Source: Symbiodinium sp. CCMP2592 | Lineage: Eukaryota; Sar; Dinophyceae; Suessiales; Symbiodiniaceae | Reading direction: 5' to 3' | Assembly (NCBI GenBank): GCA_905221615.1 | Contig: CAJNDT010006158.1 | Location: 124,001 to 188,000 of the forward strand | Length of the DNA stretch: 64,000 nucleotides | Part shown: positions 1 through 64,000 of the stretch, one piece after another | How the letters are laid out: each line of letters starts with the position of its first letter | How positions within the stretch are numbered: the stretch's first letter is position 1 | Translations under genes and position numbers: made by a program | The notes under the pieces: generated by a model | What the model saw: the letters and a program-made list of their open reading frames with translations, nothing else | What the model was told of the DNA's origin: nothing | Database searches by the model: none

Positions 1-70
1 ACATCTATACATATATACACATATACGTATATAAACATGCACATAATTACTTATGTACATATACACATTT

Positions 71-107
<37 letters not shown>

Positions 108-325
108 CATACATACATACATGCATGCGTGCATACATACATACACATATACATATGTACACGTACACATATATACACAAAACACGTGTACACATATACA
201 TATATACATTTATACATATATACATATATACACATCTAAATATATGCATCTACACAAGAATACATAATTACCCATACACGTATACACATATACATGTACA
301 CATGTATACATATAAACATGAATAG
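1..325. repeat. TA / CATA / CACATA microsatellite block
   Basis: Uninterrupted TA dinucleotides (about 71-103) run into CATA and mixed TACACA/TATACA repeats. Long translations of this block are only Tyr/His/Ile runs and are not coding. Confidence 0.95.
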
Positions 326-1858
326 AGTTGTGATTTTAAAATCAGGGGCGCCCCATCAGTCCGAGGCCCCATCCTCGGAGTTCAAGGGTGATAAGACTTT
401 TGGTTTTAAAGACAGGACCGCCCTATCAGTCCGAGGCTCCGTCCTCGGAGTTCAATGGTGATAAGAGTTCTGATTCTGAAATCAGGGGCTCCACATTAGT
501 CCAAGGCTCCATCCTCGGAGTTCAAGGGTGGTCAGAGTTCTGTTTTTTCAATATCAAGGGCACCCCGTCAGTCCAAGGCTCCATCCTCGGAGTTCAAGGG
601 GTGGTGAGAGTTTTGATTTTAAAATCAGGGGCGCCCCATCAGTCCAAGGCTCCATCCTCGGAGTTCAACGGCGGTAAGAGTTCTGATTTTAAAATCAGGG
701 CCGCCCCATCAGTCCCAGGCTCCATCCTCGGAGTTCAATGGTGATTAGAGTTCTGATTTTCAATCCTGGGGGTCCCATCAGTCCCAGGCTCCATCCTCGG
801 AGTTCAAGGGTGATAAGAGTTCTCATGTTCAATCCAGGGGGTCCCCTCTCAGTCCCAGGCTCCTTCCTCGGAGGTCAATGGTGATAAAAGTTCTGATTTT
901 AAAATCAGGGGTGTTCAAGGGTGATAAGACTTCTGGTTTTAAAGACAGGGCCGCCCTATCAGTCCGAGGCTCCATCCTCGGAGTTCAAGGGTGGTAAGAG
1001 TTCTGATTTTAAACTCAGGGGCGCCCCATCAGTTCGAGGCTCCATCCTCGGAGTTCAAGGGTGGTAAGAGTTCTCATTTTTCATCCATGGGCGCCCCATC
1101 AGTCCCAGGCTCCATCCTCGGAGTTCAATGGTGATAAGAGTTCTGATATTGAAATCAGGGGCGCCCCATCAGTCCGAGGCTCCATCCTCGGAGTTCAAGG
1201 GTGATAAGACTTCTGGTTTTAAAGTCAGGACCGCCCCATCAGTCCGAGGCTCCATCCCCGGAGTTCAAGGGTGGTGAGAGTTCTGATTTTAAAATCAGGG
1301 GCACCCCATCAGTCCAAGGCTCCATCCTCGGAGTTCAAAGGCGATAAGACTTCTGATATTGAAATCAGGGACGCCCCATCATGCCAGGGCTTCATCCTCG
1401 GAGTTCAAGGGTGATTAGAGTTTTTATTTTCAAGCCAGGGGCGCTCCATCAGTCCCAGGCTCCATCCTCGGAGTTCAAGGGTGATAAGAGTTCTCATTTT
1501 CAACCCAGGGGGTCCCATCAGTCCCAGGCTCCATCCTCGGAGGTCAATGGTGATAAGAGTTCTGATTTTAAAATCAGGGGTGTTCAAGGGTGATAAGACT
1601 TCTGGTTCTAAAGGCAGGACCGCCCTATCAGTCCGAGGCTCCATCCTCGGAGTTCAAGGGTGGTAAGAGTTCTGTTTTTTCAAAATCAAGGGCGCCCCGT
1701 CAGTCCAAGGCTCCATCCTCGGAGTTCAAGGGGTGGTGAGAGTTTTGATTTTAAAATCAGGGGCGCCGTATCAGTCCAAGGCTCCATCCTCGGAGTTCAA
1801 GGGTGGTAAGAGTTCTGATTTTAAAATCAGGGGCGCCCCATCAGTCCAAGGCTCCACA
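326..1858. repeat. ~70-bp satellite array, about 21 copies
   Basis: The core CATCCTCGGAGTTCAAGGGT recurs every 70-71 bp (for example near 373, 444, 514, 585). Each unit carries three adjacent dyads: CTGATTTTAAAATCAG, GGGGCGCCCC, and CCGAGG pairing with CCTCGG across CTCCAT. Copies differ by point changes (GGTGATAAG/GGTGGTAAG; CGCCCC/GGTCCC). At 890-930 and 1560-1590 a shortened unit replaces the GCGCCCC step with GTGTTCAAGG, suggesting unequal exchange. Open frames inside follow the repeat period and are not genes. Confidence 0.95.
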
Positions 1859-2050
1859 AGCTGCGCAGTTGGCGCAAGCGGCGCAGCCGGCGTCGGCGCA
1901 CCGGCGCATCCATGTGGTGGGTCGGCGCACCGGCGCACCGGTACATCGGCGCATCCGTGTTCCAGCGGCGCAACGGCGCACTGGCTGGCGCATCGGCGCA
2001 ACCGAGTTGCATGCGGTGCACCGACGCACCGCGCAACTGTGAGGTGCTGC
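1859..2050. repeat. GC-rich degenerate CGGCGCA repeat
   Basis: Follows the satellite directly. CGGCGCA/CGGCGCACC words recur at irregular 7-14 bp spacing, interrupted by CATCCATGTGGTGGG-like segments. Flanked on the right by AT-rich microsatellite. Confidence 0.7.
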
Positions 2051-2070
2051 ACCCATTGCCCCCACGCTCC

Positions 2071-2136
2071 ATATATACATATATATATATATATACATGT
2101 ACACATATACATGTACATACATGTACACATGTAAAC

Positions 2137-2167
<31 letters not shown>

Positions 2168-2240
2168 CATACATACAAACATACTTATATACACATACAT
2201 ATAAAGGTAAATATATGCATGTACACATATAAACATAAAT
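2071..2240. repeat. TA/CATA microsatellite
   Basis: TATATA and CATACA runs like those at 1-325; the satellite and GC block are therefore bracketed by the same microsatellite type. Confidence 0.9.
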
Positions 2241-2335
2241 ACACATGCTCTAAGCATCCTGGCATCATCAGCAAAAGAACAGGAACGAAAGCGAGGCGTT
2301 CGAAGCTTCATACCAGCTTGACAAGCCCGATGCCA

Positions 2336-2508
2336 GTGCACAAGGACACCAGGGCACAAGGGCACAAGGACACCAGGGCACAAGGGCACAAGGGCACAAG
2401 GGCACAAGGGCACAAGGGCACAAGGGCACAGGGCACAAGGGCACAAGGGCACAAGGGCACAAGGGCACAAGGGCGCAAGGGCACAAGGGCACAAGGGCAC
2501 AAGGGCCC
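2336..2508. repeat. 8-bp minisatellite (AAGGGCAC)
   Basis: About 20 tandem copies of AAGGGCAC with scattered AAGGACACC variants and one 6-bp deletion near 2427. The open frames on both strands (GHKGTRAQ-type repeats) come from the 24-bp superperiod. Confidence 0.9.
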
Positions 2509-2759
2509 GGGAACAGGAGAGGACCGAAGCCCAGAAGTGGCCCCGGGGTTTTGACAGGGTTGATACTTTGTTGTTCTATGTTTTTGTTAGATAGTCTGGC
2601 TATGTAGTGGCCCGTTAGCTACATTTTGTTGGGTAAATGTTGGTCGCATTTATTTGTAGCCTGTGTGGTGGGTTTCTGGGCACGGGGTTTATACTAATGT
2701 AGAGTTTGGAGGAGCTTTCTTCAGGGCTTCGGAGGGTTCATAGGGTCTTGTGAGTCTAC

Positions 2760-2969
2760 CTGGGACGAATCAAATTTGGTTGGAACATACTACCTAAAGT
2801 CTCCAATGTAATTCCTTTTTTTGTTACACCTAATACATTATGCGGCATCCTATAAGGTAACCTCAAAAAGGGAACGACAATGGAGACTATAGGTAGCCTC
2901 CTTTCCACAACGTCTGGCCTGTACACGTCCCGGCCCTTCACGGTCGATCCGTGCGAGATCTTCATACTC
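2760..2969 (-). CDS. Gene fragment, two exons around an FB-A foldback
   Basis: Predicted exons (minus order) 2898-2969 (24 codons, starts EYEDLARIDREG) and 2760-2789 (10 codons, YVPTKFDSSQ). The exon starts after GACAG. The first junction uses a GC donor at the left edge of the foldback and an AG acceptor (GGTAG) at its right edge; the frame is phase 0 on both sides. A CAG|GTAGAC donor follows the second exon. Product unknown; no homology recognised. A second frame of exon 1 is also open, so the coding call rests on phase consistency only. Confidence 0.35.
2790..2897. mobile_element. Foldback element, family FB-A
   Basis: Ends CTACCTATAGTCTCC / GGAGACTTTAGGTAG, inner arms TTGTCGTTCCC / AATTCCTTTTT. 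Family FB-A has other copies at 12362, 28346 and 55300. Here it coincides with a putative GC-AG intron. Confidence 0.8.
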
Positions 2970-3060
2970 CTGTCAGGGTTCTCTTGCTATTGTTGCTATG
3001 AGAAGTAAACAAAGACAGACAGTATGACGGCAATGGGGCCCGACAGCTGTTCCCTAAGCT

Positions 3061-3172
3061 CTACAGCCGACGCGGAAATAAGGGCTTAGTGACGATGACT
3101 CTTACTTGTCGTAGTTCTACAGCCGACGCGGAAATAAGGGCTTAGTGACGATGACTCTTACTTGTCGTAGTT
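3061..3172. repeat. Perfect 56-bp tandem duplication
   Basis: CTACAGCCGACGCGGAAATA... occupies 3061-3116 and is repeated base for base at 3117-3172. No mismatch seen, so the duplication is recent (or an assembly artefact). Confidence 0.95.
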
Positions 3173-3444
3173 TACGTGGCTGTAGTTACAGCTGCTGCCT
3201 TCACCTCTGAGCCCAGGCCCGTCGCGTCCCTATCCTCGCAAGATAAGGTATATAGACCCTTTTTAGTAAACCCCATCCCTTGAGAAGAACTATTTCCTCG
3301 AGCGATCTTAATGTAGGCCCCGAAAGCAAGGCGGTTTGCTGGTCAGAGCTGTACACTACCCCAGAAGACAGGTGTCCTCGAAACGCTTTAGATCTAATTT
3401 CGGATTCTGATGTTACAGCAAAACTGGCCCTAGACCAGAGCCGC

Positions 3445-3486
3445 CTTAAACCCTAAACCCCTAAACCCCTAAACCCTAAACCCTAA
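3445..3486. repeat. Telomere-like CCCTAAA run
   Basis: Six tandem CCCTAAA/CCCCTAAA units, interstitial. Confidence 0.9.
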
Positions 3487-3855
3487 TAGTACGAAGCCAA
3501 CCCCAGGTTATCACTCCAACTACCTACTTACTGCTACTAACCGCTTGTACCCACCCTAAACGACAAGCACCAGACCCTGCCATTTCCGACAATACCCTAC
3601 GAGGAAGGCAGCAACCACCACAAAATAGCCCGCAGCCCCAAAGCATGCAGAAATTATTGTTTAGGGTGTTTGCTCAGGGTTGAATGGTTAGTTTGGGCTT
3701 TGAGGGTTACTGAGTACTAATGCCTTGATTGGCCTGCAGCTAGATAGAGAGTACAACAAGGCTCTACCCGATGTTGGTCGGAAGCAAAACAACGAATGCT
3801 TGCTACTTCTGCAACGTAAACTCCGAAAATTCCTAGAAAAACCCACTCTTGGGGT

Positions 3856-4327
3856 CTAGGCAGGGGCTAATATGGGAGTTTCCGACCCAACATAGTGCCC
3901 GAAATAGTAGGATCCTTCTTACAAGGACCCCAAAATAAGGTTCCCCTAATTTTCGGAAACTCTAAACCCTTGGGGTTTTGCGGGGCAGTGTTGAGACACT
4001 TCTAGGATCATGGGACTTAGTAAGTAAGGTTATAAGTACCTCAATTTTGACAACCACCCACATGGACTCTTAGGCTTCCAGCCCACCCTTCGACTTCCTC
4101 CAGTCGCGTCCGCTGCCAGGTGCCAATATCTTCAGAGATGCCGATGCCGAAACGCGAGTCGACTACCTGGTCAAAGGGGAAAAGGAGGGACCCTTAATGG
4201 GGACCCCTACCCTATAATGGGCTATATAATGGCTATAGAATAGCTATATTAAGGGTATATACCTAGGGGTCCTTATTAAGGGTCCCTCCTTTTACCCTTG
4301 GACCTGAGCTTGTAGGACCCGTAAGGG
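3856..4327 (-). CDS. Small multi-exon gene with three foldback introns
   Basis: Minus-order exons: 4304-4327 (8 codons), 4062-4166 (35 codons, starts VVDSRFGIGISEDIGTWQRT), 3968-3998 (CLNTAPQNPK plus one base), 3856-3866 (ends Ala-Pro-Ala-stop TAG). The three introns are an FB-K element (4167-4303, CAG|GT...CAG|GT with ACCTG repeated at both ends), a 63-bp chimera of FB-C and FB-B (3999-4061) and an FB-D element (3867-3967). All are GT-AG and keep one frame open to the stop. Upstream start not identified. Product unknown. Alternative: chance open frames between repeats. Confidence 0.42.
3871..3962. mobile_element. Foldback, family FB-D
   Basis: Arms GGGAGTTTCCGA.. / ..TTTTCGGAAACTC around a centre with GGATCCTTCTTACAAGGACCCC. 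FB-D is the commonest family with FB-E: about eleven copies, central motif GTAGGATCCTTATTA. Confidence 0.8.
3999..4061. mobile_element. Chimeric foldback: half FB-C, half FB-B
   Basis: Left arm is FB-C (GATCATGGGACTTAGTAAGT), right arm is FB-B (TTTTGACAACCACCCAC). The two arms cannot pair, so this copy is a recombinant or deletion product. Confidence 0.7.
4166..4303. mobile_element. Foldback, family FB-K
   Basis: Arms TCAAAGGGGAAAAGGAGGG / CCCTCCTTTTACCCTTGGA; AT-rich centre TATAATGGCTATAGAATAGC. ACCTG stands at both borders (4165-4169, 4302-4306), a possible target duplication. Confidence 0.85.
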
Positions 4328-4707
4328 CTATAGGGTTCATGTGGTGTAGAGTTTATAGAGGTTTAGGGGACAAGAGTTTAGGTTTGGAGTTTCTCAAAGG
4401 GTCCAAAGTACCCGCATTGTAGAATGTTGGGGTTCTATAATTTATGAATTGGGAAAGTAGCCCTCCCATAGCACTACCTAGGACCCTTTGGGCTTGTAGG
4501 ATCCTTAAGGGAGGGTGTTCAACAGGAAAGGGATGGAACGGGTATTAGGGACTGGTCGAAATTGTGAACACTTTAAGGACTACACGGTAGATGTCGGATT
4601 GCTGGGATGTATGCCCTGCTGCAGATAGCGCGATGGAGGCAAGGATTTGTCATAGCTGATGTTGACTCCGAAACTGTGAAAAAATCTTGGGCTCTACTAC
4701 AAAGCCC

Positions 4708-5079
4708 TCAACAAGCAGACCCTAAAGCCAGTATGAACAAATCACGAAGCAAAGTTTTAAGCCCGTATCCTAAATCCAATGAACTACCCTCAACCCGACC
4801 CTGTATGATCCCTACCTGTGGCCCAGAAAACCTACCTGTTTAAGGAGCTATAAACATCATTATAACGAACCCTGAGAAGGCAAGTCTTTCGGCTACAGGT
4901 ACCTGACCCTCAAAGTATGTAAAATAATGGCCTTTTATAGGGTTTGGGCCATTATTTTGCCTGCTTTTGCTTGGTCTAGGTAAACCTCAAACCCAAGGTC
5001 GAAGCAAGCGACTCCTTCAGGCTTCCGCTTGACTTGCGCACGCCAGAGAAGCATGAAGAGCTCGCATCTGTCCTCCGGG
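4708..5079 (-). CDS. Two-exon gene 3' part with tandem foldback intron
   Basis: Exon 4986-5079 (31 codons, contains CELFMLLWRAQVKRKPEGVA) joins exon 4708-4815 (VGIIQGRVEGSSLDLGYGLK..., stop TGA) in phase 0. The 170-bp intron 4816-4985 starts GTTTACC, ends CCACAG and consists of an FB-E and an FB-G element side by side. No family recognised. The first exon is preceded by CCGTAG acceptor-like sequence. Confidence 0.42.
4813..4898. mobile_element. Foldback, family FB-G
   Basis: Arms CCTGTGGCCCAGAAAACCTACC / GGCAAGTCTTTCGGCTACAGG. Other FB-G copies: 7423, 11515, 47927. Confidence 0.75.
4899..4983. mobile_element. Foldback, family FB-E
   Basis: Arms TACCTGACCCTCAAAGTATG / CTGCTTTTGCTTGGTCTAGGTA around AATAATGGCC...GGGCCATTATTTTG. 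FB-E has about 13 copies in the window. Confidence 0.85.
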
Positions 5080-5242
5080 CTACGGTTTAAAGGGCTTAGG
5101 CTTTAAGGGTTACGGTTTAGGGCTTAAGATTTAGCGGTTGCGGTTAAGTGCTATAGGGTATAAGGGCTACGGTTTAGAGCTCTGGGCTTATGATTATGGG
5201 CTACGATTTAGAGCTTTGGGGTTACGGGGCTTCGGGTGATTA

Positions 5243-5371
5243 TCATATATGTTGCCTTTCATTCATGGGGGTTGGGGGGGCTCCCTTTCTCACTGCGGTT
5301 ACGAGTGTGGACTTCCTGGTGAAGGAAGAGCCCGGGGGTGTTGGGGTGTCGGTGTCGGGTTTAGGGCGTAC
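5243..5371 (-). CDS. Terminal exon candidate after FB-E
   Basis: 43 codons from a CAG acceptor at the FB-E border to TGA; Pro/Thr-rich start (VRPKPDTDTPTPPGSSFTRK) then basic. Unknown product; the opposite strand is open too. Confidence 0.3.
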   Translation of the reverse strand, partial: VRPKPDTDTPTPPGSSFTRKSTLVTAVRKGAPPTPMNERQHI

Positions 5372-5455
5372 CTGGACTCTCAAAGTATGTAGAATAATAG
5401 CCTTTTAAAGGGTTTGCCCCATTATTATCTTACATACTTTTGGGGGTCTAGGTAG
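5367..5455. mobile_element. Foldback, family FB-E
   Basis: TACCTGGACTCTCAAAGTATG ... CATACTTTTGGGGGTCTAGGTA. Confidence 0.85.
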
Positions 5456-5788
5456 GGTTCAGGTAAAAAGCTAGTCTCCATTTCAGTTCCGTTTCTAGTT
5501 GACCTATCTCGAGGTTAGGACTCTACAAAACATTTTTAGGAAGCCGTAGGGAAAAGGTAGGAACATGAATCAGAAACCCTGGCCACATAACACCAATATA
5601 TTTGGATTCATAAACAGAACCCTGACAAAGACCCAGGGGTTCTTGATCGGGCTTCTAAGTTGAGGTTCACGGTTTGTGAGTCTTTACCGCTTCGAGATGT
5701 CCTTGGTGCAGGAGTTCTGGAGTTTTGCGCTTTCAACTAGCTTGGCGGATGCGCGACGCCCAAGCCCAAAACCACAGAATCCTTGAAC

Positions 5789-6054
5789 CTAAGTCTCAGC
5801 CGCGGCTCCACTAGCAGGAGCCTGTAGCACGGCTTGCGAGGCAACCCCAATCAGCACGTGGCTTATAGGGTTGTTGCAACTCAGAACATGGATGTTAACC
5901 CACTTGACTTCCCCAAATCCCGACGGGGAAAGCACTGAGCGCCATAAAACCCTAAACCCCAAAACCCTAAACCGTGCCTTGGGTGCGGCGTGGGGCGCCA
6001 AAGCGCCCAAGATGGTGGCTGCAGCTGCGGAGCCGAGCCTGGAGGGGGCAGGTA
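5789..6054 (-). CDS. Terminal exon, Ala-rich unknown protein
   Basis: 88 codons from an AG acceptor at the FB-F border (CATCAACAG) to TAG. Begins PAPSRLGSAAAATILGALAP. Three in-frame telomere-like heptamers (FRVLGFRVL) lie inside the frame, so the array here may be coding or the exon may end before it at CACG|GTTTAGG. Confidence 0.35.
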
Positions 6055-6166
6055 CTGTTGATGACATAAATCTTGCATTACCTTTACTAATGATCCTAAA
6101 CTATGCGAATTATATATGGCATATACCTTAGTATGGGTAATGCAGGATTTATACTATCAACCGTAA
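6052..6166. mobile_element. Foldback, family FB-F
   Basis: Arms ACTGTTGATGACATAAATCTTGCATTACC / GGTAATGCAGGATTTATAC paired over ~30 bp. Other FB-F copies at 6286, 29714, 32150 and 58149. Confidence 0.85.
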
Positions 6167-6268
6167 CACAGGGATTTGGGTTTTAGGGTTTGGGGTTGGT
6201 TGAGATTTTAGGGCGGAGGGCATGTGGTTCTAAGGGTCTTGCATTGGGGTTTTCAGGGTCTTAGGGCT

Positions 6269-6423
6269 TTAGCCTTCAGGACCAAGTAATACTGTTGATG
6301 ATACAAATCTTGCATTACCTTCATGATCCTATGGGAGTTATGGTATATTCCTTATCATGGGTAGTGCAGGATTTAGATTATCGACCCCGAACCGCACCGG
6401 CACTCCCAAAGCTCACGCGACTG
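6269..6423 (-). CDS. Two-exon 3' fragment across FB-F
   Basis: Exon 6393-6423 (QSRELWECRC plus one base) and exon 6269-6291 (LLGPEG then TAA). The GT...AG intron 6292-6392 is the FB-F copy; phase is consistent and leads to a stop. Very short, so weak. Confidence 0.27.
6286..6388. mobile_element. Foldback, family FB-F
   Basis: ACTGTTGATGATACAAATCTTGC ... GCAGGATTTAGATTATCGAC. Confidence 0.8.
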
Positions 6424-6654
6424 CTATAACTTGGAGCCTTTAGAGTCCTGAAAATTTGAAGCCTAAACCCTAAGGACACTAGGTACAAAGAGATGGGGTA
6501 GTGCAGGGATAGCTTTAAGCCTTAAACGACTCAGGCTCCAAGAGTTCTTATGTTCAAAGCTTCGAGCCCAAGAACCATACCATACTGTACAAGGGCTCTC
6601 TGGGCTATCTTAAACTTGGGCCTCCTTCCTTGCGGTTGCTATCAGTCTGTGAGG

Positions 6655-6745
6655 ATTCAGGGTTTGGGGTTATTAGGGTTTAGGGGTTTAGGGTTTAGCG
6701 GTTTAGGGGTTTAGGGGTTTAGGGTTTAGGGGTTTAGGGTTTAAG
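6655..6745. repeat. Telomere-like TTTAGGG array
   Basis: About ten TTTAGGG/TTTAGGGG units, one TTTAGCGG. Confidence 0.9.
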
Positions 6746-6833
6746 TGAAGTCTCCGGTTGGGCATTTGGATCTGAGAAGCTTCTACGCCTCGTCTTACTG
6801 TGGTGGCCTCTTGGCACTGCGGTCGTTAATTGT

Positions 6834-7076
6834 TCAAGAGACCCGTGCGGTAATAACCCGGTCCTTCAAGGCCTCCGTTTGGGCTCGCCCTGAACATGAA
6901 ACCTTGTTTAAGCGCTGAAGCTCAGCCGCCGACAGCTCTGCTGGTGTCTCGGCCATCGGTTTCTTGAGCACGTCGCGTGCTGCTGCCAGCAGGGCCTGAT
7001 AGTATACTACAATGTAGTTTCGGATACTATACAAACCCGGAGAATACACGAAGTTATTGCTTGGGCTTCTAGTCAT
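6834..7076 (-). CDS. 80-aa ORF, helical unknown protein
   Basis: True ATG at 7074-7076, stop TGA at 6834. Middle part is Ala/Leu/Glu-rich and likely helical (YYQALLAAARDVLKK, ETPAELSAAELQRLNKV). No foldback or telomere motif inside. No family recognised. Confidence 0.4.
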   Translation of the reverse strand: MTRSPSNNFVYSPGLYSIRNYIVVYYQALLAAARDVLKKPMAETPAELSAAELQRLNKVSCSGRAQTEALKDRVITARVS

Positions 7077-7244
7077 GCTTCAACACCAGCAGCTCTTGTG
7101 ATACCTAGACCGCCAAACCTGGGGAAATTTTGGGTGTTCTTGGAGTGTGCCCCTGCTTGAGAATGCATGGTGCTTGAGATGCAAGGTTCTGAAACGCGTA
7201 ACTTAAAAGCTTATAGATTTTTGGGGCTCTAAGGACTCTTTTTT

Positions 7245-7308
7245 TAAGGCTTTTGGGCCGAGAGGCCATACTATATAAGGCTTTTGGGCTATTTTGATCC
7301 CTAGGGGA
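7245..7308. repeat. Dispersed repeat FB-M
   Basis: ATATAAGGCTTTTGGGCTAT + TTTGATCCCTAGGG recurs at 24266 and 59133; each copy has an adjacent second AGGCTTTTGGG unit, so it looks like a degenerate tandem or half-foldback. Confidence 0.6.
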
Positions 7309-7422
7309 TGAGTGTGCTTTCAAGTACCATCGCTGGGAGCCTTGTATCCCTATTCACAGGGGTGATTGGGGCCTGTGGCAACAAGTCGACTGCAGTATCC
7401 AGTTGGACCCTGGTGATTCTTA

Positions 7423-7504
7423 TCCCCAAATAACCTACCCCTTTAAGGACTTGTATAAGGAAATCATACTAGGGAACCCCAGAAGAGAAGGTTTTCTAGG
7501 GTCC
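7423..7504. mobile_element. Foldback, family FB-G
   Basis: CCCAAATAACCTACCCCTTTAAGGA ... AGAAGGTTTTCTAGGGTCC; arms partly decayed. Confidence 0.6.
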
Positions 7505-7629
7505 AGGAATTTCTTTAATCTAGAGACGGATCAAGACGTGGAGCCTCAGGATTGAATAACTAGGAGATGGAGCATCTTCGGGTGCTGCACCGAAACCTGA
7601 AATGCGCAGTGTTTGGGATTTTGGTTTAG

Positions 7630-8169
7630 GGTTTACCCGGAATTCCACCAGGTATGTAGACTAGTAGCATTCTATATGTGTTGGGCCATTTGTTTACCTA
7701 CTTTTGGGTGGGTTCTGGGTTTCAGGACAAGTGGGACCAAACAAGAACATGAACACATACTTGGAGGTTCATGCGTAGTTATAAGTAGGGTTATAAGCCC
7801 CCTTATAGGAGTTATGTCTATAGTTACCCTACTTATAACCCCACTTATAACTACCCATGAACCTCCAAGCAAGGACGCACAATTCTTTGTTGAGCCGCTC
7901 TTGCCGGGTGGGGTTCAGGTTCCGGAGCCAACACCGCATGGTCACATGGGAGTTTCCGAAAATAGGGGGACCCTTTAAAGGGTTCCTTTGAGGGATCTGT
8001 AAGGGTTCTATAAAGGGTTTACGGTTTAGGGTTTCCGAAAACAGGGGACCCTAATATAGTACCCTAAATCGTAGGGTCCTTATTATAAGGACGGCAAAAC
8101 AAGGTACCCCCAATTTTCGGAAATTCCCATATCAAAGGCTTGAGAAAAAGTGGCCTACGGCATGTATAG
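7630..8169 (+). CDS. Three-exon gene 3' part with foldback introns
   Basis: Exons 7630-7651, 7870-7940 (contains KDAQFFVEPLLPGGVQVPEP) and 8138-8169 (ends LRHV-stop TAG). Intron 1 (7652-7869, GTATGT...CTCCAAG) holds FB-E plus FB-H; intron 2 (7941-8137, GTCACA...CAAAG) holds a double FB-D. One frame runs through all three exons. It ends 14 bp from the end of the convergent minus-strand gene at 8184. Function unknown. Confidence 0.4.
7648..7734. mobile_element. Foldback, family FB-E
   Basis: CCAGGTATGTAGACTAGTAG ... CCTACTTTTGGGTGGGTTCTGG; more diverged copy. Confidence 0.7.
7763..7869. mobile_element. Foldback, family FB-H
   Basis: CTTGGAGGTTCATGCGTAGT ... ACTACCCATGAACCTCCAAG, near-perfect 35-bp arms. 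Confidence 0.9.
7945..8130. mobile_element. Compound FB-D (extra left end)
   Basis: A left arm at 7945 (ATGGGAGTTTCCGAAAATAG) is followed by AAGGGTTC repeats and telomere-like bases, then a complete FB-D beginning TTTCCGAAAACAGGGGACC at 8029. Looks like insertion into, or partial duplication of, one copy. Confidence 0.75.
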
Positions 8170-8183
8170 AAGCTAAGCTCATT

Positions 8184-8892
8184 TTATTTCTCGGCCTCAA
8201 GTGGCGTACCTACATTGGCACTTTCAGGCCTAAGTGTACACTATATGGGCGGTTGTCAAAATTATGGTCCCTCTTTGGGTCCTTATTCAAATACGGCACC
8301 TATAGCCTAGGGCACCCAAAAAGGGATCCTAATTTTGGCAACCACCCATATAGGTACATGGAGTTTGAGGCATCACCACTGAAACTGTGTTCCACCTGCG
8401 ACTGCTGCGATGTCGGCAGGCTCAGCCGCTCGAGCACAAAGGCATACCTCAGAGCTCTAAATTATATGGGAGTTTCCGAAAATAGGGGGTACCTTATTTG
8501 GGGGCCCTTATAATAAGGATCCTACTATTTAGGGTTCTAAATTAGGTCCCCTATTTTCGGAAACTCCCATGTGGCTTCCCGATTACCTGAAACTCTACCC
8601 TACATGGATGCCTACGCTATTCCGGTATTCAACTATATTTTCGGGCTTACCTGGACCCTCAAAGTGTGTAGAATAATAGCCTTTAAAGGGTCTGGGCCAT
8701 CATTTTACCTACTTTTGGGGGTCTAGGGGTATATACCCTTAATATAGCTATTATATATCCATTATATAGCCCATTATAGGGTAGGGGTCCCCATTAAGGG
8801 TAAACCTGAAAGAGTTGTATGGAGCTCCAGAGGCGCCAATCATTGGTGTACCTGGGAACTTCACCCTCGGCTTCATCGTGGGGTAGGGCCAT
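8184..8892 (-). CDS. Complete small gene (84 aa), three foldback introns
   Basis: Exons in minus order: 8806-8892 (ATG; MALPHDEAEGEVPRYTNDWR...), 8604-8645 (PENIVEYRNSVGIH), 8377-8456 (26 codons plus two bases), 8184-8229 (ends EAEK-stop TAA). Introns 8646-8805 (GT...AAG; FB-E fused to half FB-K), 8457-8603 (GTAGGG...TTTAG; FB-D) and 8230-8376 (GTGATG...CTTAG; FB-B). Total 255 coding bases with consistent phases. The start ATG lies at the edge of another FB-B. Unknown product. Other frames of some exons are open, so transcript evidence is needed to confirm. Confidence 0.42.
8243..8352. mobile_element. Foldback, family FB-B
   Basis: TATATGGGCGGTTGTCAAAA ... TTTTGGCAACCACCCATATA. FB-B centre carries GGTACC/GGTGCCGTAT words. 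Confidence 0.9.
8466..8570. mobile_element. Foldback, family FB-D
   Basis: ATGGGAGTTTCCGAAAATAG ... CTATTTTCGGAAACTCCCAT, perfect 20-bp ends. Confidence 0.95.
8646..8803. mobile_element. FB-E joined to half FB-K
   Basis: A complete FB-E (8646-8728) runs without spacer into the right half of FB-K (GGTATATACCCTTAATATAG...CCATTAAGGG). Tandem insertion or recombination. Confidence 0.8.
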
Positions 8893-8998
8893 ACGGGTGA
8901 TTGTCAAAATTAGGGCGCCTTTTGGGTACCCTAAATATTAGGTGCCGTATTATATAAACGACCCAAAAAGGGACCGTAATTTTGAAAACCAGCCATAT
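8891..8998. mobile_element. Foldback, family FB-B
   Basis: ATACGGGTGATTGTCAAAAT ... GTAATTTTGAAAACCAGCCATAT; ends decayed. Confidence 0.8.
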
Positions 8999-9203
8999 AT
9001 TCTCAGCTTTGAACATGTTAAACCTCCACGCTCAACTTTACCTCTCAAGCGGTGTGAGGTCCGAGGGTAACTACGAAGCCCCAAACGACGGTTTAAGGTC
9101 CGGGGTTAACTACGGAAGTACAACAGAAGCGACCACTAGACCCGTGGAACCCTGCCTACTCAGCTAAAAAAATAGACCTCTGAGACCAAGGCCACAGAAT
9201 TTA

Positions 9204-9733
9204 TTACTGTAAGGTTAACAGTTGGAATAGGGCTTTGGGGTAAACTCTATAGTAGCATTGTAGTCTAAAAATCCTGTTATTGATGATTTCGGCTTCTATC
9301 ATACGTCTGGCGTACCGTTGGACAGCAGGGAATGGAAGAATGGTAGTAATAGTAGCTATAGTTGTACCCCATTCCTCGTTTAATTGCACGCCGTTCCTCC
9401 ATTCCCAACTAGCCCAAGGTAAGTGAAGCCCTAATTAAATCCTGAAACCTATTAAAACTCTAAACCCTAAACCACGGAAACCTAAAACCCTAAACCCTTA
9501 CTTCTGGGCCGAAGGTGCAGCCACACCCAGCAGGCCTCTTGCACAGCATCTTCCGGCCTGCGGGATGCACAGCCAAAGCTCCCAGCGATTTTTTATCTTT
9601 GCGAGGGTGGGCTTGTTAGGGGGTTACGGTTTAGGATTTAGGGTTTAGGATTTAGGGGTTAAGCTCTCTCGTTGAACTCCTTCTTTAAAAAAATGAGTTC
9701 CTTGTCTAGGAGCCGCCACCTTCGCCAGGACAT
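9204..9733 (-). CDS. Complete small gene (127 aa) with telomere-like introns
   Basis: Exons in minus order: 9665-9733 (ATG; MSWRRWRLLDKELIFLKKEF...), 9502-9611 (PTLAKIKNRWELWLCIPQAG...), 9204-9408 (starts WEWRNGVQLNEEWGTTIATI, ends LLTLQ-stop TAA). Intron 9612-9664 (53 bp, GC...AAG) and intron 9409-9501 (93 bp, GTAAGGG...TAG) are made largely of TTTAGGG-type repeats. Phases agree at both junctions and the ORF runs ATG to stop over 384 bases. Last exon is long (67 codons). No homologue recognised. Confidence 0.5.
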
Positions 9734-9975
9734 CCCGAGAGGTCATGCGACCAGGGGGCCGGGATACGTCTTGTAACCCGGCAGAAAAGGTCAAGGGTAA
9801 AGGGATGTGATTCCTAAACCGTAAACCCTACAAGATTCAGGTTTGGGGCAGTTTAGGGGCTTAGGGGTTAGAAGGGGTATGTCAGGGATCTATATGACGC
9901 TACGATAAAGGCTTTCTTAAGGGTGCTGCTTTGGGGTGGGTTTGGGAATTGGGTCTGAAGATGTGGTGTTTCCGG

Positions 9976-10160
9976 CTAGGATTGCAACAGTAACAAGAAA
10001 ATGATGAAGCTCCACAATGCCCGCAGCTTCAATCTGCTCATCGGGTTTACGGTGGTAAGCATGCACAAGCTGCCATTGACGTAATATAGAAGCCAACGGA
10101 CTTCAAATGGGCATGGTTTAGTACAGAGCACCTCCTGTAGTCTCGAAGGAGTACCATAAC
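9976..10160 (-). CDS. Terminal exon candidate
   Basis: Open to TAG at 9976; C-terminus is hydrophobic (LWSFIIFLLLLQS), possibly a membrane anchor. Upstream the frame runs into telomere-like repeats (FRVLGLRVLGFRV), which marks the likely intron side. Confidence 0.33.
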
Positions 10161-10345
10161 CCCGAACCCTAAACCCTAAAACCCTCAATCCCAAAACCCT
10201 CAACCCTAATTCCCTAAACCCTCAACCCTAAACCACTAAACTCCGAAATCCAAAAGAACCCTATAAACCCTCATTAAACCCTCAACCCTCACCCCTCAAC
10301 CACTAAACCCCCAAAAAGACCCGAAACCCCTCATTAAACCCCTAT
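10150..10345. repeat. Degenerate telomere-like array (CCCTAAA/CCCTCAA)
   Basis: CCCTAAACCCTAAAACCCTCAA followed by CCCTCATTAAACC units at 10262, 10332. Confidence 0.85.
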
Positions 10346-10589
10346 GATAATATAGATATAGTAGGACCTTCATAGTAGCCCTATTATAGACTCTTACTGT
10401 ATGAGGGCCGTACCTAACCTATGAACCCTAAGATGCCGAGTGAGCCGAACTCACCGCCATCCCCCCGCCTCCCGCGGCCCATGGCCGAGAGCGCATGAGC
10501 CTTTCTGGTGGCGGAATAAAGCGGCTTTACAGGGTTTAGGGGACCGTGGTTTTTTAAGTTGGGTTGACGTCCTTCTTTGTCCGTCAGGG

Positions 10590-10700
10590 AAAGGGTTTAA
10601 GGTTTAGGGTTTCGGGTTTAGGGGATAGGGCTTAGTAGGGTTTAGTTTAGGGTTTAGGGGATAGGGCTTATTAGGGTTTAGGGTTTAGGGGATAAGGTTT
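10590..10700. repeat. Telomere-like array with GGATAGGGCTTA spacer repeat
   Basis: TTTAGGG units alternate with GGGGATAGGGCTTAKTAGGG, repeated three times. Confidence 0.85.
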
Positions 10701-10967
10701 TTATAGGGCTGTATGTTGGGCTTTTGTAGGGGTGTATAGGCTCTGGCCGGATTTCGATGGAGTTTTTGAAGGTTTGTCTTTGGGCTTGATAGGGTTGTAT
10801 AGGCTGGTAATGGGGCTTTATAGAGCTTTGCGGTTTTACAACGGTGCATAGGTTTTTAGAGCTGTTCTGAGGGTTCCTACTCTTTAGGGTTTACAGGAAA
10901 TTAGAACCCTCGGGGAGTTTCCTGGTTCTTAATTGGGAATTGATCGCCATGACAGTCCCAAGGAGTA

Positions 10968-11235
10968 CTAGGTGCCGATTTCAACAGCCCCGACATTGTT
11001 CATAATTGCGGCTCTGTTTTAGGCCATAAGTGGGTGGTTGTCAAAATTAGGGTTCCTTTTGGGTCCGTGATATAGTACGCACCTAATATTTGGGGTACCC
11101 CAAAGGGGACCATAATTTTGACGGCCACCCAAGTGAGATCAACAAGCGATACCAAGGTGCCTCCACGTACGCCAGGATCTCTATGAAGGCAGCCTCCTGC
11201 CTCTGTGCCTGCAGGGGTTCTGAGGGTGCGTCGCG
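10968..11235 (-). CDS. Two-exon gene 3' part across FB-B
   Basis: Exon 11129-11235 (35 codons, contains EAAFIEILAYVEAPWYRLL) follows an acceptor at the end of a TA microsatellite (TATACAG). Intron 11014-11128 (115 bp, GTGGCC...AAACAG) is an FB-B element. Exon 10968-11013 continues in phase (ALIM-type: AAIMNNVGAVEIGT) to TAG. Product unknown. Confidence 0.42.
11031..11131. mobile_element. Foldback, family FB-B
   Basis: GTGGGTGGTTGTCAAAATTA ... ATAATTTTGACGGCCACCC. Confidence 0.85.
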
Positions 11236-11238
11236 CTG

Positions 11239-11268
11239 TATATATATATATATATATACACATATATT
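11239..11268. repeat. TA microsatellite
   Basis: TATATATA run ending CACATATA; lies on the putative intron side of the gene at 10968-11235. Confidence 0.9.
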
Positions 11269-11292
11269 TTAGGTCCAAACCTCAAGTCTCAG

Positions 11293-11630
11293 CTTGTTCG
11301 GGTGTATGGGACTCCCAGAGATGACTGTTTTAGAGAACATTTTTGGGATGTGTCGTGGTGTGAGGGTTTCAAGAGTCCGGGGGCTAAGGGCCTGAGGACA
11401 CTTCAGGCTTGCTGGGGTTTACTTGGAGGTTCATGGGTAATTATAGGTGGAGTCATAAGTAGGGTAACAATAAGTATAACTCCTAGAATACGGGACATAT
11501 AATCCCACTACCTGTGGCCCAAAAGACCTACCTCTTTTTAAGGAGGTATATATTACAGAAATCATAATATAAGGAATCCTTAAAAGGTAGGTTTTCGGCA
11601 ACAGGTATAAACTCCAAACCCCAAGCCTAA
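11293..11630 (+). CDS. Two-exon gene 3' part, FB-H/FB-G intron
   Basis: Exon 11293-11416 (41 codons plus one base; LVRVYGTPRDDCFREHFWDV...) starts after GTCTCAG. Intron 11417-11604 (188 bp, GTTTACTTGG...CAACAG) carries half of an FB-H followed by a complete FB-G. Exon 11605-11630 ends INSKPQA-stop TAA in phase. Unknown protein. Confidence 0.4.
11415..11606. mobile_element. Half FB-H followed by FB-G
   Basis: 11415-11480 is an unpaired FB-H arm; 11515-11606 is FB-G (CCTGTGGCCCAAAAGACCTA ... TAGGTTTTCGGCAACAGG). Confidence 0.8.
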
Positions 11631-11847
11631 ACCCTAAACCCCAAACCCTAGACCCAAAACCCTGAACACCAAGGCGTAACATAGGGGCCTTAACAAGTAG
11701 GTTACGGAATTGGGGTATACTATCTTGTAAATATAACAACGACCCCCCTCAAAAATAATATAGCATTGTTAATGATTCAGACCCCTATATCATAGAACTC
11801 TACTATAGTATCCCTTATACACGCCGTTTAAAGGAACCCTACTTAAA

Positions 11848-11942
11848 GGGTCATGGGACTTAGTAACTAGGGTCATAACCATTACTTATAACCCCAATTA
11901 GGGTACTTATAACCCACTTACTAAGTCCCATGATCCTCCAAG
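11848..11942. mobile_element. Foldback, family FB-C
   Basis: GGTCATGGGACTTAGTAACT ... CTTACTAAGTCCCATGATCC. Related to FB-H by outer bases (CTTGGAGG) and to the copies at 31011 and 40003. Confidence 0.85.
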
Positions 11943-12135
11943 TATTCGTTAAGGGAGCCCTATTAAAATTTATTCAAAGCCCCTTGTTCTAGTATCCCTT
12001 ATACACCCCTTCTAAAGGAACCCTATTCTTTAAGGGAACCCTATTAAAATTATTCAAACCCCCAGAACCTAGGCCTGGGAGCCAAAACCCGGCACCAGGC
12101 TTGCCGAGTAGGCGCAGGCGAACAGGGAAGCCACC

Positions 12136-12236
12136 TGGGAGTTTCCGAAAATTTAGGGTCCTTTTTTGGGGTCCTTATAAGAAGGATCCTACTATTTAGG
12201 GTACTACATTAGGGTCCCCTATTTTCGGAAACTCCT
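12136..12236. mobile_element. Foldback, family FB-D
   Basis: TGGGAGTTTCCGAAAATTTA ... CCCTATTTTCGGAAACTCC. On the minus strand it ends CCCAG beside an open segment 12093-12135 (VASLFACAYSASLVP) that finishes at a GT donor. Confidence 0.85.
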
Positions 12237-12361
12237 GTCTGGTTCTTAGTAGGGCTTAGGGTCACTTAACTTAAAAGGGATCCATAAGGGTACTAAGGGA
12301 TCTATCGGGGTTTAAAGCTTTCCACATCAAGGTCGCTGGAACTTTAGGGACTTTCAGGGTT

Positions 12362-12465
12362 ACCTATAGTCTCCACTGTAGTTCCTTTTGGGGTTAACTT
12401 ATAGGATCCTGATTATATAATTGGTTAAACAAAAAAAAGGAACTACAAAGGAGACTATAGGTAGG
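12362..12465. mobile_element. Foldback, family FB-A
   Basis: TACCTATAGTCTCCACTGTA ... TACAAAGGAGACTATAGGTA. Confidence 0.9.
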
Positions 12466-12603
12466 GTTTAGGGTATACTGGGGTATCAAGTTGTTTTTTG
12501 AACCCTCTTTTCTCCCTGCCTGAGTTAGGTTGGTTGAATGCCACGGGTGGCTGAGGGGTGACTGGGGAAGCAATGCAACACAAATACCCACTTAAATCAA
12601 CAT

Positions 12604-13127
12604 CAAACCACAATACTCATCATTAAACTACACTCCCTGTTCCCCAGTGGCTCATGCGGAGTAGTCTCAACGCACGACCTGACTCGGCCCAGCTTGTCAG
12701 CTGTTGCCCCGAAGATCCAAATATTAACCAAGGTACCTACAATATCCAACCCCACAGCACTGGCTTGTAGACATGCAGACCCACAGAATTGGTTCACTGC
12801 TACTGTGTCCGTATTTCGTCATGTGGGGAGTCTCCACCTCAGGGTCGTAACCGAGCATCAAGTCGGGGATAAGCAGTTCTGCACCAATTCGCGTAGGGAT
12901 GTCCTGGGAGCCTCCACGCCCTTGAGAGATCACCTCTTGCCAATGGTAGCGAATTGAGGTGAACAATGCAGGGCCGAGAGGACCAATAGCTCCGCCAATA
13001 AGGCACCAGCTGATGAGCCTTGAGAGAGTAGGGATGTGCTCATTAAGCAAGGCGACAGGATGAACGAAATGAGTTGCCTGTCGCACTTCGTTCAGATGGG
13101 GAACGCGAAGGCGCTGGAACACATCAA
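12604..13127 (-). CDS. Hydrophobic protein gene with a frame change
   Basis: From an acceptor-like CCAG at 13128 an open frame of more than 100 codons runs to 12724 (contains VRQATHFVHPVALLNEHIPT and LISWCLIGGAIGPLGPALFT). A second frame is then open from about 12800 to TGA/12603 and holds another hydrophobic stretch (LDIVGTLVNIWIFGATADKL). The two blocks touch with no room for a normal intron; a 49-bp GT...CAG intron (GTTACGACC...GACACAG) would join them in phase, otherwise there is a frameshift. Likely membrane protein; family not recognised. Confidence 0.42.
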
Positions 13128-13140
13128 CTGGTATCAAAGG

Positions 13141-13575
13141 TTTTAGGGTTTAGGGTATAGAGGAAAAACGGGTTTGGGGTCTAGGGGCTTTGGGTTTATG
13201 GGAGTTTTGGTTTTAGGGGTTTAGGATATACTTTAGGGTTTTGGGGGATGGGTTCTTTGGACTATAAGGGACACTGAACGGACTATCATAGGGATCCATC
13301 ATAGGGATCCATTCCCCCATTCCCTACTACGGGCCAGACAGTCAAGGTTGCCAGCAGTTTGGGGTGTAGGAGTTTTGGGTTTAAGGATTAGGATATACTT
13401 TAGGGTTTATGAGTTTAGGGTTTGGGGTTTAGGGGTTTGGGGTTTATAGGGGTTTTGGGTTTATGCTCTAGGATATACTTTAGGGTTTAGGGGTTTGGGG
13501 TTTAGGGGTTTAGGGTTTGAGGTTACAGGGGCTAGGGTTTAGGCTTTCGGATATAATTTAGGGTTTAGAGCTTAA
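13141..13575. repeat. Telomere-like repeats with GGATATACTTTAGGG spacers
   Basis: TTTAGGG/TTTGGGG units interrupted four times by a GGATATACTTTAGGGTTT word (13226, 13389, 13470, 13550), so part of the array repeats at a higher order of ~80 bp. Confidence 0.85.
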
Positions 13576-13613
13576 AAGTTAAAGCTTGATAGTTAAGGTT
13601 TCGAGCCAATGGA

Positions 13614-13727
13614 TTACTACTATTTGCTTAAGAACCCCCCCAAAAATAAAAAAAAATCCTTATGGGGGTAATATAGGGATTATTTTTTTTATTTGTTGGG
13701 TGTTTCTTAAGCAAATAGTAGATTAGG
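13614..13727. mobile_element. Foldback, single-copy family FB-N
   Basis: CTACTATTTGCTTAAGAACC ... TTTCTTAAGCAAATAGTAG, A/T homopolymers in the centre. Confidence 0.85.
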
Positions 13728-13832
13728 TTTTAGGGGAGGCTTGAAGGATTATGGACCTTGGTTCGACTCGAGGGCTTGGGGTTCAGAGTTTCGGGTTCAC
13801 GTCGGGCTTAGGGTCGAGAGCTTAAAGGGAAC

Positions 13833-13927
13833 TCCAGAAAGTTGGAATATGGATTAATGCTAGGATCCCCTATACTTTACCTTAAAGGGATTACGATAAT
13901 GATATTCCAACTTTCTGGCTTCTACTG
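13833..13927. mobile_element. Foldback, family FB-J
   Basis: CCAGAAAGTTGGAATATGGA ... GATATTCCAACTTTCTGG. Other copies 31783, 56113, 57110. Confidence 0.9.
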
Positions 13928-13987
13928 TAAGAGTTTAGAGCTTCGGATTTACGGCCTCTAGGGCTCGAGGCGTGTGCCGAAACCTTT

Positions 13988-14099
13988 CCTAGACCCAAGA
14001 GTAACCCAGGCATAAAAAGGATGCCCTTTTTGGTTTAAAGGGGCTTATAAGGGAACCTGAACCCTAAAAAAGGGAATAAGGGCCTACTCTGGGTCCTAG
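13988..14099. mobile_element. Probable foldback with weak arms (FB-P)
   Basis: CCTAGACCCAAGAGTA opposite TACTCTGGGTCCTAG; only the outer 15 bp pair. Confidence 0.5.
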
Positions 14100-14242
14100 T
14101 TTCAGGGGAAACACTTTACATGAGGCACCGGAGGAATGCCCTGTGATTGAAAGCAGTAAACTTTCGCCGAAAAACCAAATATAGGGCCTTAATAATTCGC
14201 ACTTAGTGCCAGCCAGCACGATCCTTGTATTACGTAGGAGAG

Positions 14243-14245
14243 ACT

Positions 14246-14277
<32 letters not shown>

Positions 14278-14320
14278 CGAGTCAGTCACATAGAGAGAAA
14301 GAAAAATAAAGAGAAAGAGA
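14243..14320. repeat. GA microsatellite
   Basis: GAGAGA tract grading into GAAAGAAAAATAAAGAGAAAG. Confidence 0.9.
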
Positions 14321-14421
14321 AACAGACCCTACCCTAGACCCCCCCAAAACCCTAAGCCCCAAAACCGTAAACCCTTGCTTAAGGGGCAATTTTGTTAAGA
14401 GGTAGACTTGGGCTTTACCAG

Positions 14422-14583
14422 GCCGGGTCACCGCAGAGCGCCGAGGTAGGTAGCTGCGACGATGAAGATCCTGCAGCGTTGGTGCCTGATGAAGAACAGG
14501 GTCCCGAAACTCAAGAACCCTGCGGTTTTGGGTGTGGGTGTACTACTATTATGAGAAGCCGTACTGCCTTGGCTAGACCATAA
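14422..14583 (+). CDS. Terminal exon, acidic Cys-containing protein
   Basis: 54 codons after TTTACCAG to TAA. Acidic stretch (CDDEDPAALVPDEEQGPE) then CGFGCGC and a basic tail. Unknown; possible metal-binding Cys cluster. Confidence 0.35.
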   Translation, partial: AGSPQSAEVGSCDDEDPAALVPDEEQGPETQEPCGFGCGCTTIMRSRTALARP

Positions 14584-14676
14584 CTCTAAGAGGGAATTCC
14601 GAACCTTAACGAGAACCCTTAACTACCTTAAACCGACAAGCCAGGATATCTGGCTGACGCTGAAGACCCCTACGTC

Positions 14677-15081
14677 TCAGCTGTCAGCTACGCCCCAAAC
14701 GGAGGGGTTTTTGGATACGAGCCAGTATGATGCTGCATACGAACAAGAAATAAATGTGTCTGTAAACCCCTGGCTCATAACCCCCACTTCATTATGTCTA
14801 TGATGCCGACATGGGTGGTTGTCAAAATTACGGTCCCTTTTTGGTTGGGTACCCTGAATTTTAGGTGCCGTATCATAACAAGGACCCAAAAAGGGACCCT
14901 AATAATTATTGACAGCCACCCACATAGGGATCGAAATATTACTTTCCTGCGAGACAGGGGGTGCATTAGTCTCATGGTCAAGGACCCTACGGAACACGTC
15001 AAAGGAAGCCTTCATTCTGAAGCCCCCCATTTTTTGCTCTTGACGAGAAGCCATGGCAGGCCAGACTGTGGCGAAGACGTC
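14677..15081 (-). CDS. Two-exon gene 3' part, FB-B as GT-AG intron
   Basis: Exon 14924-15081 (52 codons plus two bases; DVFATVWPAMASRQEQKMGG..., FDVFRRVLDHETNAPPVSQ) follows TGTGCAG. Intron 14798-14923 (126 bp, GTGGGTGG...CATAG) is exactly an FB-B element plus a few flanking bases. Exon 14677-14797 (HNEVGVMSQGFTDTFISC..., SVWGVADS-stop TGA) continues in phase: 92 codons open in total. One of the best tests of foldbacks as introns. Upstream, 15185-15275 has a further open block ending at an FB-L element, but its phase does not fit without a non-standard splice site. No homologue recognised. Confidence 0.48.
14811..14925. mobile_element. Foldback, family FB-B
   Basis: ATGGGTGGTTGTCAAAATTA ... 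AATTATTGACAGCCACCCA. Confidence 0.9.
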
Positions 15082-15091
15082 CTGCACATAC

Positions 15092-15184
15092 AACAGAGGC
15101 CGTAATAATTAGAATAGGATTCTGGGGCCCATTGTACTATTATACTTATAGTTAGGAATAGTAGCGGTAGTTGTTTAAGCCGCT
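15092..15184. mobile_element. Foldback, family FB-L (diverged)
   Basis: GAGGCCGTAATAATTAGAAT ... GTAGTTGTTTAAGCCGC with GGGGCCCATTGTACTATTAT centre. Confidence 0.7.
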
Positions 15185-15625
15185 GTATAATGGGTTTTGA
15201 GCTGGCGGTGCTGGCCATCAGGACAAGGTAGTGTTGATGAGCAATCTTGAAACCTTCAAGGTCTACTCGGTAGCCCCTAAACCCTAAACCCTCCGACAGC
15301 TCAGGGCCGAAGGGTCACACGTGAGAAGGCGTTACACGGCTTGACACGGTTTAGGGTTTAGGCTTAGGGTTTAGGGAGGCAAACTCTGATACAGAGCTTT
15401 GTACGTGTAGAGCTGAGCTTAAGGGATTGAGGGGTCTTGGGATTTAGGTTGACCAGGGGTCTATAGGGCCTATGGTTTAAGTTTAGTTTGTAGGTTTCAG
15501 GGTTTAGCATTTAGGGGTTTAGGGGTTTAGGGTTTAGATGTTTAGGGTGTAACACCCAAAAAGATAAAGGATACCTATACTCGGATAGTAAGTCTATAGT
15601 GTGCTAACGAACTGCAGGACATATT

Positions 15626-15703
15626 TCATATCTTGAAGCCCGAAGCCACAAGGAATAGAGGAGGAACTCGCGCCACAGATACACGGTACTTTGAGGCGCC
15701 GGG
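15626..15703 (-). CDS. Terminal exon candidate (25 aa)
   Basis: PGASKYRVSVARVPPLFLVA... to TGA, after a CTCAG acceptor. Weak, length alone is not informative. Confidence 0.22.
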   Translation of the reverse strand, partial: PGASKYRVSVARVPPLFLVASGFKI

Positions 15704-15987
15704 CTGAGCGATTAGGGCTTAGAGTTGAGGGAATTAGACCCTAAACCCCTGTAGATCCCTTGTAGAACTTGCTTAAGGATCCCTTCTAGAAGCCTCAAAG
15801 GCACCCTTAAGAAAGGTACTACTCAAGAACCTACAACTTAAACTCACAGCTGTAGGGATGTCAGTTGGGAGCTTCGCGGAGGTTAGAGACTTGGACTTGG
15901 GGGGTGAGGGGACTTGGGTGCCAGGGCTTTTGGGCTACATTATGCTGTAACCATATTAAGGAACCCCACAATAGTGTTGGCAATCAT

Positions 15988-16595
15988 TTAGGCCCTTAGT
16001 ATCACGCGAAGTGTTGAAGCTCCATGATGCTCCCAAGCTGCAATCTGAAACCCCGAAGGAGTTGTAACGAAGGCGTCACGTCTTGTTAAACAGTTGTTTG
16101 TTGACATCAGGCAGTCCCTGAACCCTCCAAAAACTTCCATAAACCACAAAAACCTCGCAAAAACGCGTCCTCGCACAGAACCGACAGGAGTCGCACGGTG
16201 CCCATCGCCAGCGGAACAACTTCCATGGGCTTTGGATCCGGCATAGCTGGGTCCTTGCTCCGGGAAGCTTGGTTTTTTGGGCTTAATACAGGGGCCTTAA
16301 TAATTAGACTAGGGTTTGGGGGTATACTAGACCATAATAGTGATAAAGAGCCGCTGAGCCCCCCAAATAGCATAGGGACTTATTGAGGCCCCTATATTAA
16401 GGCTTATTTGTGCACTTGCGGAGCCCTAAAGACTAAACTGGTGAAGTAGTCGTCGAGCCTCGGTAGTGTAATGACATCAGGACTAAGTTGCTTCCCGTTT
16501 TGCCACAAGCCACAGTGCATAACCTGCAGCCCACAAGTGTTTCGATGGGACCCTGTCTTGTTTTCCTGGAGTTGTGGGGTTGCTGCTGACGGTTT
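15988..16595 (-). CDS. Two-exon gene, FB-L as GT-AG intron
   Basis: Exon 16416-16595 (60 codons, KPSAATPQLQENKTGSHRNT..., ends FRAPQ) and exon 15988-16281 (97 codons to TAA; contains RDAFVTTPSGFQIAAWEHHG). Intron 16282-16415 (134 bp) begins GTGCAC, ends TATTAAG and is an FB-L foldback. Phase 0 at the junction; 157 codons open in all, the longest foldback-spanning frame here after UBL-RCC1. An in-frame TGA lies just upstream of the first acceptor (TTTCAG), consistent with an intron there. Function unknown. Confidence 0.5.
16284..16406. mobile_element. Foldback, family FB-L
   Basis: CTTAATACAGGGGCCTTAAT ... ATTGAGGCCCCTATATTAAG; 25-bp arms. Other copies 15092, 27263, 33019 and partial ones at 21070 and 21148. 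Confidence 0.9.
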
Positions 16596-17071
16596 CTGAA
16601 ATCACAAAGCCACCCTGTCTTGAAACATAGCATGTACTTCGGAGAACCTATTCTTGCTGTTGTTTTTTTGTGTCAATGCGCACTTTCCGCTTTTAGGATT
16701 CCGGTTTAGGGCTTAAACGCGACCCCTACATATGTATCACGCAGTCAACTATGCACCCCAGACTCCTATGCTAGCTTCGCACTTGCATTGACACCTGCGT
16801 TTCTCCCCAAATCCTCAAGCCCAACCCCTCGACCTCCAAATAACCAACCATTTTAGGGTGCGTTCTCATAATTTGATCTTCTTAAGTCCCCATTACTTAA
16901 CAACGTAGGTCATTTGGGGTCAAGGACAGCCGTTGACCGCTGAGATGCTCTGACGGGAGGTGTGTAGCTAGACACCAGACTCTGCAGCAGCGTGGCCAAA
17001 CCTGGGCACTGGAATTTCAAGCATTTTGCATCTGTCTAAGGATCTTGACCGGTATGTATACTATGTCTATG

Positions 17072-17072
17072 T

Positions 17073-17100
<28 letters not shown>
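17072..17100. repeat. TA microsatellite
   Basis: TATATATA run followed by GTACATATGTATGTACATACATGCATGC. Confidence 0.9.
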
Positions 17101-17104
<4 letters not shown>

Positions 17105-17197
17105 TATGTATGTACATACATGCATGCATACAAACCTACACGTGCTATTATGTTCGTTTGCGGTGATTTGTGTCTTGCCTCTGTGTGTGTGTGTAAG

Positions 17198-17314
17198 TTC
17201 TTTGAGGAGTTCTCAAACGGCTGTTGGGTTGAAGTTTGGGATTCAGACTCGGGTGTCTATGCGGATGTCCACACCAAGTTACTCCTGTTGAGTCTGCAGC
17301 CTTACGAGGGGTAG
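17198..17314 (+). CDS. Terminal exon (38 aa)
   Basis: FFEEFSNGCWVEVWDSDSGV... to TAG after a TGTGTGTAAG acceptor; mixed, protein-like composition. Unknown. Confidence 0.33.
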   Translation, partial: FFEEFSNGCWVEVWDSDSGVYADVHTKLLLLSLQPYEG

Positions 17315-17384
17315 CTTAGTGGGAGACCAGCTTGGAATGGAATTCTTCGTAAGTGGTTGCCTAACAAGGCTGCTTTAAACGATC

Positions 17385-17455
17385 CATAAACCCTAAACCC
17401 TAACCCTAAACCCTAACCCTAAACCCTAAACGATCCCTAAACCCTAAACCCTAAC
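17385..17455. repeat. Telomere-like CCCTAAA/CCCTAA array
   Basis: Includes the 6-mer variant CCCTAA next to 7-mers; GGCTGCTTTAAACGAT is duplicated on both sides (17362, 17464), as if the array had been inserted with a duplication. Confidence 0.85.
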
Positions 17456-17479
17456 ATAACAAGGCTGCTTTAAACGATT

Positions 17480-17761
17480 TCAATGTGGCTTCTGGCGGTC
17501 ATACGGTTGCAAAGCCGTCGTGTAGGGATTCTGCAGCGAAGCTGCACTGGCGCGGTATTGGGCTCTTCTAAAGAGTGAGGGGTCGGTCAACCACGATGCA
17601 ATCAGAAGCTTCAAGAGCGCACACGCTCTACAGGTTTTAAGCACACAAAGCGGTCGTCGCAATGGCTCTGTCGGCTACGGAAAGAGGGGCCCCTCTGAGC
17701 CTGACGATCACACGACAGGATACTGCTGAATCTCACAAGCAAGCGCATCAAGAACAGACAT
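17480..17761 (-). CDS. Small gene (80 aa) with a 39-nt intron
   Basis: ATG at 17759-17761; exon 17714-17761 (MSVLDALACEIQQYPV), putative intron 17675-17713 (39 nt, GTGTGATC...CCGTAG), exon 17480-17674 (PTEPLRRPLCVLKTCRACAL..., ends RQKPH-stop TGA). C-terminal part is basic. All three frames are open over part of the region, so this is one of several readings. Confidence 0.35.
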
Positions 17762-17784
17762 GTTGCAGATTCAGAACGATCCCA

Positions 17785-17855
17785 AGTTTAGGTTTAGGGT
17801 TAAGGGTTTAGGGGTTTAGGGTTCAGGGTTAGGGTTTAGGGCGTTTAGGGGCCAA
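17785..17855. repeat. Telomere-like TTTAGGG run
   Basis: TTTAGGTTTAGGGTTAAGGG... with 6- and 7-mer units. Confidence 0.85.
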
Positions 17856-18120
17856 AACCTTTAATCCAGAGGGTTCAAGGGCCTACAGGGGAGTTCCTTG
17901 AAAGAGTTCCGTATAAGGGCAATTACAGTGGCTTTAGCTTGGCTGACTTCTGAACCCCTCCTTAAAGTTAAACTTTTAGCCTCCTGAATGCAGTTCATAT
18001 AGAAACCCAAAGAGTTACAGGCCTAAGAGCCAGCTAGAAGAACGCAAAGTTGGTATAATAGGCCCCTTAAAATTGCAAAAAGGCGTTGCAAGGCCTACAA
18101 GCTTGTTGCACGATGAATTT

Positions 18121-19693
18121 TTATGCGCTGCCCAGCTGATCTCGCGCGGCACTGCTGTCACCACCACCACAAGAAGAGCCCCATGTCACGACAGAGCCAT
18201 CATCTAGGATCGCAGCAAAGGCACTCTGAGTTGCTTGAATCTGTTGCACATTCTTCAGCTGATGTGCCACAGCACTGCTGTCACCACCGCGGCCACTATC
18301 GCCCCAGGTCACGACGGAGCCATCACCCAGAATCGCAGCAAAGGCGAACGAAGTTGCTTGAATCTGCTGCACATTCCTCAGCTGATCTCGGACGGCACTG
18401 CTGTCACCACCGGTTGTAAAAGCGCCCCAGGTCACGACCGAGCCATCACCAAGGATAGCAGCAAAGGCCAGCGAAGATGCTTGAATCTGCTGTACATTCC
18501 TCAGCTGATCTCGGACGGCACTGCTGTCACCACCGTTGACAGCATATCGCCAGGTCGCGACAGAGCCATCAGAAAGGATCGCAGCAAAGGCACCCTGCGT
18601 TGCTTGAAGCTGCTGCACATTCCTCAGCTGATCTCGTACAGCGCTGCTGTCACCACCCAAGGCCGGATGGCCCCAGGTCACGACGCAGCCATCACCCAGG
18701 ATCGCAGCAAAGGCACTCTGAGTTGCTTGAATCTGTTGCACATTCTTCAGCTGATGTACCACAGCTCTGCTGTCACCACCGCTGCCACTATCGCCCCAGG
18801 TCACGACGGATCCATCACCCAGAATCGCAGCAAAGGCGTAAAAATTTGCCTGAGTCTGCTGCACATTCTTCAGCTGATCTCGGACGGCACTGCTGTCACC
18901 ACCGCGGCTACTATCACCCCAGGTCACGACCGAGCCATTACCAAGGATCGCAGCAAAGGCGAACGAAGTTGCTTGAATCTGCTGAACATTCCTCAGTTGA
19001 TCTCGGACGGCACTGCTGTCACCACCGAGGGCAACATCACCCCAGGTCACGACTGAGCCATCACCGAGAATCGCAGCAAAGGCGGACGAAGTTGCCTGAA
19101 TCTGCTGTACATTCCTCAGCTGATCTCGGACGGCACTGCTGTCACCACCGCGGCTACTATCGCCCCAGGTCACGACCGAGCCATTACCAAGGATCGCAGC
19201 AAAGGCGAACGAAGTTGCTTGAATCTTGTGTACATTCCTCAGCTGATCTCGGACGGCACTGCTGTCACCACCTTCGCCAGCATTTCCCCAGGTCACGACG
19301 GAACCATCTCCGAGGATCGCAGCAAAAGCAAACCTTCCGCCACGTATATCGACTCGTCGAAGTTCCAGGAACGTCAGTGGCTCCTGATACTGCAGCCTGG
19401 CCTTTTTCAACAGCGCTCCTCCATCAAGAACCTGGGTTCTTGTTGAGGAGTTTAAGGTATTTAATTACATTAAAGCCATCGTAAATACACGGTTTCCTTA
19501 TTATAACAACTTAGTTGTCTTCTTCCCTTAACAAGAACCCAGGAACTCTTCCGATGGAGTCCAAGAGCCGACCTCTGCCAGCTCCCAGGGCTCTTTGCGC
19601 GCGCACCGTCAGCGATTCTACGGATTCGTCGTCGTGCGTCTGCAGTGACACTGTCTTGCCACTTATGAGGCTTACCTCAAGTGTAGATGACAT
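18121..19693 (-). CDS. Ubiquitin-like + RCC1-like repeat protein
   Basis: Two exons: 19547-19693 (49 codons from a true ATG, MSSTLEVSLISGKTVSLQTH...) and 18121-19431 (436 residues plus stop), 485 residues in total. Residues ~1-80 resemble a ubiquitin-like fold, as in dinoflagellate relatives where the segment continues VLDGGALLKKARLQ. From about residue 89 to the end are nine full and one partial copies of a 41-residue repeat (pattern AFAAILGDGSVVTWGD...GGDSSAVRDQLRNVQQIQAT), related to RCC1/HERC beta-propeller blades; the GSVVTWG and GGDSSAV cores are kept in nearly every copy. The DNA repeats every 123 bp with high identity, indicating recent homogenisation. One copy is more diverged (GSVATWRYAVNGG). 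Likely a protein-protein interaction scaffold; enzymatic function is not shown. The long antisense frames at 18123-19484 follow the same 123-bp period and are shadows. Confidence 0.85.
19432..19546 (-). mobile_element. Introner: foldback element forming a GT-AG intron
   Basis: 115 bp between the two coding exons of the UBL-RCC1 gene. In sense orientation it starts GTTCCTGGGTTCTTGTTAAG and ends CTCAACAAGAACCCAG. CTGGGTTCTTGTT at the 5' end and AACAAGAACCCAG at the 3' end are exact 13-bp inverted repeats, extended imperfectly. GTTC precedes the element and is repeated at the first bases of the next exon, so one GTTC copy supplies the 5' GT and the element end supplies the 3' CAG. Removal joins codon 49 (Arg) to Val in frame and restores the segment expected for the family. 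Confidence 0.85.
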
Positions 19694-19719
19694 GATAGAC
19701 TGAGGACTCCAGCTGCGGA

Positions 19720-19929
19720 TCAGCCCATGGCCAACATGTCGAATGCCGGGCTGTAGTTGAATAATGTATGGGCGTTCAACAAGTAGAACGTCCGGGAGGT
19801 AAATTGTAGCATAAATATAATGAAACCATCCTTTTGATGTTGGCTCTCTGCTCGCAGCCTATGTCTTTTGCACCGTTTCCTCAAACAGCCGCCCCGAGGG
19901 GCTAGGTGGACTAGAGTGTCATGATTCAT
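19720..19929 (-). CDS. 69-aa ORF upstream of UBL-RCC1
   Basis: True ATG, TGA-type end 27 bp before the UBL-RCC1 start on the same strand. Basic N-terminus (GGCLRKRCKRHRLRAESQHQ), hydrophobic middle. May be an upstream gene or leader sequence. Confidence 0.28.
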   Translation of the reverse strand: MNHDTLVHLAPRGGCLRKRCKRHRLRAESQHQKDGFIIFMLQFTSRTFYLLNAHTLFNYSPAFDMLAMG

Positions 19930-20140
19930 ACGGCTCAGGGTTTAGATCCGGGTTTAGGGGTTCATGGTTTAGGCAACCAATATAGGGGCCTTAATCCGCC
20001 GACCCCTTTGTCGGCGTCAAGAAGGTGGACTCGTACCTTGCCCCGCCTTCGAGGACAAAACACAACTTGCTTCTTCCTTTCCCTTGCCTCTACCCCTGCC
20101 CCTTGCTTCTCCTTTCCCCCGCCTCGCCCCTACCCTGCCC

Positions 20141-20353
20141 CTAGCCAACCCCTTTCAGGTCAAGCCCAAAAACCAACCAATTTTGTTTGTTTTCAACGAT
20201 GCCAAGCGGGTGGAGGCACCCGGCGTCTACTCCTGCTAGCCAACCCGCCCCCACCCCCCCCGGCCAACGCCGATGGGCGATGCGAGGAGATGCAATCGGA
20301 TCATCGAACGATGACACCGTCAGAGCTATAACAAGATCAATCGCAGTGTTCAT
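20141..20353 (-). CDS. 70-aa ORF
   Basis: True ATG at 20351-20353 (MNTAIDLVIALTVSSFDDPI...), hydrophobic N-terminus like a signal or transit segment, stop at 20141. A plus-strand frame over the same DNA is Pro-rich and less convincing. Confidence 0.37.
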   Translation of the reverse strand: MNTAIDLVIALTVSSFDDPIASPRIAHRRWPGGVGAGWLAGVDAGCLHPLGIVENKQNWLVFGLDLKGVG

Positions 20354-20405
20354 GGCACTAACCCCAAACTGGCCCTAAACCCTAACCCAAAAGTAGTCTG
20401 GCCTT

Positions 20406-20519
20406 GCAAACCCAAAGGGTCCTATGTACTGCTATGGGGGGTACTCCTCTAAGTCATAATAGTAACTCCTAATATGGAAACCCTACATTCTACTATATCG
20501 GTACATAGGACCCTTTGGG
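20406..20519. mobile_element. Foldback, family FB-O
   Basis: CCAAAGGGTCCTATGTACTG ... CGGTACATAGGACCCTTTGG; a related element lies at 40219. Confidence 0.85.
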
Positions 20520-20561
20520 AAACTCCGAACCTGAACTCTAGCCCCCTAAACCTCTATAAAC

Positions 20562-20825
20562 CCTACACCGCCCTAAACCCTAAACCCAAAACCCAAAACC
20601 CTAAACCCTAAACCCTAAACCCTAAACCCAAAACCCTAAACCCAAAACCCAAAACCCTAAACCCTAAACCCTAAACCCTAAACCCAAAACCCTAAACCCA
20701 AAACCCTAAACCCTAAACCCAAAACCCTAAACCCTAAACCCTAAACCCAAAACCCTAAACCCAAAACCCAAAACCCTAAACCCAAAACCCTAAACCCAAA
20801 ACCCTAAACCCTAAACCCTAAACCG
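20562..20825. repeat. Largest telomere-like array, two heptamer types
   Basis: About 37 heptamers, mixing CCCTAAA and CCCAAAA in irregular blocks. Followed by an open minus-strand segment (20824-20905) that would use CACG|GTTTAGGG as donor. Confidence 0.95.
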
Positions 20826-20904
20826 TGGCATCCCGCAAGGGTCCCAGCCCAAGGTCCGCACAGGCCGCGGAGGCAGAGCGATCCAGAGCCAGGCCTCTCT
20901 TCTC

Positions 20905-21036
20905 TCCAAGGGTGAAAGGAGGGACCCTCAATAAGGACCCCTAGGTATATACCCTTAATATAACTATTATATACCCATTATATAGCCCATTATAGGGTAG
21001 GGGTCCCCATTAAGGGTCCCTCCTTTTCCCCTTTGA
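20905..21036. mobile_element. Foldback, family FB-K
   Basis: CCAAGGGTGAAAGGAGGGAC ... GTCCCTCCTTTTCCCCTTTG; full length, centre TATAACTATTATATACCC. Confidence 0.9.
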
Positions 21037-21192
21037 TTCTCAGGCTCTCAAAACTCCGAAACGTAACATAATATAGGGGCCTTAGTAAATTAGAACAGGG
21101 TTCCCTTTAAAAAGATGATTAAAGGGATCTATAGTAGGGATTTAGGATATTAATATAGGGGCCTTAGTAATTAGAGTAGGGATCTGGACGGG

Positions 21193-21293
21193 AGCCCAAT
21201 ACCCCTTAATTAAAGAATATAGCTTACACCGAAATATGAAGCCCTATATAAATTTAGGCCATATTCCTCAATTAAGGAGTATTGGGCTCTCTG
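21193..21293. mobile_element. Foldback, family FB-S
   Basis: GGGAGCCCAATACCCCTTAATT ... AATTAAGGAGTATTGGGCTC; second copy at 49591. Confidence 0.85.
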
Positions 21294-21460
21294 GGAAGAT
21301 CGTTCGGGTTTAGAGTTTATAGAGTCTACACACTAAACTCAAAGCATTAAGCCCAGAAACCTCACACACAAATTATCTCTAAAGCCTTGGAAAAGTCAAC
21401 GCAAGGTTACAAAGTAAAGGGGTGTCTCGGGTTTTGTGGGGATTTGGGTTTAGGACCTAC

Positions 21461-21725
21461 CGTACGGGTCGTTCTCTGGAATTGCGTCCCCTTTAGGTCC
21501 CCAACCCACATCAACGGCGACCTGCTGTGACCGCGTAAGCTTCGTAAAAGTTCTATCCCTGCAACTAGGGAAGGGGCCATGACATACTTGTTGCAGAGTT
21601 TGGGAGCCTGCAGGCATCAAGGGCTCGCGTCTAGCAACTTTCGGGCCAGAGCTTCTGCTATGTACATACATGAACCTTTGTATCTGCCAGCAAACCTCAG
21701 TGTAAAAGCCGTAATCCCCCAAACC
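21461..21725 (-). CDS. 88-codon internal exon, unknown
   Basis: After CCCAG: GLGDYGFYTEVCWQIQRFMY..., SRSSGPKVARREPLMPAG, ending at CGTACG|GTAGGTCC. Mixed composition typical of a globular protein; flanked downstream by CCTAAAC telomere-like bases. Confidence 0.4.
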
Positions 21726-22429
21726 CTGGGTACCCTGAAAATTTAACACCAATCCCACCACGAAAGCGCCGCCGCGTCGCAGATGGGCGCCAGTCTTGCG
21801 AGAGCAGGGCGGAGGGCAGCAAAGACGGCATCCTGGGTACAGGGATGAACTAACGTGGGCGAAAGAATGGTAAGGCTTTAGTGTCAGGGATACTTTAATC
21901 GGGTTCTATATGCTCGTAATCGAGTTCCGAAGGGATACCTTAGATCATCAGTTATAACTGGAAGAAGATATTGGGGTGTATCGCAATATAACTAGACATG
22001 GACTATACGAGGTACTGTGACTAACCGATAATGCGTTCTCGTGGCAGTGTTTTGTTCAAATGTTGGTTTACATTTAAGGGTGGAGGAAGTGTCCTTTTTA
22101 AATTTCGTTTTGTGTGATGTTGTTGCAGTAGGTTGAAGTTTTGACATCGTATTCGGGGCAAGGGTCTTTTCTTTCGCATCCGTGTCTTAGTAGCTGAGTT
22201 CGTAAGCCCCCCCAAAAGTGTACACTTTTAGTTCTAAGGTGCATGGTTCTTCGATGTCTGAGCCCTAACCGTACACCCTGAGGTCTGAACCTCTAACATC
22301 AAACATTACAAACAAATCCTCCTAAAGCCTAACAAACCCTCCAAAGTCTACAATAAACCCTATCAGTCCTAAATCAATCCTAAACCCCATGGTTGAACCA
22401 AGTCCTCCTAGTCTGCGAAGCGCATTCAA

Positions 22430-22528
22430 TCAAGTTTCCGGCACGGAGGCCACTGTCTTCGCGAGTTCCTGCACGAGGGTCCCGGACTCCGGTGTGTTCT
22501 CTTCACTGACCGTCAAGTGGGTGAGCAC
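22430..22528 (-). CDS. Terminal exon (32 aa)
   Basis: VLTHLTVSEENTPESGTLVQ...KTVASVPET to TGA, after CTGAG acceptor; high GC at third positions. Unknown. Confidence 0.35.
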   Translation of the reverse strand: MLTHLTVSEENTPESGTLVQELAKTVASVPET

Positions 22529-22761
22529 CTCAGAGTTGAGGGTTTACAGTTGTGGGTTTTAGGCTTAAGAGGTTAGGCGTGTTTAGGGTTATGTAAAGAT
22601 TGAGGTTCCAGTGCTTACGTCAGGGTTATGAAAAACATACGTACATACATATATACAGAGATGTGGTCTTCCTGGTCTAGGGATAGTAAAGGGTCAGGGT
22701 GTGGGGATGTGTGGGGCCTAACTTTGATGGGTAGAGGGTTAGTAGAGAAAGGGTTTAAGGT

Positions 22762-23181
22762 TTAGGGCGTTTCGGGTTGAGGGTCCAGGAGTTGGTTTGA
22801 AACTTTGGTATGAGGTCTTGGTTGTGGCGTGTAGGTTTTGGACACAACCGCCGGGATGGCTCGTGTGCAGTGAGAGAAGCGGCCTACCCATTTTACCAGA
22901 CCCCACAAAAGCCGGATTGAAACACACAGCAACACATCAGCATCCGAAACCCAGCCTACTGTGAATCTATTTGAACCTGAGGTGCCTGGAGGAAGAGCTC
23001 GGCTAAGTGCTGCCGCACACTGTTTGGCATTCCTTGGCCACTTTGCTTCAGTCGCTCGGGTTGGGATTGGAGTTGCAAGTTTGTGGGGGCGGAGGGGTGA
23101 AAGGGGAGGGCGGGAGGTTGGGTGGGGGGGGGGGGGGGTTCTGGGAATGCCGGGCATCTTTCTCCTAGAGTTAGATGTCAT
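22762..23181 (-). CDS. 139-aa ORF with N-terminal Pro-rich tract
   Basis: True ATG at 23179-23181 to TGA/22762. Residues ~11-45 are Pro/Arg/Thr-rich, partly encoded by a C12+ homopolymer at 23123-23138; then Ala-rich and a hydrophobic segment (DADVLLCVSIRLLWGLVKWV). Longest intact ORF of this part; no family recognised. The homopolymer makes the frame sensitive to sequencing error. Confidence 0.42.
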   Translation of the reverse strand: MTSNSRRKMPGIPRTPPPPHPTSRPPLSPLRPHKLATPIPTRATEAKWPRNAKQCAAALSRALPPGTSGSNRFTVGWVSDADVLLCVSIRLLWGLVKWVGRFSHCTRAIPAVVSKTYTPQPRPHTKVSNQLLDPQPETP

Positions 23182-23218
23182 TGCTCATAATCCCGACCCC
23201 TAAATTTCATGGGCTACG

Positions 23219-23413
23219 ATGTTCATAGGGTCCGGGGTTGCGGATTTTGGGGTTATTAATTATTCACTTAACCATAAGCCCCCGCAATGCCAGGGTTTAA
23301 GCTTTAGGGCCACACCTATTCCTCTAAGACTCCCTTCAATCCCTGTTGGAAAACTGCTTAGCGAACAGAAGCTATTGAAGATAACATCCCCACAAGCGGG
23401 CGGGTCTCAATAG
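23219..23413 (+). CDS. 64-aa ORF
   Basis: ATG at 23219; C-terminal part IPVGKLLSEQKLLKITSP is protein-like. Stops 3 bp before the next ATG, so the two ORFs may be parts of one gene. Confidence 0.3.
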   Translation: MFIGSGVADFGVINYSLNHKPPQCQGLSFRATPIPLRLPSIPVGKLLSEQKLLKITSPQAGGSQ

Positions 23414-23416
23414 CCA

Positions 23417-23764
23417 ATGCTTTTTGCTCTTGCTGGGTCCTGCATGGACTTCTTAAACCCGTCGTCTCTACGTCAATACCTTCAAGCCTCATCAACGGAT
23501 CGTGTGCGGGCTGAGTGTCGTAGCAGCACCTCGCTGCTGAAGAACCTCCAAGTGCAAAGATTACCGTTTACTGTCTGTTGCATGGGTGTTGAAGTAGAAT
23601 TGAATGTTTCACTATGGACTTTCGTATTGACACGACGATATGTCGAGGGACAGAGGAAATTCCGGCTTGCGACACTCCCAATCCATGGCCCGAGACCCTT
23701 GCCCCAACCTCAAGCCCCGGACCGCTACGCTAAACCCGCTAAACCCTTGTCCCTGAAGACTTGA
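23417..23764 (+). CDS. 115-aa ORF
   Basis: True ATG to TGA. MLFALAGSCMDFLNPSSLRQ... begins like a signal or transit peptide; the end (APDRYAKPAKPLSLKT) contains two CTAAACCCG telomere-like words. Product unknown. Confidence 0.42.
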   Translation: MLFALAGSCMDFLNPSSLRQYLQASSTDRVRAECRSSTSLLKNLQVQRLPFTVCCMGVEVELNVSLWTFVLTRRYVEGQRKFRLATLPIHGPRPLPQPQAPDRYAKPAKPLSLKT

Positions 23765-24031
23765 AGCCATAAAGACTCCACTCCCCGTTACTGCCCCTGA
23801 TAGCTCTGGCTTTGAACGCTGACTCGCAGCGTATGCTGGGGAAAAAGGCAAACGACACAACCTCGAAGCACTGGCCCCTAAGACCCTAAGAACTCGGAAC
23901 ATGGCCAGTGAAGTGCTCATGCTATCCCCGGAAACCCCACAACCCTGAACCTTGGAAAGTGCAAACCTTACATCACACATTACTATACGAGAAGGTCCTG
24001 GAAGCCCCCCACCCTCGGAGAGCCACCTCAT
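23745..24031 (-). CDS. First exon, ~95 codons
   Basis: True ATG at 24029-24031 (MRWLSEGGGLPGPSRIVMCD..., FRVLRVLGASASRLCRLPFS). Likely ends at ACAAGG|GTTTAGCG. Overlaps the end of the convergent plus-strand ORF by ~20 bp, so one of the two may be wrong. Confidence 0.38.
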
Positions 24032-24134
24032 AGGATATAGATAGATGTAATTTGTTTATTGCAAAAACAGGCTGCTATAACCCTAAACCCTAAACCCTAT
24101 ACCCTAGACCCCTAAACTTCCCTAAACCCTAAAC

Positions 24135-24240
24135 GGGTCGTGAGGGCTCTCTGGAACTGCCCGGGCCTCTGCGCCATCTCCAGCGCCCTCCTGGGTGGCC
24201 AAGAGCGATGCGGCAACTCCGCCTGCGGGTTCGCCGATGG
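24135..24240 (-). CDS. Internal exon with telomere-like donor
   Basis: Open: IGEPAGGVAASLLATQEGAG..., bounded by GGTTAG acceptor and CGACCC|GTTTAGGG donor. Both strands are open in this GC-rich block. Confidence 0.3.
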
Positions 24241-24452
24241 CTAACCCTAGGGATCTGAGGACTCACATATTGCGGCTTTTGGGCTATTTTGATCCCTAGG
24301 GTAAGGCTTGGGGTTTATCGCTTTTTAGTGGTTTAGGGGTTAGGGGTTTGGGGGTTTAAGGTAACTAAACCCTAAACCCAAAAACAATGAGCGAGGCCTT
24401 CAATCGACTATGAACCCCGATCTCTTCCAACCTTACGGGCTTCTTACATCAG

Positions 24453-24460
<8 letters not shown>

Positions 24461-24515
<55 letters not shown>

Positions 24516-24537
24516 ACATATATATATATATACATAG
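24461..24537. repeat. TA microsatellite
   Basis: Imperfect TA run of ~75 bp with TTATAT and TACATA breaks. Confidence 0.95.
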
Positions 24538-25065
24538 AATACGAAAGACGAAAAGGTGCAAGCAAGGTGGTGGGGTTGCTTAAAACAGCATCGCCTGATA
24601 ATCATCCTATTTTCTGGCCTAGCTGCCTATCATGATGACCTGATGACAGGTCGAAAAGTGAACCCCAAAATCTTGAAGCCCTACACCCTGAGCTCAGCAC
24701 GTTGAGGTTTATACTTTCTCTAGAGAGCTAGCATCAAGCTTAATCCTTACCGGACATGCCGTAGCCTAAACTGGCAATCCCGCTCGGCAGCACTAGCCGA
24801 TAAGTTCTAAATCCTACAGCCCACAATCCCTATACCACCCGAAACGCAATACTAGCTGCAACTAGTAGCACTGACAGGAAGGTCTCTGTATACTGCAGAA
24901 TACTTGTCGACCTATGATAGGTGTGTAAGATCTCAATATGTCTCAATATTAGTAGCCCTAGCCTCCTCAACCTATGAATGCTAAGCTTCCAAAAACCCCA
25001 AAACCCAAAGCCCCTGAAGCCTCAAGCCTGTACACTCTAAGCCCCATAAACACGAAGCCCCAAAC

Positions 25066-25173
25066 CCTAAGCGCTGTAACAGCTTTCTCCAGGCGGCCTG
25101 CTGCAAAGCTGAGAGAACCAAGCGGATGGGGGTGAAGTGCACTGCCCGGATGTCGAACAGAGCCTCAAGAAGC
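25066..25173 (-). CDS. Internal exon, helical
   Basis: LLEALFDIRAVHFTPIRLVL... then QQAAWRKLLQRL; acceptor CGCAAG, donor TTAGG|GTTTGGGG. Amphipathic helix pattern; unknown protein. Confidence 0.37.
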
Positions 25174-25223
25174 CTTGCGGGGGAGAGGGTTTAGGGGTTA
25201 AGGGTTTAGGGGAGGTTTAGGGA

Positions 25224-25309
25224 TGTACCTAGACCCCCACAAAAGGAGGTAAAATAATGGCCCGAAACCTATAAAGGGCTATTATTCTACATACTTTTGG
25301 GGTCCAGGC
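25224..25309. mobile_element. Foldback, family FB-E
   Basis: GTACCTAGACCCCCACAAAAG ... CTACATACTTTTGGGGTCCAG. Confidence 0.9.
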
Positions 25310-25528
25310 AAGCATTTGTGGGGCTTGGCGGCTTCAGGGTTCTTTGGTTTTAGGGTTCTGGCATTGGGGCTTTCTAGGTTTACGCCTTTCGGGTGGGACA
25401 TGGGGCTGCTGCTAGGGTTCGGATTATGTCCAGAAACAGGGGCTTCAGTCGCAAGTTTTCGGAAGAGCCAATCCGGAAGACCCAGAGAAATACTCGAAAA
25501 CCCCCGAAAGGCCGAAGCCAGAACCTGA
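25310..25528 (+). CDS. Terminal exon after FB-E
   Basis: Starts at the CCAG border of FB-E; last part SFRKSQSGRPREILENPRKA... to TGA. First third is telomere-derived (FGFRVLALGL). Confidence 0.33.
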   Translation, partial: KHLWGLAASGFFGFRVLALGLSRFTPFGWDMGLLLGFGLCPETGASVASFRKSQSGRPREILENPRKAEART

Positions 25529-25534
25529 AGTTGC

Positions 25535-25630
25535 TTAGAGTTTAGGGTTTAGGGGTTTAGGGTTTAAGGGTTTACGGGTTTAGGGGATTAGGGTTTAGGG
25601 GTTGAGGGTTTAGGGGTTTAAGGGTCAAAC
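25535..25630. repeat. Telomere-like TTTAGGG array
   Basis: About twelve TTTAGGG/TTTAAGG units. Confidence 0.9.
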
Positions 25631-25635
25631 CTCAG

Positions 25636-25758
25636 AACCCCCGATACCTCAAACACTTACCCAATGACTCTAATGACCCTGAAAAGCGGAAATTAATGGA
25701 CTTCTCCACGACGCAGGCGCTGAGTCCTACCACACCTTCTTCTCAACAGACAATCTAG
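25636..25758 (+). CDS. Terminal exon after telomere-like array
   Basis: 41 codons after AAACCTCAG: NPRYLKHLPNDSNDPEKRKL... to TAG. The array 25535-25630 would be the intron. Unknown. Confidence 0.33.
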   Translation, partial: NPRYLKHLPNDSNDPEKRKLMDFSTTQALSPTTPSSQQTI

Positions 25759-25894
25759 ATCCCCTCAGAAAAAAAGGCAAACACAAGACCTGCACAAAGA
25801 GAACAAACAAACATGTAGAATAACTCAAATCGGCCTGCGGAGCAGCATAGTTTCCCACAACAAGGGCCTTAAACAAATCGGGATTTCGATTCCC

Positions 25895-26015
25895 ACCCTA
25901 AAACCCTCAACCTTGAAACCCTAAAGCCCTAAACCCGAAACCCTAAAACCCTAAACCCTAAACCCTAAAACCCGAAACCCTAAACCCTAAAACCCTAAAC
26001 CCTAAACCCCTAAAA
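25895..26015. repeat. Telomere-like array (CCCTAAA, CCCGAAA)
   Basis: About 15 units; CCCGAAA variants alternate. Confidence 0.9.
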
Positions 26016-26119
26016 ACCACCCAAAACAAAAGGCCACCTCGAAGATGCGACGTCCGGGCCCTCGGGATGTTGGGACCTCGGCGCCAAACTGAGCTGTGGG
26101 ATCCGGGCTCCTCAGATTT

Positions 26120-26250
26120 TAGGGGGTTTAAGGAATTAGTTTAGAGGTTAGAGGTTTAGGGGTTTAGGGTTTTAGGGTTTTAGGGGTTTAGGGCTTTAGG
26201 GGTTTAGCGGTTTAGGGATTTAGGGGTTTAGGGATTAGGGTTTGGGGGCC
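26120..26250. repeat. Telomere-like TTTAGGG array
   Basis: TTTAGGG, TTTTAGGG, TTTAGCGG units. Confidence 0.9.
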
Positions 26251-26257
26251 TGGCATT

Positions 26258-26370
26258 TACTTGAAGGTTCATGGGTAGTTATATGTGGAATTATAAGTAG
26301 GGTAACCATAGTAATAACTCCTATTAGGGGACTTATAACCCCACTTGTAACTACCCATGCACCGACAAGT
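26258..26370. mobile_element. Foldback, family FB-H
   Basis: ACTTGAAGGTTCATGGGTAG ... CTACCCATGCACCGACAAGT. Confidence 0.85.
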
Positions 26371-26601
26371 AGGGTCTAGGGATGAGGGTTTAATTGGGGT
26401 TTGAAGTTTGGTGATTGGGGTTTAACTGGGGCTTAACGTCTAGGGATTCGGCCTCAATTACGGTTAAAAGTTTCGGGATTAGGGTTTAACTAAGGTTTCG
26501 GGTTTAGGAAGGGTTGCGAAGGCTTTAGAATTGAGGGCAACAGGATATAGCGTACAAATGGGTTCACAGGATTTCGGATAGAGGATTTAGGGATGAAAGT
26601 T

Positions 26602-26834
26602 TCAGAGTCTGGAAGGTTTCAGCGACCGGGCTTTCGCAGGGTCGTCAGGTGTCTTCTTAAGCTGAGAGTCTGACTCCGAACAAGCCCGAAAACAAGCATT
26701 ACTCCTTGCATTCTTGTGCTGCACTAGGATGGTTCTTGTGGTTCCAACCCTCAACTCAAAAAACTAAGAATGGGTTTGGAAGTCTCTGGGCGTGTAGTTC
26801 TTATGCTTGACCGCTGCGCTGGCAAAATCATAGT
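26602..26834 (-). CDS. Exon(s) interrupted by an in-frame TAG
   Basis: YDFASAAVKHKNYTPRDFQT... reads to TAG at ~26764; the same frame then continues FFELRVGTTRTILVQHKNAR... to TGA at 26602. The TAG can be the acceptor of a 48-nt intron (GTCAAGC...TTCTTAG) or a nonsense mutation. Confidence 0.35.
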
Positions 26835-27040
26835 CTAGCGGGCTCTGGTGTTCCGCATTGGGGGATTATCTGCAATCATTCAACCCAAATGCTCACTAAA
26901 CCTAATTAGGGTTTAGGGTTGGGCTGAAGTTGTGGGGTGAAGGTAGACTGGCATTTCACACAAGCGGGACACGTCAAAGCTTAACCCTCCCGAAACCAAG
27001 GGACTACATAGTTAGAATAGGGTTTGGGTCCATTACAGTA

Positions 27041-27124
27041 GCTGGACTACAAAAGTATATAGAATGGTAGCCTTTCATAGGGTTTTGGCCCATTATTTTG
27101 CCCACTTTGGCGGGTTTGGGTAGG
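27041..27124. mobile_element. Foldback, family FB-E (diverged)
   Basis: GCTGGACTACAAAAGTATAT ... GCCCACTTTGGCGGGTTTGGG. Confidence 0.75.
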
Positions 27125-27262
27125 GACTTTAACCTCAGAGACTCTCTTCGAGGGAGACTTACCCAAAGACCTCACGCATTCGGGTCTTTGGCCAAGACCC
27201 CTCCTTCAGCCACAGCAAAAACCAGGGGCACCTAGATAAGCCCGTATACAAGAGAACAATGC

Positions 27263-27353
27263 AGGGGCCGTAATACGTAGACTAGGGTTTGGGGCGTATT
27301 ATACTAGAACTAGAAGAAGGAATTTCAGAATTGTATAGGTAATTATTAAGGCC
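27263..27353. mobile_element. Foldback, family FB-L
   Basis: GCAGGGGCCGTAATACGTAG ... GTAATTATTAAGGCCCC. An open minus-strand segment (VPLVFAVAEGGVLAKDPNA) lies beside it at ~27177-27233. Confidence 0.8.
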
Positions 27354-27430
27354 CCTCTATAATCAAGCCCTTAACAAACCAAAACCAGGAGTCCAAACCC
27401 CAAACTCCAAACCATGAACCCTTAGTTGGT

Positions 27431-27595
27431 CTAGCACAGACAAGAAACATACGTGCTTAAACCACCCAGGAAAAAACAAAAAAACAAAAAAACAGCAATT
27501 CTAATCACTGACAAACGAGGAGCATAAATCCCAGGAAGAAGCTTGTGACCTGCTTCTCGAAGCTTCTCCTTGGCTGTCGCCCGAGAGTCCGCCAT
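27431..27595 (-). CDS. 54-aa tail-anchored-like protein
   Basis: True ATG at 27593-27595: MADSRATAKEKLREAGHKLL..., then a 20-residue hydrophobic segment near the C-terminus (IRIAVFLFFCFFLGGL) and a short tail. Basic N-terminus plus single C-terminal membrane span suggests a tail-anchored membrane protein. Stop TAG. Confidence 0.42.
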   Translation of the reverse strand: MADSRATAKEKLREAGHKLLPGIYAPRLSVIRIAVFLFFCFFLGGLSTYVSCLC

Positions 27596-27682
27596 CGTGT
27601 TAGAAATCGGCAAGTGAATGGTTGTAGGTTTTAGGCTTGAAGGGCGTAGGGCTTACATTAGGGCTTGGGATAAGGCATAGCA

Positions 27683-27729
27683 CTGAACTGCCTTGAGCCC
27701 TAAACGGTTTAGGGCTCAAGGCAGTTCAG
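27683..27729. repeat. 47-bp perfect palindrome with telomere motif
   Basis: CTGAACTGCCTTGAGCCCTA + AAC, one G, then the exact 23-bp reverse complement. The centre is CCCTAAAC/GTTTAGGG. Confidence 0.97.
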
Positions 27730-27814
27730 CGCTATTGATAAGGTCTGTCTGCTATTATGATCGAAGGGCATCTAAGGGCGGCGGCTGCTGTAGCGTTTCG
27801 GGCTTGCTCAAACC

Positions 27815-28060
27815 TTGATCCCATGTCCTGAACCCTGTCGTCCACGTTGCCGCTTCGATTGTTTGAGAAGTAGACCTGCCATTGTACACGTTCGGAATAC
27901 CTCCTCGCCACCTTGTTTCTCAAAACGACACTCTACACCCAAAACTCCAGAAGCAACAGATCCGAAGATTTTAAACCAAAAAACAAACTCACATGAGAAA
28001 CTACAAACTTTGGACGATCAGGAACCAGCCAGTACAGTACAACCAGTAGCGTGCGCATGA
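27815..28060 (+). CDS. Hydrophilic ORF (minus strand also open)
   Basis: C-terminal half is rich in Lys/Glu/Gln (KTPEATDPKILNQKTNSHEK) to TGA. On the minus strand 27732-27930 is open in two frames, so strand is uncertain. Confidence 0.28.
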   Translation: MIPCPEPCRPRCRFDCLRSRPAIVHVRNTSSPPCFSKRHSTPKTPEATDPKILNQKTNSHEKLQTLDDQEPASTVQPVACA

Positions 28061-28128
28061 AATCTTGAGAAGGGCAATACCAGTTCGCAGCATGCCCCGA
28101 ATTCGATATCGCAAACCCTTGATATACT

Positions 28129-28531
28129 TTAAGCCGGGGTTCTCGACGTCTGTGCGCGGGTAGAGGCTGTCAATTCCGTTGCCGAATCCTGAGCGTATTA
28201 GGTTCGAACAGTTTCGCGGTTCAATTTTCCGGGGAGTGAAGACCCACTCCCCGAATCAATCTTCCAGATCCGACGCCCTAACCATAAACCCCAAATCCGA
28301 AACCCTACAGCGAGAATGAAACTCTGAACACACTGATCGTGAGCCCTACCTATAATCTCCATTGTAGTTCCTTTTTTTGGTTTAACCAATTAGATATTCA
28401 GGATCCTATAAGGCAACCCTAAAAAGGAACTACAATGGAGACTATAGGTAACATCTTGTCGGCCCGGTGTCGGGGAAGGACCTCAGTCAAGACGAACCTC
28501 TCCGAAAGTGCGGCGACGTGGAGGTCAAGGC
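28129..28531 (-). CDS. Three-exon gene 3' part, FB-A intron
   Basis: Exon 28453-28531 (LDLHVAALSERFVLTEVLPR..., ends ADK plus AT), exon 28309-28345 (AHDQCVQSFILA) and exon 28129-28188 (DSATELTASTRAQTSRTPA-stop TAA). Intron 28346-28452 (107 bp, GTTACC...GGTAG) is an FB-A foldback; its removal creates Met across the junction. Intron 28189-28308 (120 bp, GTAGGGTTTCGG...CTCAG) begins with telomere-like bases. Phases are consistent through to the stop. Unknown product. Confidence 0.48.
28346..28450. mobile_element. Foldback, family FB-A
   Basis: CTACCTATAATCTCCATTGT ... ACAATGGAGACTATAGGTA, the best preserved FB-A copy. Confidence 0.95.
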
Positions 28532-28984
28532 CTCGGTACGAAGTTAGGATCTAGGGTTCGATCAGGGTTTGGGGTTTAAGGCTTAGCGCTGTAAGATGTA
28601 GGAATTAGTCTAGGGTTGTGGGTTGCAGGGGTTAGGGTTTGGGTTTAGGGGTTCAGGCTTTTTATGGTTGAGGGTTCACGGGTTTAGACGTTTACGGTGT
28701 AGGGTTTACGGGGGTCCTGTAGGATGTAGGGTTTACTTTAGAGTGTAAGCTTCAGGGTGTAGAGGTGAGATGCAAGGTTAAGGCTTCGGGGCTCTGTCCT
28801 GCAGTCAGCACAGCAGGGCGCCCACACAGCCGCAAAACGTATCAACAGTGCCCATAGCTTAAGACCCAGATGTGACTCCGAAATTGGAGTCGGTCTGAGG
28901 ACTAGGACCTTGGTGCACTAAACCCTCAACATCCAGACCCGGAACTTTGAGCCCTGAGCCATATACAGCCTACAAGCCAAAGCT

Positions 28985-29187
28985 TCAGATCAGAACCAAG
29001 CCACACATCAGCTGCCCCAGCACAAACTTCTGCACGCTGTCGTTGTCGTGATCCAAGGCCCGGATCAGGAACACTTCCTGAGTGGCGATTCATGACATGC
29101 AGGGTTTAGGGGACACACCACTCGCCTTGAACCCAAGATGAATGCTTATGCTCACTGGGGCTCCGCATTTGTCCAGCACCAAAACCT
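28985..29187 (-). CDS. Two-exon 3' part, acidic motif
   Basis: Exon 29156-29187 (VLVLDKCGAP), intron 29078-29155 (78 bp, GTGAGC...CACTCAG, containing CCCTAAACCC), exon 28985-29077 (EVFLIRALDHDNDSVQKFVL..., stop TGA). DHDNDSVQKF is reminiscent of a calcium-loop-like acidic turn but is too short for an EF-hand call. Phases agree. Confidence 0.42.
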
Positions 29188-29314
29188 CTGAAACCCTCAA
29201 CATCCTGAATCCTTGAATCCTTTTGACGACGAAGCCCCCTAAAGGAACCCCCAATAAACAGCCCGCCGTAAACCCGGACCCCGGAATCCTAAGCCTAAAA
29301 ACCTTAGACTCTAA

Positions 29315-29520
29315 ACCGTAAACCCTAAATCCCAAACCCCTAAACCCCTAAGCCCTAAACCCTAAAACCCTAAACTCCAAACCCTAAAACCCTAAACCCT
29401 ATACCCTAAAATCCAAACCCTAAAACCTAAACTCCAATCCCTAAATCCCTAAACTTCAAGCCCCAAAAAAACCCTAAACTCCAAATCATAAAACCCTAAA
29501 TCTCTAAACCCCGCCTAAAC
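29315..29520. repeat. Degenerate telomere-like array
   Basis: CCCTAAA, CCCAAAC, CTCCAAA and TCCCTAAA units, ~25, strongly mutated. Confidence 0.85.
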
Positions 29521-29713
29521 GAAGGCCCTACATTATAGTACCTTTATAGAACCTTATAGGTATCCCTTATAGGTATCCCTTATAAAGAACCCTATTCCAA
29601 AATATTAAGACCCCCCATATTCCAAAAGGAAGGCCCAGGGACGAGCCAAAAGGCCCCGAAGCAGCAAGGAGCGAGCTGGCCTGCTCCTGGCAGTGGAAAC
29701 CGTATATAAACCC

Positions 29714-29818
29714 TACGGTTGATGATATAAATCCTGCATCACCTTAAGGACCCTAAACTACGGAAATTATGGTATACTCCTTATTATGGGTCATGCAGGA
29801 TTTATATCATCAACCGTA
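29714..29818. mobile_element. Foldback, family FB-F
   Basis: TACGGTTGATGATATAAATC ... GATTTATATCATCAACCGTA, perfect 20-bp ends. A minus-strand open block (EQASSLLAASGPFGSSLGLP) begins after CTGCCAG at 29686. Confidence 0.95.
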
Positions 29819-29856
29819 TTTTTAGGGCTTAGGGTACAGGGTTTAGGGTTTACCTA

Positions 29857-29974
29857 ACCCAGACCCGGGAGGATCTAGAAAGTAGATCCCCTAACTTGGG
29901 GCCCTATACTACTAAGGGTACGTTATAGGAAGCCCCACTAAGGGATCTACTTTTTGGATCCGTGGGGGTCTGGG
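29857..29974. mobile_element. Foldback, single-copy family FB-T
   Basis: CCCAGACCCGGGAGGATCTA ... TGGATCCGTGGGGGTCTGGG, with inner AAGTAGATCCC/GGGATCTACTT. Confidence 0.85.
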
Positions 29975-30166
29975 AAACCCTAAAACCCCTGAAACCTAAA
30001 ACTCTAAACCCTAAACCCCTGAACACCCTAAATCCTACAGGGTTTGGGGGTTTGGGGCTTTGGGGTTTAGGGTCAGGAATCTTCTCTCCGACAAACACCG
30101 CCTAGCAATTGGAAGCGGGTTCCTGTAAAATAAAGGATTCCGCTAAGGGTTCTACAAGCGTTTTAG

Positions 30167-30392
30167 TTCAGAGGCCTGAACAATTACAAAGAAGCGTTTT
30201 GGGTAGATGATTACGACCTCGCTGCCCACCTAAGAAAACTGGGACTCAGATTTTCTCATGGATCTTGGGCCCTTCGACCTACTTTCAGCCTTAAGTTGGG
30301 GTCATAATGATGATCTCAACTGGCTGCGTACCCCAGCCCAAAAGCGCGAAACCTTCACAGAAATTTGGGGCGCACGGCACTTAGCTTCATGA
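30167..30392 (+). CDS. Open region with a frame switch
   Basis: Frame 1 reads FRGLNNYKEAFWVDDYDLAA... from 30167 to TAA at 30307; frame 3 reads NWDSDFLMDLGPFDLLSALS... from 30237 to TGA at 30392 and includes an ATG. The overlap near AAGAAAACTGG suggests one gene broken by a one-base indel, or two alternative readings. Confidence 0.35.
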
Positions 30393-30475
30393 GGCTCAAG
30401 AAGGTTATTGCAGGCTGAGAGCGAGGTGCGGAGCATGGCGCATCAGGGTTTGTGGTTTGTGGGGTGTACCTAGAC

Positions 30476-30546
30476 CCTCAAAAGTAGGTAAAATAATGGC
30501 CCAAAACCTATAAAAGGCCATTATTATACATACTTTGGGGGTGCAG
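30476..30546. mobile_element. Foldback, family FB-E
   Basis: CTAGACCCTCAAAAGTAGGT ... CATACTTTGGGGGTGCAG; nearly identical to the copy at 31535. Confidence 0.9.
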
Positions 30547-30674
30547 TTAGTGGTTTTATTTATGGAGTTTAAGGCAGTTAAGTTCAGGGTTGATGGGGTT
30601 TAGGGTTGAGGGTTTCTTCATATTGAGCCTCGGTCTTGATTGTGGCTGGAGTGTTGAAGGGCTCCGTTTGGGGC

Positions 30675-30807
30675 TCAGCTGGGCGCACAGGTTTGACACA
30701 TAACATATCCGCTTCCGAGAAGCTTTAGAGAGGTGTTGATGCAAACGGGCTCGGGAATACCTTTCTGGTGAGACTGAAGCTTTAAAACTCTATGTAAGCC
30801 TGAACAT
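30675..30807 (-). CDS. Terminal exon (44 aa)
   Basis: After GCTACAG: CSGLHRVLKLQSHQKGIPEP..., SGYVMCQTCAPS-stop TGA. Two Cys pairs. Unknown. Confidence 0.33.
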
Positions 30808-30992
30808 CTGTAGCAAACTGTCACCCCCGCCGCCGCCCAACAGCAAAAAAGACAAACAACAAACCGCAAACCCCCCATACCCCCGAAAGCCCCAAATCCC
30901 TCACCTAAGCCCCAAAAACCCATAAGCCCAAAATCCTACCCTAACCTGGCACCCCCGCCCCCCCACCCCTCCATAACCCGCTTACTGGCAAC

Positions 30993-31183
30993 TTAAGTCC
31001 AGGGTTGACACTCGGAGGGTCGGGGGACTTAGTAAGTAGGTAGTAAGTAGACTTATAAGTACCCTAAAAGGGACCCTAATTGGGGTTATGGTACTTATAA
31101 GTCCCTAAGATAACCAGTTACGAAGTCGCCCGACCCTCCAAGCAGGGCCTGCTTTTGCTTTCTTCAGCTCTGCCAAGTACTGC
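30993..31183 (-). CDS. Two-exon 3' fragment, FB-C-like intron
   Basis: Exon 31144-31183 (QYLAELKKAKAGP) between TTTCAG and a GC donor; intron 31011-31143 (133 bp) is a foldback; exon 30993-31010 reads CQPWT-stop TAA. In phase but short. Confidence 0.3.
31011..31142. mobile_element. Foldback, FB-C/I type
   Basis: CTCGGAGGGTCGGGGGACTT ... GAAGTCGCCCGACCCTCCAAG; centre GTACCCTAAAAGGGACCC. Confidence 0.9.
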
Positions 31184-31196
31184 CTGAAAGAAATTA

Positions 31197-31304
31197 TATG
31201 GGTGGTTGTCAAAATTAGGGTCCCTCTTTGGCTCCCTATTCTAGTGCGGCACCTATTATTTAGGGTACCCAATTAGGGACCCTAATTTTGACAACCACCC
31301 ATAT
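31197..31304. mobile_element. Foldback, family FB-B
   Basis: ATATGGGTGGTTGTCAAAAT ... ATTTTGACAACCACCCATAT, perfect 20-bp ends. Confidence 0.95.
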
Positions 31305-31474
31305 GAAGAAAGGATGCTTTAGTGGCTGTTGTAGGGTTGTCACAGAGCTAAGTTAAGGGCTCTGAGTACCGGATGTTACAGTGTTTGTTGTGGGCTTTTT
31401 CTAGGAACTAAGCATGGGGTCTGAATGCAGGATGTTATGGTGCTTGTCATGAGCTCTACAGTACATGTAAGTCA

Positions 31475-31751
31475 TCAGTCCGAATCAATACACCACAACT
31501 GCCCCGTAACCCCCCCGCATTCTCGAGTCGGGTCACTACCTAGACCCTCAAAAGTAGGTAAAATAATGGCCCAAAACCTATAAAAGGCCATTATTATACA
31601 TACTTTTGGGGTTCAGGTACAGTGAAGCCGGACCCATCAACCCTGCAGACCGATCGGAAGGTCCCGCTGCAGCTTCGGAATTGCCGCCGGGGTGCATCAA
31701 CCGCTTGATGAGTGCGTCCCAGCTTGCTTTGATAAGGTGGCTGGAGTAGTC
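31475..31751 (-). CDS. Two-exon 3' part, FB-E intron
   Basis: Exon 31621-31751 (43 codons plus two bases; DYSSHLIKASWDALIKRLMH..., GPSDRSAGLMGPAS), intron 31536-31620 (85 bp, GTACCT...GGTAG, exactly FB-E) and exon 31475-31535 (DPTRECGGVTGQLWCIDSD-stop TGA). Phase agrees. Good composition; no family recognised. Confidence 0.47.
31535..31618. mobile_element. Foldback, family FB-E
   Basis: CACTACCTAGACCCTCAAAAG ... ATACTTTTGGGGTTCAGGTA. Confidence 0.9.
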
Positions 31752-31782
31752 CTGGAGGCCCCTAAACCCTACAGTAGAAGCC

Positions 31783-31880
31783 AGAAAGTTGGAATATCAT
31801 TATCGAAACCTTTTTAAGGCAAATTATAGGGGATCCTACCATTAATCCATATTCCAACTTTCTGGAGTTCCCTTTACACC
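31783..31880. mobile_element. Foldback, family FB-J
   Basis: AGAAGCCAGAAAGTTGGAAT ... ATATTCCAACTTTCTGGAG. Confidence 0.9.
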
Positions 31881-32050
31881 TAGACGCGACGTTCAGACCT
31901 AAACTCTCAGATTCTTAACGCCTGTTCCCTAAGCCCTACAATTCTGAACGCCCTCAGCCCAAAATCCTAAACCCTAAGCTCCGGAAAGCCGGTTCCCTCA
32001 ACACCAAACCCTAAATCCCAAGATTCTGAAATTCTGGAGTGCATTGCTAC

Positions 32051-32278
32051 CCAATGTAGATGGCAGAAGCCGGACACGGCAAGCCCCACGCGTGATCCAA
32101 AACCTCCAACCGCTTGTGGCGCCTTTGAGGGTTTTTTCAAGGTTTCTACATTACGGTTGATAGTAAAAATCCTGCACTACCCATAATAAGGAATATGCCA
32201 TAATTCCCATAGTTTAGGGTCATTACGATACTGCAAGCTTTATATCATCGACAGTAGGACTTCGGCCTTAGGGTTCAT
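32051..32278 (-). CDS. Two-exon 5' part, FB-F intron
   Basis: ATG at 32276-32278 (MNPKAEVL plus two bases), intron 32146-32252 (107 bp, GTCGATG...ATGTAG, FB-F), exon 32051-32145 (NLEKTLKGATSGWRFWITRG..., ends LLPSTL, donor GG|GTAGCAATG). Phase consistent. Unknown. Confidence 0.4.
32150..32256. mobile_element. Foldback, family FB-F
   Basis: TTACGGTTGATAGTAAAAAT ... CTTTATATCATCGACAGTA. Confidence 0.9.
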
Positions 32279-32280
32279 CA

Positions 32281-32387
32281 AGGGGACCCCTAGGTATATA
32301 CCCTGAATATAGCTATTATATACCCATTATATAGCCCATTATAGGGTAGGGGTCCCCATTAAGGGTCCCTCCTTCTCCCCTTTGACA
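32281..32387. mobile_element. FB-K lacking one outer end
   Basis: Begins AGGGGACCCCTAGGTATATA without the AAAGGAGGGACCC arm; the right arm GGGTCCCTCCTTCTCCCCTTTG is intact. Confidence 0.85.
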
Positions 32388-32718
32388 TCAGGATTTCGGA
32401 CTTAGGGGTCCATGACTTCTTTGAACTTATGAGGTTTCTCGGCTGTCCTCGAGAGTGTCGAAGAGCTCCTGGCAGGTTAGGTAGGGCCAGGTAAGGGGCC
32501 GAAACAGCTGGAAGAGTGTGTTCGAGGTATCTTGCAGTATAGAGAAGGTAGGGACTAAAAGGGGATGGTCTTGCCAGTGCACCAGGAACACTTGCCATCA
32601 ATCCTAAACTGTAGCATCCTTCACGCAAAGCCAGCCAAAAGCCTGTCATTCTCATGCCGGAGCCACCCAGTAGCTGCGCCAGGCACTGGACAGCGAAGAG
32701 AGCCCGACGCCTCAGCAT
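32387..32718 (-). CDS. ~110-codon ORF immediately after a stop
   Basis: ATG at 32716-32718 directly abuts the TGA of the preceding gene. MLRRRALFAVQCLAQLLGGS... looks like a targeting peptide; it is open to a GT at the FB-K border. Two other frames are also open across parts of it. Confidence 0.35.
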
Positions 32719-33018
32719 TCAAAGTGGATCGGTCTCGGGCGTTGGGAGGCTTGATTCGAGCCATGGGATTGCCGTCATTATCCATGGAAACTTTTTATGC
32801 ACCTGCACGAATCAGAACGCCGAGAACAAGAAGGCCCTTACGAGAGCCCTCAGAGCCCTCTGAAAAGCCTTAGAAGACCTTCCATCAAAACTTGTACGCC
32901 CGTGGACCTTCTCCGGAGAACATTCAACTTCTCGACAAAACGTGAATGTCCATATGCATATTATTATATCAGAATAACCTAAACCTTGGGCTACACTGCT
33001 CAGAACATCCCAAAACAT
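32719..33018 (-). CDS. Complete small gene (86 aa) with a 39-nt intron
   Basis: ATG at 33016-33018: exon 32842-33018 (59 codons, MFWDVLSSVAQGLGYSDIII...), intron 32803-32841 (39 nt, GTAAGG...TTCGTGCAG with a T-rich 3' part), exon 32719-32802 (VHKKFPWIMTAIPWLESSLP..., ETDPL-stop TGA). Phase 0. The donor and acceptor are both good matches to the general eukaryotic consensus. Lies just inside an FB-L element (33019-33127). Unknown protein. Confidence 0.45.
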
Positions 33019-33127
33019 TAAGCCCCTACTATAGGGGCCTTAATTATTAGAATAGGGTTTGGGGGCCCATTATACTATAACTATAATAAGGAACCCCCAA
33101 AATAAATTTTGTAATTATTTAGGGCCC
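33019..33127. mobile_element. Foldback, family FB-L
   Basis: ACTATAGGGGCCTTAATTAT ... TAATTATTTAGGGCCCTATA. Confidence 0.9.
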
Positions 33128-33159
33128 TATATTAGATTCCAAACCCCAAGCAAACTCAC

Positions 33160-33414
33160 CACCCACACTCGAGACCCGCCTGCGTGACTGCGGAAATCGC
33201 CTTCCGCAGTTTTCGCCACCAACGCCTTCCTGAGCAAATGAGCTTGCAGGTTCATGGTTAGTTATCAGTAGGGTTACAAGTCCCCTGATAAGAGTTATAA
33301 CTATAGTTACCCCAATTATAACCCCACTTATGACTACCCATGAACCTCCAAGTAGGGGGGGACGTAAAAAAGCAGAGCTTAGGGCGCTTATAGCGGCTCC
33401 CTGAAGGAGGTCAT
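33160..33414 (-). CDS. Two-exon part, FB-H intron
   Basis: Exon 33364-33414 (DLLQGAAISALSSAFL plus one base), intron 33243-33363 (121 bp, GTCCCC...TGCAAG, FB-H), exon 33160-33242 (HLLRKALVAKTAEGDFRSHA..., ends RVWV at a GTGAGT donor). Phases agree. Ala/Leu-rich, could be part of a targeting region. Confidence 0.42.
33243..33353. mobile_element. Foldback, family FB-H
   Basis: CTTGCAGGTTCATGGTTAGT ... ACTACCCATGAACCTCCAAG. Confidence 0.9.
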
Positions 33415-33478
33415 CTAGGGTTACTGTACGGGTCCCTGTATGGGTCCGTTTCTTTAAGGAGTCCTAGAAGGGGTCTGT

Positions 33479-33706
33479 TTGAGTTTTGGAGAATCTGTGC
33501 AAAGTTCCGTTTATATGAAGGCTTCTGTAAGGGCTGCCAGAATAGATGTCAAGGGTTGCAAAAAAAGTTCTACACAACAAGACCCTGAAAAAGTAGGATT
33601 CGGGGCTTGGGGTTTAGGGCAATGTAGGGACCTGAACAGTTGGAATAGGGTTCCTTTAAGAGTTTTTGTTCAGAGTTCTATCCGGATTGCGAGAAGAGTT
33701 CTGTAA
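33479..33706 (+). CDS. 75-codon ORF, unknown
   Basis: SFGESVQSSVYMKASVRAAR... to TAA. A second frame (RICAKFRLYEGFCKGCQNRC) with four Cys is open over 33430-33600. Confidence 0.3.
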   Translation: MSFGESVQSSVYMKASVRAARIDVKGCKKSSTQQDPEKVGFGAWGLGQCRDLNSWNRVPLRVFVQSSIRIARRVL

Positions 33707-33720
33707 GATATCGGCCTTGA

Positions 33721-33972
33721 TTAGAACAGGTATTCTGCTTTTGTTGTGGGTCGCAAATATAAACCGTAAGCCTCTAAAGCCAACCTGTAGACCGAGACCC
33801 TGCGAAAGAGCCGGCAAGTAGAGCCACAGGTAGAATTGCGAACCACCTTCCCGAGCGTCTTCTGCTCCCGCCTGCCGCCTTTAAAGCTTTGGCATTTGGG
33901 GGATTTAGGGTTTAAGATGGTTAGTACTATGTAGGCATATGGTACAATTGATTGACTTGGAAATAACTCCAA
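33721..33972 (-). CDS. Open region, unknown
   Basis: Basic/Cys frame (KVVRNSTCGSTCRLFRRVSV) to TGA; another frame of the same strand reads RWFAILPVALLAGSFAGSRS, which resembles a signal peptide, to TAG. Confidence 0.28.
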   Translation of the reverse strand: MELFPSQSIVPYAYIVLTILNPKSPKCQSFKGGRREQKTLGKVVRNSTCGSTCRLFRRVSVYRLALEAYGLYLRPTTKAEYLF

Positions 33973-34124
33973 CTATACTTACCGTATGTATAAATAACCA
34001 GTTTACAACATCAATAATTACTTCGGTTGGGGGGTATAAGCCAGTATAACGTTAGTCCTATGTCTAGCCTCATAGAATAATTAAGTCTAAGTCCGAAACC
34101 CTCCATCCTGAGTTACCAGGTCTC

Positions 34125-34246
34125 ATGGGCGTTTCCGAAAATTCGGGGTACCGGTACTTTATCTTTGTTTTGGAGTCCTTACGATTAGGATCCTACTTTT
34201 CAGGGTCCTATGTTAGGGCACCCCTTTCTCGGACCCCCCCCCCATG
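34125..34246. mobile_element. Foldback, family FB-D (right end C-expanded)
   Basis: ATGGGCGTTTCCGAAAATTC ... TTTCTCGGACCCCCC; the right tip became a C10 run. Confidence 0.8.
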
Positions 34247-34251
34247 ACCCT

Positions 34252-34317
34252 TTAAGCGAGTGTCTGCACTGCCGACTCCAGGAGGAAGCGCGCCTGCTTG
34301 CGGATGCTGCCGCACTC
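34252..34317 (-). CDS. 21-aa terminal exon between FB-K and FB-D
   Basis: ECGSIRKQARFLLESAVQTL to TAA, after CATGCAG. The whole 70-bp non-repeat gap between two foldbacks is open. Confidence 0.3.
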   Translation of the reverse strand, partial: ECGSIRKQARFLLESAVQTLA

Positions 34318-34332
34318 CTGCATGGAGGGGGG

Positions 34333-34470
34333 CCTTTCTCAAAGGGGAAAAGGAGGGACCCTTCATGGGGACCCCTACCCTATAATGGGCTATATAATGC
34401 ATATATAAAAACTATATTAAGGGTATATACCTAGGCGTCCTTATTAAGGGTCCCTCCTTTGACCCTTGGA
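34333..34470. mobile_element. Foldback, family FB-K
   Basis: CTCAAAGGGGAAAAGGAGGG ... CCCTCCTTTGACCCTTGGA. Confidence 0.9.
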
Positions 34471-34843
34471 CTTTCTACATGCTTAGGGTTTAAGGCTATG
34501 GGGGTTTAAGAATCCGAAATGGTGTTTAAAACTTCCTAAGGTCTACGATTCTTAGTGCTTTGAGGGCGCTTTCCAAACTCGCCACCTTCTAGGGAACCTG
34601 TCCAGGGTTTACTATAGGGTGATACTGGGTCGTAGGGGTGCGGTTTAGGGTTTAGGGTATTTATAGGGTTCAAGGGTACCATCATATTTTCAAACATCCA
34701 GGGGTTTCGGGTTCAGGTCTTCCAAGCCTCCTAAACCCCTCAAACTCAAACCATATAAGCCCGGTAACCCCCACGGACCTAAGCCGTGCAGGTCCTAGGA
34801 TTCTTGCCCAGTTGACTCCAGGAGTCAAGCCCTCTAATTACCC

Positions 34844-35161
34844 CTAAACCCTAAACCCTGCAGTCGTGGGTAAATTGTGGCTTTCCGAGCAGCTGTTGGA
34901 AATCCCAAAATGCACATGCTCAGCTCTCACTCGCTCCTCTGCCTGCAGGAACAGCTCCTCCACTACGGATTCTTCGCTGCAATCCTTCATGCGATGTGTC
35001 ACATCCGTCAAAGCCGACCTGAGGTCCCTTTGAGCCTTCTTTTGTTTTGCGACAAGCTTGTCTCCAAGTGTGCGGAGCACGCTCCGCAGAGCAAACCCTG
35101 CAAGTTCTTGCCGGCTAGGCTCAGCTGCAAAGACCGCATCCTTAGAGTCTGTTCTTGCAAG
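34844..35161 (-). CDS. Helical, coiled-coil-like exon
   Basis: In frame with, and directly after, the TAG at 35162. About 100 codons: DSKDAVFAAEPSRQELAGFA..., KQKKAQRDLRSALTDVTHRM, SVVEELFLQAEERVRAEH. Heptad-like charge pattern suggests a coiled coil. Ends in a TAG supplied by telomere-like GGGTTTAG, or at a GTGAGA donor near 34967. Highest-quality composition among unassigned exons. Confidence 0.47.
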   Translation of the reverse strand, partial: LARTDSKDAVFAAEPSRQELAGFALRSVLRTLGDKLVAKQKKAQRDLRSALTDVTHRMKDCSEESVVEELFLQAEERVRAEHVHFGISNSCSESHNLPTTAGFRV

Positions 35162-35426
35162 CTACATCCAGATTTTAAGCCTCAAGTGCCAAACAATGTA
35201 TTTGCACTCAGGAGGTGACATTCTCCTGGGACTCTTCTTCGTATGGTGCCGACACTTCCGCTTCTGCATCCTGGCTGTATCGCGGACGCAAAGTTGACGA
35301 GAAGCAAGCGAAAGGGAAATATCCGAGGCCCTTGCGCGGTCAGTCCCACGCCCTAAACCCCAAAATTCCGAACCATGACACAGCGGCCGCCTCAGTCTGC
35401 TCCGGCTCCAGAGGCACAGCTGAAAT
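35162..35426 (-). CDS. Two-exon basic protein with 43-nt intron
   Basis: Exon 35374-35426 (ISAVPLEPEQTEAAAVS plus two bases), intron 35331-35373 (43 nt, GTTCGG...GCGCAAG, includes GGGTTTAGGG), exon 35162-35330 (ASDISLSLASRQLCVRDTAR..., basic KRKCRHHTKKSPRRM, stop TAG). Same frame continues into the next coding block. Confidence 0.37.
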
Positions 35427-35449
35427 CTGGGTGGGGCTCAGGATCCTGG

Positions 35450-35572
35450 GTCTAGGGTTTAGGGTTTGGGGGGTTTTGAGTTTAGGGTTTGGGGGTTTTG
35501 GGGCTTTGGGTTTGGGGGGTTTAGGGTTTGGGGGGTTTGGGTTTAGGGTTTGGGGGTTTAGGGCCGTCAACC
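35450..35572. repeat. Telomere-like TTTAGGG/TTTGGGGG array
   Basis: Alternating GGGTTTAGGGTTTGGGG units. Confidence 0.85.
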
Positions 35573-35945
35573 CTTATAAACCCTAGACCTATCTAGGTAC
35601 TCTAGACCCTACACACTGCAGACTCAAACTGAAACACCCCAAGCCCTCAACCCTATTCGCCCAAGGACATAAGGAGCCTGTCTACACTGAACTGAAAACC
35701 CCTAACACCCCTAAAGACCAACAACTTGAAGCCCCAAAAACGCCTGAAGAGCCAACAAAAACTACAACCCTCTCTAAAGACCCAAAACCTTAACCCCCAA
35801 AAAAAAAACAAAACACACACACACACACAAAACACCTTAAACAACCTAAAACACCATAACAAATCCTAAAACAACCCTTTAAAGACCCAAAAATTTAGCA
35901 CTCCTAAAAACACGAAAAATAACCATAAAAAAGGCCCTTAAACAC

Positions 35946-36022
35946 CCAAGGGAGCCGGCGCCTTCAGTCCGAATCGGAGGCCCTGCGAAATCAAAGCCAC
36001 GGCCAGCGGGTCGTGGTCTCCT
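35946..36022 (-). CDS. Internal exon
   Basis: GDHDPLAVALISQGLRFGLK... between GGGCAG and TTGG|GTGTTTAAGG. A second frame is open. Confidence 0.33.
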
Positions 36023-36277
36023 CTGCCCAGGGTCCGAATAAAAAATCGCCCTTGGTTTAGGCTTTAGGGTTCAGGGTTCAGGGGTTTAGGGTTCAGGGCA
36101 TAGGGGTTAAGGGGTTGGAAACAACGATGCTGCGATCTGGTGATGTCTTTAGGGGTATCAAGAGCTCCTTTAAAGGGTTCTATATAAGTGTACCAGGAGG
36201 GGTTAGGTTTCACGATATAGGCCAGGGTTGAGGGTGCCGGGTTTTGGGTTTGAGGTTTGGGGCCTTTTGGCGTTCAA

Positions 36278-36310
<33 letters not shown>
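36278..36310. repeat. Poly-G tract, 33 nt
   Basis: Uninterrupted G. On the minus strand it reads as poly-Pro inside an open frame 36210-36524, which is therefore length-sensitive. Confidence 0.95.
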
Positions 36311-36311
<1 letters not shown>

Positions 36312-36475
36312 GAGGTTTTGGGGTTGCGGGTGAAGGCGCATTATAGATGCCTCAGTATGTAGCAGCCGTACTATTATAATGCTCCGTTTATTGTATTCTC
36401 TAAAACAGCACCCGAAGCGTGTTCGATTTCTGCAGGTTTCTTTCTGATCAAGCTTCGGGGTTAATCTTAGACAAC

Positions 36476-36708
36476 CTAAATTGGGTTGCTCGTTGCTCTT
36501 TGAAGGCCAAAGGTTAAGAAACCTCTTATACAAGGGCTTTGATGGGTGGTTGTCAAAATTATGGTCCCTTTTACCCTAAATATTAGGTGCCGTATTATAT
36601 TAGGGACCCAAAAGCGAACATAATTTTGACAACCACCCTGATGAACAAAGATCTCCAAGACTACATAGGAAATACACCAAGGTAGCATTAGACGCACCCT
36701 GAAAACAG
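36476..36708 (-). CDS. Two-exon 3' part, FB-B intron
   Basis: Exon 36637-36708 (CFQGASNATLVYFLCSLGDL...), intron 36525-36636 (112 bp, GTGGTT...TATAAG, FB-B), exon 36476-36524 (GFLTFGLQRATSNPI-stop TAG). In phase. Another frame after the acceptor stays open to 36210 through poly-Pro. Confidence 0.38.
36541..36642. mobile_element. Foldback, family FB-B
   Basis: GATGGGTGGTTGTCAAAATT ... CATAATTTTGACAACCACCC. Confidence 0.9.
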
Positions 36709-36848
36709 CTATGACCACCCATTGGTTCTCCCTAAACCCTAACCCCTAGCCCCTAAACCCGTAAACTCTACACCCTAGGCCCTAAACCCACACACTAATG
36801 TTAGAATAGGGTCTTGGGGGTTCCTTACTACATTGTTGCACCCTAAAC

Positions 36849-36965
36849 CTCCAGGCCCTGCAGCTGCAGCCGGCCTTGCAAGGAGCTGAGCTTCCAGTGG
36901 TCCACTAAAAGCCCGGCGAAGGCAGTTGCCAAGTTCAGCGCCTGCAGCGCGGAATCGACTGAGGG
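36849..36965 (-). CDS. Internal exon with telomere-like donor
   Basis: 39 codons, phase 0: PSVDSALQALNLATAFAGLL..., LQGRLQLQGLE, then G|GTTTAGGG. Acceptor ATCAG. Amphipathic Leu/Ala pattern; another frame is open. Confidence 0.38.
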
Positions 36966-37011
36966 CTGATAAGGGTTCTATGGGGGCAGAAAGTGTCTAG
37001 GGTATGCGGCC

Positions 37012-37386
37012 GTGGGATGTCTAATGCTCAGAATCATCGTTACATCATTCCCATTGGTGAACTCCTGTGGTGTCTCTTTGCAGAAACCCTTGACCCTAAC
37101 CCTCCTAACTCTTAAACCCTTTTGTAACTCGACATCCACGACCCATCCGGATGTTTTGTGTCTGGGGATCTTTTGTGTGTCGGCCCGTATGGTCCCTCGG
37201 TTCAGGAAATGTTATTGCAAAGCTGTTGAAGAAGGGTTTAAGGTTTGGGGTTTGGGTTCTAGGGTGTTCCCCAAGTTCACAATGGCCAGCCCCAACCCCT
37301 CCCCTCCCTTCCTAACAAAAAACACTAAAGTGGTTTCGAATTTCTGGTTGCTTGGTGCAGCGAATCGAGAGGTGTATCTGCTGTGA
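37012..37386 (+). CDS. ~120-codon ORF
   Basis: GCLMLRIIVTSFPLVNSCGV..., FRKCYCKAVEEGFKVWGL, ends NREVYLL-stop TGA. Open for 125 codons; first Met codons lie at 37018/37024. Minus-strand ORFs overlap it. Confidence 0.37.
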   Translation: MGCLMLRIIVTSFPLVNSCGVSLQKPLTLTLLTLKPFCNSTSTTHPDVLCLGIFCVSARMVPRFRKCYCKAVEEGFKVWGLGSRVFPKFTMASPNPSPPFLTKNTKVVSNFWLLGAANREVYLL

Positions 37387-37789
37387 AGAAATTCGAACCA
37401 GTAGAAAGGTACGTGCCAAACCATGAATCCTAAATACTGGAAGTCCCAAGCACGAATCTAGAATTCTCAGCCATGGGAATATATTACTATTGACACGAGT
37501 TGAAAACAGCCCCCGTTCCTTCACTAGGACTAGGAACATAGTCGGGCTCCTCATAACCTCGCCTTTTCTATGTGGCTTTACTGCTCAGGGTTACTGAGAC
37601 TTGAGTATAGGCCTTATAAACCCTGTACCCTTATAGAACCCCCATAGATCCCTTTAAAAGGGCCCTTGAAGGAACCCTTACAACTACCCACCTTGAATAA
37701 TTTCGAGCCTCTCGGGTGCAGGCGGTGGCATTGCCGTGCCCAGAATTTCCTCGCACGTCGAGCATTGAGCTTATGAAGATGGAGGAGGT

Positions 37790-38170
37790 GTGTTCACGCT
37801 GCTGCAGATGATGATGGTGGTGGCGATGAAGCTGATGACGAAGCTCATGATGGTATCGGTGTTGGTGAAGATGGTGACGAACACGTCGGCGACAGTGCTG
37901 AGCGGGCATCTGTGTATGTTATATACATATGTATACAGATTCATGAAGATAAAGATGAATGCCGAAGAAGAGGGCGCTGATCTTGGTGATGCTGATGCTG
38001 CTGATGATGATGATGATGGTTATGGTGATGGGGATGATGACGATCCTGGTAATGCTGGTGATAGTTTAATGATGCTGCTGATGATGATGGTGATGATGAT
38101 GATGATGATGAAGACGATCCTGGTGGCGATGAGATGATGATGATGGTGAGGATGTGGATGAGGATGGTGA
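37790..38170. repeat. GAT/ATG triplet repeat region
   Basis: Dispersed GATGATGAT blocks; all three plus frames are open in places, giving Met- or Asp-rich frames that need not be coding. Minus-strand 37690-37770 (MLDVRGNSGHGNATACTREA) ends at a GTGGGTAG donor and may be a real first exon. Confidence 0.8.
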
Positions 38171-38279
38171 CAGCAGCAACAACAGCATAGAATATAGAGA
38201 AGGATGCCAGAGACCGCCACAACTTGACGACAGCACCCAACACCACCTCCTGCTTAAGGGGCCTCGGGCTCAAAAGGGT

Positions 38280-38400
38280 TTCGGAGTCTAGGGGTTAAGT
38301 TTAGGAGTTAAGGGTTTAGGAGTTTAGGGGTTGGCAGGGTTTAGGGTTTAGGAGTTTAGGGTTTAGGGTTTAGGGTTTAAGGAGTTTAGGGGTAACCCGA
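38280..38400. repeat. Telomere-like TTTAGGG array
   Basis: About 14 units with GGAG spacers. Confidence 0.9.
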
Positions 38401-38482
38401 AACATAAGAACTCCGCCAATCCTTCGTCTGTCCCAGGTCGGAAGAGGCCGGAGACCATCTCGGAGATGTGGCTCGCCGAGAC
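38397..38482 (-). CDS. Internal exon between telomere-like arrays
   Basis: VSASHISEMVSGLFRPGTDE...LAEFLCF between ATGGGAG and TTCGG|GTTACC. Both flanks are TTTAGGG arrays. Confidence 0.36.
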
Positions 38483-38494
38483 CTCCCATGAATG

Positions 38495-38615
38495 GAGTTT
38501 AGGGTTTAGGGTTTAGGGGTTTAGGGGGCTTAGGGTTTAGGGGGTTTAGGGGGTCTAGGGGAGTTTAGGGTTTAGGGGTTTCGGATGGTTTCGGGTTTAG
38601 GGGTTTAGGGTCGGT
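38495..38615. repeat. Telomere-like TTTAGGG array
   Basis: TTTAGGG and GGGTTTAGGGGG units, ~13. Confidence 0.9.
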
Positions 38616-39000
38616 AGAATAGGGCTTTGGCTGCAGGGTGAAGAGGCTTTGGGAACATACTCTAAAGGTCTACAGCGTCCCGGTTTAGGGTTTATTGGTG
38701 TTCGGGATATAGGGACTGAAGATAAGTCAGAATTTCAGAATTCGTAAGGGCTTAGGTTTTAGCACCTAAGCCATTGGCGGTGCTGGTAAGGCCCAAGGCT
38801 TCCTAGCAGCTACCTTGCATGCGAAGTAACTCTTTCTTAGGGCGTATAGGGTCTTGGGGTTCAGGGCTCCGTACACCTGGTAAGTCAAAGGCTGTCACAT
38901 GTAGCCCACCGTATAGTATGGCGGCCTAAAAAACTTGAATAGGGCTTTCGGGTCCGTGATGGTATAGTTCTGTCATTGGAGACATAAGGAACCTTCACGC

Positions 39001-39282
39001 ATGTTTAGAGAGCCAAACAAGCAAGACACCACCATGCTGTTTCTGGACTACCGCCCCTTGCGGCAGCTTTACATTAAACCCGTGAGCCCTCAACGGGTAT
39101 CCTACAAACCCTTAAGCCCAAAACCCAAAAGCCCAAATGATCTCTACAGAAAGACAAACCCTCAACCCTCAACCTCTCGAACTGGTGAACCACAGAACCC
39201 CGGACACGTGGTGCCTCCGCTGGGCTCACCGCAACTAGAGCCGGGAGGAGCCTCGGATGATCCTAGTCGCAGTAGGCACTAA
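39001..39282 (+). CDS. 93-aa Pro/Ser-rich ORF
   Basis: True ATG (MFREPNKQDTTMLFLDYRPL...) to TAA. Middle and C-terminus Pro/Ser-rich (PLSPKPKSPNDLYRKTNPQP). Unknown, possibly disordered. Confidence 0.4.
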   Translation: MFREPNKQDTTMLFLDYRPLRQLYIKPVSPQRVSYKPLSPKPKSPNDLYRKTNPQPSTSRTGEPQNPGHVVPPLGSPQLEPGGASDDPSRSRH

Positions 39283-39476
39283 GAGTGGAAGCTTACCCAG
39301 TGCCCCCTAATTCAGGAATATACCTCAAGTTAAAACGAGCATGATGAGTACACTTGCTTCTCAGATACATTCCAAAAGTTATAATGGGTCGACAAAACAG
39401 ATGTTCGGCTCTCAGAAACCTCTACTCTAGATATTGCCCCTGGGACTTTTCTAGTATACCCACTGTTGTTCGGCAG

Positions 39477-39822
39477 TCCGCCAATGTCGGAACTTGTCCC
39501 GAATCGGATCCTCGTGGAGTGGCTTTGTCATAAATGCTTCTGCAGCATCTGCAGGTTCATGCGCTCGGGTTGCAGGGAGCTTTTAGCTCGAATTGGCCTG
39601 CATTTCTTGGGTGTGAGTCTGTGGAATGCCAAACGAGGTGTTCAAAAGCCAATGCACAAGACCGCGCCTGTTGGCCACAAAGACTTCCCCTTCTTTGGCC
39701 AGTTCCCGCTAGTCAAAAAGCCTGACCCTGTCGGAGACAAACTTAAAAGTGATTCGGCGTCATCGCACGGATCCATCTACATATCCAGCAGGCTTGAAAC
39801 GAACGCAAGCCGTAAACCTTGA
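39477..39822 (+). CDS. 112-aa ORF, Cys-containing
   Basis: ATG at 39484; upstream GGCAG could be an acceptor. MSELVPNRILVEWLCHKCFC..., RSGCRELLARIGLHFLGVSL, ends ETNASRKP-stop TGA. CHKCFCSIC is a Cys cluster. Followed closely by a telomere-like array. No family recognised. Confidence 0.45.
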
Positions 39823-39902
39823 ACCCAAAAACCCTGAACGCCAACACCCCCAATCCCACACCCTAAACCCTAAACCCTAAACCCTAAACCCCAATCCCAC
39901 AG

Positions 39903-40199
39903 ACGGGCAGCTGCTGCACGCAAACGCGTCTCTCCGCGGAGTCATGGTCAAGCCTGCAGGGCAGGGCACGGACCCGTAAAGCAGCCCTTCAAAGGAACCC
40001 TTCTTGGAGGGTCGGGGGACTTAGTAACTGGTTATTTTAGGGACTTATAAGTACCATAACCCCAATTAGGGTCCCTTTTAGGGTACTCTAAGTCCCCCGA
40101 CCCTCCAAGTTGAAATGTGACCCTCGTCAAGGCCGAAGCAGATGCAACATGAGATTAACTTCAAACCTAAGAATCGCCCTCATGAATGTAACTGCCTAG
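39903..40199 (+). CDS. Two-exon 3' part, FB-C-type intron
   Basis: Exon 39903-39975 after CCACAG (RAAAARKRVSPRSHGQACRA...), intron 39976-40109 (134 bp, GTAAAG...CTCCAAG) with the foldback at 40003, exon 40110-40199 (LKCDPRQGRSRCNMRLTSNL..., stop TAG). Basic, Arg-rich. An alternative frame of exon 1 (GQLLHANASLRGVMVKPAGQ) ends at TAA right after the donor. Confidence 0.37.
40003..40109. mobile_element. Foldback, FB-C/I type
   Basis: CTTGGAGGGTCGGGGGACTT ... AAGTCCCCCGACCCTCCAAG, perfect 20-bp ends. Confidence 0.95.
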
Positions 40200-40218
40200 A
40201 GCACCGAACGGATGGGGT

Positions 40219-40334
40219 AGCCCAAACCCCAAGGGTCCAAAGGACTCAATAATAAGGTACTTGGGTTTAGGATAGTAGTTGTGTAGGTTAGGTTTTTGGA
40301 GAGTATAATTGGGTACTTGGACCCTTTTTGGAAA
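40219..40334. mobile_element. Foldback related to FB-O
   Basis: AAGGGTCCAAAGGACTCAAT ... GGGTACTTGGACCCTTT; centre TAGTTGTGTAGG. Confidence 0.7.
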
Positions 40335-40549
40335 TACCTGCCGAAGAGAACTCAGTCAAATCCCCTGGAGGCCTGGCGCTCTGTGAACCACCCATGAGTT
40401 GATCCGAACATGCGAGCCACCCTAAACCCTAAACTAATACTGAGGAGCTGCCTTTCAATCATGGTGGGATTATACAAAACCCCAAAAGCAAGGTTACCTA
40501 CTCAGCTAGGTACTAAGTAAACTCTGAGCCCGAAACTTGGTCAATCCTA

Positions 40550-40642
40550 ACCACTATGGGCTATTCAACCCTAAAGATCCCCTATTGGGACCCTAGTAAG
40601 GGTAGATTAAGGTACCCTTAAGGTCTAATAGCCCATAGTGGA
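40550..40642. mobile_element. Foldback, family FB-V
   Basis: CCACTATGGGCTATTCAACC ... GGTCTAATAGCCCATAGTGG. Confidence 0.9.
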
Positions 40643-40689
40643 AACCCCAAACCTTAAATCCTGAACCTGGAAGCCTCAATTCCAAACCC

Positions 40690-40860
40690 CTGAACTCTAA
40701 GCCTAAACCCTAGACCCTAAACCCCTAACCTCTAAACCCTAAACCCTAACCCCCAACCCCCTAAACCCCCAAACCCCTAAACCCTAAACCCTAACCCCCA
40801 ACCCCCTAAACCCCCAAACCCCTAAACCCTAAACCCTAACCCTAAGCCTAAAAACCTTGT
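40690..40860. repeat. Telomere-like array with internal 65-bp duplication
   Basis: CCCTAAACCCTAACCCCCAACCCCCTAAA... is repeated as a block at ~40735 and ~40780, so duplication acts above the heptamer level. Confidence 0.85.
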
Positions 40861-41035
40861 CTGGCCACCGAGGCCCAGGCATGGCATGACGGGTGACGCT
40901 CCACACGTCGGCACCTCTTGGCCAGTTCCCGAAAATGGGAGACCAAATTGTGGGATCCTTATTATGATAAAGATTTTCGGCGTTTAGAGTTTCTAGTTTG
41001 GGGGTTTAGGGTTTAGGCCTTAGAAGGGAGTTTCC

Positions 41036-41128
41036 GAAAATTAGGGGTACCTTATTTGGGGGGTCCTTGTAACAGGGTTCCTACTATTTAGGGTACCAAA
41101 TCAGGGTCCCCTATTTTCTGAAACTCCG
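41036..41128. mobile_element. Foldback, family FB-D
   Basis: GGGAGTTTCCGAAAATTAGG ... CCTATTTTCTGAAACTCC. A separate FB-D half lies at 40930-40980. Confidence 0.9.
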
Positions 41129-41208
41129 TTTTGTCGATGGCGACAGCTTAAGGTTTAGGGAGTTGGCCTTGGGTACTGGGGTTTAGGGTTCAAGGGTTTA
41201 GGGTCTAG

Positions 41209-41362
41209 GCTAGCGGCTGTTGGGTTTTGGGTCGATTGTGCGCAGCCCTCGTACCTACACGAAGCGATCACCCCAAGCCCCGAACATTCCCGAACCCTAA
41301 CTAGCCCACCGAAATCCGGCTACCAGTGTAACCTGGGAATTAAGACTAACATCGCCTCTTGA
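41209..41362 (+). CDS. Terminal exon (51 aa)
   Basis: After GTCTAG: LAAVGFWVDCAQPSYLHEAI..., SGYQCNLGIKTNIAS-stop TGA. Good composition, unknown. Confidence 0.38.
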
Positions 41363-41377
41363 GCAAATAACTGTCTA

Positions 41378-41474
41378 GAAGCTCATACCCTACCCCTCTC
41401 TTGGCGTACCTAGTTTTATGGCTAGGATCTGCTATGCAGAAAAGCAGCTACCCTGAAAAGGGTAGGGTATGAGC
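41378..41474. mobile_element. Foldback, family FB-X
   Basis: GCTCATACCCTACCCCTCTC ... AAAGGGTAGGGTATGAGC. Confidence 0.85.
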
Positions 41475-41698
41475 ATCTAGGTAAACCCTCATAGCAATCA
41501 TTCAGGCCCAAACCCGTGCAAAACCCAGGCAGCAAAAGTTGAGTCTTTTGGGCCACAGGTAGAAGAACCCTACACCCTCAAGACTCTAAACCCTTGGCCC
41601 ATAAGACCCATGAGCCCTATAGTATAGGACCCCCCCCAATAATATACCCTAAACCCTAAACCCTAAACCCCTAAACCCGAAACCCTAAACAACAAAAG

Positions 41699-41813
41699 CC
41701 CAAACCCGGCTACCCACTGGGCTGGCGCACAGAGCTCGACGGCTGGTGATCTTTCGAGGATGGCAGCAGCACCGGTGGCGAAAGCTCGAAGTGCCTGCAC
41801 ACAGTCTTAGGCG
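41699..41813 (+). CDS. Internal exon with GTGAGT donor
   Basis: LAHRARRLVIFRGWQQHRWR...KLEVPAHSLR then CG|GTGAGT. Basic. Downstream 41820-41890 has a GGTTACCTACTCAGCT fragment seen also at 40497, 50937 and 53063 (dispersed repeat FB-W). Confidence 0.36.
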
Positions 41814-42000
41814 GTGAGTGCCCGAGGCTAGGTAGGTTTTGTTAAGCTCCAACAGGTTAACGGTTACCTACTCAGCTTCTAAGTATGCGGTTAAGTGTTG
41901 CAAGGGTTTCAACATTTAAGGACTGTCAGTGGATTATAATTATAGTGTTCGGGCCACTTCTTTTCTTGTTGCGTTGATCATCTGACAGCACCAAGGTCCT

Positions 42001-42388
42001 TCAGGACCACTCTTTTGGCTCTACGCACACTTCCATATCGATTGGGGTTGGGGATAAGCTTTCAATCATATAGTCAATACAGTCTGCCCAACATACCTCA
42101 TGTTGCCGTGTATGTGTGTGTATATGTATAAAAACTATGTATGTATCTACAAATACACAAATACATATGCTTGTATTTACATGCGCACATAGCACATAGA
42201 CATAAACAGAAAACTAGGCATTCATACAAAACACACAATAAAACCTTCCGAACCTGTATAAGCACACGGACCCTTACAGTTACAGGGTCTGCAACTCCCA
42301 TTGAATCTGCCTCCGTGCGGTCGAGAGCTTCGGCCTCTTCGAAAGATCGTTCCTGGGCATCTCGCGGATTCGGAAAAGTCAAAAACAT
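42001..42388 (-). CDS. Complete small gene (66 aa), microsatellite intron
   Basis: ATG at 42386-42388: exon 42284-42388 (MFLTFPNPRDAQERSFEEAE...GVADP), intron 42097-42283 (187 bp, GTAACTG...CATGAG, filled by CA/TA repeats), exon 42001-42096 (VCWADCIDYMIESLSPTPID..., stop TGA). Phase 0; acidic. Unknown. Confidence 0.42.
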
Positions 42389-42463
42389 GTAAACAACATC
42401 TTAAATACCTGACAAACATCGATCCTGCTCCTCCTCCTCATCATCATCACACCGCAGTCGTGT

Positions 42464-43018
42464 TCATGTGAGACGAACACAACGTGGCGCAGCACCACTT
42501 CTGGATACTGACCGACAAAGGTCACAAGCTTGATTCAGATCGATCATGCTATACTCAATACCCTCTGGGGAAACAGCTCGTGTTGGGGCTTTCGGCTTAT
42601 CTGACTTTGCATTCGGGTCTACTGGTAAGGCTTTGGACCGTTTCTTCAGGGCTTCTTGTATCGAGGCTACGGACGACGCCCTTGCAGTGACGCTAAAAGG
42701 AGAGGGGACAGAATCCATAAACCCCTTAGGCCCTAAACCCTCATCCGGAACCGAAGATATCCCCCATGGACTCTTGCGATCAGCAGAGGGGTCCCGAATC
42801 TCAAGACCTGAGTTTCTTAGGTAGTTACGGTTCAGGGTTCTGGGTTTAGAGTTTAAGGGGCTCAGGGTTTGGGGTGTAAGCTTAAAGGGGTCAGAACTTG
42901 CAGAGCTTTGGGTGTTGAAGGGACGTCCACCTTGGAGACTCGGCTCTCTGACACCCGAAGCGTTGCTTCCTTGTGCCTCAGATCCGAAACCCAAAGCCAC
43001 GCCACGGAAGCATCCCAT
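42464..43018 (-). CDS. 184-aa ORF, intact
   Basis: Longest uninterrupted frame outside repeats and RCC1: true ATG at 43016-43018 (MGCFRGVALGFGSEAQGSNA...) to TGA at 42464. Ser/Pro-rich, with a middle stretch apparently derived from telomere-like DNA (TPQTLSPLNSKPRTLNRNY). The C-terminal half is Lys/Ala-rich (SVASIQEALKKRSKALPVDP, IEYSMIDLNQACDLC). No family recognised; may also be spliced (GACTCTGTCCCC...TTTTAG). Confidence 0.5.
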   Translation of the reverse strand: MGCFRGVALGFGSEAQGSNASGVREPSLQGGRPFNTQSSASSDPFKLTPQTLSPLNSKPRTLNRNYLRNSGLEIRDPSADRKSPWGISSVPDEGLGPKGFMDSVPSPFSVTARASSVASIQEALKKRSKALPVDPNAKSDKPKAPTRAVSPEGIEYSMIDLNQACDLCRSVSRSGAAPRCVRLT

Positions 43019-43157
43019 GTGCTACCTTAACCCCCAACAAGCTACCTTTCTAAGGACTTCTATGAGCAAATCATAATATGGAACCTAGGGTTCAGGGCTG
43101 CTCTACCGAGTCCAATTCCTGTCAGTAAAGAGACCACAACCCCAAAACCCTGAAGCG

Positions 43158-43373
43158 TTAGTCCCAAACACTTCTGCGCCGGCTTGTACATGCCCGCCTG
43201 GATCTCAGAGCCGCTGCACAAGTCTGCACAGTAACCCTAAGCATCTGAAACATCTGAATCTCGGAGGAGCCTGTCGAGAAAAACAGAAATGAATCCCAAG
43301 ACTCGACAGATGTGATCATGCAAGCGGCCCAGCCATCGTCTAAGAGATACACATTATAAGAACCCTTTATCAT
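43158..43373 (-). CDS. 71-aa ORF
   Basis: True ATG (MIKGSYNVYLLDDGWAACMI...) to TGA; C-terminus Arg-rich (CAAALRSRRACTSRRR). Unknown. Confidence 0.37.
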   Translation of the reverse strand: MIKGSYNVYLLDDGWAACMITSVESWDSFLFFSTGSSEIQMFQMLRVTVQTCAAALRSRRACTSRRRSVWD

Positions 43374-43460
43374 AAACCCTAAACCCTCAACCCTATAGCT
43401 CCCTTAAAGGAACCCCTTACAGTACTCTTGAAAGGAACCCTAAACCCTATCCAATCCCTG

Positions 43461-43538
43461 TCAAAAGGCCAAAGACCGCTGGCCAAGGGATGAAAGCCAG
43501 GCACGTGCCGAGGCCTCTGACAGAAGCCTGGCAACAAC
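43461..43538 (-). CDS. Terminal exon in a duplicated block
   Basis: VVARLLSEASARAWLSSLGQ... to TGA after GTGCAG. Its 3' flank (CCAATCCCTGTCAAAAGGC plus AAAGGAACCCT repeats) matches the flank of 43824-43944, so the two blocks share a duplicated border. Confidence 0.33.
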   Translation of the reverse strand, partial: VVARLLSEASARAWLSSLGQRSLAF

Positions 43539-43823
43539 CTGCACCAGCGAATAGAGGCTGAGGGTCAGGGTTTAGGGTTTGGGAGGGTTTAGGGTTTAGG
43601 GGTTTAGGCTTGTCTTTCTGGGGGAGGGGGGGGTTGTTAGGGTTAGGGTTTACAGGTTTGGGGGTTCAGGGCTTCAGGGTTTAAGGAGCACGCCTCTTTT
43701 TAAATATATCAAAGTTACTCTAACACTCTTTGCAACAATCATGACCGTCGTCCCCTAAACCCTCAACCCGAAAGATCCCTAAAGGAGCCTCTGTAATACC
43801 CTTTAAAGGAACCCTACCTAAAC

Positions 43824-43944
43824 CCTAGGCCTTGTCCAATTCCTGTCAAAAAGGCGAAAGTCGGGCTGACCGGCCTGCCCTAGCCTTCGGGACACCAGAG
43901 GGCCAGCTGTGGCCAGGACTTTGGGCGCGCAGTCAAGAAGCTGC
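43824..43944 (-). CDS. Internal exon in a duplicated block
   Basis: QLLDCAPKVLATAGPLVSRR..., QPDFRLFDRNWTRPR, donor at GTTTAGGTAGG; acceptor GAGAG at the FB-Q border. Confidence 0.35.
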
Positions 43945-43958
43945 CTCTCAAAGGCTCC

Positions 43959-44047
43959 AGGTACCCTTATAGTAAATACTTAAGCCCCAAAGTAGTCCCT
44001 AGATAGGTACTTTAAGGCCTAAGTATCTACTATAAGGGTACATGGAG
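43959..44047. mobile_element. Foldback, family FB-Q
   Basis: GTACCCTTATAGTAAATACTT ... AAGTATCTACTATAAGGGTAC. Other copies 48541, 58358. Confidence 0.9.
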
Positions 44048-44751
44048 CCTTAGGGCCTGGGGCAACTGGCAAAGGAGCTCTCAAGGAACCCAAGGGCTTT
44101 TTCTTACGTCCGGGCTTTTGCTATCCTTGTCTTGAAAATACAGGGAAAGCTTTGGGAAGAAGTAATGAGTAATGGGCTCCGGCAGCGATACAGAAAAAAC
44201 TCAAGGCAATTGGACTTCCTGTTGTTCCTGGCCTTGCACTTCATAAAATGAAGAAGACAAGGGATACCCTTCCCATCAAGTCCTTATCCTCCGGATCCCA
44301 AACCACTGTTTATATATACATATATATATATACACATACATCTAGATAGTTTTTGACTTTTATATTTGTTTGTTTATTTACTATATTATACTATTATATT
44401 ATATTGAATTATGTATCCATTACAGACACACACACACACTCACTTGCTTATGCGGCCCTTGCCAAGCTTCTGAAACTGGCGCGCCGCAGATGACCCCCGA
44501 CACATCCCCACAGCGCTTCGCAATCGTTGCCATGCGGCTGGCGCCAGGCCGCGCCCTCCTTCAACGACTCTGCCGACGTTGCCTCGGCGAAGTTTAGGCG
44601 TTTGGGCGTGAGGGTTTTCATTCATGGCAGCGGTTTAAAGACTCTGGGGGTTTGGGGTTGAGAGGTCTTGGAGCCTTATGGTCGAACCGGTTTAAGGGCT
44701 TTTGGGGTTTACGGCTTCGTGCGCTGCCCACAACGAATCCGTCAAAGGTTT

Positions 44752-45051
44752 TTATGGACTACTCTCCAAACGAGGTGCTTGTGACCCGTATGTTTTGGGC
44801 TGGTGTTTGAAGACCTCAAGGCGTACACGGTTTGTTACAGTCCTGCCCCGTGACGTAGAGCTTAGAAGACAGAGGCGAAGCGTGGCCAGAGTTTGGTGGC
44901 TTGGTGATGGTGGTCGTTGAGCAGCAGCAAGTTGGTGGCAGATGGCGCAGGCCTTGTGACGGCCCAGTGCTGCATTCCATTTTAGTGCATGATTGCATTG
45001 TGGGCACACGGAGGGGTCCGGCTCGTCCTCCTCCGCTGTCGCTTCCTCCAT
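44752..45051 (-). CDS. 99-aa protein with zinc-ribbon-like CX2C pairs
   Basis: True ATG at 45049-45051. Acidic start (MEEATAEEDEPDPSVC), then CPQCNHALKWNAALGRHKAC with AICHQ: two CX2C pairs 15 residues apart, typical spacing for a small zinc-binding ribbon. Remainder Ser/Arg-rich. Could bind zinc; partner unknown. The overlapping plus-strand ORF is judged a shadow. Confidence 0.5.
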   Translation of the reverse strand: MEEATAEEDEPDPSVCPQCNHALKWNAALGRHKACAICHQLAAAQRPPSPSHQTLATLRLCLLSSTSRGRTVTNRVRLEVFKHQPKTYGSQAPRLESSP

Positions 45052-45189
45052 GTTCCCGAGCCAAAAAGGGCTTCCCGACTCTACTGGGCAGCAGGTGCTC
45101 CTTGTGCGAAGTCACGCCAAATCTTCGCTCCAAGATCCTAGCACTGATCGCGCCTCGAAGAAGCCCGAAAGCCTGTGGCTTAGACGTAA

Positions 45190-45285
45190 ACCCCTTATCC
45201 ACAACCCTAAACCCTAAACCCTAACTTATCCATAACCCTAAACCCTAAACCCTAACTTATCCACAGCCCTAAACCCTAAAATCAG
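45190..45285. repeat. Higher-order telomere-like repeat, 31-bp unit x3
   Basis: CTTATCCACAACCCTAAACC + CTAAACCCTAA repeated three times (45196, 45227, 45258) with single changes (CATA/CACA). Confidence 0.9.
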
Positions 45286-45346
45286 GAAGCCCGAAGCCTC
45301 CAGACATTGCAGCCTTGTATCCTCCGACGTAGCACATTGTAACCAC
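45269..45346 (-). CDS. Exon after FB-E
   Basis: Acceptor GTCTAG at FB-E; phase-0 reading VVTMCYVGGYKAAMSGGFGL... to TAG from the telomere-like repeat. A second frame (WLQCATSEDTRLQCLEASGF) is open too. Confidence 0.3.
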   Translation of the reverse strand: MVTMCYVGGYKAAMSGGFGLPDFRV

Positions 45347-45437
45347 CTAGACCTAGACCGCCCCCCCCCCACCAAAAGTAGGTAAAATCATGGCCCCAAA
45401 CCTATAAAAGGCTATCTTTTTACATACTTTTGGGGAG
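45347..45437. mobile_element. Foldback, family FB-E
   Basis: CCTAGACCGCCCCCCCCCCA ... CATACTTTTGGGGAGG; C10 expansion in left arm. Confidence 0.85.
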
Positions 45438-45533
45438 GTAGGATGAACCCTCTTAGGGGTTCAAGCCGGATCACGAATTCACGAAGTTACCCAACCCTCC
45501 AAACTCCAAACTCCAGAGTGCTGCGCTTAAGGT

Positions 45534-45651
45534 TTAGGGTTTTGCTGGGTGTAGGGCCCAGGGAAGAAGGCTTAGGGCTTTCCTCTGTGATCCCGATGAT
45601 GGCCGGGTAAGACCTTCAACCTCGCAGAGCTTGGCTTGCAGGCGTTGAGGT
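45534..45651 (-). CDS. Terminal exon (39 codons)
   Basis: PQRLQAKLCEVEGLTRPSSG..., LLPWALHPAKP, with the TAA supplied by CCCTAA of the flanking telomere-like run. Unknown. Confidence 0.35.
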
Positions 45652-45669
45652 CTTTAGAGTTTAGGGCTT

Positions 45670-45905
45670 CGCATCCGTAACTTAAAAGAGGAGTTTACAT
45701 TCTGATGTGAACCCCACAGTCAAGGAGAAAGTCCAAACCTCAAAGCCCACTGCTGGGGGGTCTCGGTAGTCCGAAGTCCCAAAACTCCAATCCCGAAGAG
45801 CCTCAGAATTGAGCCCCAAAGTCATCCAAGTGGCAAAATCCAGCAGAGTGACCTGTCTGGCAATTGAAGGGGTTAGGTTTTAGGGTTTAGGGTTTGGGAT
45901 TAGGT
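45670..45905 (+). CDS. Open region with in-frame TAG
   Basis: SLHSDVNPTVKEKVQTSKPT... to TAG, then in the same frame SEVPKLQSRRASELSPKVIQ... to TAG in a telomere-like array. The first TAG can be the acceptor of a 39-nt intron (GTCCAAACC...CGGTAG). Confidence 0.36.
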
Positions 45906-46219
45906 TTTGGGTTTAAATTAGGGTTTGGCATTAGGGTTTAGGGTTTAGAATCTAGAATGTTTAGGGGCTTGCCAGAACGACATTGACATGTCGACAAGAA
46001 ACTCATCAGACGCTAAACCCATGAACCTTCTAACTTATTTCATAGTGACTTAAGGAACAGGTCCAAAAAGCATGTCATTCAAGCATGGCACTCCCGAACC
46101 CTAAATCTTAGTCAAACTCAGATCCTTGACGAAGTCCGCAGCTCACCACCACAACGTGAAGCCGACACCAACAGTTCCATACGGGCCATGTTTGCCTGGT
46201 CGGCGACTGAAACGCTGGC

Positions 46220-46447
46220 TTGGCAGCGCACCAACTCTATAGTGCTTTGGCAAAACCATGCTCCGAAACCCTAAACCGTCTGACCCTAACCCCTAAAACA
46301 AAGTGGAGTGGCTTGATCTTCCGGAGCCTCCAGGGGCATCATGGCTACTGTGCAGGCTGGCTCCGTGGTATCTATCCTCGCTTGCTGTCTGAAGCCTTTT
46401 CAGACAAACTTAAGTCCCAAATTGCCAACCCTAAACCCAAACCCTGA
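46220..46447 (+). CDS. ~75-codon ORF
   Basis: AAHQLYSALAKPCSETLNRL..., YPRLLSEAFSDKLKSQIANP to TGA; includes one telomere-like stretch (TLNRLTLTPK). Unknown. Confidence 0.33.
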   Translation: MAAHQLYSALAKPCSETLNRLTLTPKTKWSGLIFRSLQGHHGYCAGWLRGIYPRLLSEAFSDKLKSQIANPKPKP

Positions 46448-46631
46448 ACCGTAGACCCTAAACCTGAAGCCAATCGGACGCCCAACTCCTAACCCCACCT
46501 TAAAACCCACCTTCAAGCCTCTTCAGCACTGAATTTCCTAAACCACCACTAAATCCTAAACCCTGAACCCTAACCCCTAAACCCTAGCACTTACACCCCA
46601 ACCACTAGACCCTAAACCCATAAGCAAGCAA

Positions 46632-46730
46632 ATGGGAATTTCCGGAAATGGGGGACTCAGTACCCTAAATAGTAGGATCCCTATTACAAGGACCCCCAAA
46701 CAAGGTCCCCCTATTTTCGGAAACTCCCAA
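46632..46730. mobile_element. Foldback, family FB-D
   Basis: ATGGGAATTTCCGGAAATGG ... CCCTATTTTCGGAAACTCCC. Confidence 0.95.
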
Positions 46731-47354
46731 ATCCCGACTTCCGGGGACCCACACCCGGGCCACAGCCGCAGCTCCATCCCCCAGGTTGCCGCCATCCCGG
46801 AAGCACCACCTGGGCGTTGCTTGTGATTGTTTATTTATTTATTGTTGTCGCTCCTTTTCTCTTGGGTGTAGGGTTTAGGGGTTTAGGGTTTAGGGGTTTA
46901 GGGATTGTCGCCCTAAGCCTTCAAAAACTGGTAATCATGGTATATATAGATGCTGTAGTGTAGGGTTTATCAGCGTCCGTGGGTTCGGGTTATGGCAAGT
47001 GTCTCTCTAGGCTGGAACATGGGGTGCTGTGTGTAAAGGGCGCAGCATATTCTGCTGTCATTAGTCATCCGCTTCGCCAAAGCTGTGGTATTCATGCTTA
47101 ATCATGCTTATGCGGCCATTGCTTTCGTCTTTCATTATTCCCTTTGCTTGACCTTCGTTTGTCTTCTTGTCCATTGTCTTCATTCATTGTTTGTGTGCTT
47201 CATTTGAGCCATGGTTCTTGGTATGAGGCTTTGCGGCAAAGGGGGCTGTAAGTTTGAGCAAGCCTTCTGGGAACTGGGGGCTTGCGGTGTAGTTGGTAAG
47301 GAGTTTGACAGTTTACCGGCTCTGGCTTTAGGATGTTCTAGGTGTATAGGGTGT

Positions 47355-47440
47355 ATACCTGGACCCCAAAAGTATGTAGAACTCTAGCCTTTTCATAGGT
47401 TTCGGGCCATTATTTTACCTACTTTTGGGGGGTCTAGGTA
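47355..47440. mobile_element. Foldback, family FB-E
   Basis: TACCTGGACCCCAAAAGTATG ... CTACTTTTGGGGGGTCTAGGTA. Confidence 0.9.
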
Positions 47441-47527
47441 GGGCTTTATGAAGCTGGTATGGGCTCGTTGGCAGCTCAGGGTTTCACGACCTGGAAACCT
47501 AACATAGAATCCTAAACAGTATAGAGG

Positions 47528-47803
47528 TTGATTGTTCCAAGCACCCCAAATACGCACCCCTGTTTCGTAAAAATCCATGTTTCCCAGAATAATGCTGACA
47601 GTGGGCGGCTCAACGGCAAATCAAGCACACAGACACAGAGGGCTGGATGCGGCAAAGCAAGCGACAAACCTTCCCAGCACAGTGCTCCCAATCGACACAG
47701 CCAGATCAATACTTTATTCGGAAGCTTCGGTGGGGAGGGGTCTATGTCTCATAATTCGTTGCTGGTTGCAGGAGCTGTAACAAATTGTAGCAACTATTCG
47801 TGA
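47528..47803 (+). CDS. ~90-codon ORF, hydrophilic
   Basis: PSTPNTHPCFVKIHVSQNNA..., AGCGKASDKPSQHSAPNRHS to TGA. Ser/Asn/Gln-rich. Start uncertain. Confidence 0.3.
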   Translation: MIVPSTPNTHPCFVKIHVSQNNADSGRLNGKSSTQTQRAGCGKASDKPSQHSAPNRHSQINTLFGSFGGEGSMSHNSLLVAGAVTNCSNYS

Positions 47804-47926
47804 CGTTAGTAGGCTACGGCTCTTGGCCACAAAAGTTCAAATTGCTAACGACCTGCTGAAAAATGCCAAAGAGCTACAAAGACCAGCACGTAAAACTACG
47901 TCAAACCAGCTATGTATACCAAAACT

Positions 47927-48018
47927 CAACCTGTGGATCCAAAAACCTACCGTTTTAAGGATTAGACCCTCTAATTAAGGGGTCATAATCCACCATTTTG
48001 TAGGGTTTGGAGCTACAG
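47927..48018. mobile_element. Foldback, family FB-G (diverged)
   Basis: CCTGTGGATCCAAAAACCTACC ... TAGGGTTTGGAGCTACAGG. Confidence 0.65.
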
Positions 48019-48161
48019 GAACACCCTGCTTCAAGAAGGGGTACCCCCGAAATTTGCAAAAGGGATCCTGCTACTTAGGGTACCCGTAGTGATCTCCTAT
48101 TCGTTTTTTGATGAAGGCTTAAAGAAAGGATTTTGAGTAGAATGTACTATAATAGAGTTAA

Positions 48162-48347
48162 ATGCTATATAGTAGATTTAGCCATGCAAGTTTTCATCTG
48201 AAGCCTTGTACCAGGGTGCGTGACGACATGGCCAGTGAAGGAGGCATCTGGGCAAAGAAGGTGTTCGCTACTCGTATTACCCTAAGTGTGCATGTACTCA
48301 TATTGCACATACTTTGCCTTCCTGCAGTTGCTATTTCGGAACTTTAG
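48162..48347 (+). CDS. 61-aa ORF
   Basis: True ATG; MLYSRFSHASFHLKPCTRVR..., hydrophobic C-terminus (SVHVLILHILCLPAVAISEL). Possible membrane anchor. Confidence 0.3.
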   Translation: MLYSRFSHASFHLKPCTRVRDDMASEGGIWAKKVFATRITLSVHVLILHILCLPAVAISEL

Positions 48348-48540
48348 GGCCAAAGTATATACATCATGCTATATGAGTACGTGGACCCTTACAGTAGGGT
48401 GACCTTAGCACGACACCTGCGAGAGTGCACTTGTCGAGCATGTCTATGCTTATATGTGCTCTGTTCGGAGTCGGAGACATAACCCTGAACCCTAAACCCC
48501 AAACCCAAAATAGGGTAGCATGTTCAACCAAACCCGAAGG

Positions 48541-48637
48541 CTCCATGTATCTACAGAGTATATACTATAGGCCTTAAAAGTACCTAAATAAGTACCTCTT
48601 TAGGCCTAAGTATGTACCACACGGGTACATGGACCTT
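48541..48637. mobile_element. Foldback, family FB-Q
   Basis: CTCCATGTATCTACAGAGTA ... TACCACACGGGTACATGGA. Confidence 0.85.
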
Positions 48638-49182
48638 TAGGGAAAAGAGAGAATATCTTTTTCGAGCCTCATCTGACATGAAGTTTGTGTCTAGAGGTAC
48701 GTCACGAATACTTTCACGATGCCATCATTACGATGTGACCTAGAACCTGTACCTGCTAAACATTAGACACACACACCAAACATCAAACAACAAGCCTAAA
48801 CCCATGAAAGCCCCATGCCCTGCTACAATGTCCTGATAATTTATCCTAAACTCCTACACGGTCTTACCCGCTGCCAGAATCCGTCACTAGACCTCTGGGC
48901 TTTGCTCCAGGGATCGTAGGGCTCTTGATCCGGGTTCCCGTCAAGGACCATGATAGGGATCTATAGCAAATAGTCTGGGTCCCTTATTATGGTATCTTGC
49001 ATTGAACCCCTGAACAAGAACCCATTGATGAGCCAATCTCTTCAATCCATCCACCACTAGGTTTCTGGTCTCTGAGGGCCTTGGGTGCCTAGCACTTTGT
49101 TGATGGTTTGTACAGCCAGGCGAGGCAACATTGGGGAATACAGTCTGTCTGGTCTAGTCTAGTATAGTGTAGTACATTACAG

Positions 49183-49383
49183 GTGAGGCATGCAGCCCGA
49201 AGCAACAGTACGGTAAGTTTATTCGCGGCACTATGTTCATTTCAGGCTTCAGAAACGAAGCAGCAGAGAGAGAGAGAGAGAGAGAGACAAAACGAGGGGA
49301 ACATCATGTTTTCAGTCTTGATGATGTTCAAGCAGGCATCGGGAATACCGAGAGCACCGGAAAAAGTCACCGAATCAATCTAA
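49183..49383 (+). CDS. 66-codon ORF containing a GA repeat
   Basis: FAALCSFQASETKQQ, then an Arg-Glu run from a GA microsatellite (49266-49288), then NIMFSVLMMFKQASGIPRAP to TAA. Confidence 0.3.
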   Translation: MRHAARSNSTVSLFAALCSFQASETKQQRERERERQNEGNIMFSVLMMFKQASGIPRAPEKVTESI

Positions 49384-49590
49384 CTGGGGCTTGAAGTATC
49401 CAAACAACCTGCCTACTTAGGAGCGTATAATTCAGCAGTCTGACATCAGGTATCCGCTTCGGCTAACTTTCTGCATCCGCTCGTCAACATGTTACAGACA
49501 TGCTATACAAGTCCATGACCAAGCCCTAAACCGATACAAGGGGGGGGCCCTAATCTCCTAACCCAAAGCGATATCTAACTGGACCTGTCC

Positions 49591-49705
49591 ATCCCAGAGA
49601 CTCCAATATCCCTTAATTAAGGAATGTTCCTTAAATCATGAAAGGGATCCTACTATAATTTAAGGAATATTCCTTAATTAAGGGACATTGGAGTCTCTGG
49701 GATGT
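49591..49705. mobile_element. Foldback, family FB-S
   Basis: CCCAGAGACTCCAATATCCC ... GGGACATTGGAGTCTCTGGG, perfect outer 15 bp. Confidence 0.9.
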
Positions 49706-49863
49706 CCCATGCTGGGACCCTGGCGCTTCGGTGCGTCCGCAAAACTCGAATCAAGAAGGGCCTCCACACAACAGGACGCTTCTGCAGCTTTAGGGCTGAA
49801 CGAGTCGTAGCTACTTAGGTCCGCTTTAAGGTATTCGGGGTTTCGGGTTTAGGGGTTTAGGGT

Positions 49864-50103
49864 TTAGGGAGGTTTAGCCCTTGGATGCAAACTAAACCAA
49901 ACTTTAAAGCTTCTGGCCGAGGCGCCGCGCGCCCGTCTGCAGGCAGAAGCAGCCGCAAAGCTTCCTGCTAAGATTGCACGTATGGGGGACCAAGACCTTA
50001 ACCCCAATATGGGGCCTTCAAGAACATCAGAACAGAGTGTTGGGGATAATATAGTATACCTGGACCCTAAAGAACTTTCAGGGTTCCATACTATGATTTC
50101 CAT
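49864..50103 (-). CDS. 79-aa ORF
   Basis: True ATG (MEIIVWNPESSLGSRYTILS...), Ala/Arg-rich later (ILAGSFAAASACRRARGASA), stop TAA. Preceded by a TA microsatellite (50102-50150). Confidence 0.37.
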   Translation of the reverse strand: MEIIVWNPESSLGSRYTILSPTLCSDVLEGPILGLRSWSPIRAILAGSFAAASACRRARGASARSFKVWFSLHPRAKPP

Positions 50104-50104
50104 G

Positions 50105-50143
<39 letters not shown>

Positions 50144-50150
50144 TATATAA
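50102..50150. repeat. TA microsatellite
   Basis: TATATATA with one GTATAT break. Confidence 0.95.
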
Positions 50151-50379
50151 GTCCTAGGTATACTTTACGATTATGTTCAGTTTAGGGACCGTCAGGGGCC
50201 CGAAATCAGAAAACATCTATTCCGAGACCCTACACCCTTGAAGAAAGATCCGCGTCTCCAGGTTCGGCTTGTCGGAGCTGAAACGGCTGCATGTAGGGGG
50301 TTCCTTCTTGTGATTATACTACTTGTATAACATATATACCACCAAGACCCTATTCTAACCCTTAATAGCCCCTGTACCC

Positions 50380-50482
50380 CTTAAACCCTAAACCCTAAAG
50401 CCTAAACCCCTAAACCCTAAACCCCTAAACCCCTAAACCCTTAAACCCGTAAACCCCTGAACCCCTAAACCCTAAACCTACT
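50380..50482. repeat. Telomere-like CCCTAAA array
   Basis: CCCTAAA, CCCCTAAA, CCGTAAA units, ~13. Confidence 0.9.
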
Positions 50483-50560
50483 ATTGGCTGGCTTTCACGA
50501 AAGCTCTTTCCGCTTCTGACTGCTAGGGCAGGGATCCTTCAAAGCTTATCTTGGGCTTAT

Positions 50561-50667
50561 ATGGGAGTTTCCGAAAATAGGGGATCGTAATATGGTACCT
50601 TAAATAGTAGGATCCTTGCTAGAAGGACGCCAAAATCAGGTAGCCTTAATTTTCGGAAGCTCCCATA
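50561..50667. mobile_element. Foldback, family FB-D
   Basis: ATGGGAGTTTCCGAAAATAG ... CTTAATTTTCGGAAGCTCCCAT. Confidence 0.95.
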
Positions 50668-51664
50668 TAGTGTTTAGTGATTAGAATAGGGATTGGTGGT
50701 ACACTGCAATATACTTATCACTCAAGGAACCCCGTAAGGCCCCATGACAAATCTTGGTAAGTATATCGGGGCCTATAGGCTCTGGGGCCTAGATGCACAG
50801 TAAATTGGCATCCCCCGCATGAACAAACATTTTGGGGTTTAGGGTTTAGGGGGTTTGGTCTTCGGTGCTGAATAGCTTAGCCCAGAAAAGGCATTATCTA
50901 AACCCCCAACAAGCTTAGAAGTTACCTACCCAGCTACTCTGTGGTCCTCTTTGTACCCCTACAGATAGCCAAAAGGAACCTTGTAGCACCCTGAACCCTA
51001 AAAAAGTTACCTACCCAGTTTCAAAATGTTCCAACCTCCAGCTTCTGGAGCCCACCGACCAGGGGCTGTAGTTTCAAAGCATAATCCTCTGCAGCCAGGG
51101 CTTTGGGCAATAGGCCCTAGCCCTAAACCCCAAACCGTGTAGGGTTTAGGGCTTTAGGGTCTTTGGTTTAGGATTTATAGGGTTTAGGGATTATAGGAAC
51201 GAGGGGTTGAGGTTTTGGGGAATAGGGTGTGGGCGCTGTATCGTCCAAGGGTCCAGGGATTTCATGCCTACATCCGATGACTCCAAACAAGGATTTTGGT
51301 TGAGGTTTAAGGAATGTGCGGTTTACCGTTCGGGGTTGAGGGTGTCAGAGATTTAGCCAGGCGTGCAGGAGCACGGAAGTTAATACGCACCATAAGGGGG
51401 GGGGTAGGATGAAGTTTCCCGAAATAAAACACAGGATCACAAAAACTAGAGCACGTGTAAGACCAGCTGTGACATATCTTCTACACCTCACTTGACCTCT
51501 AGAACCTTCCAAAGCAAGGTACAACGCCCGAAACCTTAACTCTAAACTGATGAAGCATGTGCAGAGTCAGGTTAGATGCTCCACTTTAGACTTTGCGGCC
51601 GTGTCTCCTTTGCCCCAACCATCCCGCATCAGAAACTGTACTGTGAAGCTTAAGTACCTACTAT

Positions 51665-51898
51665 GTGGGCACACATGGAGCCTTCGGGGGAGAGGCTACC
51701 AGACTTGATGACCAAAATCGAAAATTTCAGGCTCTATGGAACGGAAACGTAGCTGCGGTCGTAAGAGTTCGGACAAAGTCATGGGGCATTTGTTGTAACA
51801 TCAATGTACTGGCACTAAGTGTTGAATATTCCACCTGTGTAGTATCCCAGCTTTTTCATTTGGTCACAGCCCCGCGCGTGACGCACGATGTCCCTTGA
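51665..51898 (+). CDS. ~77-codon ORF
   Basis: FGGEATRLDDQNRKFQALWN..., VVSQLFHLVTAPRVTHDVP to TGA. A half FB-Q (GGGCACACATGGAGCC) overlaps the 5' edge, so the true exon probably begins near 51690. Confidence 0.37.
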   Translation: MGTHGAFGGEATRLDDQNRKFQALWNGNVAAVVRVRTKSWGICCNINVLALSVEYSTCVVSQLFHLVTAPRVTHDVP

Positions 51899-51949
51899 CA
51901 CTCTACGTTGACCCTGACCCCGAAACTTCCTAGCCTCAACCCTAAAGAC

Positions 51950-52060
51950 CTAAACCCTATAACCTATACACTGAACCTCAACCCCAAAACCCTAAATCCT
52001 AAACCCTGAACCCTAACTCCTAAACCCTGAAACTAAAACCTAGATCTTAAACTTTAAATC
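51950..52060. repeat. Degenerate telomere-like array
   Basis: CCCTAAA, CCCTGAA, ACCTAGA units. Confidence 0.8.
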
Positions 52061-52148
52061 CTGAGCCATATACATCCTAAGTCCGCGGTCCCTTGGCCCA
52101 AAGCAACCCCAACTTTTAAACCCGAAACTTGGCCCTAAACCCGTGCAT

Positions 52149-52285
52149 GAAGGATCACGATACTTAGTAACTCAGGTTACAGGCAAGCAATCTGCAGGTA
52201 TAAATGCTAATTAAATATATAACCCCAGACATACAGCAATTATTGAAACGCATCACCCTGATTTCCAAGTCACGTGATCCTTTAA
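52149..52285. mobile_element. Probable foldback (FB-Z)
   Basis: AAGGATCACGATACTTAG opposite AAGTCACGTGATCCTT; only tips pair. Confidence 0.55.
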
Positions 52286-52365
52286 GCATAGCTCCGAGCA
52301 TCCTAATAACCCTACACCCTCACTCCCCGATAGCCCTCACGACTCAACCACCCCCTGAACCATTA

Positions 52366-52450
52366 CCCGGACCCTAAGAGTATGTAGAATATTGGCCTGT
52401 TATAGGGTTTGGGCCATTACTTTACCTACGTTGGGGGGGTCTAGGTAAGC
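52366..52450. mobile_element. Foldback, family FB-E
   Basis: CCCGGACCCTAAGAGTATGT ... CTACGTTGGGGGGGTCTAGG. Confidence 0.85.
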
Positions 52451-52451
52451 T

Positions 52452-52566
52452 CTAAAAGCCAAAGAAATCACAGGGTGCGGCCTCGAAAGATTGCAAGGCT
52501 TTCTCCAGGTTTCCGCTGCCCGAAGCCATTGCTTTCAAAGGCTCTTGAAATTGTTCATTGAGGGTC
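52452..52566 (-). CDS. Terminal exon (37 aa)
   Basis: TLNEQFQEPLKAMASGSGNL...EKALQSFEAAPCDFFGF to TAG, after GTAGACAG at the end of a telomere-like array (52570-52625). Good composition; unknown. Confidence 0.42.
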
Positions 52567-52726
52567 CTGTCTACCCTAAACCCCTAAACCCTAAACCCTA
52601 AACCCCTAAACCCTAAACCCTATAAAGGGCATCATACCACTGTAGAAAGGGGGTCAGAGGGGAGGGCTGAAGGAGTCTGGAGCTCAGAGGATTCCGGGTT
52701 GAGGGTATACTTTGTAGGAATTAGGG

Positions 52727-53002
52727 TTAGGTCTTAGAGTCTAGGCCGTTGCTCGCCAGGTTATGAGTCTTAGTGCTTTCGGCCATGTTTGTCAAGGCTG
52801 GTGAGGCTGAAAGCTCCTTGAGGGTTTGCGGTTCATGCTGGCGATACGGGGTCTTGAAGTGGAGGATTCGGAGAAGTTGCCTGCTGTTGGTGGTAAGCAG
52901 GATCAACCGCAATGAGTTGCTTGTCAGCCGAGCCTTGAGCAAATGCATCGTGTAAGCTGTGCTGGACTTCAACTTCTCTATCAAAACTGGGCTCAGCCAC
53001 AC
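52727..53002 (-). CDS. ~90-codon ORF
   Basis: LSPVLIEKLKSSTAYTMHLL..., ELSASPALTNMAESTKTHNL to TAG. A plus-strand ORF with ATG at 52785 (MFVKAGEAESSLRVCGSCWR) overlaps, so strand is uncertain. Confidence 0.32.
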   Translation of the reverse strand: MWLSPVLIEKLKSSTAYTMHLLKARLTSNSLRLILLTTNSRQLLRILHFKTPYRQHEPQTLKELSASPALTNMAESTKTHNLASNGLDSKT

Positions 53003-53019
53003 GATCTAATTAACCTTTT

Positions 53020-53230
53020 CAACTATAGTAGCACTATACAAACCCCAAAAGGTGAGAGGTTACCTACTCAGGTACTAAGTCGCTACGGTCAGTCAATTTC
53101 AGCCCGACAAGGAAGATATAAAGCGAGGCAGACTTTGAACCTCATGGCCTTCAGCCAAAAGCCAAAAAAAAGAGCCAGTGGACGCCGCTGGGGTGTCTCT
53201 GAACCTCTCCACCCGAAAAGCCTCACCTGA
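53020..53230 (+). CDS. Basic ORF, 3' part
   Basis: PKGERLPTQVLSRYGQSISA..., RQTLNLMAFSQKPKKRASGR, stop TGA. Basic; overlaps an FB-W fragment at its start. Confidence 0.3.
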
Positions 53231-53536
53231 GCACTGAACACTCAACTCCTGCCTAGGACTTGAAAAGCTCCGAGATACAGCAACTTCATACAGCTCTCAA
53301 ATATAGCTAATCTGACATTGACCCCAACTAAATGGCCTAGATAACTAGACTAGGTCTTCGCTAACCTAAGAAGTAATTAGTATAACGAGTTGTTCCTCGA
53401 AAGCCTTCATAAAACCGTTAAGGTGTCCTAAAAACCCTTCAAACATTCCTTTAAAGAGTCGCATGACAAACTGTTCCGGCAAACCCCTCATAAAGCCATG
53501 TAAACCCCTTCAACCCTTTTATAAACCATTGCCATC

Positions 53537-53770
53537 CTAAAAAGAATCGCCACTCCTATAAGACCTGGACAAGACCATAAACACCGTCCCGAACCTTTTA
53601 AGCCATCCCAGGAAAGGAATCTTATTACCCGGAGCATGTTTCGCTCCATCGGAACTCACAGATGCCTCGGCTAGCGACCTTTGGCCGCAGTGAGACGGAA
53701 GCTCCCGTCCGTAAGCAGGACCGGTAAGGGTCCTTTGTGAAAGGGCCTTCTGCGGCCCGTGAGGGTGCAA
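53537..53770 (-). CDS. ~77-codon ORF
   Basis: HPHGPQKALSQRTLTGPAYG..., KIPFLGWLKRFGTVFMVLSR to TGA. Unknown. Confidence 0.33.
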   Translation of the reverse strand: MHPHGPQKALSQRTLTGPAYGRELPSHCGQRSLAEASVSSDGAKHAPGNKIPFLGWLKRFGTVFMVLSRSYRSGDSF

Positions 53771-53861
53771 GACCCATAGTGACCCTCCTGCCTTAAGGTC
53801 TCAAGATGATTGGTTTAAGGTTCAAGGATTACGTAGGGGCCCATGCAGATGAGGATTGCCG

Positions 53862-54110
53862 ATGAGTCGTCGCCCAACCGCTACAAGAACCATTCCCATT
53901 CTGGGAACACCCTATCCATATGTAAACCAGAATCTTCAGCAAAGTGTGAACTTCCGACCAACCACCTATTTCTTACAACATGTATTGAGGTTCAATGAGA
54001 TCTGTCTTCCCATTAAGGGGTTTGCTTCCGAGCATGCGATCCGGGATCTTTATTTATGTTTCTCTGAGTGTGATATGTCTGCAAATATGATTTGTCTCAT
54101 GAGTATTTGA
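53862..54110 (+). CDS. 82-aa ORF with a decayed paralogue downstream
   Basis: True ATG: MSRRPTATRTIPILGTPYPY..., LQHVLRFNEICLPIKGFASE, stop TGA. A related DNA segment occurs ~900 bp downstream (54735-55010), which supports this block as a real unit. Function unknown. Confidence 0.45.
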   Translation: MSRRPTATRTIPILGTPYPYVNQNLQQSVNFRPTTYFLQHVLRFNEICLPIKGFASEHAIRDLYLCFSECDMSANMICLMSI

Positions 54111-54244
54111 TGTGGTCGAGCGGGAACGGTCACCCAATGGAAGAGCGATGGCTGAGCGGGAAAAGCTTGCGTAACCCTAGACTTGAAACTAGATTTGAGG
54201 GTCCTTCGGGCCCTAAAAACCTAAGCTCCTAAACCCTAAACCAC

Positions 54245-54328
54245 TACCTAGACCCTCAAAAGTAGGTAAAGTACTGACCCAAGACCTATAAAAGGCCATT
54301 ATGCCACATACTTTTGGCGTCCAGGTAA
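54245..54328. mobile_element. Foldback, family FB-E
   Basis: ACCTAGACCCTCAAAAGTAG ... CACATACTTTTGGCGTCCAGGTA. Confidence 0.9.
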
Positions 54329-54401
54329 ACGCTAAACCCTCAACGTTTCGGATTTAAGACTTGCTACTGTGCCAGCACGGCCTTGAGGGTTGTCCTGGAC
54401 C

Positions 54402-54665
54402 ATGACTTTACGCTTGCACGGTTCCTTCAGGGCCCTTAAAAGGATGCTTTTGAGTGCCCCCCTCAAGAATTTAGGGCAATTCAGGGTCAATCTAGGCCAG
54501 CTGCGCGATCGTGCTGCTGCGGTTGGATCGCACACCCAGAAACCTCCTCCGGTTTACCCAGGGCTACGATCCAATGGGGCCCGGGGTTGTTCCAAGCCAC
54601 GGCTGAGTAGTTCTTGGTGGCGTGAGGCGCTCCGCGACTTTGAGGATTTAGGGTTTAGGGTTTAG
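54402..54665 (+). CDS. 87-aa ORF ending in telomere-like repeat
   Basis: ATG at 54402: MTLRLHGSFRALKRMLLSAP..., SWWREALRDFEDLGFRV; the TAG stop is part of TTTAGGGTTTAG. Overlapping minus frame exists. Confidence 0.38.
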   Translation: MTLRLHGSFRALKRMLLSAPLKNLGQFRVNLGQLRDRAAAVGSHTQKPPPVYPGLRSNGARGCSKPRLSSSWWREALRDFEDLGFRV

Positions 54666-54734
54666 GGTTATTCAGTAGGGTTTCGGATTGTCGGGTGAAG
54701 TAACTCTTTATTGTTGTCCTGCTGTGCTGTTTAG

Positions 54735-55010
54735 ATGAGGCTAGCCCATTACCGATACATGAAGAGGATGCCTACAACTGGGAGAGACCGATGTTGGAAT
54801 GGATCTTCACAAGCGAATATCGGAATACAGGATGTGTTCAAGTTCAATGAGCTTTGTCTCTCTTGTTGGGTCTTACTACCGATTTGACAACACTGATTCT
54901 TTATGCTTCTCCATGGCCTGCAATACACATAATATACATATGTGGCTCTTATGAAACCATCATGAACTCTATGGAGATTCGAGCAGGAACGGTCACTCAG
55001 TAGAATAACC
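54735..55010 (+). pseudogene. Decayed copy of the 53862-54110 segment
   Basis: GTTCAATGAGCTTTGTCTCTC parallels GTTCAATGAGATCTGTCTTCC; GGAACGGTCACTCA parallels GGAACGGTCACCCA; order and spacing are kept over ~260 bp but stops and indels break the frame after FNELCLS. Confidence 0.6.
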
Positions 55011-55299
55011 GGGGTTCCTTTGTGAGGGTCCTCTTCAGGGGTCTATGAGAGGTGGTTTAAAGCTGCCGGCTTGTATAGCTCACATACGGGTCTGATAATG
55101 GCTCTATGAAGATTTCGGGCTCAGGGCTCATCATGGGTTTAGGGTTTAGGGTTTAGGGTTTAGGGTTTAGGGGCTGGCACACATAGAGTTCTACAGAGCA
55201 TCGGGCTCAGGCCAACAGCGCCTTTCAATAGGGCTCACATACCGGTCCTATGCAGGTCGTAGAAAGGGTTTTGGGGCGTCGGAAGGCTTGGTTTATCCA

Positions 55300-55393
55300 T
55301 AGGCTCCATAGTACTTCCTTTTCGGGATTACCCTATAGGGTTCTAAATATGAACCTCAAAAAGGAACTACAAGTGACAATGGAGACCATGAGT
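55300..55393. mobile_element. Foldback, family FB-A (diverged)
   Basis: ATAGGCTCCATAGTACTTCC ... GGAACTACAAGTGACAATGG AGACCATGAG; right arm has a 7-bp insertion. Confidence 0.75.
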
Positions 55394-55724
55394 AGCTTCA
55401 AGGTTTAGGCTTTTTCGGCATAAGCCCTAAACCCCAAAACCTAAAGTGGGGGCTGTAGTACCGGTTTAGGGTTTAGGGGCCGTAGGATGGGATTTATGCT
55501 GCCGCTTCTTTGCGAGCCCACGTGGTCCGGCCGCTCACTCTGCAGTTTGGGTGCATCGGGTTCCAGCGCCGGCCGTTGCCTCAGAGCTTCAGGGCCAAAA
55601 AAATAAAAAAAAAAAAAGGGTTTTGGAGCCCATAATTTTATTATATTATACTCAGGAAGCCCCCAACAGTATAGGCAATTACTAGGGGCTTGGGGCTTCA
55701 CTATTGGGCTTCGCGGGTTCGGGT

Positions 55725-55913
55725 TTAGGGCTTGGAGCTCGAATATGGGCCATGGTTTAGAGCGCATGTACATGTAGAATGCAAGTCATGCCCATGCCGA
55801 GAGCCTGTCCGAGGCTCATGATAAACTCCGTGGAGTCCGAAGGCTTTAAAGGTTCCCTCCCCAGCTACTAAGGAGTTGTTCCCGCATGTAAGATCAAACC
55901 TCCTACTGGGCAC
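55725..55913 (-). CDS. ~62-codon ORF
   Basis: RRFDLTCGNNSLVAGEGTFK..., HGHDLHSTCTCALNHGPYSS to TAA. Unknown. Confidence 0.33.
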   Translation of the reverse strand: MPSRRFDLTCGNNSLVAGEGTFKAFGLHGVYHEPRTGSRHGHDLHSTCTCALNHGPYSSSKP

Positions 55914-56112
55914 CCCCCTGTAGCTTGAGCCGCAAACCCTATCAAACCACCCGAACCCAAAACCTCCTAATCCCTTGAACCCCTGAATTGTTAAACCCTA
56001 CGCCCTAAACGCCACTCATCTGCATCATACCTGCAGGGTCATACCCACACGGCTTTTAGCGTACCAGCCTTTCGTTATACCGTTCCACTAAACTAGATAT
56101 CCTAATGCCCCT

Positions 56113-56222
56113 CTATAGTGGAAGCCAGAAAGTTGGAACAACATTATCCTCATGCCCCTAAGGTGAAGTCGAGGGAATTCTAGCACTATCTATTCTAAAT
56201 CCGTGTTCCAACTTTCTGAGGT
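56113..56222. mobile_element. Foldback, family FB-J
   Basis: GAAGCCAGAAAGTTGGAACA ... CGTGTTCCAACTTTCTGAGG. Confidence 0.85.
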
Positions 56223-56419
56223 TGAATAGATAAAGTATAATAAAGTCGAGCAGAGAAGCGCTTCACCGCCTCTCCGATGATGCTCGAATCTCGCTTCGCC
56301 TTCGCCGCGGTCCCGGCTTGTGGGTTTTAACGTGTGTTTATAGGGTTTCGCGGTAGTGTTTGTTTTGTGCACAGAGGCCCGCCCGCGACCACAATCAAGG
56401 TTTCGGGTTAGTTCTATTT

Positions 56420-56518
56420 GGGGGTTTCCGAAAATAGGGGGCCCTAATATAGTACCCTAAATAGTAGAATCCTTATTAAAAGGGCCCATAATAAGGTACT
56501 CCTATTTTCGGAAACTCA
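56420..56518. mobile_element. Foldback, family FB-D
   Basis: GGGGGTTTCCGAAAATAGGG ... CTCCTATTTTCGGAAACTC. Confidence 0.9.
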
Positions 56519-56772
56519 CATGTCGGCTTTAGGGTTTCGCAGGGTTTCGGATCTGGGGATTGTAGGGTTTTGGGCTTCACTTCAACAATTCGAAGAAGCA
56601 CCATCCCAAAATAGTGCCTGTCTCTCCTGTGGATTGAACTCAGACTCAAACCCTGAACACTGGACATCCCAAGAGAAGAGGATACTATAGGGTGGTGGGG
56701 CCTTAGAGTGTTAGAGCTTAGAGGTCCAGGGTTAATAGGGTGTTTCGGTGTTATCAGGGCGTGTAAGGTTTG

Positions 56773-57012
56773 GGGTTTCGGAAGTACAAACGCTTACGGA
56801 ACGCGCAGATCGAACTGGGCGCGCCTGCTCAGGCAGGTAGCCCAGCGTCCAGGAATTTTGCCGGACAGCAGCAACCAAAAAGTCGGGATCAGCAAGAAGC
56901 CTCGGATGCAGACAGCCGAAGCCTCTTTGTGCACCAAGAAGCAAAATATACAGCCAATCTTATTGATAGTCCTCTGGACATCTCAAATTGCAGTTTGAAC
57001 ATAGTATCCTAA
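56773..57012 (+). CDS. ~80-codon hydrophilic ORF
   Basis: FRKYKRLRNAQIELGAPAQA..., QQPKSRDQQEASDADSRSLF, ends NCSLNIVS-stop TAA. Charged, Gln/Ala-rich, with good composition. Start probably in an upstream exon (acceptor-like GGGTTTCGGAAG). Other plus and minus frames overlap. Confidence 0.42.
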   Translation, partial: GFRKYKRLRNAQIELGAPAQAGSPASRNFAGQQQPKSRDQQEASDADSRSLFVHQEAKYTANLIDSPLDISNCSLNIVS

Positions 57013-57109
57013 GAACACTAAGGTACCAAGAGCCTACCAAGTGGGCTGGCAGTGGGGGCCAGAAGTGGCGCTACTTCGGAATTTCAAAGTTAAACATACG
57101 CATAGCCTA

Positions 57110-57283
57110 TAGTAGAAGCCAGAAAGTTGCAGCTTGGCCTCAGGCTAAACCCTAAACCCCAGAACCCCTAAGCCCCTAAATCCCTAAACCCTAAACCCCT
57201 AAACCCCTTAACCCCTAAACCCTACTTGTACTTTGCCTGAAGGGCCCGAGGATAATGATGTTCCAACTTTCTGGCTTCTACTA
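57110..57283. mobile_element. FB-J interrupted by a telomere-like array
   Basis: Perfect 20-bp ends TAGTAGAAGCCAGAAAGTTG / CAACTTTCTGGCTTCTACTA, but the centre holds CCCTAAA repeats (57143-57226) instead of the usual short AT-rich loop. Confidence 0.9.
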
Positions 57284-57564
57284 CACACTATACGTACTTA
57301 GAAAACCCGCTGATGACCCGGAACCCCACATCATTCCGAAACTCTTGGCCCTATCCTTGTCTCTAGACCATAAAGCAATGTGTTTGGCGAGGGTAGAGCC
57401 CAGGAAACCTAAACCACAACCAATTTCATCTCACATTTTCTAAGCCCCGAACAAGATATTAAAAGATCCTCCAATCTTGAAGCCCGAACTCTATGAAAAC
57501 AACAGCAGGGAACCCCTACATCACCCCTAAACCCGAAGCCACAAACCCTCTGCAAGGCCATAAT

Positions 57565-57692
57565 CCAAGGGTAAAGGGAGGGACCCTTAATAAGGACCCC
57601 TAGGTATATACCCTTAATAGAGCCATTATATACCCATTATAAAACCCGTTTTTAGGTTAGGGGTCCCCACTAAGGGTCCCTCCTTTTCCCCC
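57565..57692. mobile_element. Foldback, family FB-K
   Basis: CCAAGGGTAAAGGGAGGGAC ... GTCCCTCCTTTTCCCCCTAA. Confidence 0.9.
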
Positions 57693-57840
57693 TAAACCCT
57701 AAACCCTCTACCCTTATAGAATCCCTATAGATCCCTTTAAAGGAAGCCTAAGAGCCCATAAAGGGCGACCCTTTCAAACATCGTTCAGACTTCGAGGAAG
57801 CCCTAGCAGGACCGGAGGCCCCGATACCCGAAGCCAGACT

Positions 57841-58013
57841 CATGGGTAGTTATAATAAGGGTTCCTTTAAGGGTTCCTTTAAGGGTTCCTTTAAGGGTTC
57901 TATAGGATTTAGGGTTTATGGGTAGTTATAATTGGGGTTATAAGTCCCTTAATAGGATCTATAACTATAGTTGCCCCACTTATAACTCCACTTCTAACTA
58001 CCCATGAACCTCC
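57841..58013. mobile_element. Compound FB-H
   Basis: CATGGGTAGTTATAATAAGG, four TAAGGGTTCCTT units and a telomere-like word, then a complete FB-H from 57921 (ATGGGTAGTTATAATTGGGG ... ACTACCCATGAACCTCCAGG). Same architecture as the compound FB-D at 7945. Confidence 0.85.
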
Positions 58014-58148
58014 AGGCACACTCAGACTCCAGGAAGTCGTATCTAAACCACGTAGGACCATTAAACCATTACATTCAAAGCAAACCCTAAAACCCCCCGG
58101 AATGCTGCACTAGAGACGCTGTTACCGCCTTAGGAACACCACACACCC

Positions 58149-58254
58149 TACGGTTGATGATATAAATCCTGCATGACCCATAATAAGGAATATACCATAC
58201 TTCCCATAGTTTAGGGTCCTTAAGGTCATGCAGGATTTGTATCATCAACCGTAT
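58149..58254. mobile_element. Foldback, family FB-F
   Basis: TACGGTTGATGATATAAATC ... GATTTGTATCATCAACCGTA. Confidence 0.95.
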
Positions 58255-58357
58255 GAACAATCAACCCTGGAATCTAAACCCAATAAACCCAGTAACATAA
58301 GCCTTAAATTCTGAACCGACACCCTACTTCCGCCTTTTAAACTCCCAAATCCTCCAC

Positions 58358-58446
58358 GTACCTTTATAGTAAGTACTTAAGCCTGAAAGGGGTCCCTATA
58401 TAGGTACTTTAAGGCCTAAGTATATACTATATGGACACATGGCGCC
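58358..58446. mobile_element. Foldback, family FB-Q
   Basis: GTACCTTTATAGTAAGTACTT ... AAGTATATACTATATGGACAC. Confidence 0.85.
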
Positions 58447-58511
58447 GTATACCCTAAACCCTAAACCCTACCCTTATGATACCCTTAAGGGAACCCTTAA
58501 AGGAACCGCTA

Positions 58512-58612
58512 TATGGGAGTTTCCGAAACTAGGGGTCCCTTATTTAGGGGTCCTTATAATAAGGATCCTACTATTTAGAGTACTATATTAGGGTCCCCTA
58601 TTTTCGGAAACT
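58512..58612. mobile_element. Foldback, family FB-D
   Basis: ATGGGAGTTTCCGAAACTAG ... CCCTATTTTCGGAAACTC. Confidence 0.95.
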
Positions 58613-58650
58613 CTAAACCCTAAACCCTTTATAGAAACCGTATGGATCCC

Positions 58651-58887
58651 TTAAAGAAACCCTTTAAAGGATCCCCCTACTTTTGGAAACCCCCCATATG
58701 GACACATGGAGCCGTAGGGACTCTGGGGATGCAAACGCCACAGCGGGCGCTGCCGGTCCCCCGGCCAAGAGCGCGCGCAGGACAAAAGCGCGGTCCTGGA
58801 GGCTGGGAGCAGGCGCTTTGAGGGTTTTATAGGTTTTTTTTTTTTGAACGCCTTTTTCCGTCCGCCAGTGCCGCTGCAGCTAAACAT
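58651..58887 (-). CDS. 78-aa basic ORF
   Basis: True ATG: MFSCSGTGGRKKAFKKKKPI..., Lys run from an A12 homopolymer, ends in FB-D-derived codons (GGFPKVGGSFKGFL). Weak. Confidence 0.27.
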   Translation of the reverse strand: MFSCSGTGGRKKAFKKKKPIKPSKRLLPASRTALLSCARSWPGDRQRPLWRLHPQSPYGSMCPYGGFPKVGGSFKGFL

Positions 58888-58974
58888 CCGTTTTATAGGG
58901 TTTTAGGGTTTAAGGTTTAGAGCTTTAGGGTTTTAGGGTTTAGAATTTTGAAATTTTAGGGTTTTGGGTTTGAA

Positions 58975-59042
58975 CCAAACCCCCCAAAGTGGGTAACACA
59001 ATGGCCCCAAACTTATAAAAGGCTAGTTTTACACATGGTTTT
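58975..59042. mobile_element. FB-E, decayed
   Basis: CAAACCCCCCAAAGTGGGTA ... TTTTACACATGGTTTTAAGG; arms only partly paired. Confidence 0.55.
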
Positions 59043-59239
59043 AAGGTTTAAGGTTGAGGCTTCACAGAGACTCGAAAGCCCTTCAACTAAGGAATGTACC
59101 TTACATTGTATTACCCTAGGGATCTAAGAGCTCATATATTATATAAGGCTTTTGGGTGCAAAGACCATACTATATAAGGCTTTTGGGCTATGTTGTTCCC
59201 CAGGGTTAGGGACCGTACTAGAACTTAAAGTATGTGCCT

Positions 59240-59485
59240 TTAAGCGATATTGGCAGGTCTGGGTTTAGGGTCTAGTGAAGCTGTTGAGGCGGGTGGCTCC
59301 CAGGTTTGGCTGAGGCTCTCGGCTTTCTTAATTGTCCAGTATCTCATAGTTGGGCAACTAAACCTTAGACTTTGATACCCTGAACCCTGAACCCTAAAAC
59401 CAAAAAAACCCAAAACCCAAAACCCTAAAACCCTAAACCCTAAAACCCGGACTGCACAAGGATTACAGTACCCCCGACAAGCCAC
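59240..59485 (-). CDS. C-terminal exon candidate
   Basis: Useful part is YQSLRFSCPTMRYWTIKKAE..., SQTWEPPASTASLDPKPR to TAA at 59240; the N-terminal third is telomere-derived (VLGFRVLGFWVLGFFGFRV). Confidence 0.3.
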   Translation of the reverse strand: MACRGYCNPCAVRVLGFRVLGFWVLGFFGFRVQGSGYQSLRFSCPTMRYWTIKKAESLSQTWEPPASTASLDPKPRPANIA

Positions 59486-60184
59486 AAGCAGTTAGTCTGT
59501 CTGCTTGGGCCGACTCGCTGCGAAGATTCGGACTCTCTCTTCCACGCAAGCTGGTCGTAGACTCAGAACCCAACCCTAAACCCTAAACCTAAATCCCGAA
59601 TCAAGCCTAAACTTCTAGACTGCAACCTTACCCCTGAACTCTATTCAGCTTCCCTGTCCAGTACCTTTCCGTGTGTAGTCCTGGGGTAACACCGGGTTTA
59701 TTAAGGTGAACCAGCGGGATGATCAAGCAACCCAAAAAGGTAACAGCACGCGTGAGAGAAGCTCAACCCCAGCGGGAGGCATAATACAAGTACATGGTTA
59801 AAGGTTACCAGTACGTACTCTGCAGCTAGATCAGAACTGCCTCGCCTTTGTTTTGTATGTCAAATGTAAGACAACCTCAGTCTGAAGCAGCGTCCTCGTA
59901 GACGCTACAGTCCGGACGCACGACAGTCTTAAAGCCCAAACCCACACCCCTTAACTGCTGAAGCCCTAAATCCTATAAACTCCTGAAGCCCCAAAATGCC
60001 TAGAGACCTGAGTCTAAAGAGCAACTACCTTGCATGCAGGATTATTGGGCTGTTGGAGAAGAGTATTCTCCGAGGTTGCAGGGGCTTGGGTTGCACCGGC
60101 TTTCGTAAGGGTTGTCTGGGCTTGTGTTTATAAGCTTTCAAACAAGGTTTCAAAACTAACCCTCAAACATGCACGTCTTCAACA

Positions 60185-60412
60185 TCAGCAACCATTTGGA
60201 GCGTGTAGGGTGGGTGAAGACTCCACAATCGTTAGCCCGGAACCTCTGCAACTCTCCGATGTCCTTTGGACGCCTTTTTTCTCACTTCCAAGACGCCAGC
60301 ACAGCCATGAAGTTGTGCTCGATCCACCACATCAGCCAGGCAAAGACGACGGCGAAAACCAGAAAAACGACTGCGCCACTGAGGCTCCCCTGATAGGCCT
60401 TCGGATTCAGGG
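60185..60412 (-). CDS. Membrane-protein exons with a 40-nt intron
   Basis: Exon 60286-60412 (LNPKAYQGSLSGAVVFLVFA..., AWLMWWIEHNFMAVLASW) carries a ~20-residue hydrophobic span rich in Val/Phe/Trp, a convincing transmembrane helix. Donor AA|GTGAGA, intron 60246-60285 (40 nt, ends GTTGCAG), exon 60185-60245 (GSGLTIVESSPTLHAPNGC-stop TGA) in phase. This suggests that the 139-codon plus-strand frame at 60030-60449 is a shadow. Confidence 0.48.
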
Positions 60413-60969
60413 CTGTTCAAGGCATGGGGTCATGTACGAACCTGATTAAGGAACCCTGGCCCTTGTCCCCAAATGCAGTAGGCTTCACGCTATAAGGAAC
60501 CGCCCCAAAAAAAAAACAGGGTTACGAAATCAGGTTCATTTACTATGGGATCAAGGGCTCAGGGTCGTAGGGTGTAGATTAGGGCCTTGCGTGCTGTTTC
60601 GGAACATGGTAAGTGCTGCTTGCTGATTGTCGTCTTTGGTTCGGCCACACTGCCCAAAACCCGAAACCCTAAAGCCGAAACCCTAAACGCTAAACCCTAA
60701 AAACTCAGCCATTTAAGATCTGTCTCCTAAGCTAAACAGCCAAAAGCACTCTTGCCCAAACCGTAAACGTCTAATACTACACTGCTTGCCAACTCCAACC
60801 CAAAAGACGGTTTAGGCTTTAGATGGCTTTAGGGTATGACAATCAATGGCCTCACTTGATCTCGGGTGAGGATCTAGGATTGTACACGTGTTTTGGGTTT
60901 ACATCGATCCGGTAGGAATTTAGACTCGAGTGCTGCTATCGTTTGGGTTTGTTTTAGTCCTGCAACTGC

Positions 60970-61068
60970 AACTGCTGCTGCTGCTGCTACTACTACTACT
61001 ACTGCTATTACTGCTACTGCTACTACTGCTACTACTGCTACTACTGCTACAACAACTACTGCTACTAT

Positions 61069-61130
<62 letters not shown>

Positions 61131-61140
61131 TTACTACTTA
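60970..61140. repeat. CTG/CTA triplet array
   Basis: Interrupted CTGCTACTACTACT repeats; poly-Leu, poly-Thr and poly-Ser frames here are repeat translations. Confidence 0.95.
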
Positions 61141-61219
61141 CAATTAGCCCCCCCACCCCCCTACCGACTACCTGGCGACTAAACCCGTTATCATCATCAT
61201 CATCATCATCATTGCTGGT

Positions 61220-61255
61220 ATTGGGCTACAACATCACGAAAGTACTACAGGTACC
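61220..61255. repeat. Flank motif M, left copy
   Basis: ATTGGGCTACAACATCACGA + AAGTACTACAGGTACC, matched by ATTGGACTACGACATCACAA... at 63911-63946, same orientation, outside the second LTR-like repeat. Confidence 0.75.
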
Positions 61256-61307
61256 ATGCAAAATGGATGTGCTCTGCAAGAGTACAGCATCATGCAACCG
61301 CCCCCCC

Positions 61308-61488
61308 TTGAGATGTAACCTGGGCATGTATCCCCTCGCAGAAGTGTACAGGAACACAAGCAGCACAGGAGTCTTGTTTCCTACAGGCGCACAGCTGTAA
61401 TCGTACTCTGCTAGAACCTTGAGCAACAGGCATGGATACGTGCAAATGATACGTGAAACAGACAGTCACCTTGACGTGTAACATCAGT
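61308..61488 (-). repeat. LTR-like direct repeat, 3' copy
   Basis: 181 bp, from TTGAGATGTAACCTGGGC to TGTAACATCAGT; about 90% like 63698-63877, same orientation, bracketing the gag region. Confidence 0.75.
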
Positions 61489-61695
61489 TTTGCAACCAGG
61501 CACAAATTTACAAACACGTAGAACTGCAAGGCCGTGAAGTCGGCACTCAGCTTGCCTGTTGTGAAACTCAAGCGAATTGATCGCGGAGTAAGAAGAGCTA
61601 CGAGACTGTGACTTACGAAAATTGAAAAATTCTCAGCCTCGAGACAGCGGATATCAGAACACGCACACACACGAAACGCAAACGGATCTTCGGTT

Positions 61696-62203
61696 CTAAC
61701 TCAAAATTGAAAAGTTAGCCAACTGGATCCAGTTCCCTCTCCAGTAGGAAAGTGTACTGTAAAAGTTGTAGAGCATTCCCTTCAATAGGGAGTCTTCTGG
61801 TGATCCCACCTTCCCACGACTAGGGTTGGAAGATTTGACTGGAACCGAGGTACGGCTCTCGAGTCCACCAGGAAGAATCTTAAAGACAGTTCTACCCTTC
61901 CAAGGCTTAGAAACCTTGGCAGACGGATCTTCAGAAGTTTTCCAATCGTCGTTCTCTGTCTTGATCTCGTCCTTGGAGAACTCCATGATCGTCTCGCGGT
62001 TCGCGTCCAGGAACTCCACAGGAATCGGCGAAGTGGTGTCCTTTGGGGGCATACTTGATTTTCCTCATCTTCTTGTGACTTCGTGCAAGCTCCATCTTCG
62101 CTTCATCTATCACCCACTCATCATCCATAGCATAGGCATGTTCTTCGGGTATTTCTTCCCGAGAAAGAGTCTCCCTTGAACTGCTGATGGAAGCCAAGCT
62201 CAT
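61696..62203 (-). pseudogene. Post-gag region of LTR element, broken
   Basis: Frame 62203-61931 (EEHAYAMDDEWVIDEAKMEL, ARSHKKMRKIKYAPK) and frame 62052-61696 (PVEFLDANRETIMEFSKDEI) meet at KYAPK/MPPK, so a one-base shift separates them. Resembles the segment after nucleocapsid in dinoflagellate copia polyproteins. No protease DSG-type site, integrase or reverse transcriptase is present before the 3' repeat. Confidence 0.5.
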
Positions 62204-62287
62204 AGTGCGAGAAGTAGGGTGGTGCTCTGAGAGGCATCAGCGATCTGGGCATGAATCGCTCCTTCCATCCTTGTCCTTGCCTTTGCC

Positions 62288-62812
62288 TTATGCTTTCTTT
62301 CCTTTCTTGCCCTTGCCTTTGGCTGCGTAGGACTCCTTTGTGTTGTCCCAGGACCACTCATCCCAGAATGTGTCCTGCCATTGCCAATGGGCTTGCCAGG
62401 CGTCAGGATTCTGAGGCTGATCGTTTGCAAGGTTGGACTTGCCCTTCTTCCGCTTGAAGAAACGCTTTCCACCAGATCCTTTGCCACCTTTGCGCTTGCC
62501 TTTGAAGCCGTGCTTCATCTTTCGTCCTTGAAAACGACGCTGGAACCAAGAAAAGTTCTCATCGTCACAGATCCAGAATGCATCGAATGCATCTTCATCC
62601 GCTTCAAGGAAACCTTCGGCACCATCCTCTTCATCCTCGACCCAATATCCTTCACAATCATCCAGGTAGCCCTCGTCGATGACCAAGAAAGTCTTTCGAC
62701 CACCATGACCAGAAGGTGCGAGGAGAGGATTGTCCACTGTAGCTTTTGTTGTGCAGAACACCTCCAGGTAGACCTTTCTGAGCTCAGCCAATCGATAGTC
62801 CGCCCAGTGGTC
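62288..62812 (-). pseudogene. Gag C-terminal (nucleocapsid-like) part
   Basis: Continues the gag reading in another frame from about 62812: AELRKVYLEVFCTTKATVDN, an acidic stretch (YWVEDEEDGAEGFLEADED), a WFQRRFQGRK motif and a Lys/Gly-rich basic region, then Trp/Gln-rich tail to TAG. Typical of Symbiodinium copia-like gag. The junction with the capsid part is a single-base frameshift. No CCHC knuckle seen; RNA binding would be through the basic tract. Confidence 0.65.
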
Positions 62813-63518
62813 GATTCCTGTGTGCCATCAATGATGTCAGCACCTGCCGCTGATCCTGCGTTAGGTCGGACAGAGAGACGAAGATGAGGGCAACCAAATT
62901 GGCCGTAATGGGAATCGTTCTGGCATGTTGGTCACGAAGGCGTTCATTGGCTCTTTCCATTGCTTCTTCTGGAGTTATCGTCTGCTGTTCTTCGGCTGGG
63001 AGATTTGTGATAAAGGCTCTGACCTCTGCATTGGCAGGATCCGTGATTGGTATATAGGTGCCATTCCAGGCTTCCTGCATTCTCTGCATCGACAGCTGAA
63101 ACCTGGCAATCCAACGAAGCATGTCTCCATGTCCACGGTGCATGTTCATGAACTGCTGGAAGCGGTAGAGGAAAACATTGGCCGCTCCTTTCACGAACAA
63201 AGGACGTAGAAAGCTCTCGAAGTATTTCACTCCGTTGGTGGGATCCTTCAGGCGATCTCTGTCAAGAAGCCTTTTGTGAATAACTGCTTCTCCTTCCAAA
63301 CGGTTCCGCAATGCTGGTCCACGCTTGTCTGGGTCAAGCTCAGTGATGTCACACCAGTCGTCTATTGCATCTTCGTAGGCAAACCAGCTACTTCGTCCAT
63401 CGTATGATGGCGGTACTTTTGTGGTCACCTGCTGAAGGGCAGATAGGCGATGTAGCTCATTGAGATGACGCTGATTTTTCACATAAGACTCCGTAGTTCT
63501 GAGAGAGGTATTCTTCAT
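62784..63518 (-). CDS. gag: Gag capsid-like protein, copia-type retroelement
   Basis: 244 residues from a true ATG. Residues ~20-80 hold the conserved start of the dinoflagellate retroelement gag (ELHRLSALQQVTTKVPPSYD, WFAYEDAIDDWCDITELDPD, RGPALRNRLEGEA); residues ~100-190 are helical and capsid-like (FLRPLFVKGAANVFLYRFQQ; MLRWIARFQLSMQRMQEAWN). Structural protein of an LTR retrotransposon; no enzymatic domain. Ends early at TGA because of the shift at ~62812. Confidence 0.75.
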   Translation of the reverse strand: MKNTSLRTTESYVKNQRHLNELHRLSALQQVTTKVPPSYDGRSSWFAYEDAIDDWCDITELDPDKRGPALRNRLEGEAVIHKRLLDRDRLKDPTNGVKYFESFLRPLFVKGAANVFLYRFQQFMNMHRGHGDMLRWIARFQLSMQRMQEAWNGTYIPITDPANAEVRAFITNLPAEEQQTITPEEAMERANERLRDQHARTIPITANLVALIFVSLSDLTQDQRQVLTSLMAHRNRPLGGLSIG

Positions 63519-63697
63519 CTCTCTCTTAGTAATCTTCGGGCGCAGCAGAATAGCTAGCCATGGCTGTATCCTTGGAACGAGCCCCGGGAAAGAACTCTTC
63601 CGGTTATCTCCACCAAAGTGCAGTGTACCGGAGAAGCTCTCCGGTCACCTTCACCTGGGTGAAGCACACCGGGTATCCCGGGAGCTCCGCTACCACG

Positions 63698-63877
63698 TTG
63701 AGATGTAACCTGGGCGTGTATCCCCTCGCAGAAGCGTACAGGAACACAAGCAGCACAGGAGTCTCTTTTCCTATAGGCGCACAGCTGTAGTCGTACTCTG
63801 CTAGAACCTTGAACACAGGCATGGACACATGCAAATGATACGTGAAACAGACAGTCACGTGGATGTGTAACATCAGT
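63698..63877 (-). repeat. LTR-like direct repeat, 5' copy
   Basis: 180 bp partner of 61308-61488, upstream of gag on the minus strand. Outer end runs into a C11 tract and motif M (63911-63946). Confidence 0.75.
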
Positions 63878-63946
63878 GCTTCACCCCCCCCCCCAACAGC
63901 GGTGGTTCGCATTGGACTACGACATCACAAAAGTACTGTAAATACC

Positions 63947-64000
63947 GACGACAACTACTACAACAACTACCACTACTACTGTTACTGCTACTGCTACTGC
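63947..64000. repeat. CTA/CTG/CAA triplet array, cut by window end
   Basis: ACAACTACTACAACAACTAC... CTGCTACTGC, same type as 60970-61140. Confidence 0.9.

Follow-up and report, generated by a model that had tools for sequence, protein, structure and literature searches.

The window, by which we mean the whole 64,000-nucleotide stretch of DNA that was analysed (C5296:124001-188000, in an assembly of 1,098,105,373 bases and 5,383 contigs that was also the genome searched), carries on its minus strand a UBL-RCC1 gene in two exons. Between them lies a predicted intron composed of a foldback element and one copy of the 4-bp target duplication that borders it. The features of the locus are the following:

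19547..19693, minus strand: exon 1 of the UBL-RCC1 gene, ATG at 19693; codons 1-49; 147 nt
18121..19431, minus strand: exon 2 of the UBL-RCC1 gene, with the rest of the UBL-like region, the RCC1 repeats and the stop ending at 18121; 1311 nt with the stop
19432..19546, minus strand: predicted GT-AG intron, phase 0, 115 nt, reading GTTC...CCAG, after codon 49 (AGA)
19432..19542, minus strand: non-autonomous terminal-inverted-repeat element (probable introner), 111 bp, ends CTGGGTTCTTGTT / AACAAGAACCCAG, each of which reads CAG outward
19530..19542, minus strand: 13-bp terminal inverted repeat on the 5' (donor) side of the predicted intron; perfect
19432..19444, minus strand: 13-bp terminal inverted repeat on the 3' side, ending in the predicted acceptor CAG; perfect
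19543..19546, minus strand: upstream copy of the target duplication, GTTC on the sense strand (GAAC on the plus strand), giving the predicted 5' splice site GT
19428..19431, minus strand: downstream copy of the target duplication, GTTC (GAAC on the plus strand), which would remain exonic and open exon 2

Reading frame of the gene and anatomy of the element

Excision of GTTC and the element, 115 nt in all, leaves a 485-codon open frame and hence a 485-aa UBL-RCC1 protein, in which a Pfam scan recognised RCC1_2 (1.1e-27) and gave no match to the ubiquitin family; the UBL label of the first part of the protein comes, in fact, from the names and domains of its homologues. If the 115 nt are left in place, the frame shifts and a stop follows about a dozen codons past the junction. 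Because GTTC is duplicated, five cutting registers would produce an identical mRNA, and just one of them has GT-AG borders. When residues 1-100 were used as a query, 107 proteins were matched, all from Symbiodinium where the source named an organism, and among the 96 that cover residues 44-56, 86 are gap-free there and 66 conserve a motif, hydrophobic-L-[D/N/A], that resembles VLD at the join; these homologues are annotated or predicted proteins, and are therefore evidence for the frame and not for gene structure. An earlier reading of this DNA, made from the letters alone (hereafter, the sequence-only reading), had held that removal restores the reading frame of the family exactly, and both the 86 of 96 homologues and the open frame bear this out.

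The 13-bp inverted ends and the GTTC duplicated at the borders, as first described in that reading, are exact in their coordinates, and its account of the two splice sites, in which the target duplication provides GT and the end of the element provides CAG, holds for both in the 115-nt minus-strand interval. As the inverted repeat is identical at its two ends, the element would supply CAG in either orientation. With one flanking base included, its arms are 18 nt long at 94%. The predicted RNA hairpin folds better than shuffled sequences, with z scores of -4.5 for the window intron, -4.9 for that of the paralogue L087 and -16.4 for L020, which is a young copy; self-complementary positions number 25 of 55 in the window copy, where interior pairing has decayed, versus 44-46 in near-identical copies.

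Filled and empty sites among paralogous genes

Paralogues were sought with the first 98 residues of the protein; 150 of 3,971 first-look candidates were scored, which gave 151 matches, 150 of them listed. Among the matches listed, 148 of 150 cross codons 49/50 uninterrupted and in one frame (three with one internal stop), which shows that a homologous intron-free site exists, and the two that start at the junction are filled genes, namely the window gene and C1524. The sequence-only reading had suggested a comparison with relatives lacking the intron; made here on paralogues, the comparison revealed a single GTTC at the exact insertion site in all six empty genes that were fetched.

The site is filled in four genes, the window gene, C1524 (L095), C1878 (L087) and C4279 (L088), which have in common the insertion site, the duplication and both 13-bp ends. 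C1878 and C4279 were found via the element (95% element identity) and are absent from the listed paralogue matches, so the paralogue search was not exhaustive. The same intron without inverted repeats, which the earlier reading had named as an observation that would speak against it, was looked for and was not seen, all four filled genes keeping both ends. When the exons of the window gene are compared with those of C1524, four changes are synonymous and six non-synonymous, which is not clear purifying selection; the frame of C4279 is broken by TTTAGGG-type runs. As an observation apart, the UBL-RCC1 family looks very large in this genome, with its 3,971 first-look candidates, 150 of them scored.

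The four filled genes also bear on the age of the insertion. Any two of them differ in 6 to 25 of the 125 intron columns aligned and, in the adjoining exon sequence, at 2 to 15 positions out of 180; in the alignment all 30 terminal columns (the duplication plus both 13-bp ends) are identical in the four. BLAST with the element gave 40 scored matches: the element itself, two paralogous copies at 95%, and 37 others that are 72-74% identical. A near-identical wave exists separately in the family, in which many of the listed 111-bp copies differ by few bases. Because the insertion is common to four duplicated genes and its 37 other scored relatives stand at 72-74%, it does not belong to that youngest wave; these alignments indicate that it is older than several gene duplications, and the description of the insertion as young, which the sequence-only reading had offered, is not supported.

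The element family in the genome

The suggestion that the terminus defines a family is supported, and the family is large, as the terminus occurs 3,218 times in the genome (1,626 + 1,592) versus 58 times (32 + 26) for a reversed control; the genome also has 248 perfect end pairs with a length of 96-126 bp, the control none. A search of IMG/VR with the end pair gave no matches. The stretches around the first 100 listed places (L001-L086) and 38 further listed perfect pairs were fetched, and from these we tallied 51 perfect-ended copies, excluding L005, which duplicates another locus, and three paralogues of the window intron (L087, L088 and L095). An exact 4-bp duplication borders 31 of the 51 (14 of 22 near-identical and 17 of 29 diverged copies), where ~0.2 would be expected at 1 in 256, and 7 more have a duplication matching at 3 of 4 bases. 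This tally is the fair count, since the exact duplications found in an earlier set (22 of 69 partner assignments) are biased by a partner choice that had itself used the duplication. The near-identical class comprises copies at least 0.93 similar to one copy, and its 22 of 51 is no estimate of the near-identical share, because 18 of the 51 had been picked as near-identical and 20 as diverged.

Among the 20 perfect-ended copies lacking an exact 4-bp duplication, eight are near-identical (L056, L063, L069, L096, L098, L101, L103 and L105), and two of these, L098 and L103, have 6-bp repeats; it is possible that deletion in the flank or a less strict cut accounts for the eight. L096 is also peculiar in its setting, being centred in another perfect palindrome with 15 complementary bases on each side and no 4-bp direct duplication. 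Longer copies with the same perfect ends were seen as well, three of 177-178 bp (L004, L051 and L062) and one of 232 bp (L037); L004 and L051 look like introns, in a TMEM144 and a mitochondrial carrier gene respectively.

Copies at other likely introns

The sequence-only reading had asked whether copies coincide with introns elsewhere, and some of them do, as far as likely introns can be recognised by sequence. Copies whose duplication starts with G[T/C/A] were taken, the duplication and the element were removed, and the join was read. In the first set, made of nine coding-like joins chosen by eye from 13 candidates, five had a Pfam match, or five of 18 donor-orientation joins overall. The match crosses the join in three of them: TMEM144 (GA donor, duplication 3 of 4; 6.7e-18), MFS_1 (GA donor; 3.7e-8, 0.3 bits below the cut-off) and MLH1 (GT donor, GTTG duplication, both ends perfect; Mlh1_C, 3.6e-6). 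In the other two it lies downstream of the join, these being a proteasome beta-2 gene (GA donor; proteasome beta C-terminus, 8.6e-9) and a mitochondrial carrier gene (GC donor; 1.4e-13). For the proteasome join, an alignment with beta-2 chains of known structure also continues past the junction, with a gap of one residue next to it. Searched against solved structures, the MLH1 join had pyridoxal kinase as its best match (4.3e-4), which we take for chance, followed by five Mlh1 rows (0.0012-0.0014). The same join aligns gap-free across the junction with P0108 (50 of 61 residues), and with P0109 the similarity continues past the junction and ends six residues further on; both sequences come from ENA contigs and look like genomic open frames without the MLH1 intron.

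The second set, which held all eight new copies with an exact duplication and a donor, gave no Pfam match (0 of 8), and neither did the one join of L014, a copy with a GC donor. Because of the former result, the conserved-domain support rests on the first, eye-picked set. The control set, 10 of the 21 junction open frames listed, had no Pfam match in any of the 10, nine being of non-donor orientation or with a non-donor duplication and one being the GC-donor L014. Judged by these joins, the borders of the element coincide with the predicted borders of introns in several unrelated genes.

Discussion

The mechanism suggested by this locus is already published for Symbiodinium, and the window element is a well-documented case of a known kind, since the same anatomy is described in S. 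microadriaticum in the sections of Gozashti et al. 2022 (PMC9860276) that deal with its introners: 4-bp target-site duplications, terminal inverted repeats that carry the 3' splice site, and a 5' splice site taken from the duplication, with GC and GA donors also found among introners. The likeness is closest to introner family 1 of that species as its Fig. 2B legend gives it, in duplication length, inverted repeats and source of the splice sites, and is one of description only; the published family 1 example spans 115 positions (86725-86839), and the window intron is 115 nt long. Dinoflagellates accept GC and GA donors according to the relevant part of a review (PMC11453091), so a larger share of 4-bp duplications would be usable as donors. 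The same part of the review covers the work of Roy et al. 2023 on introners in dinoflagellates, including 15 Polarella glacialis families that each have 100 introns or more. In the portion of Farhat et al. 2021 (PMC7789003) that concerns Amoebophrya, the intron borders of introner elements carry inverted repeats (8-20 nt) as well as direct repeats (3-5 nt); the window element resembles them in having both kinds of repeat at its borders and a foldback structure, and differs from them in that the Amoebophrya introners were defined among non-canonical introns, whereas the window copy is GT-AG; elsewhere in its family, AG is paired with a GC or GA donor. Introner elements in Suessiales are mentioned, without sequences, in passages of PMC10522408 and PMC11114475. 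The text of PMC4201569, on introns gained in Symbiodinium sPCP genes, has no mention of inverted or direct repeats, transposition or CTGGG. When 11 bases of the terminus were sought in published text, 59 papers contained one of the two strings; the 10 that were listed were unrelated by title, and prior publication of the terminus is possible. What the present locus offers is an unusually complete case of filled and empty sites within one genome, with four filled genes, more than 100 uninterrupted matches and a target known base by base.

MITEs are non-autonomous terminal-inverted-repeat DNA transposons, and the element, being too short, encodes no transposase. With MITEs, by their usual definition and as they are described in the relevant passages of PMC7789003, the element shares a length of about 111 bp, inverted ends, a short target duplication and many copies; unlike MITEs, some copies of the family appear to act as introns. 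Very probably, the element at 19432-19542 belongs to a family of non-autonomous DNA transposons with a high copy number (MITE-type introners), descends from one ancestral insertion and is predicted to be removed by GT-AG splicing. It is regarded as an introner because the family is dispersed, the target is duplicated, paralogous sites are empty and other copies stand at likely introns. According to this model, a transposase made elsewhere would have moved the element into an ancestral gene, where one insertion would have duplicated a single GTTC, and gene duplication would then have spread the filled copies. With the upstream GTTC as donor and the element's own end as acceptor CAG, the spliceosome would remove GTTC together with the element, and the insertion would leave the protein unchanged.

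If an ordinary MITE had instead broken the UBL-RCC1 gene, there would be no splicing and the gene would be a pseudogene. Such an outcome would fit the stop that the unspliced frame soon reaches, the TTTAGGG runs that break the filled paralogue C4279, and the position of most family ends outside donor-type sites (G then A, C or T in 27 of 100, 17% expected), and yet we consider it very unlikely, in that a broken gene would hardly be expected to regain the pattern of its family exactly and to keep 485 codons open upon removal of the insert, or to hold the 30 terminal columns fixed in four filled genes that differ pairwise elsewhere in the intron, and that other copies lie at exon joins of conserved genes such as MLH1. 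It is barely credible that a conventional old intron, with border repeats arisen by coincidence, was lost from the paralogues. Introns of any origin can indeed be lost, and four genes have this one; however, precise loss would be needed in up to 148 paralogous matches, the 4-bp duplication is missing from each of the six empty paralogues fetched, and the same ends recur 3,218 times in the genome, bounding likely introns at unrelated sites. How the intron would be removed also deserves comment, as a hairpin of the inverted ends might bring the splice sites together and be the main cause of removal, rather than ordinary recognition of the donor. A hairpin of this sort has been proposed for the Amoebophrya introners in the part of PMC7789003 that describes them, and it would agree with folding that beats shuffles, with 13-bp ends unchanged in four filled genes and with the occurrence of GT, GC and GA donors; here, however, the borders are plain GT-AG, the pairing is down to 25 of 55, and the conserved ends may reflect the splice sites alone, and we deem such a role improbable.

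Within the MITE-type introner model, the case offers a way to examine whether introners target sites compatible with splicing or simply persist at them. In 100 distinct exact ends from the sampled stretches (L005, L087 and L088 left out), the dinucleotide next to the end is G then A, C or T more often than expected (the 27 of 100 above, p = 0.011), and the reverse order of those two bases occurs in 6 of 100 (p = 0.002). Among exact duplications, a G[A/C/T] donor on either strand is found in 19 of 34 diverged copies (31% expected, p = 0.003) and in 3 of 14 near-identical ones, which is no more than chance (p = 0.57); the two shares compare at p = 0.054, or at p = 0.029 in perfect-ended copies alone (3 of 14 versus 11 of 17). 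The duplications are 88% A+T in near-identical copies versus 66% in diverged ones. Among its thousands of ends, the family includes a burst of near-identical copies as well as diverged ones that appear to form introns. Since a palindromic acceptor and three accepted donors would allow a plain MITE to make introns by retention, it is possible, if rather doubtful, that insertion by the family is largely indifferent to splicing and that its introns are the survivors, insertion specificity playing no part; subfamilies with differing insertion habits would, however, produce the same pattern, and the samples are small and partly chosen.

Other repeats in the window and in the filled paralogues

A scan of the window at a single set of thresholds gave 47 foldbacks with lengths of 50-200 bp (at 614 to 58613); ten Markov-shuffled sequences gave none or one apiece. 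They are mostly 80-130 bp long and fall into several families, the largest linked group having 11 members. A direct repeat of at least 4 bp lies within few bases of the ends in 14 of the 47, the 19432 element included, and in none of the other 33; some of the 14 will be due to chance, as offsets of -6 to +7 were allowed. The other repeat-flanked foldbacks belong to other families, and only the one at 19432 sits in the UBL-RCC1 gene. TTTAGGG-type arrays also occur across the window, with 12 perfect ones of three or more units, and runs of this type replace or interrupt coding sequence in C4279 (L088, ~940-975 and 1284-1320) and at the start of exon 1 in C1524 (L095); such runs could be repair scars filled by a telomere-type repeat. 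In C1878 (L087, about 1261-1278), directly upstream of the shared coding sequence, lies the terminus TACCTATAGTCTCC of another foldback family of the window, as at 12361.
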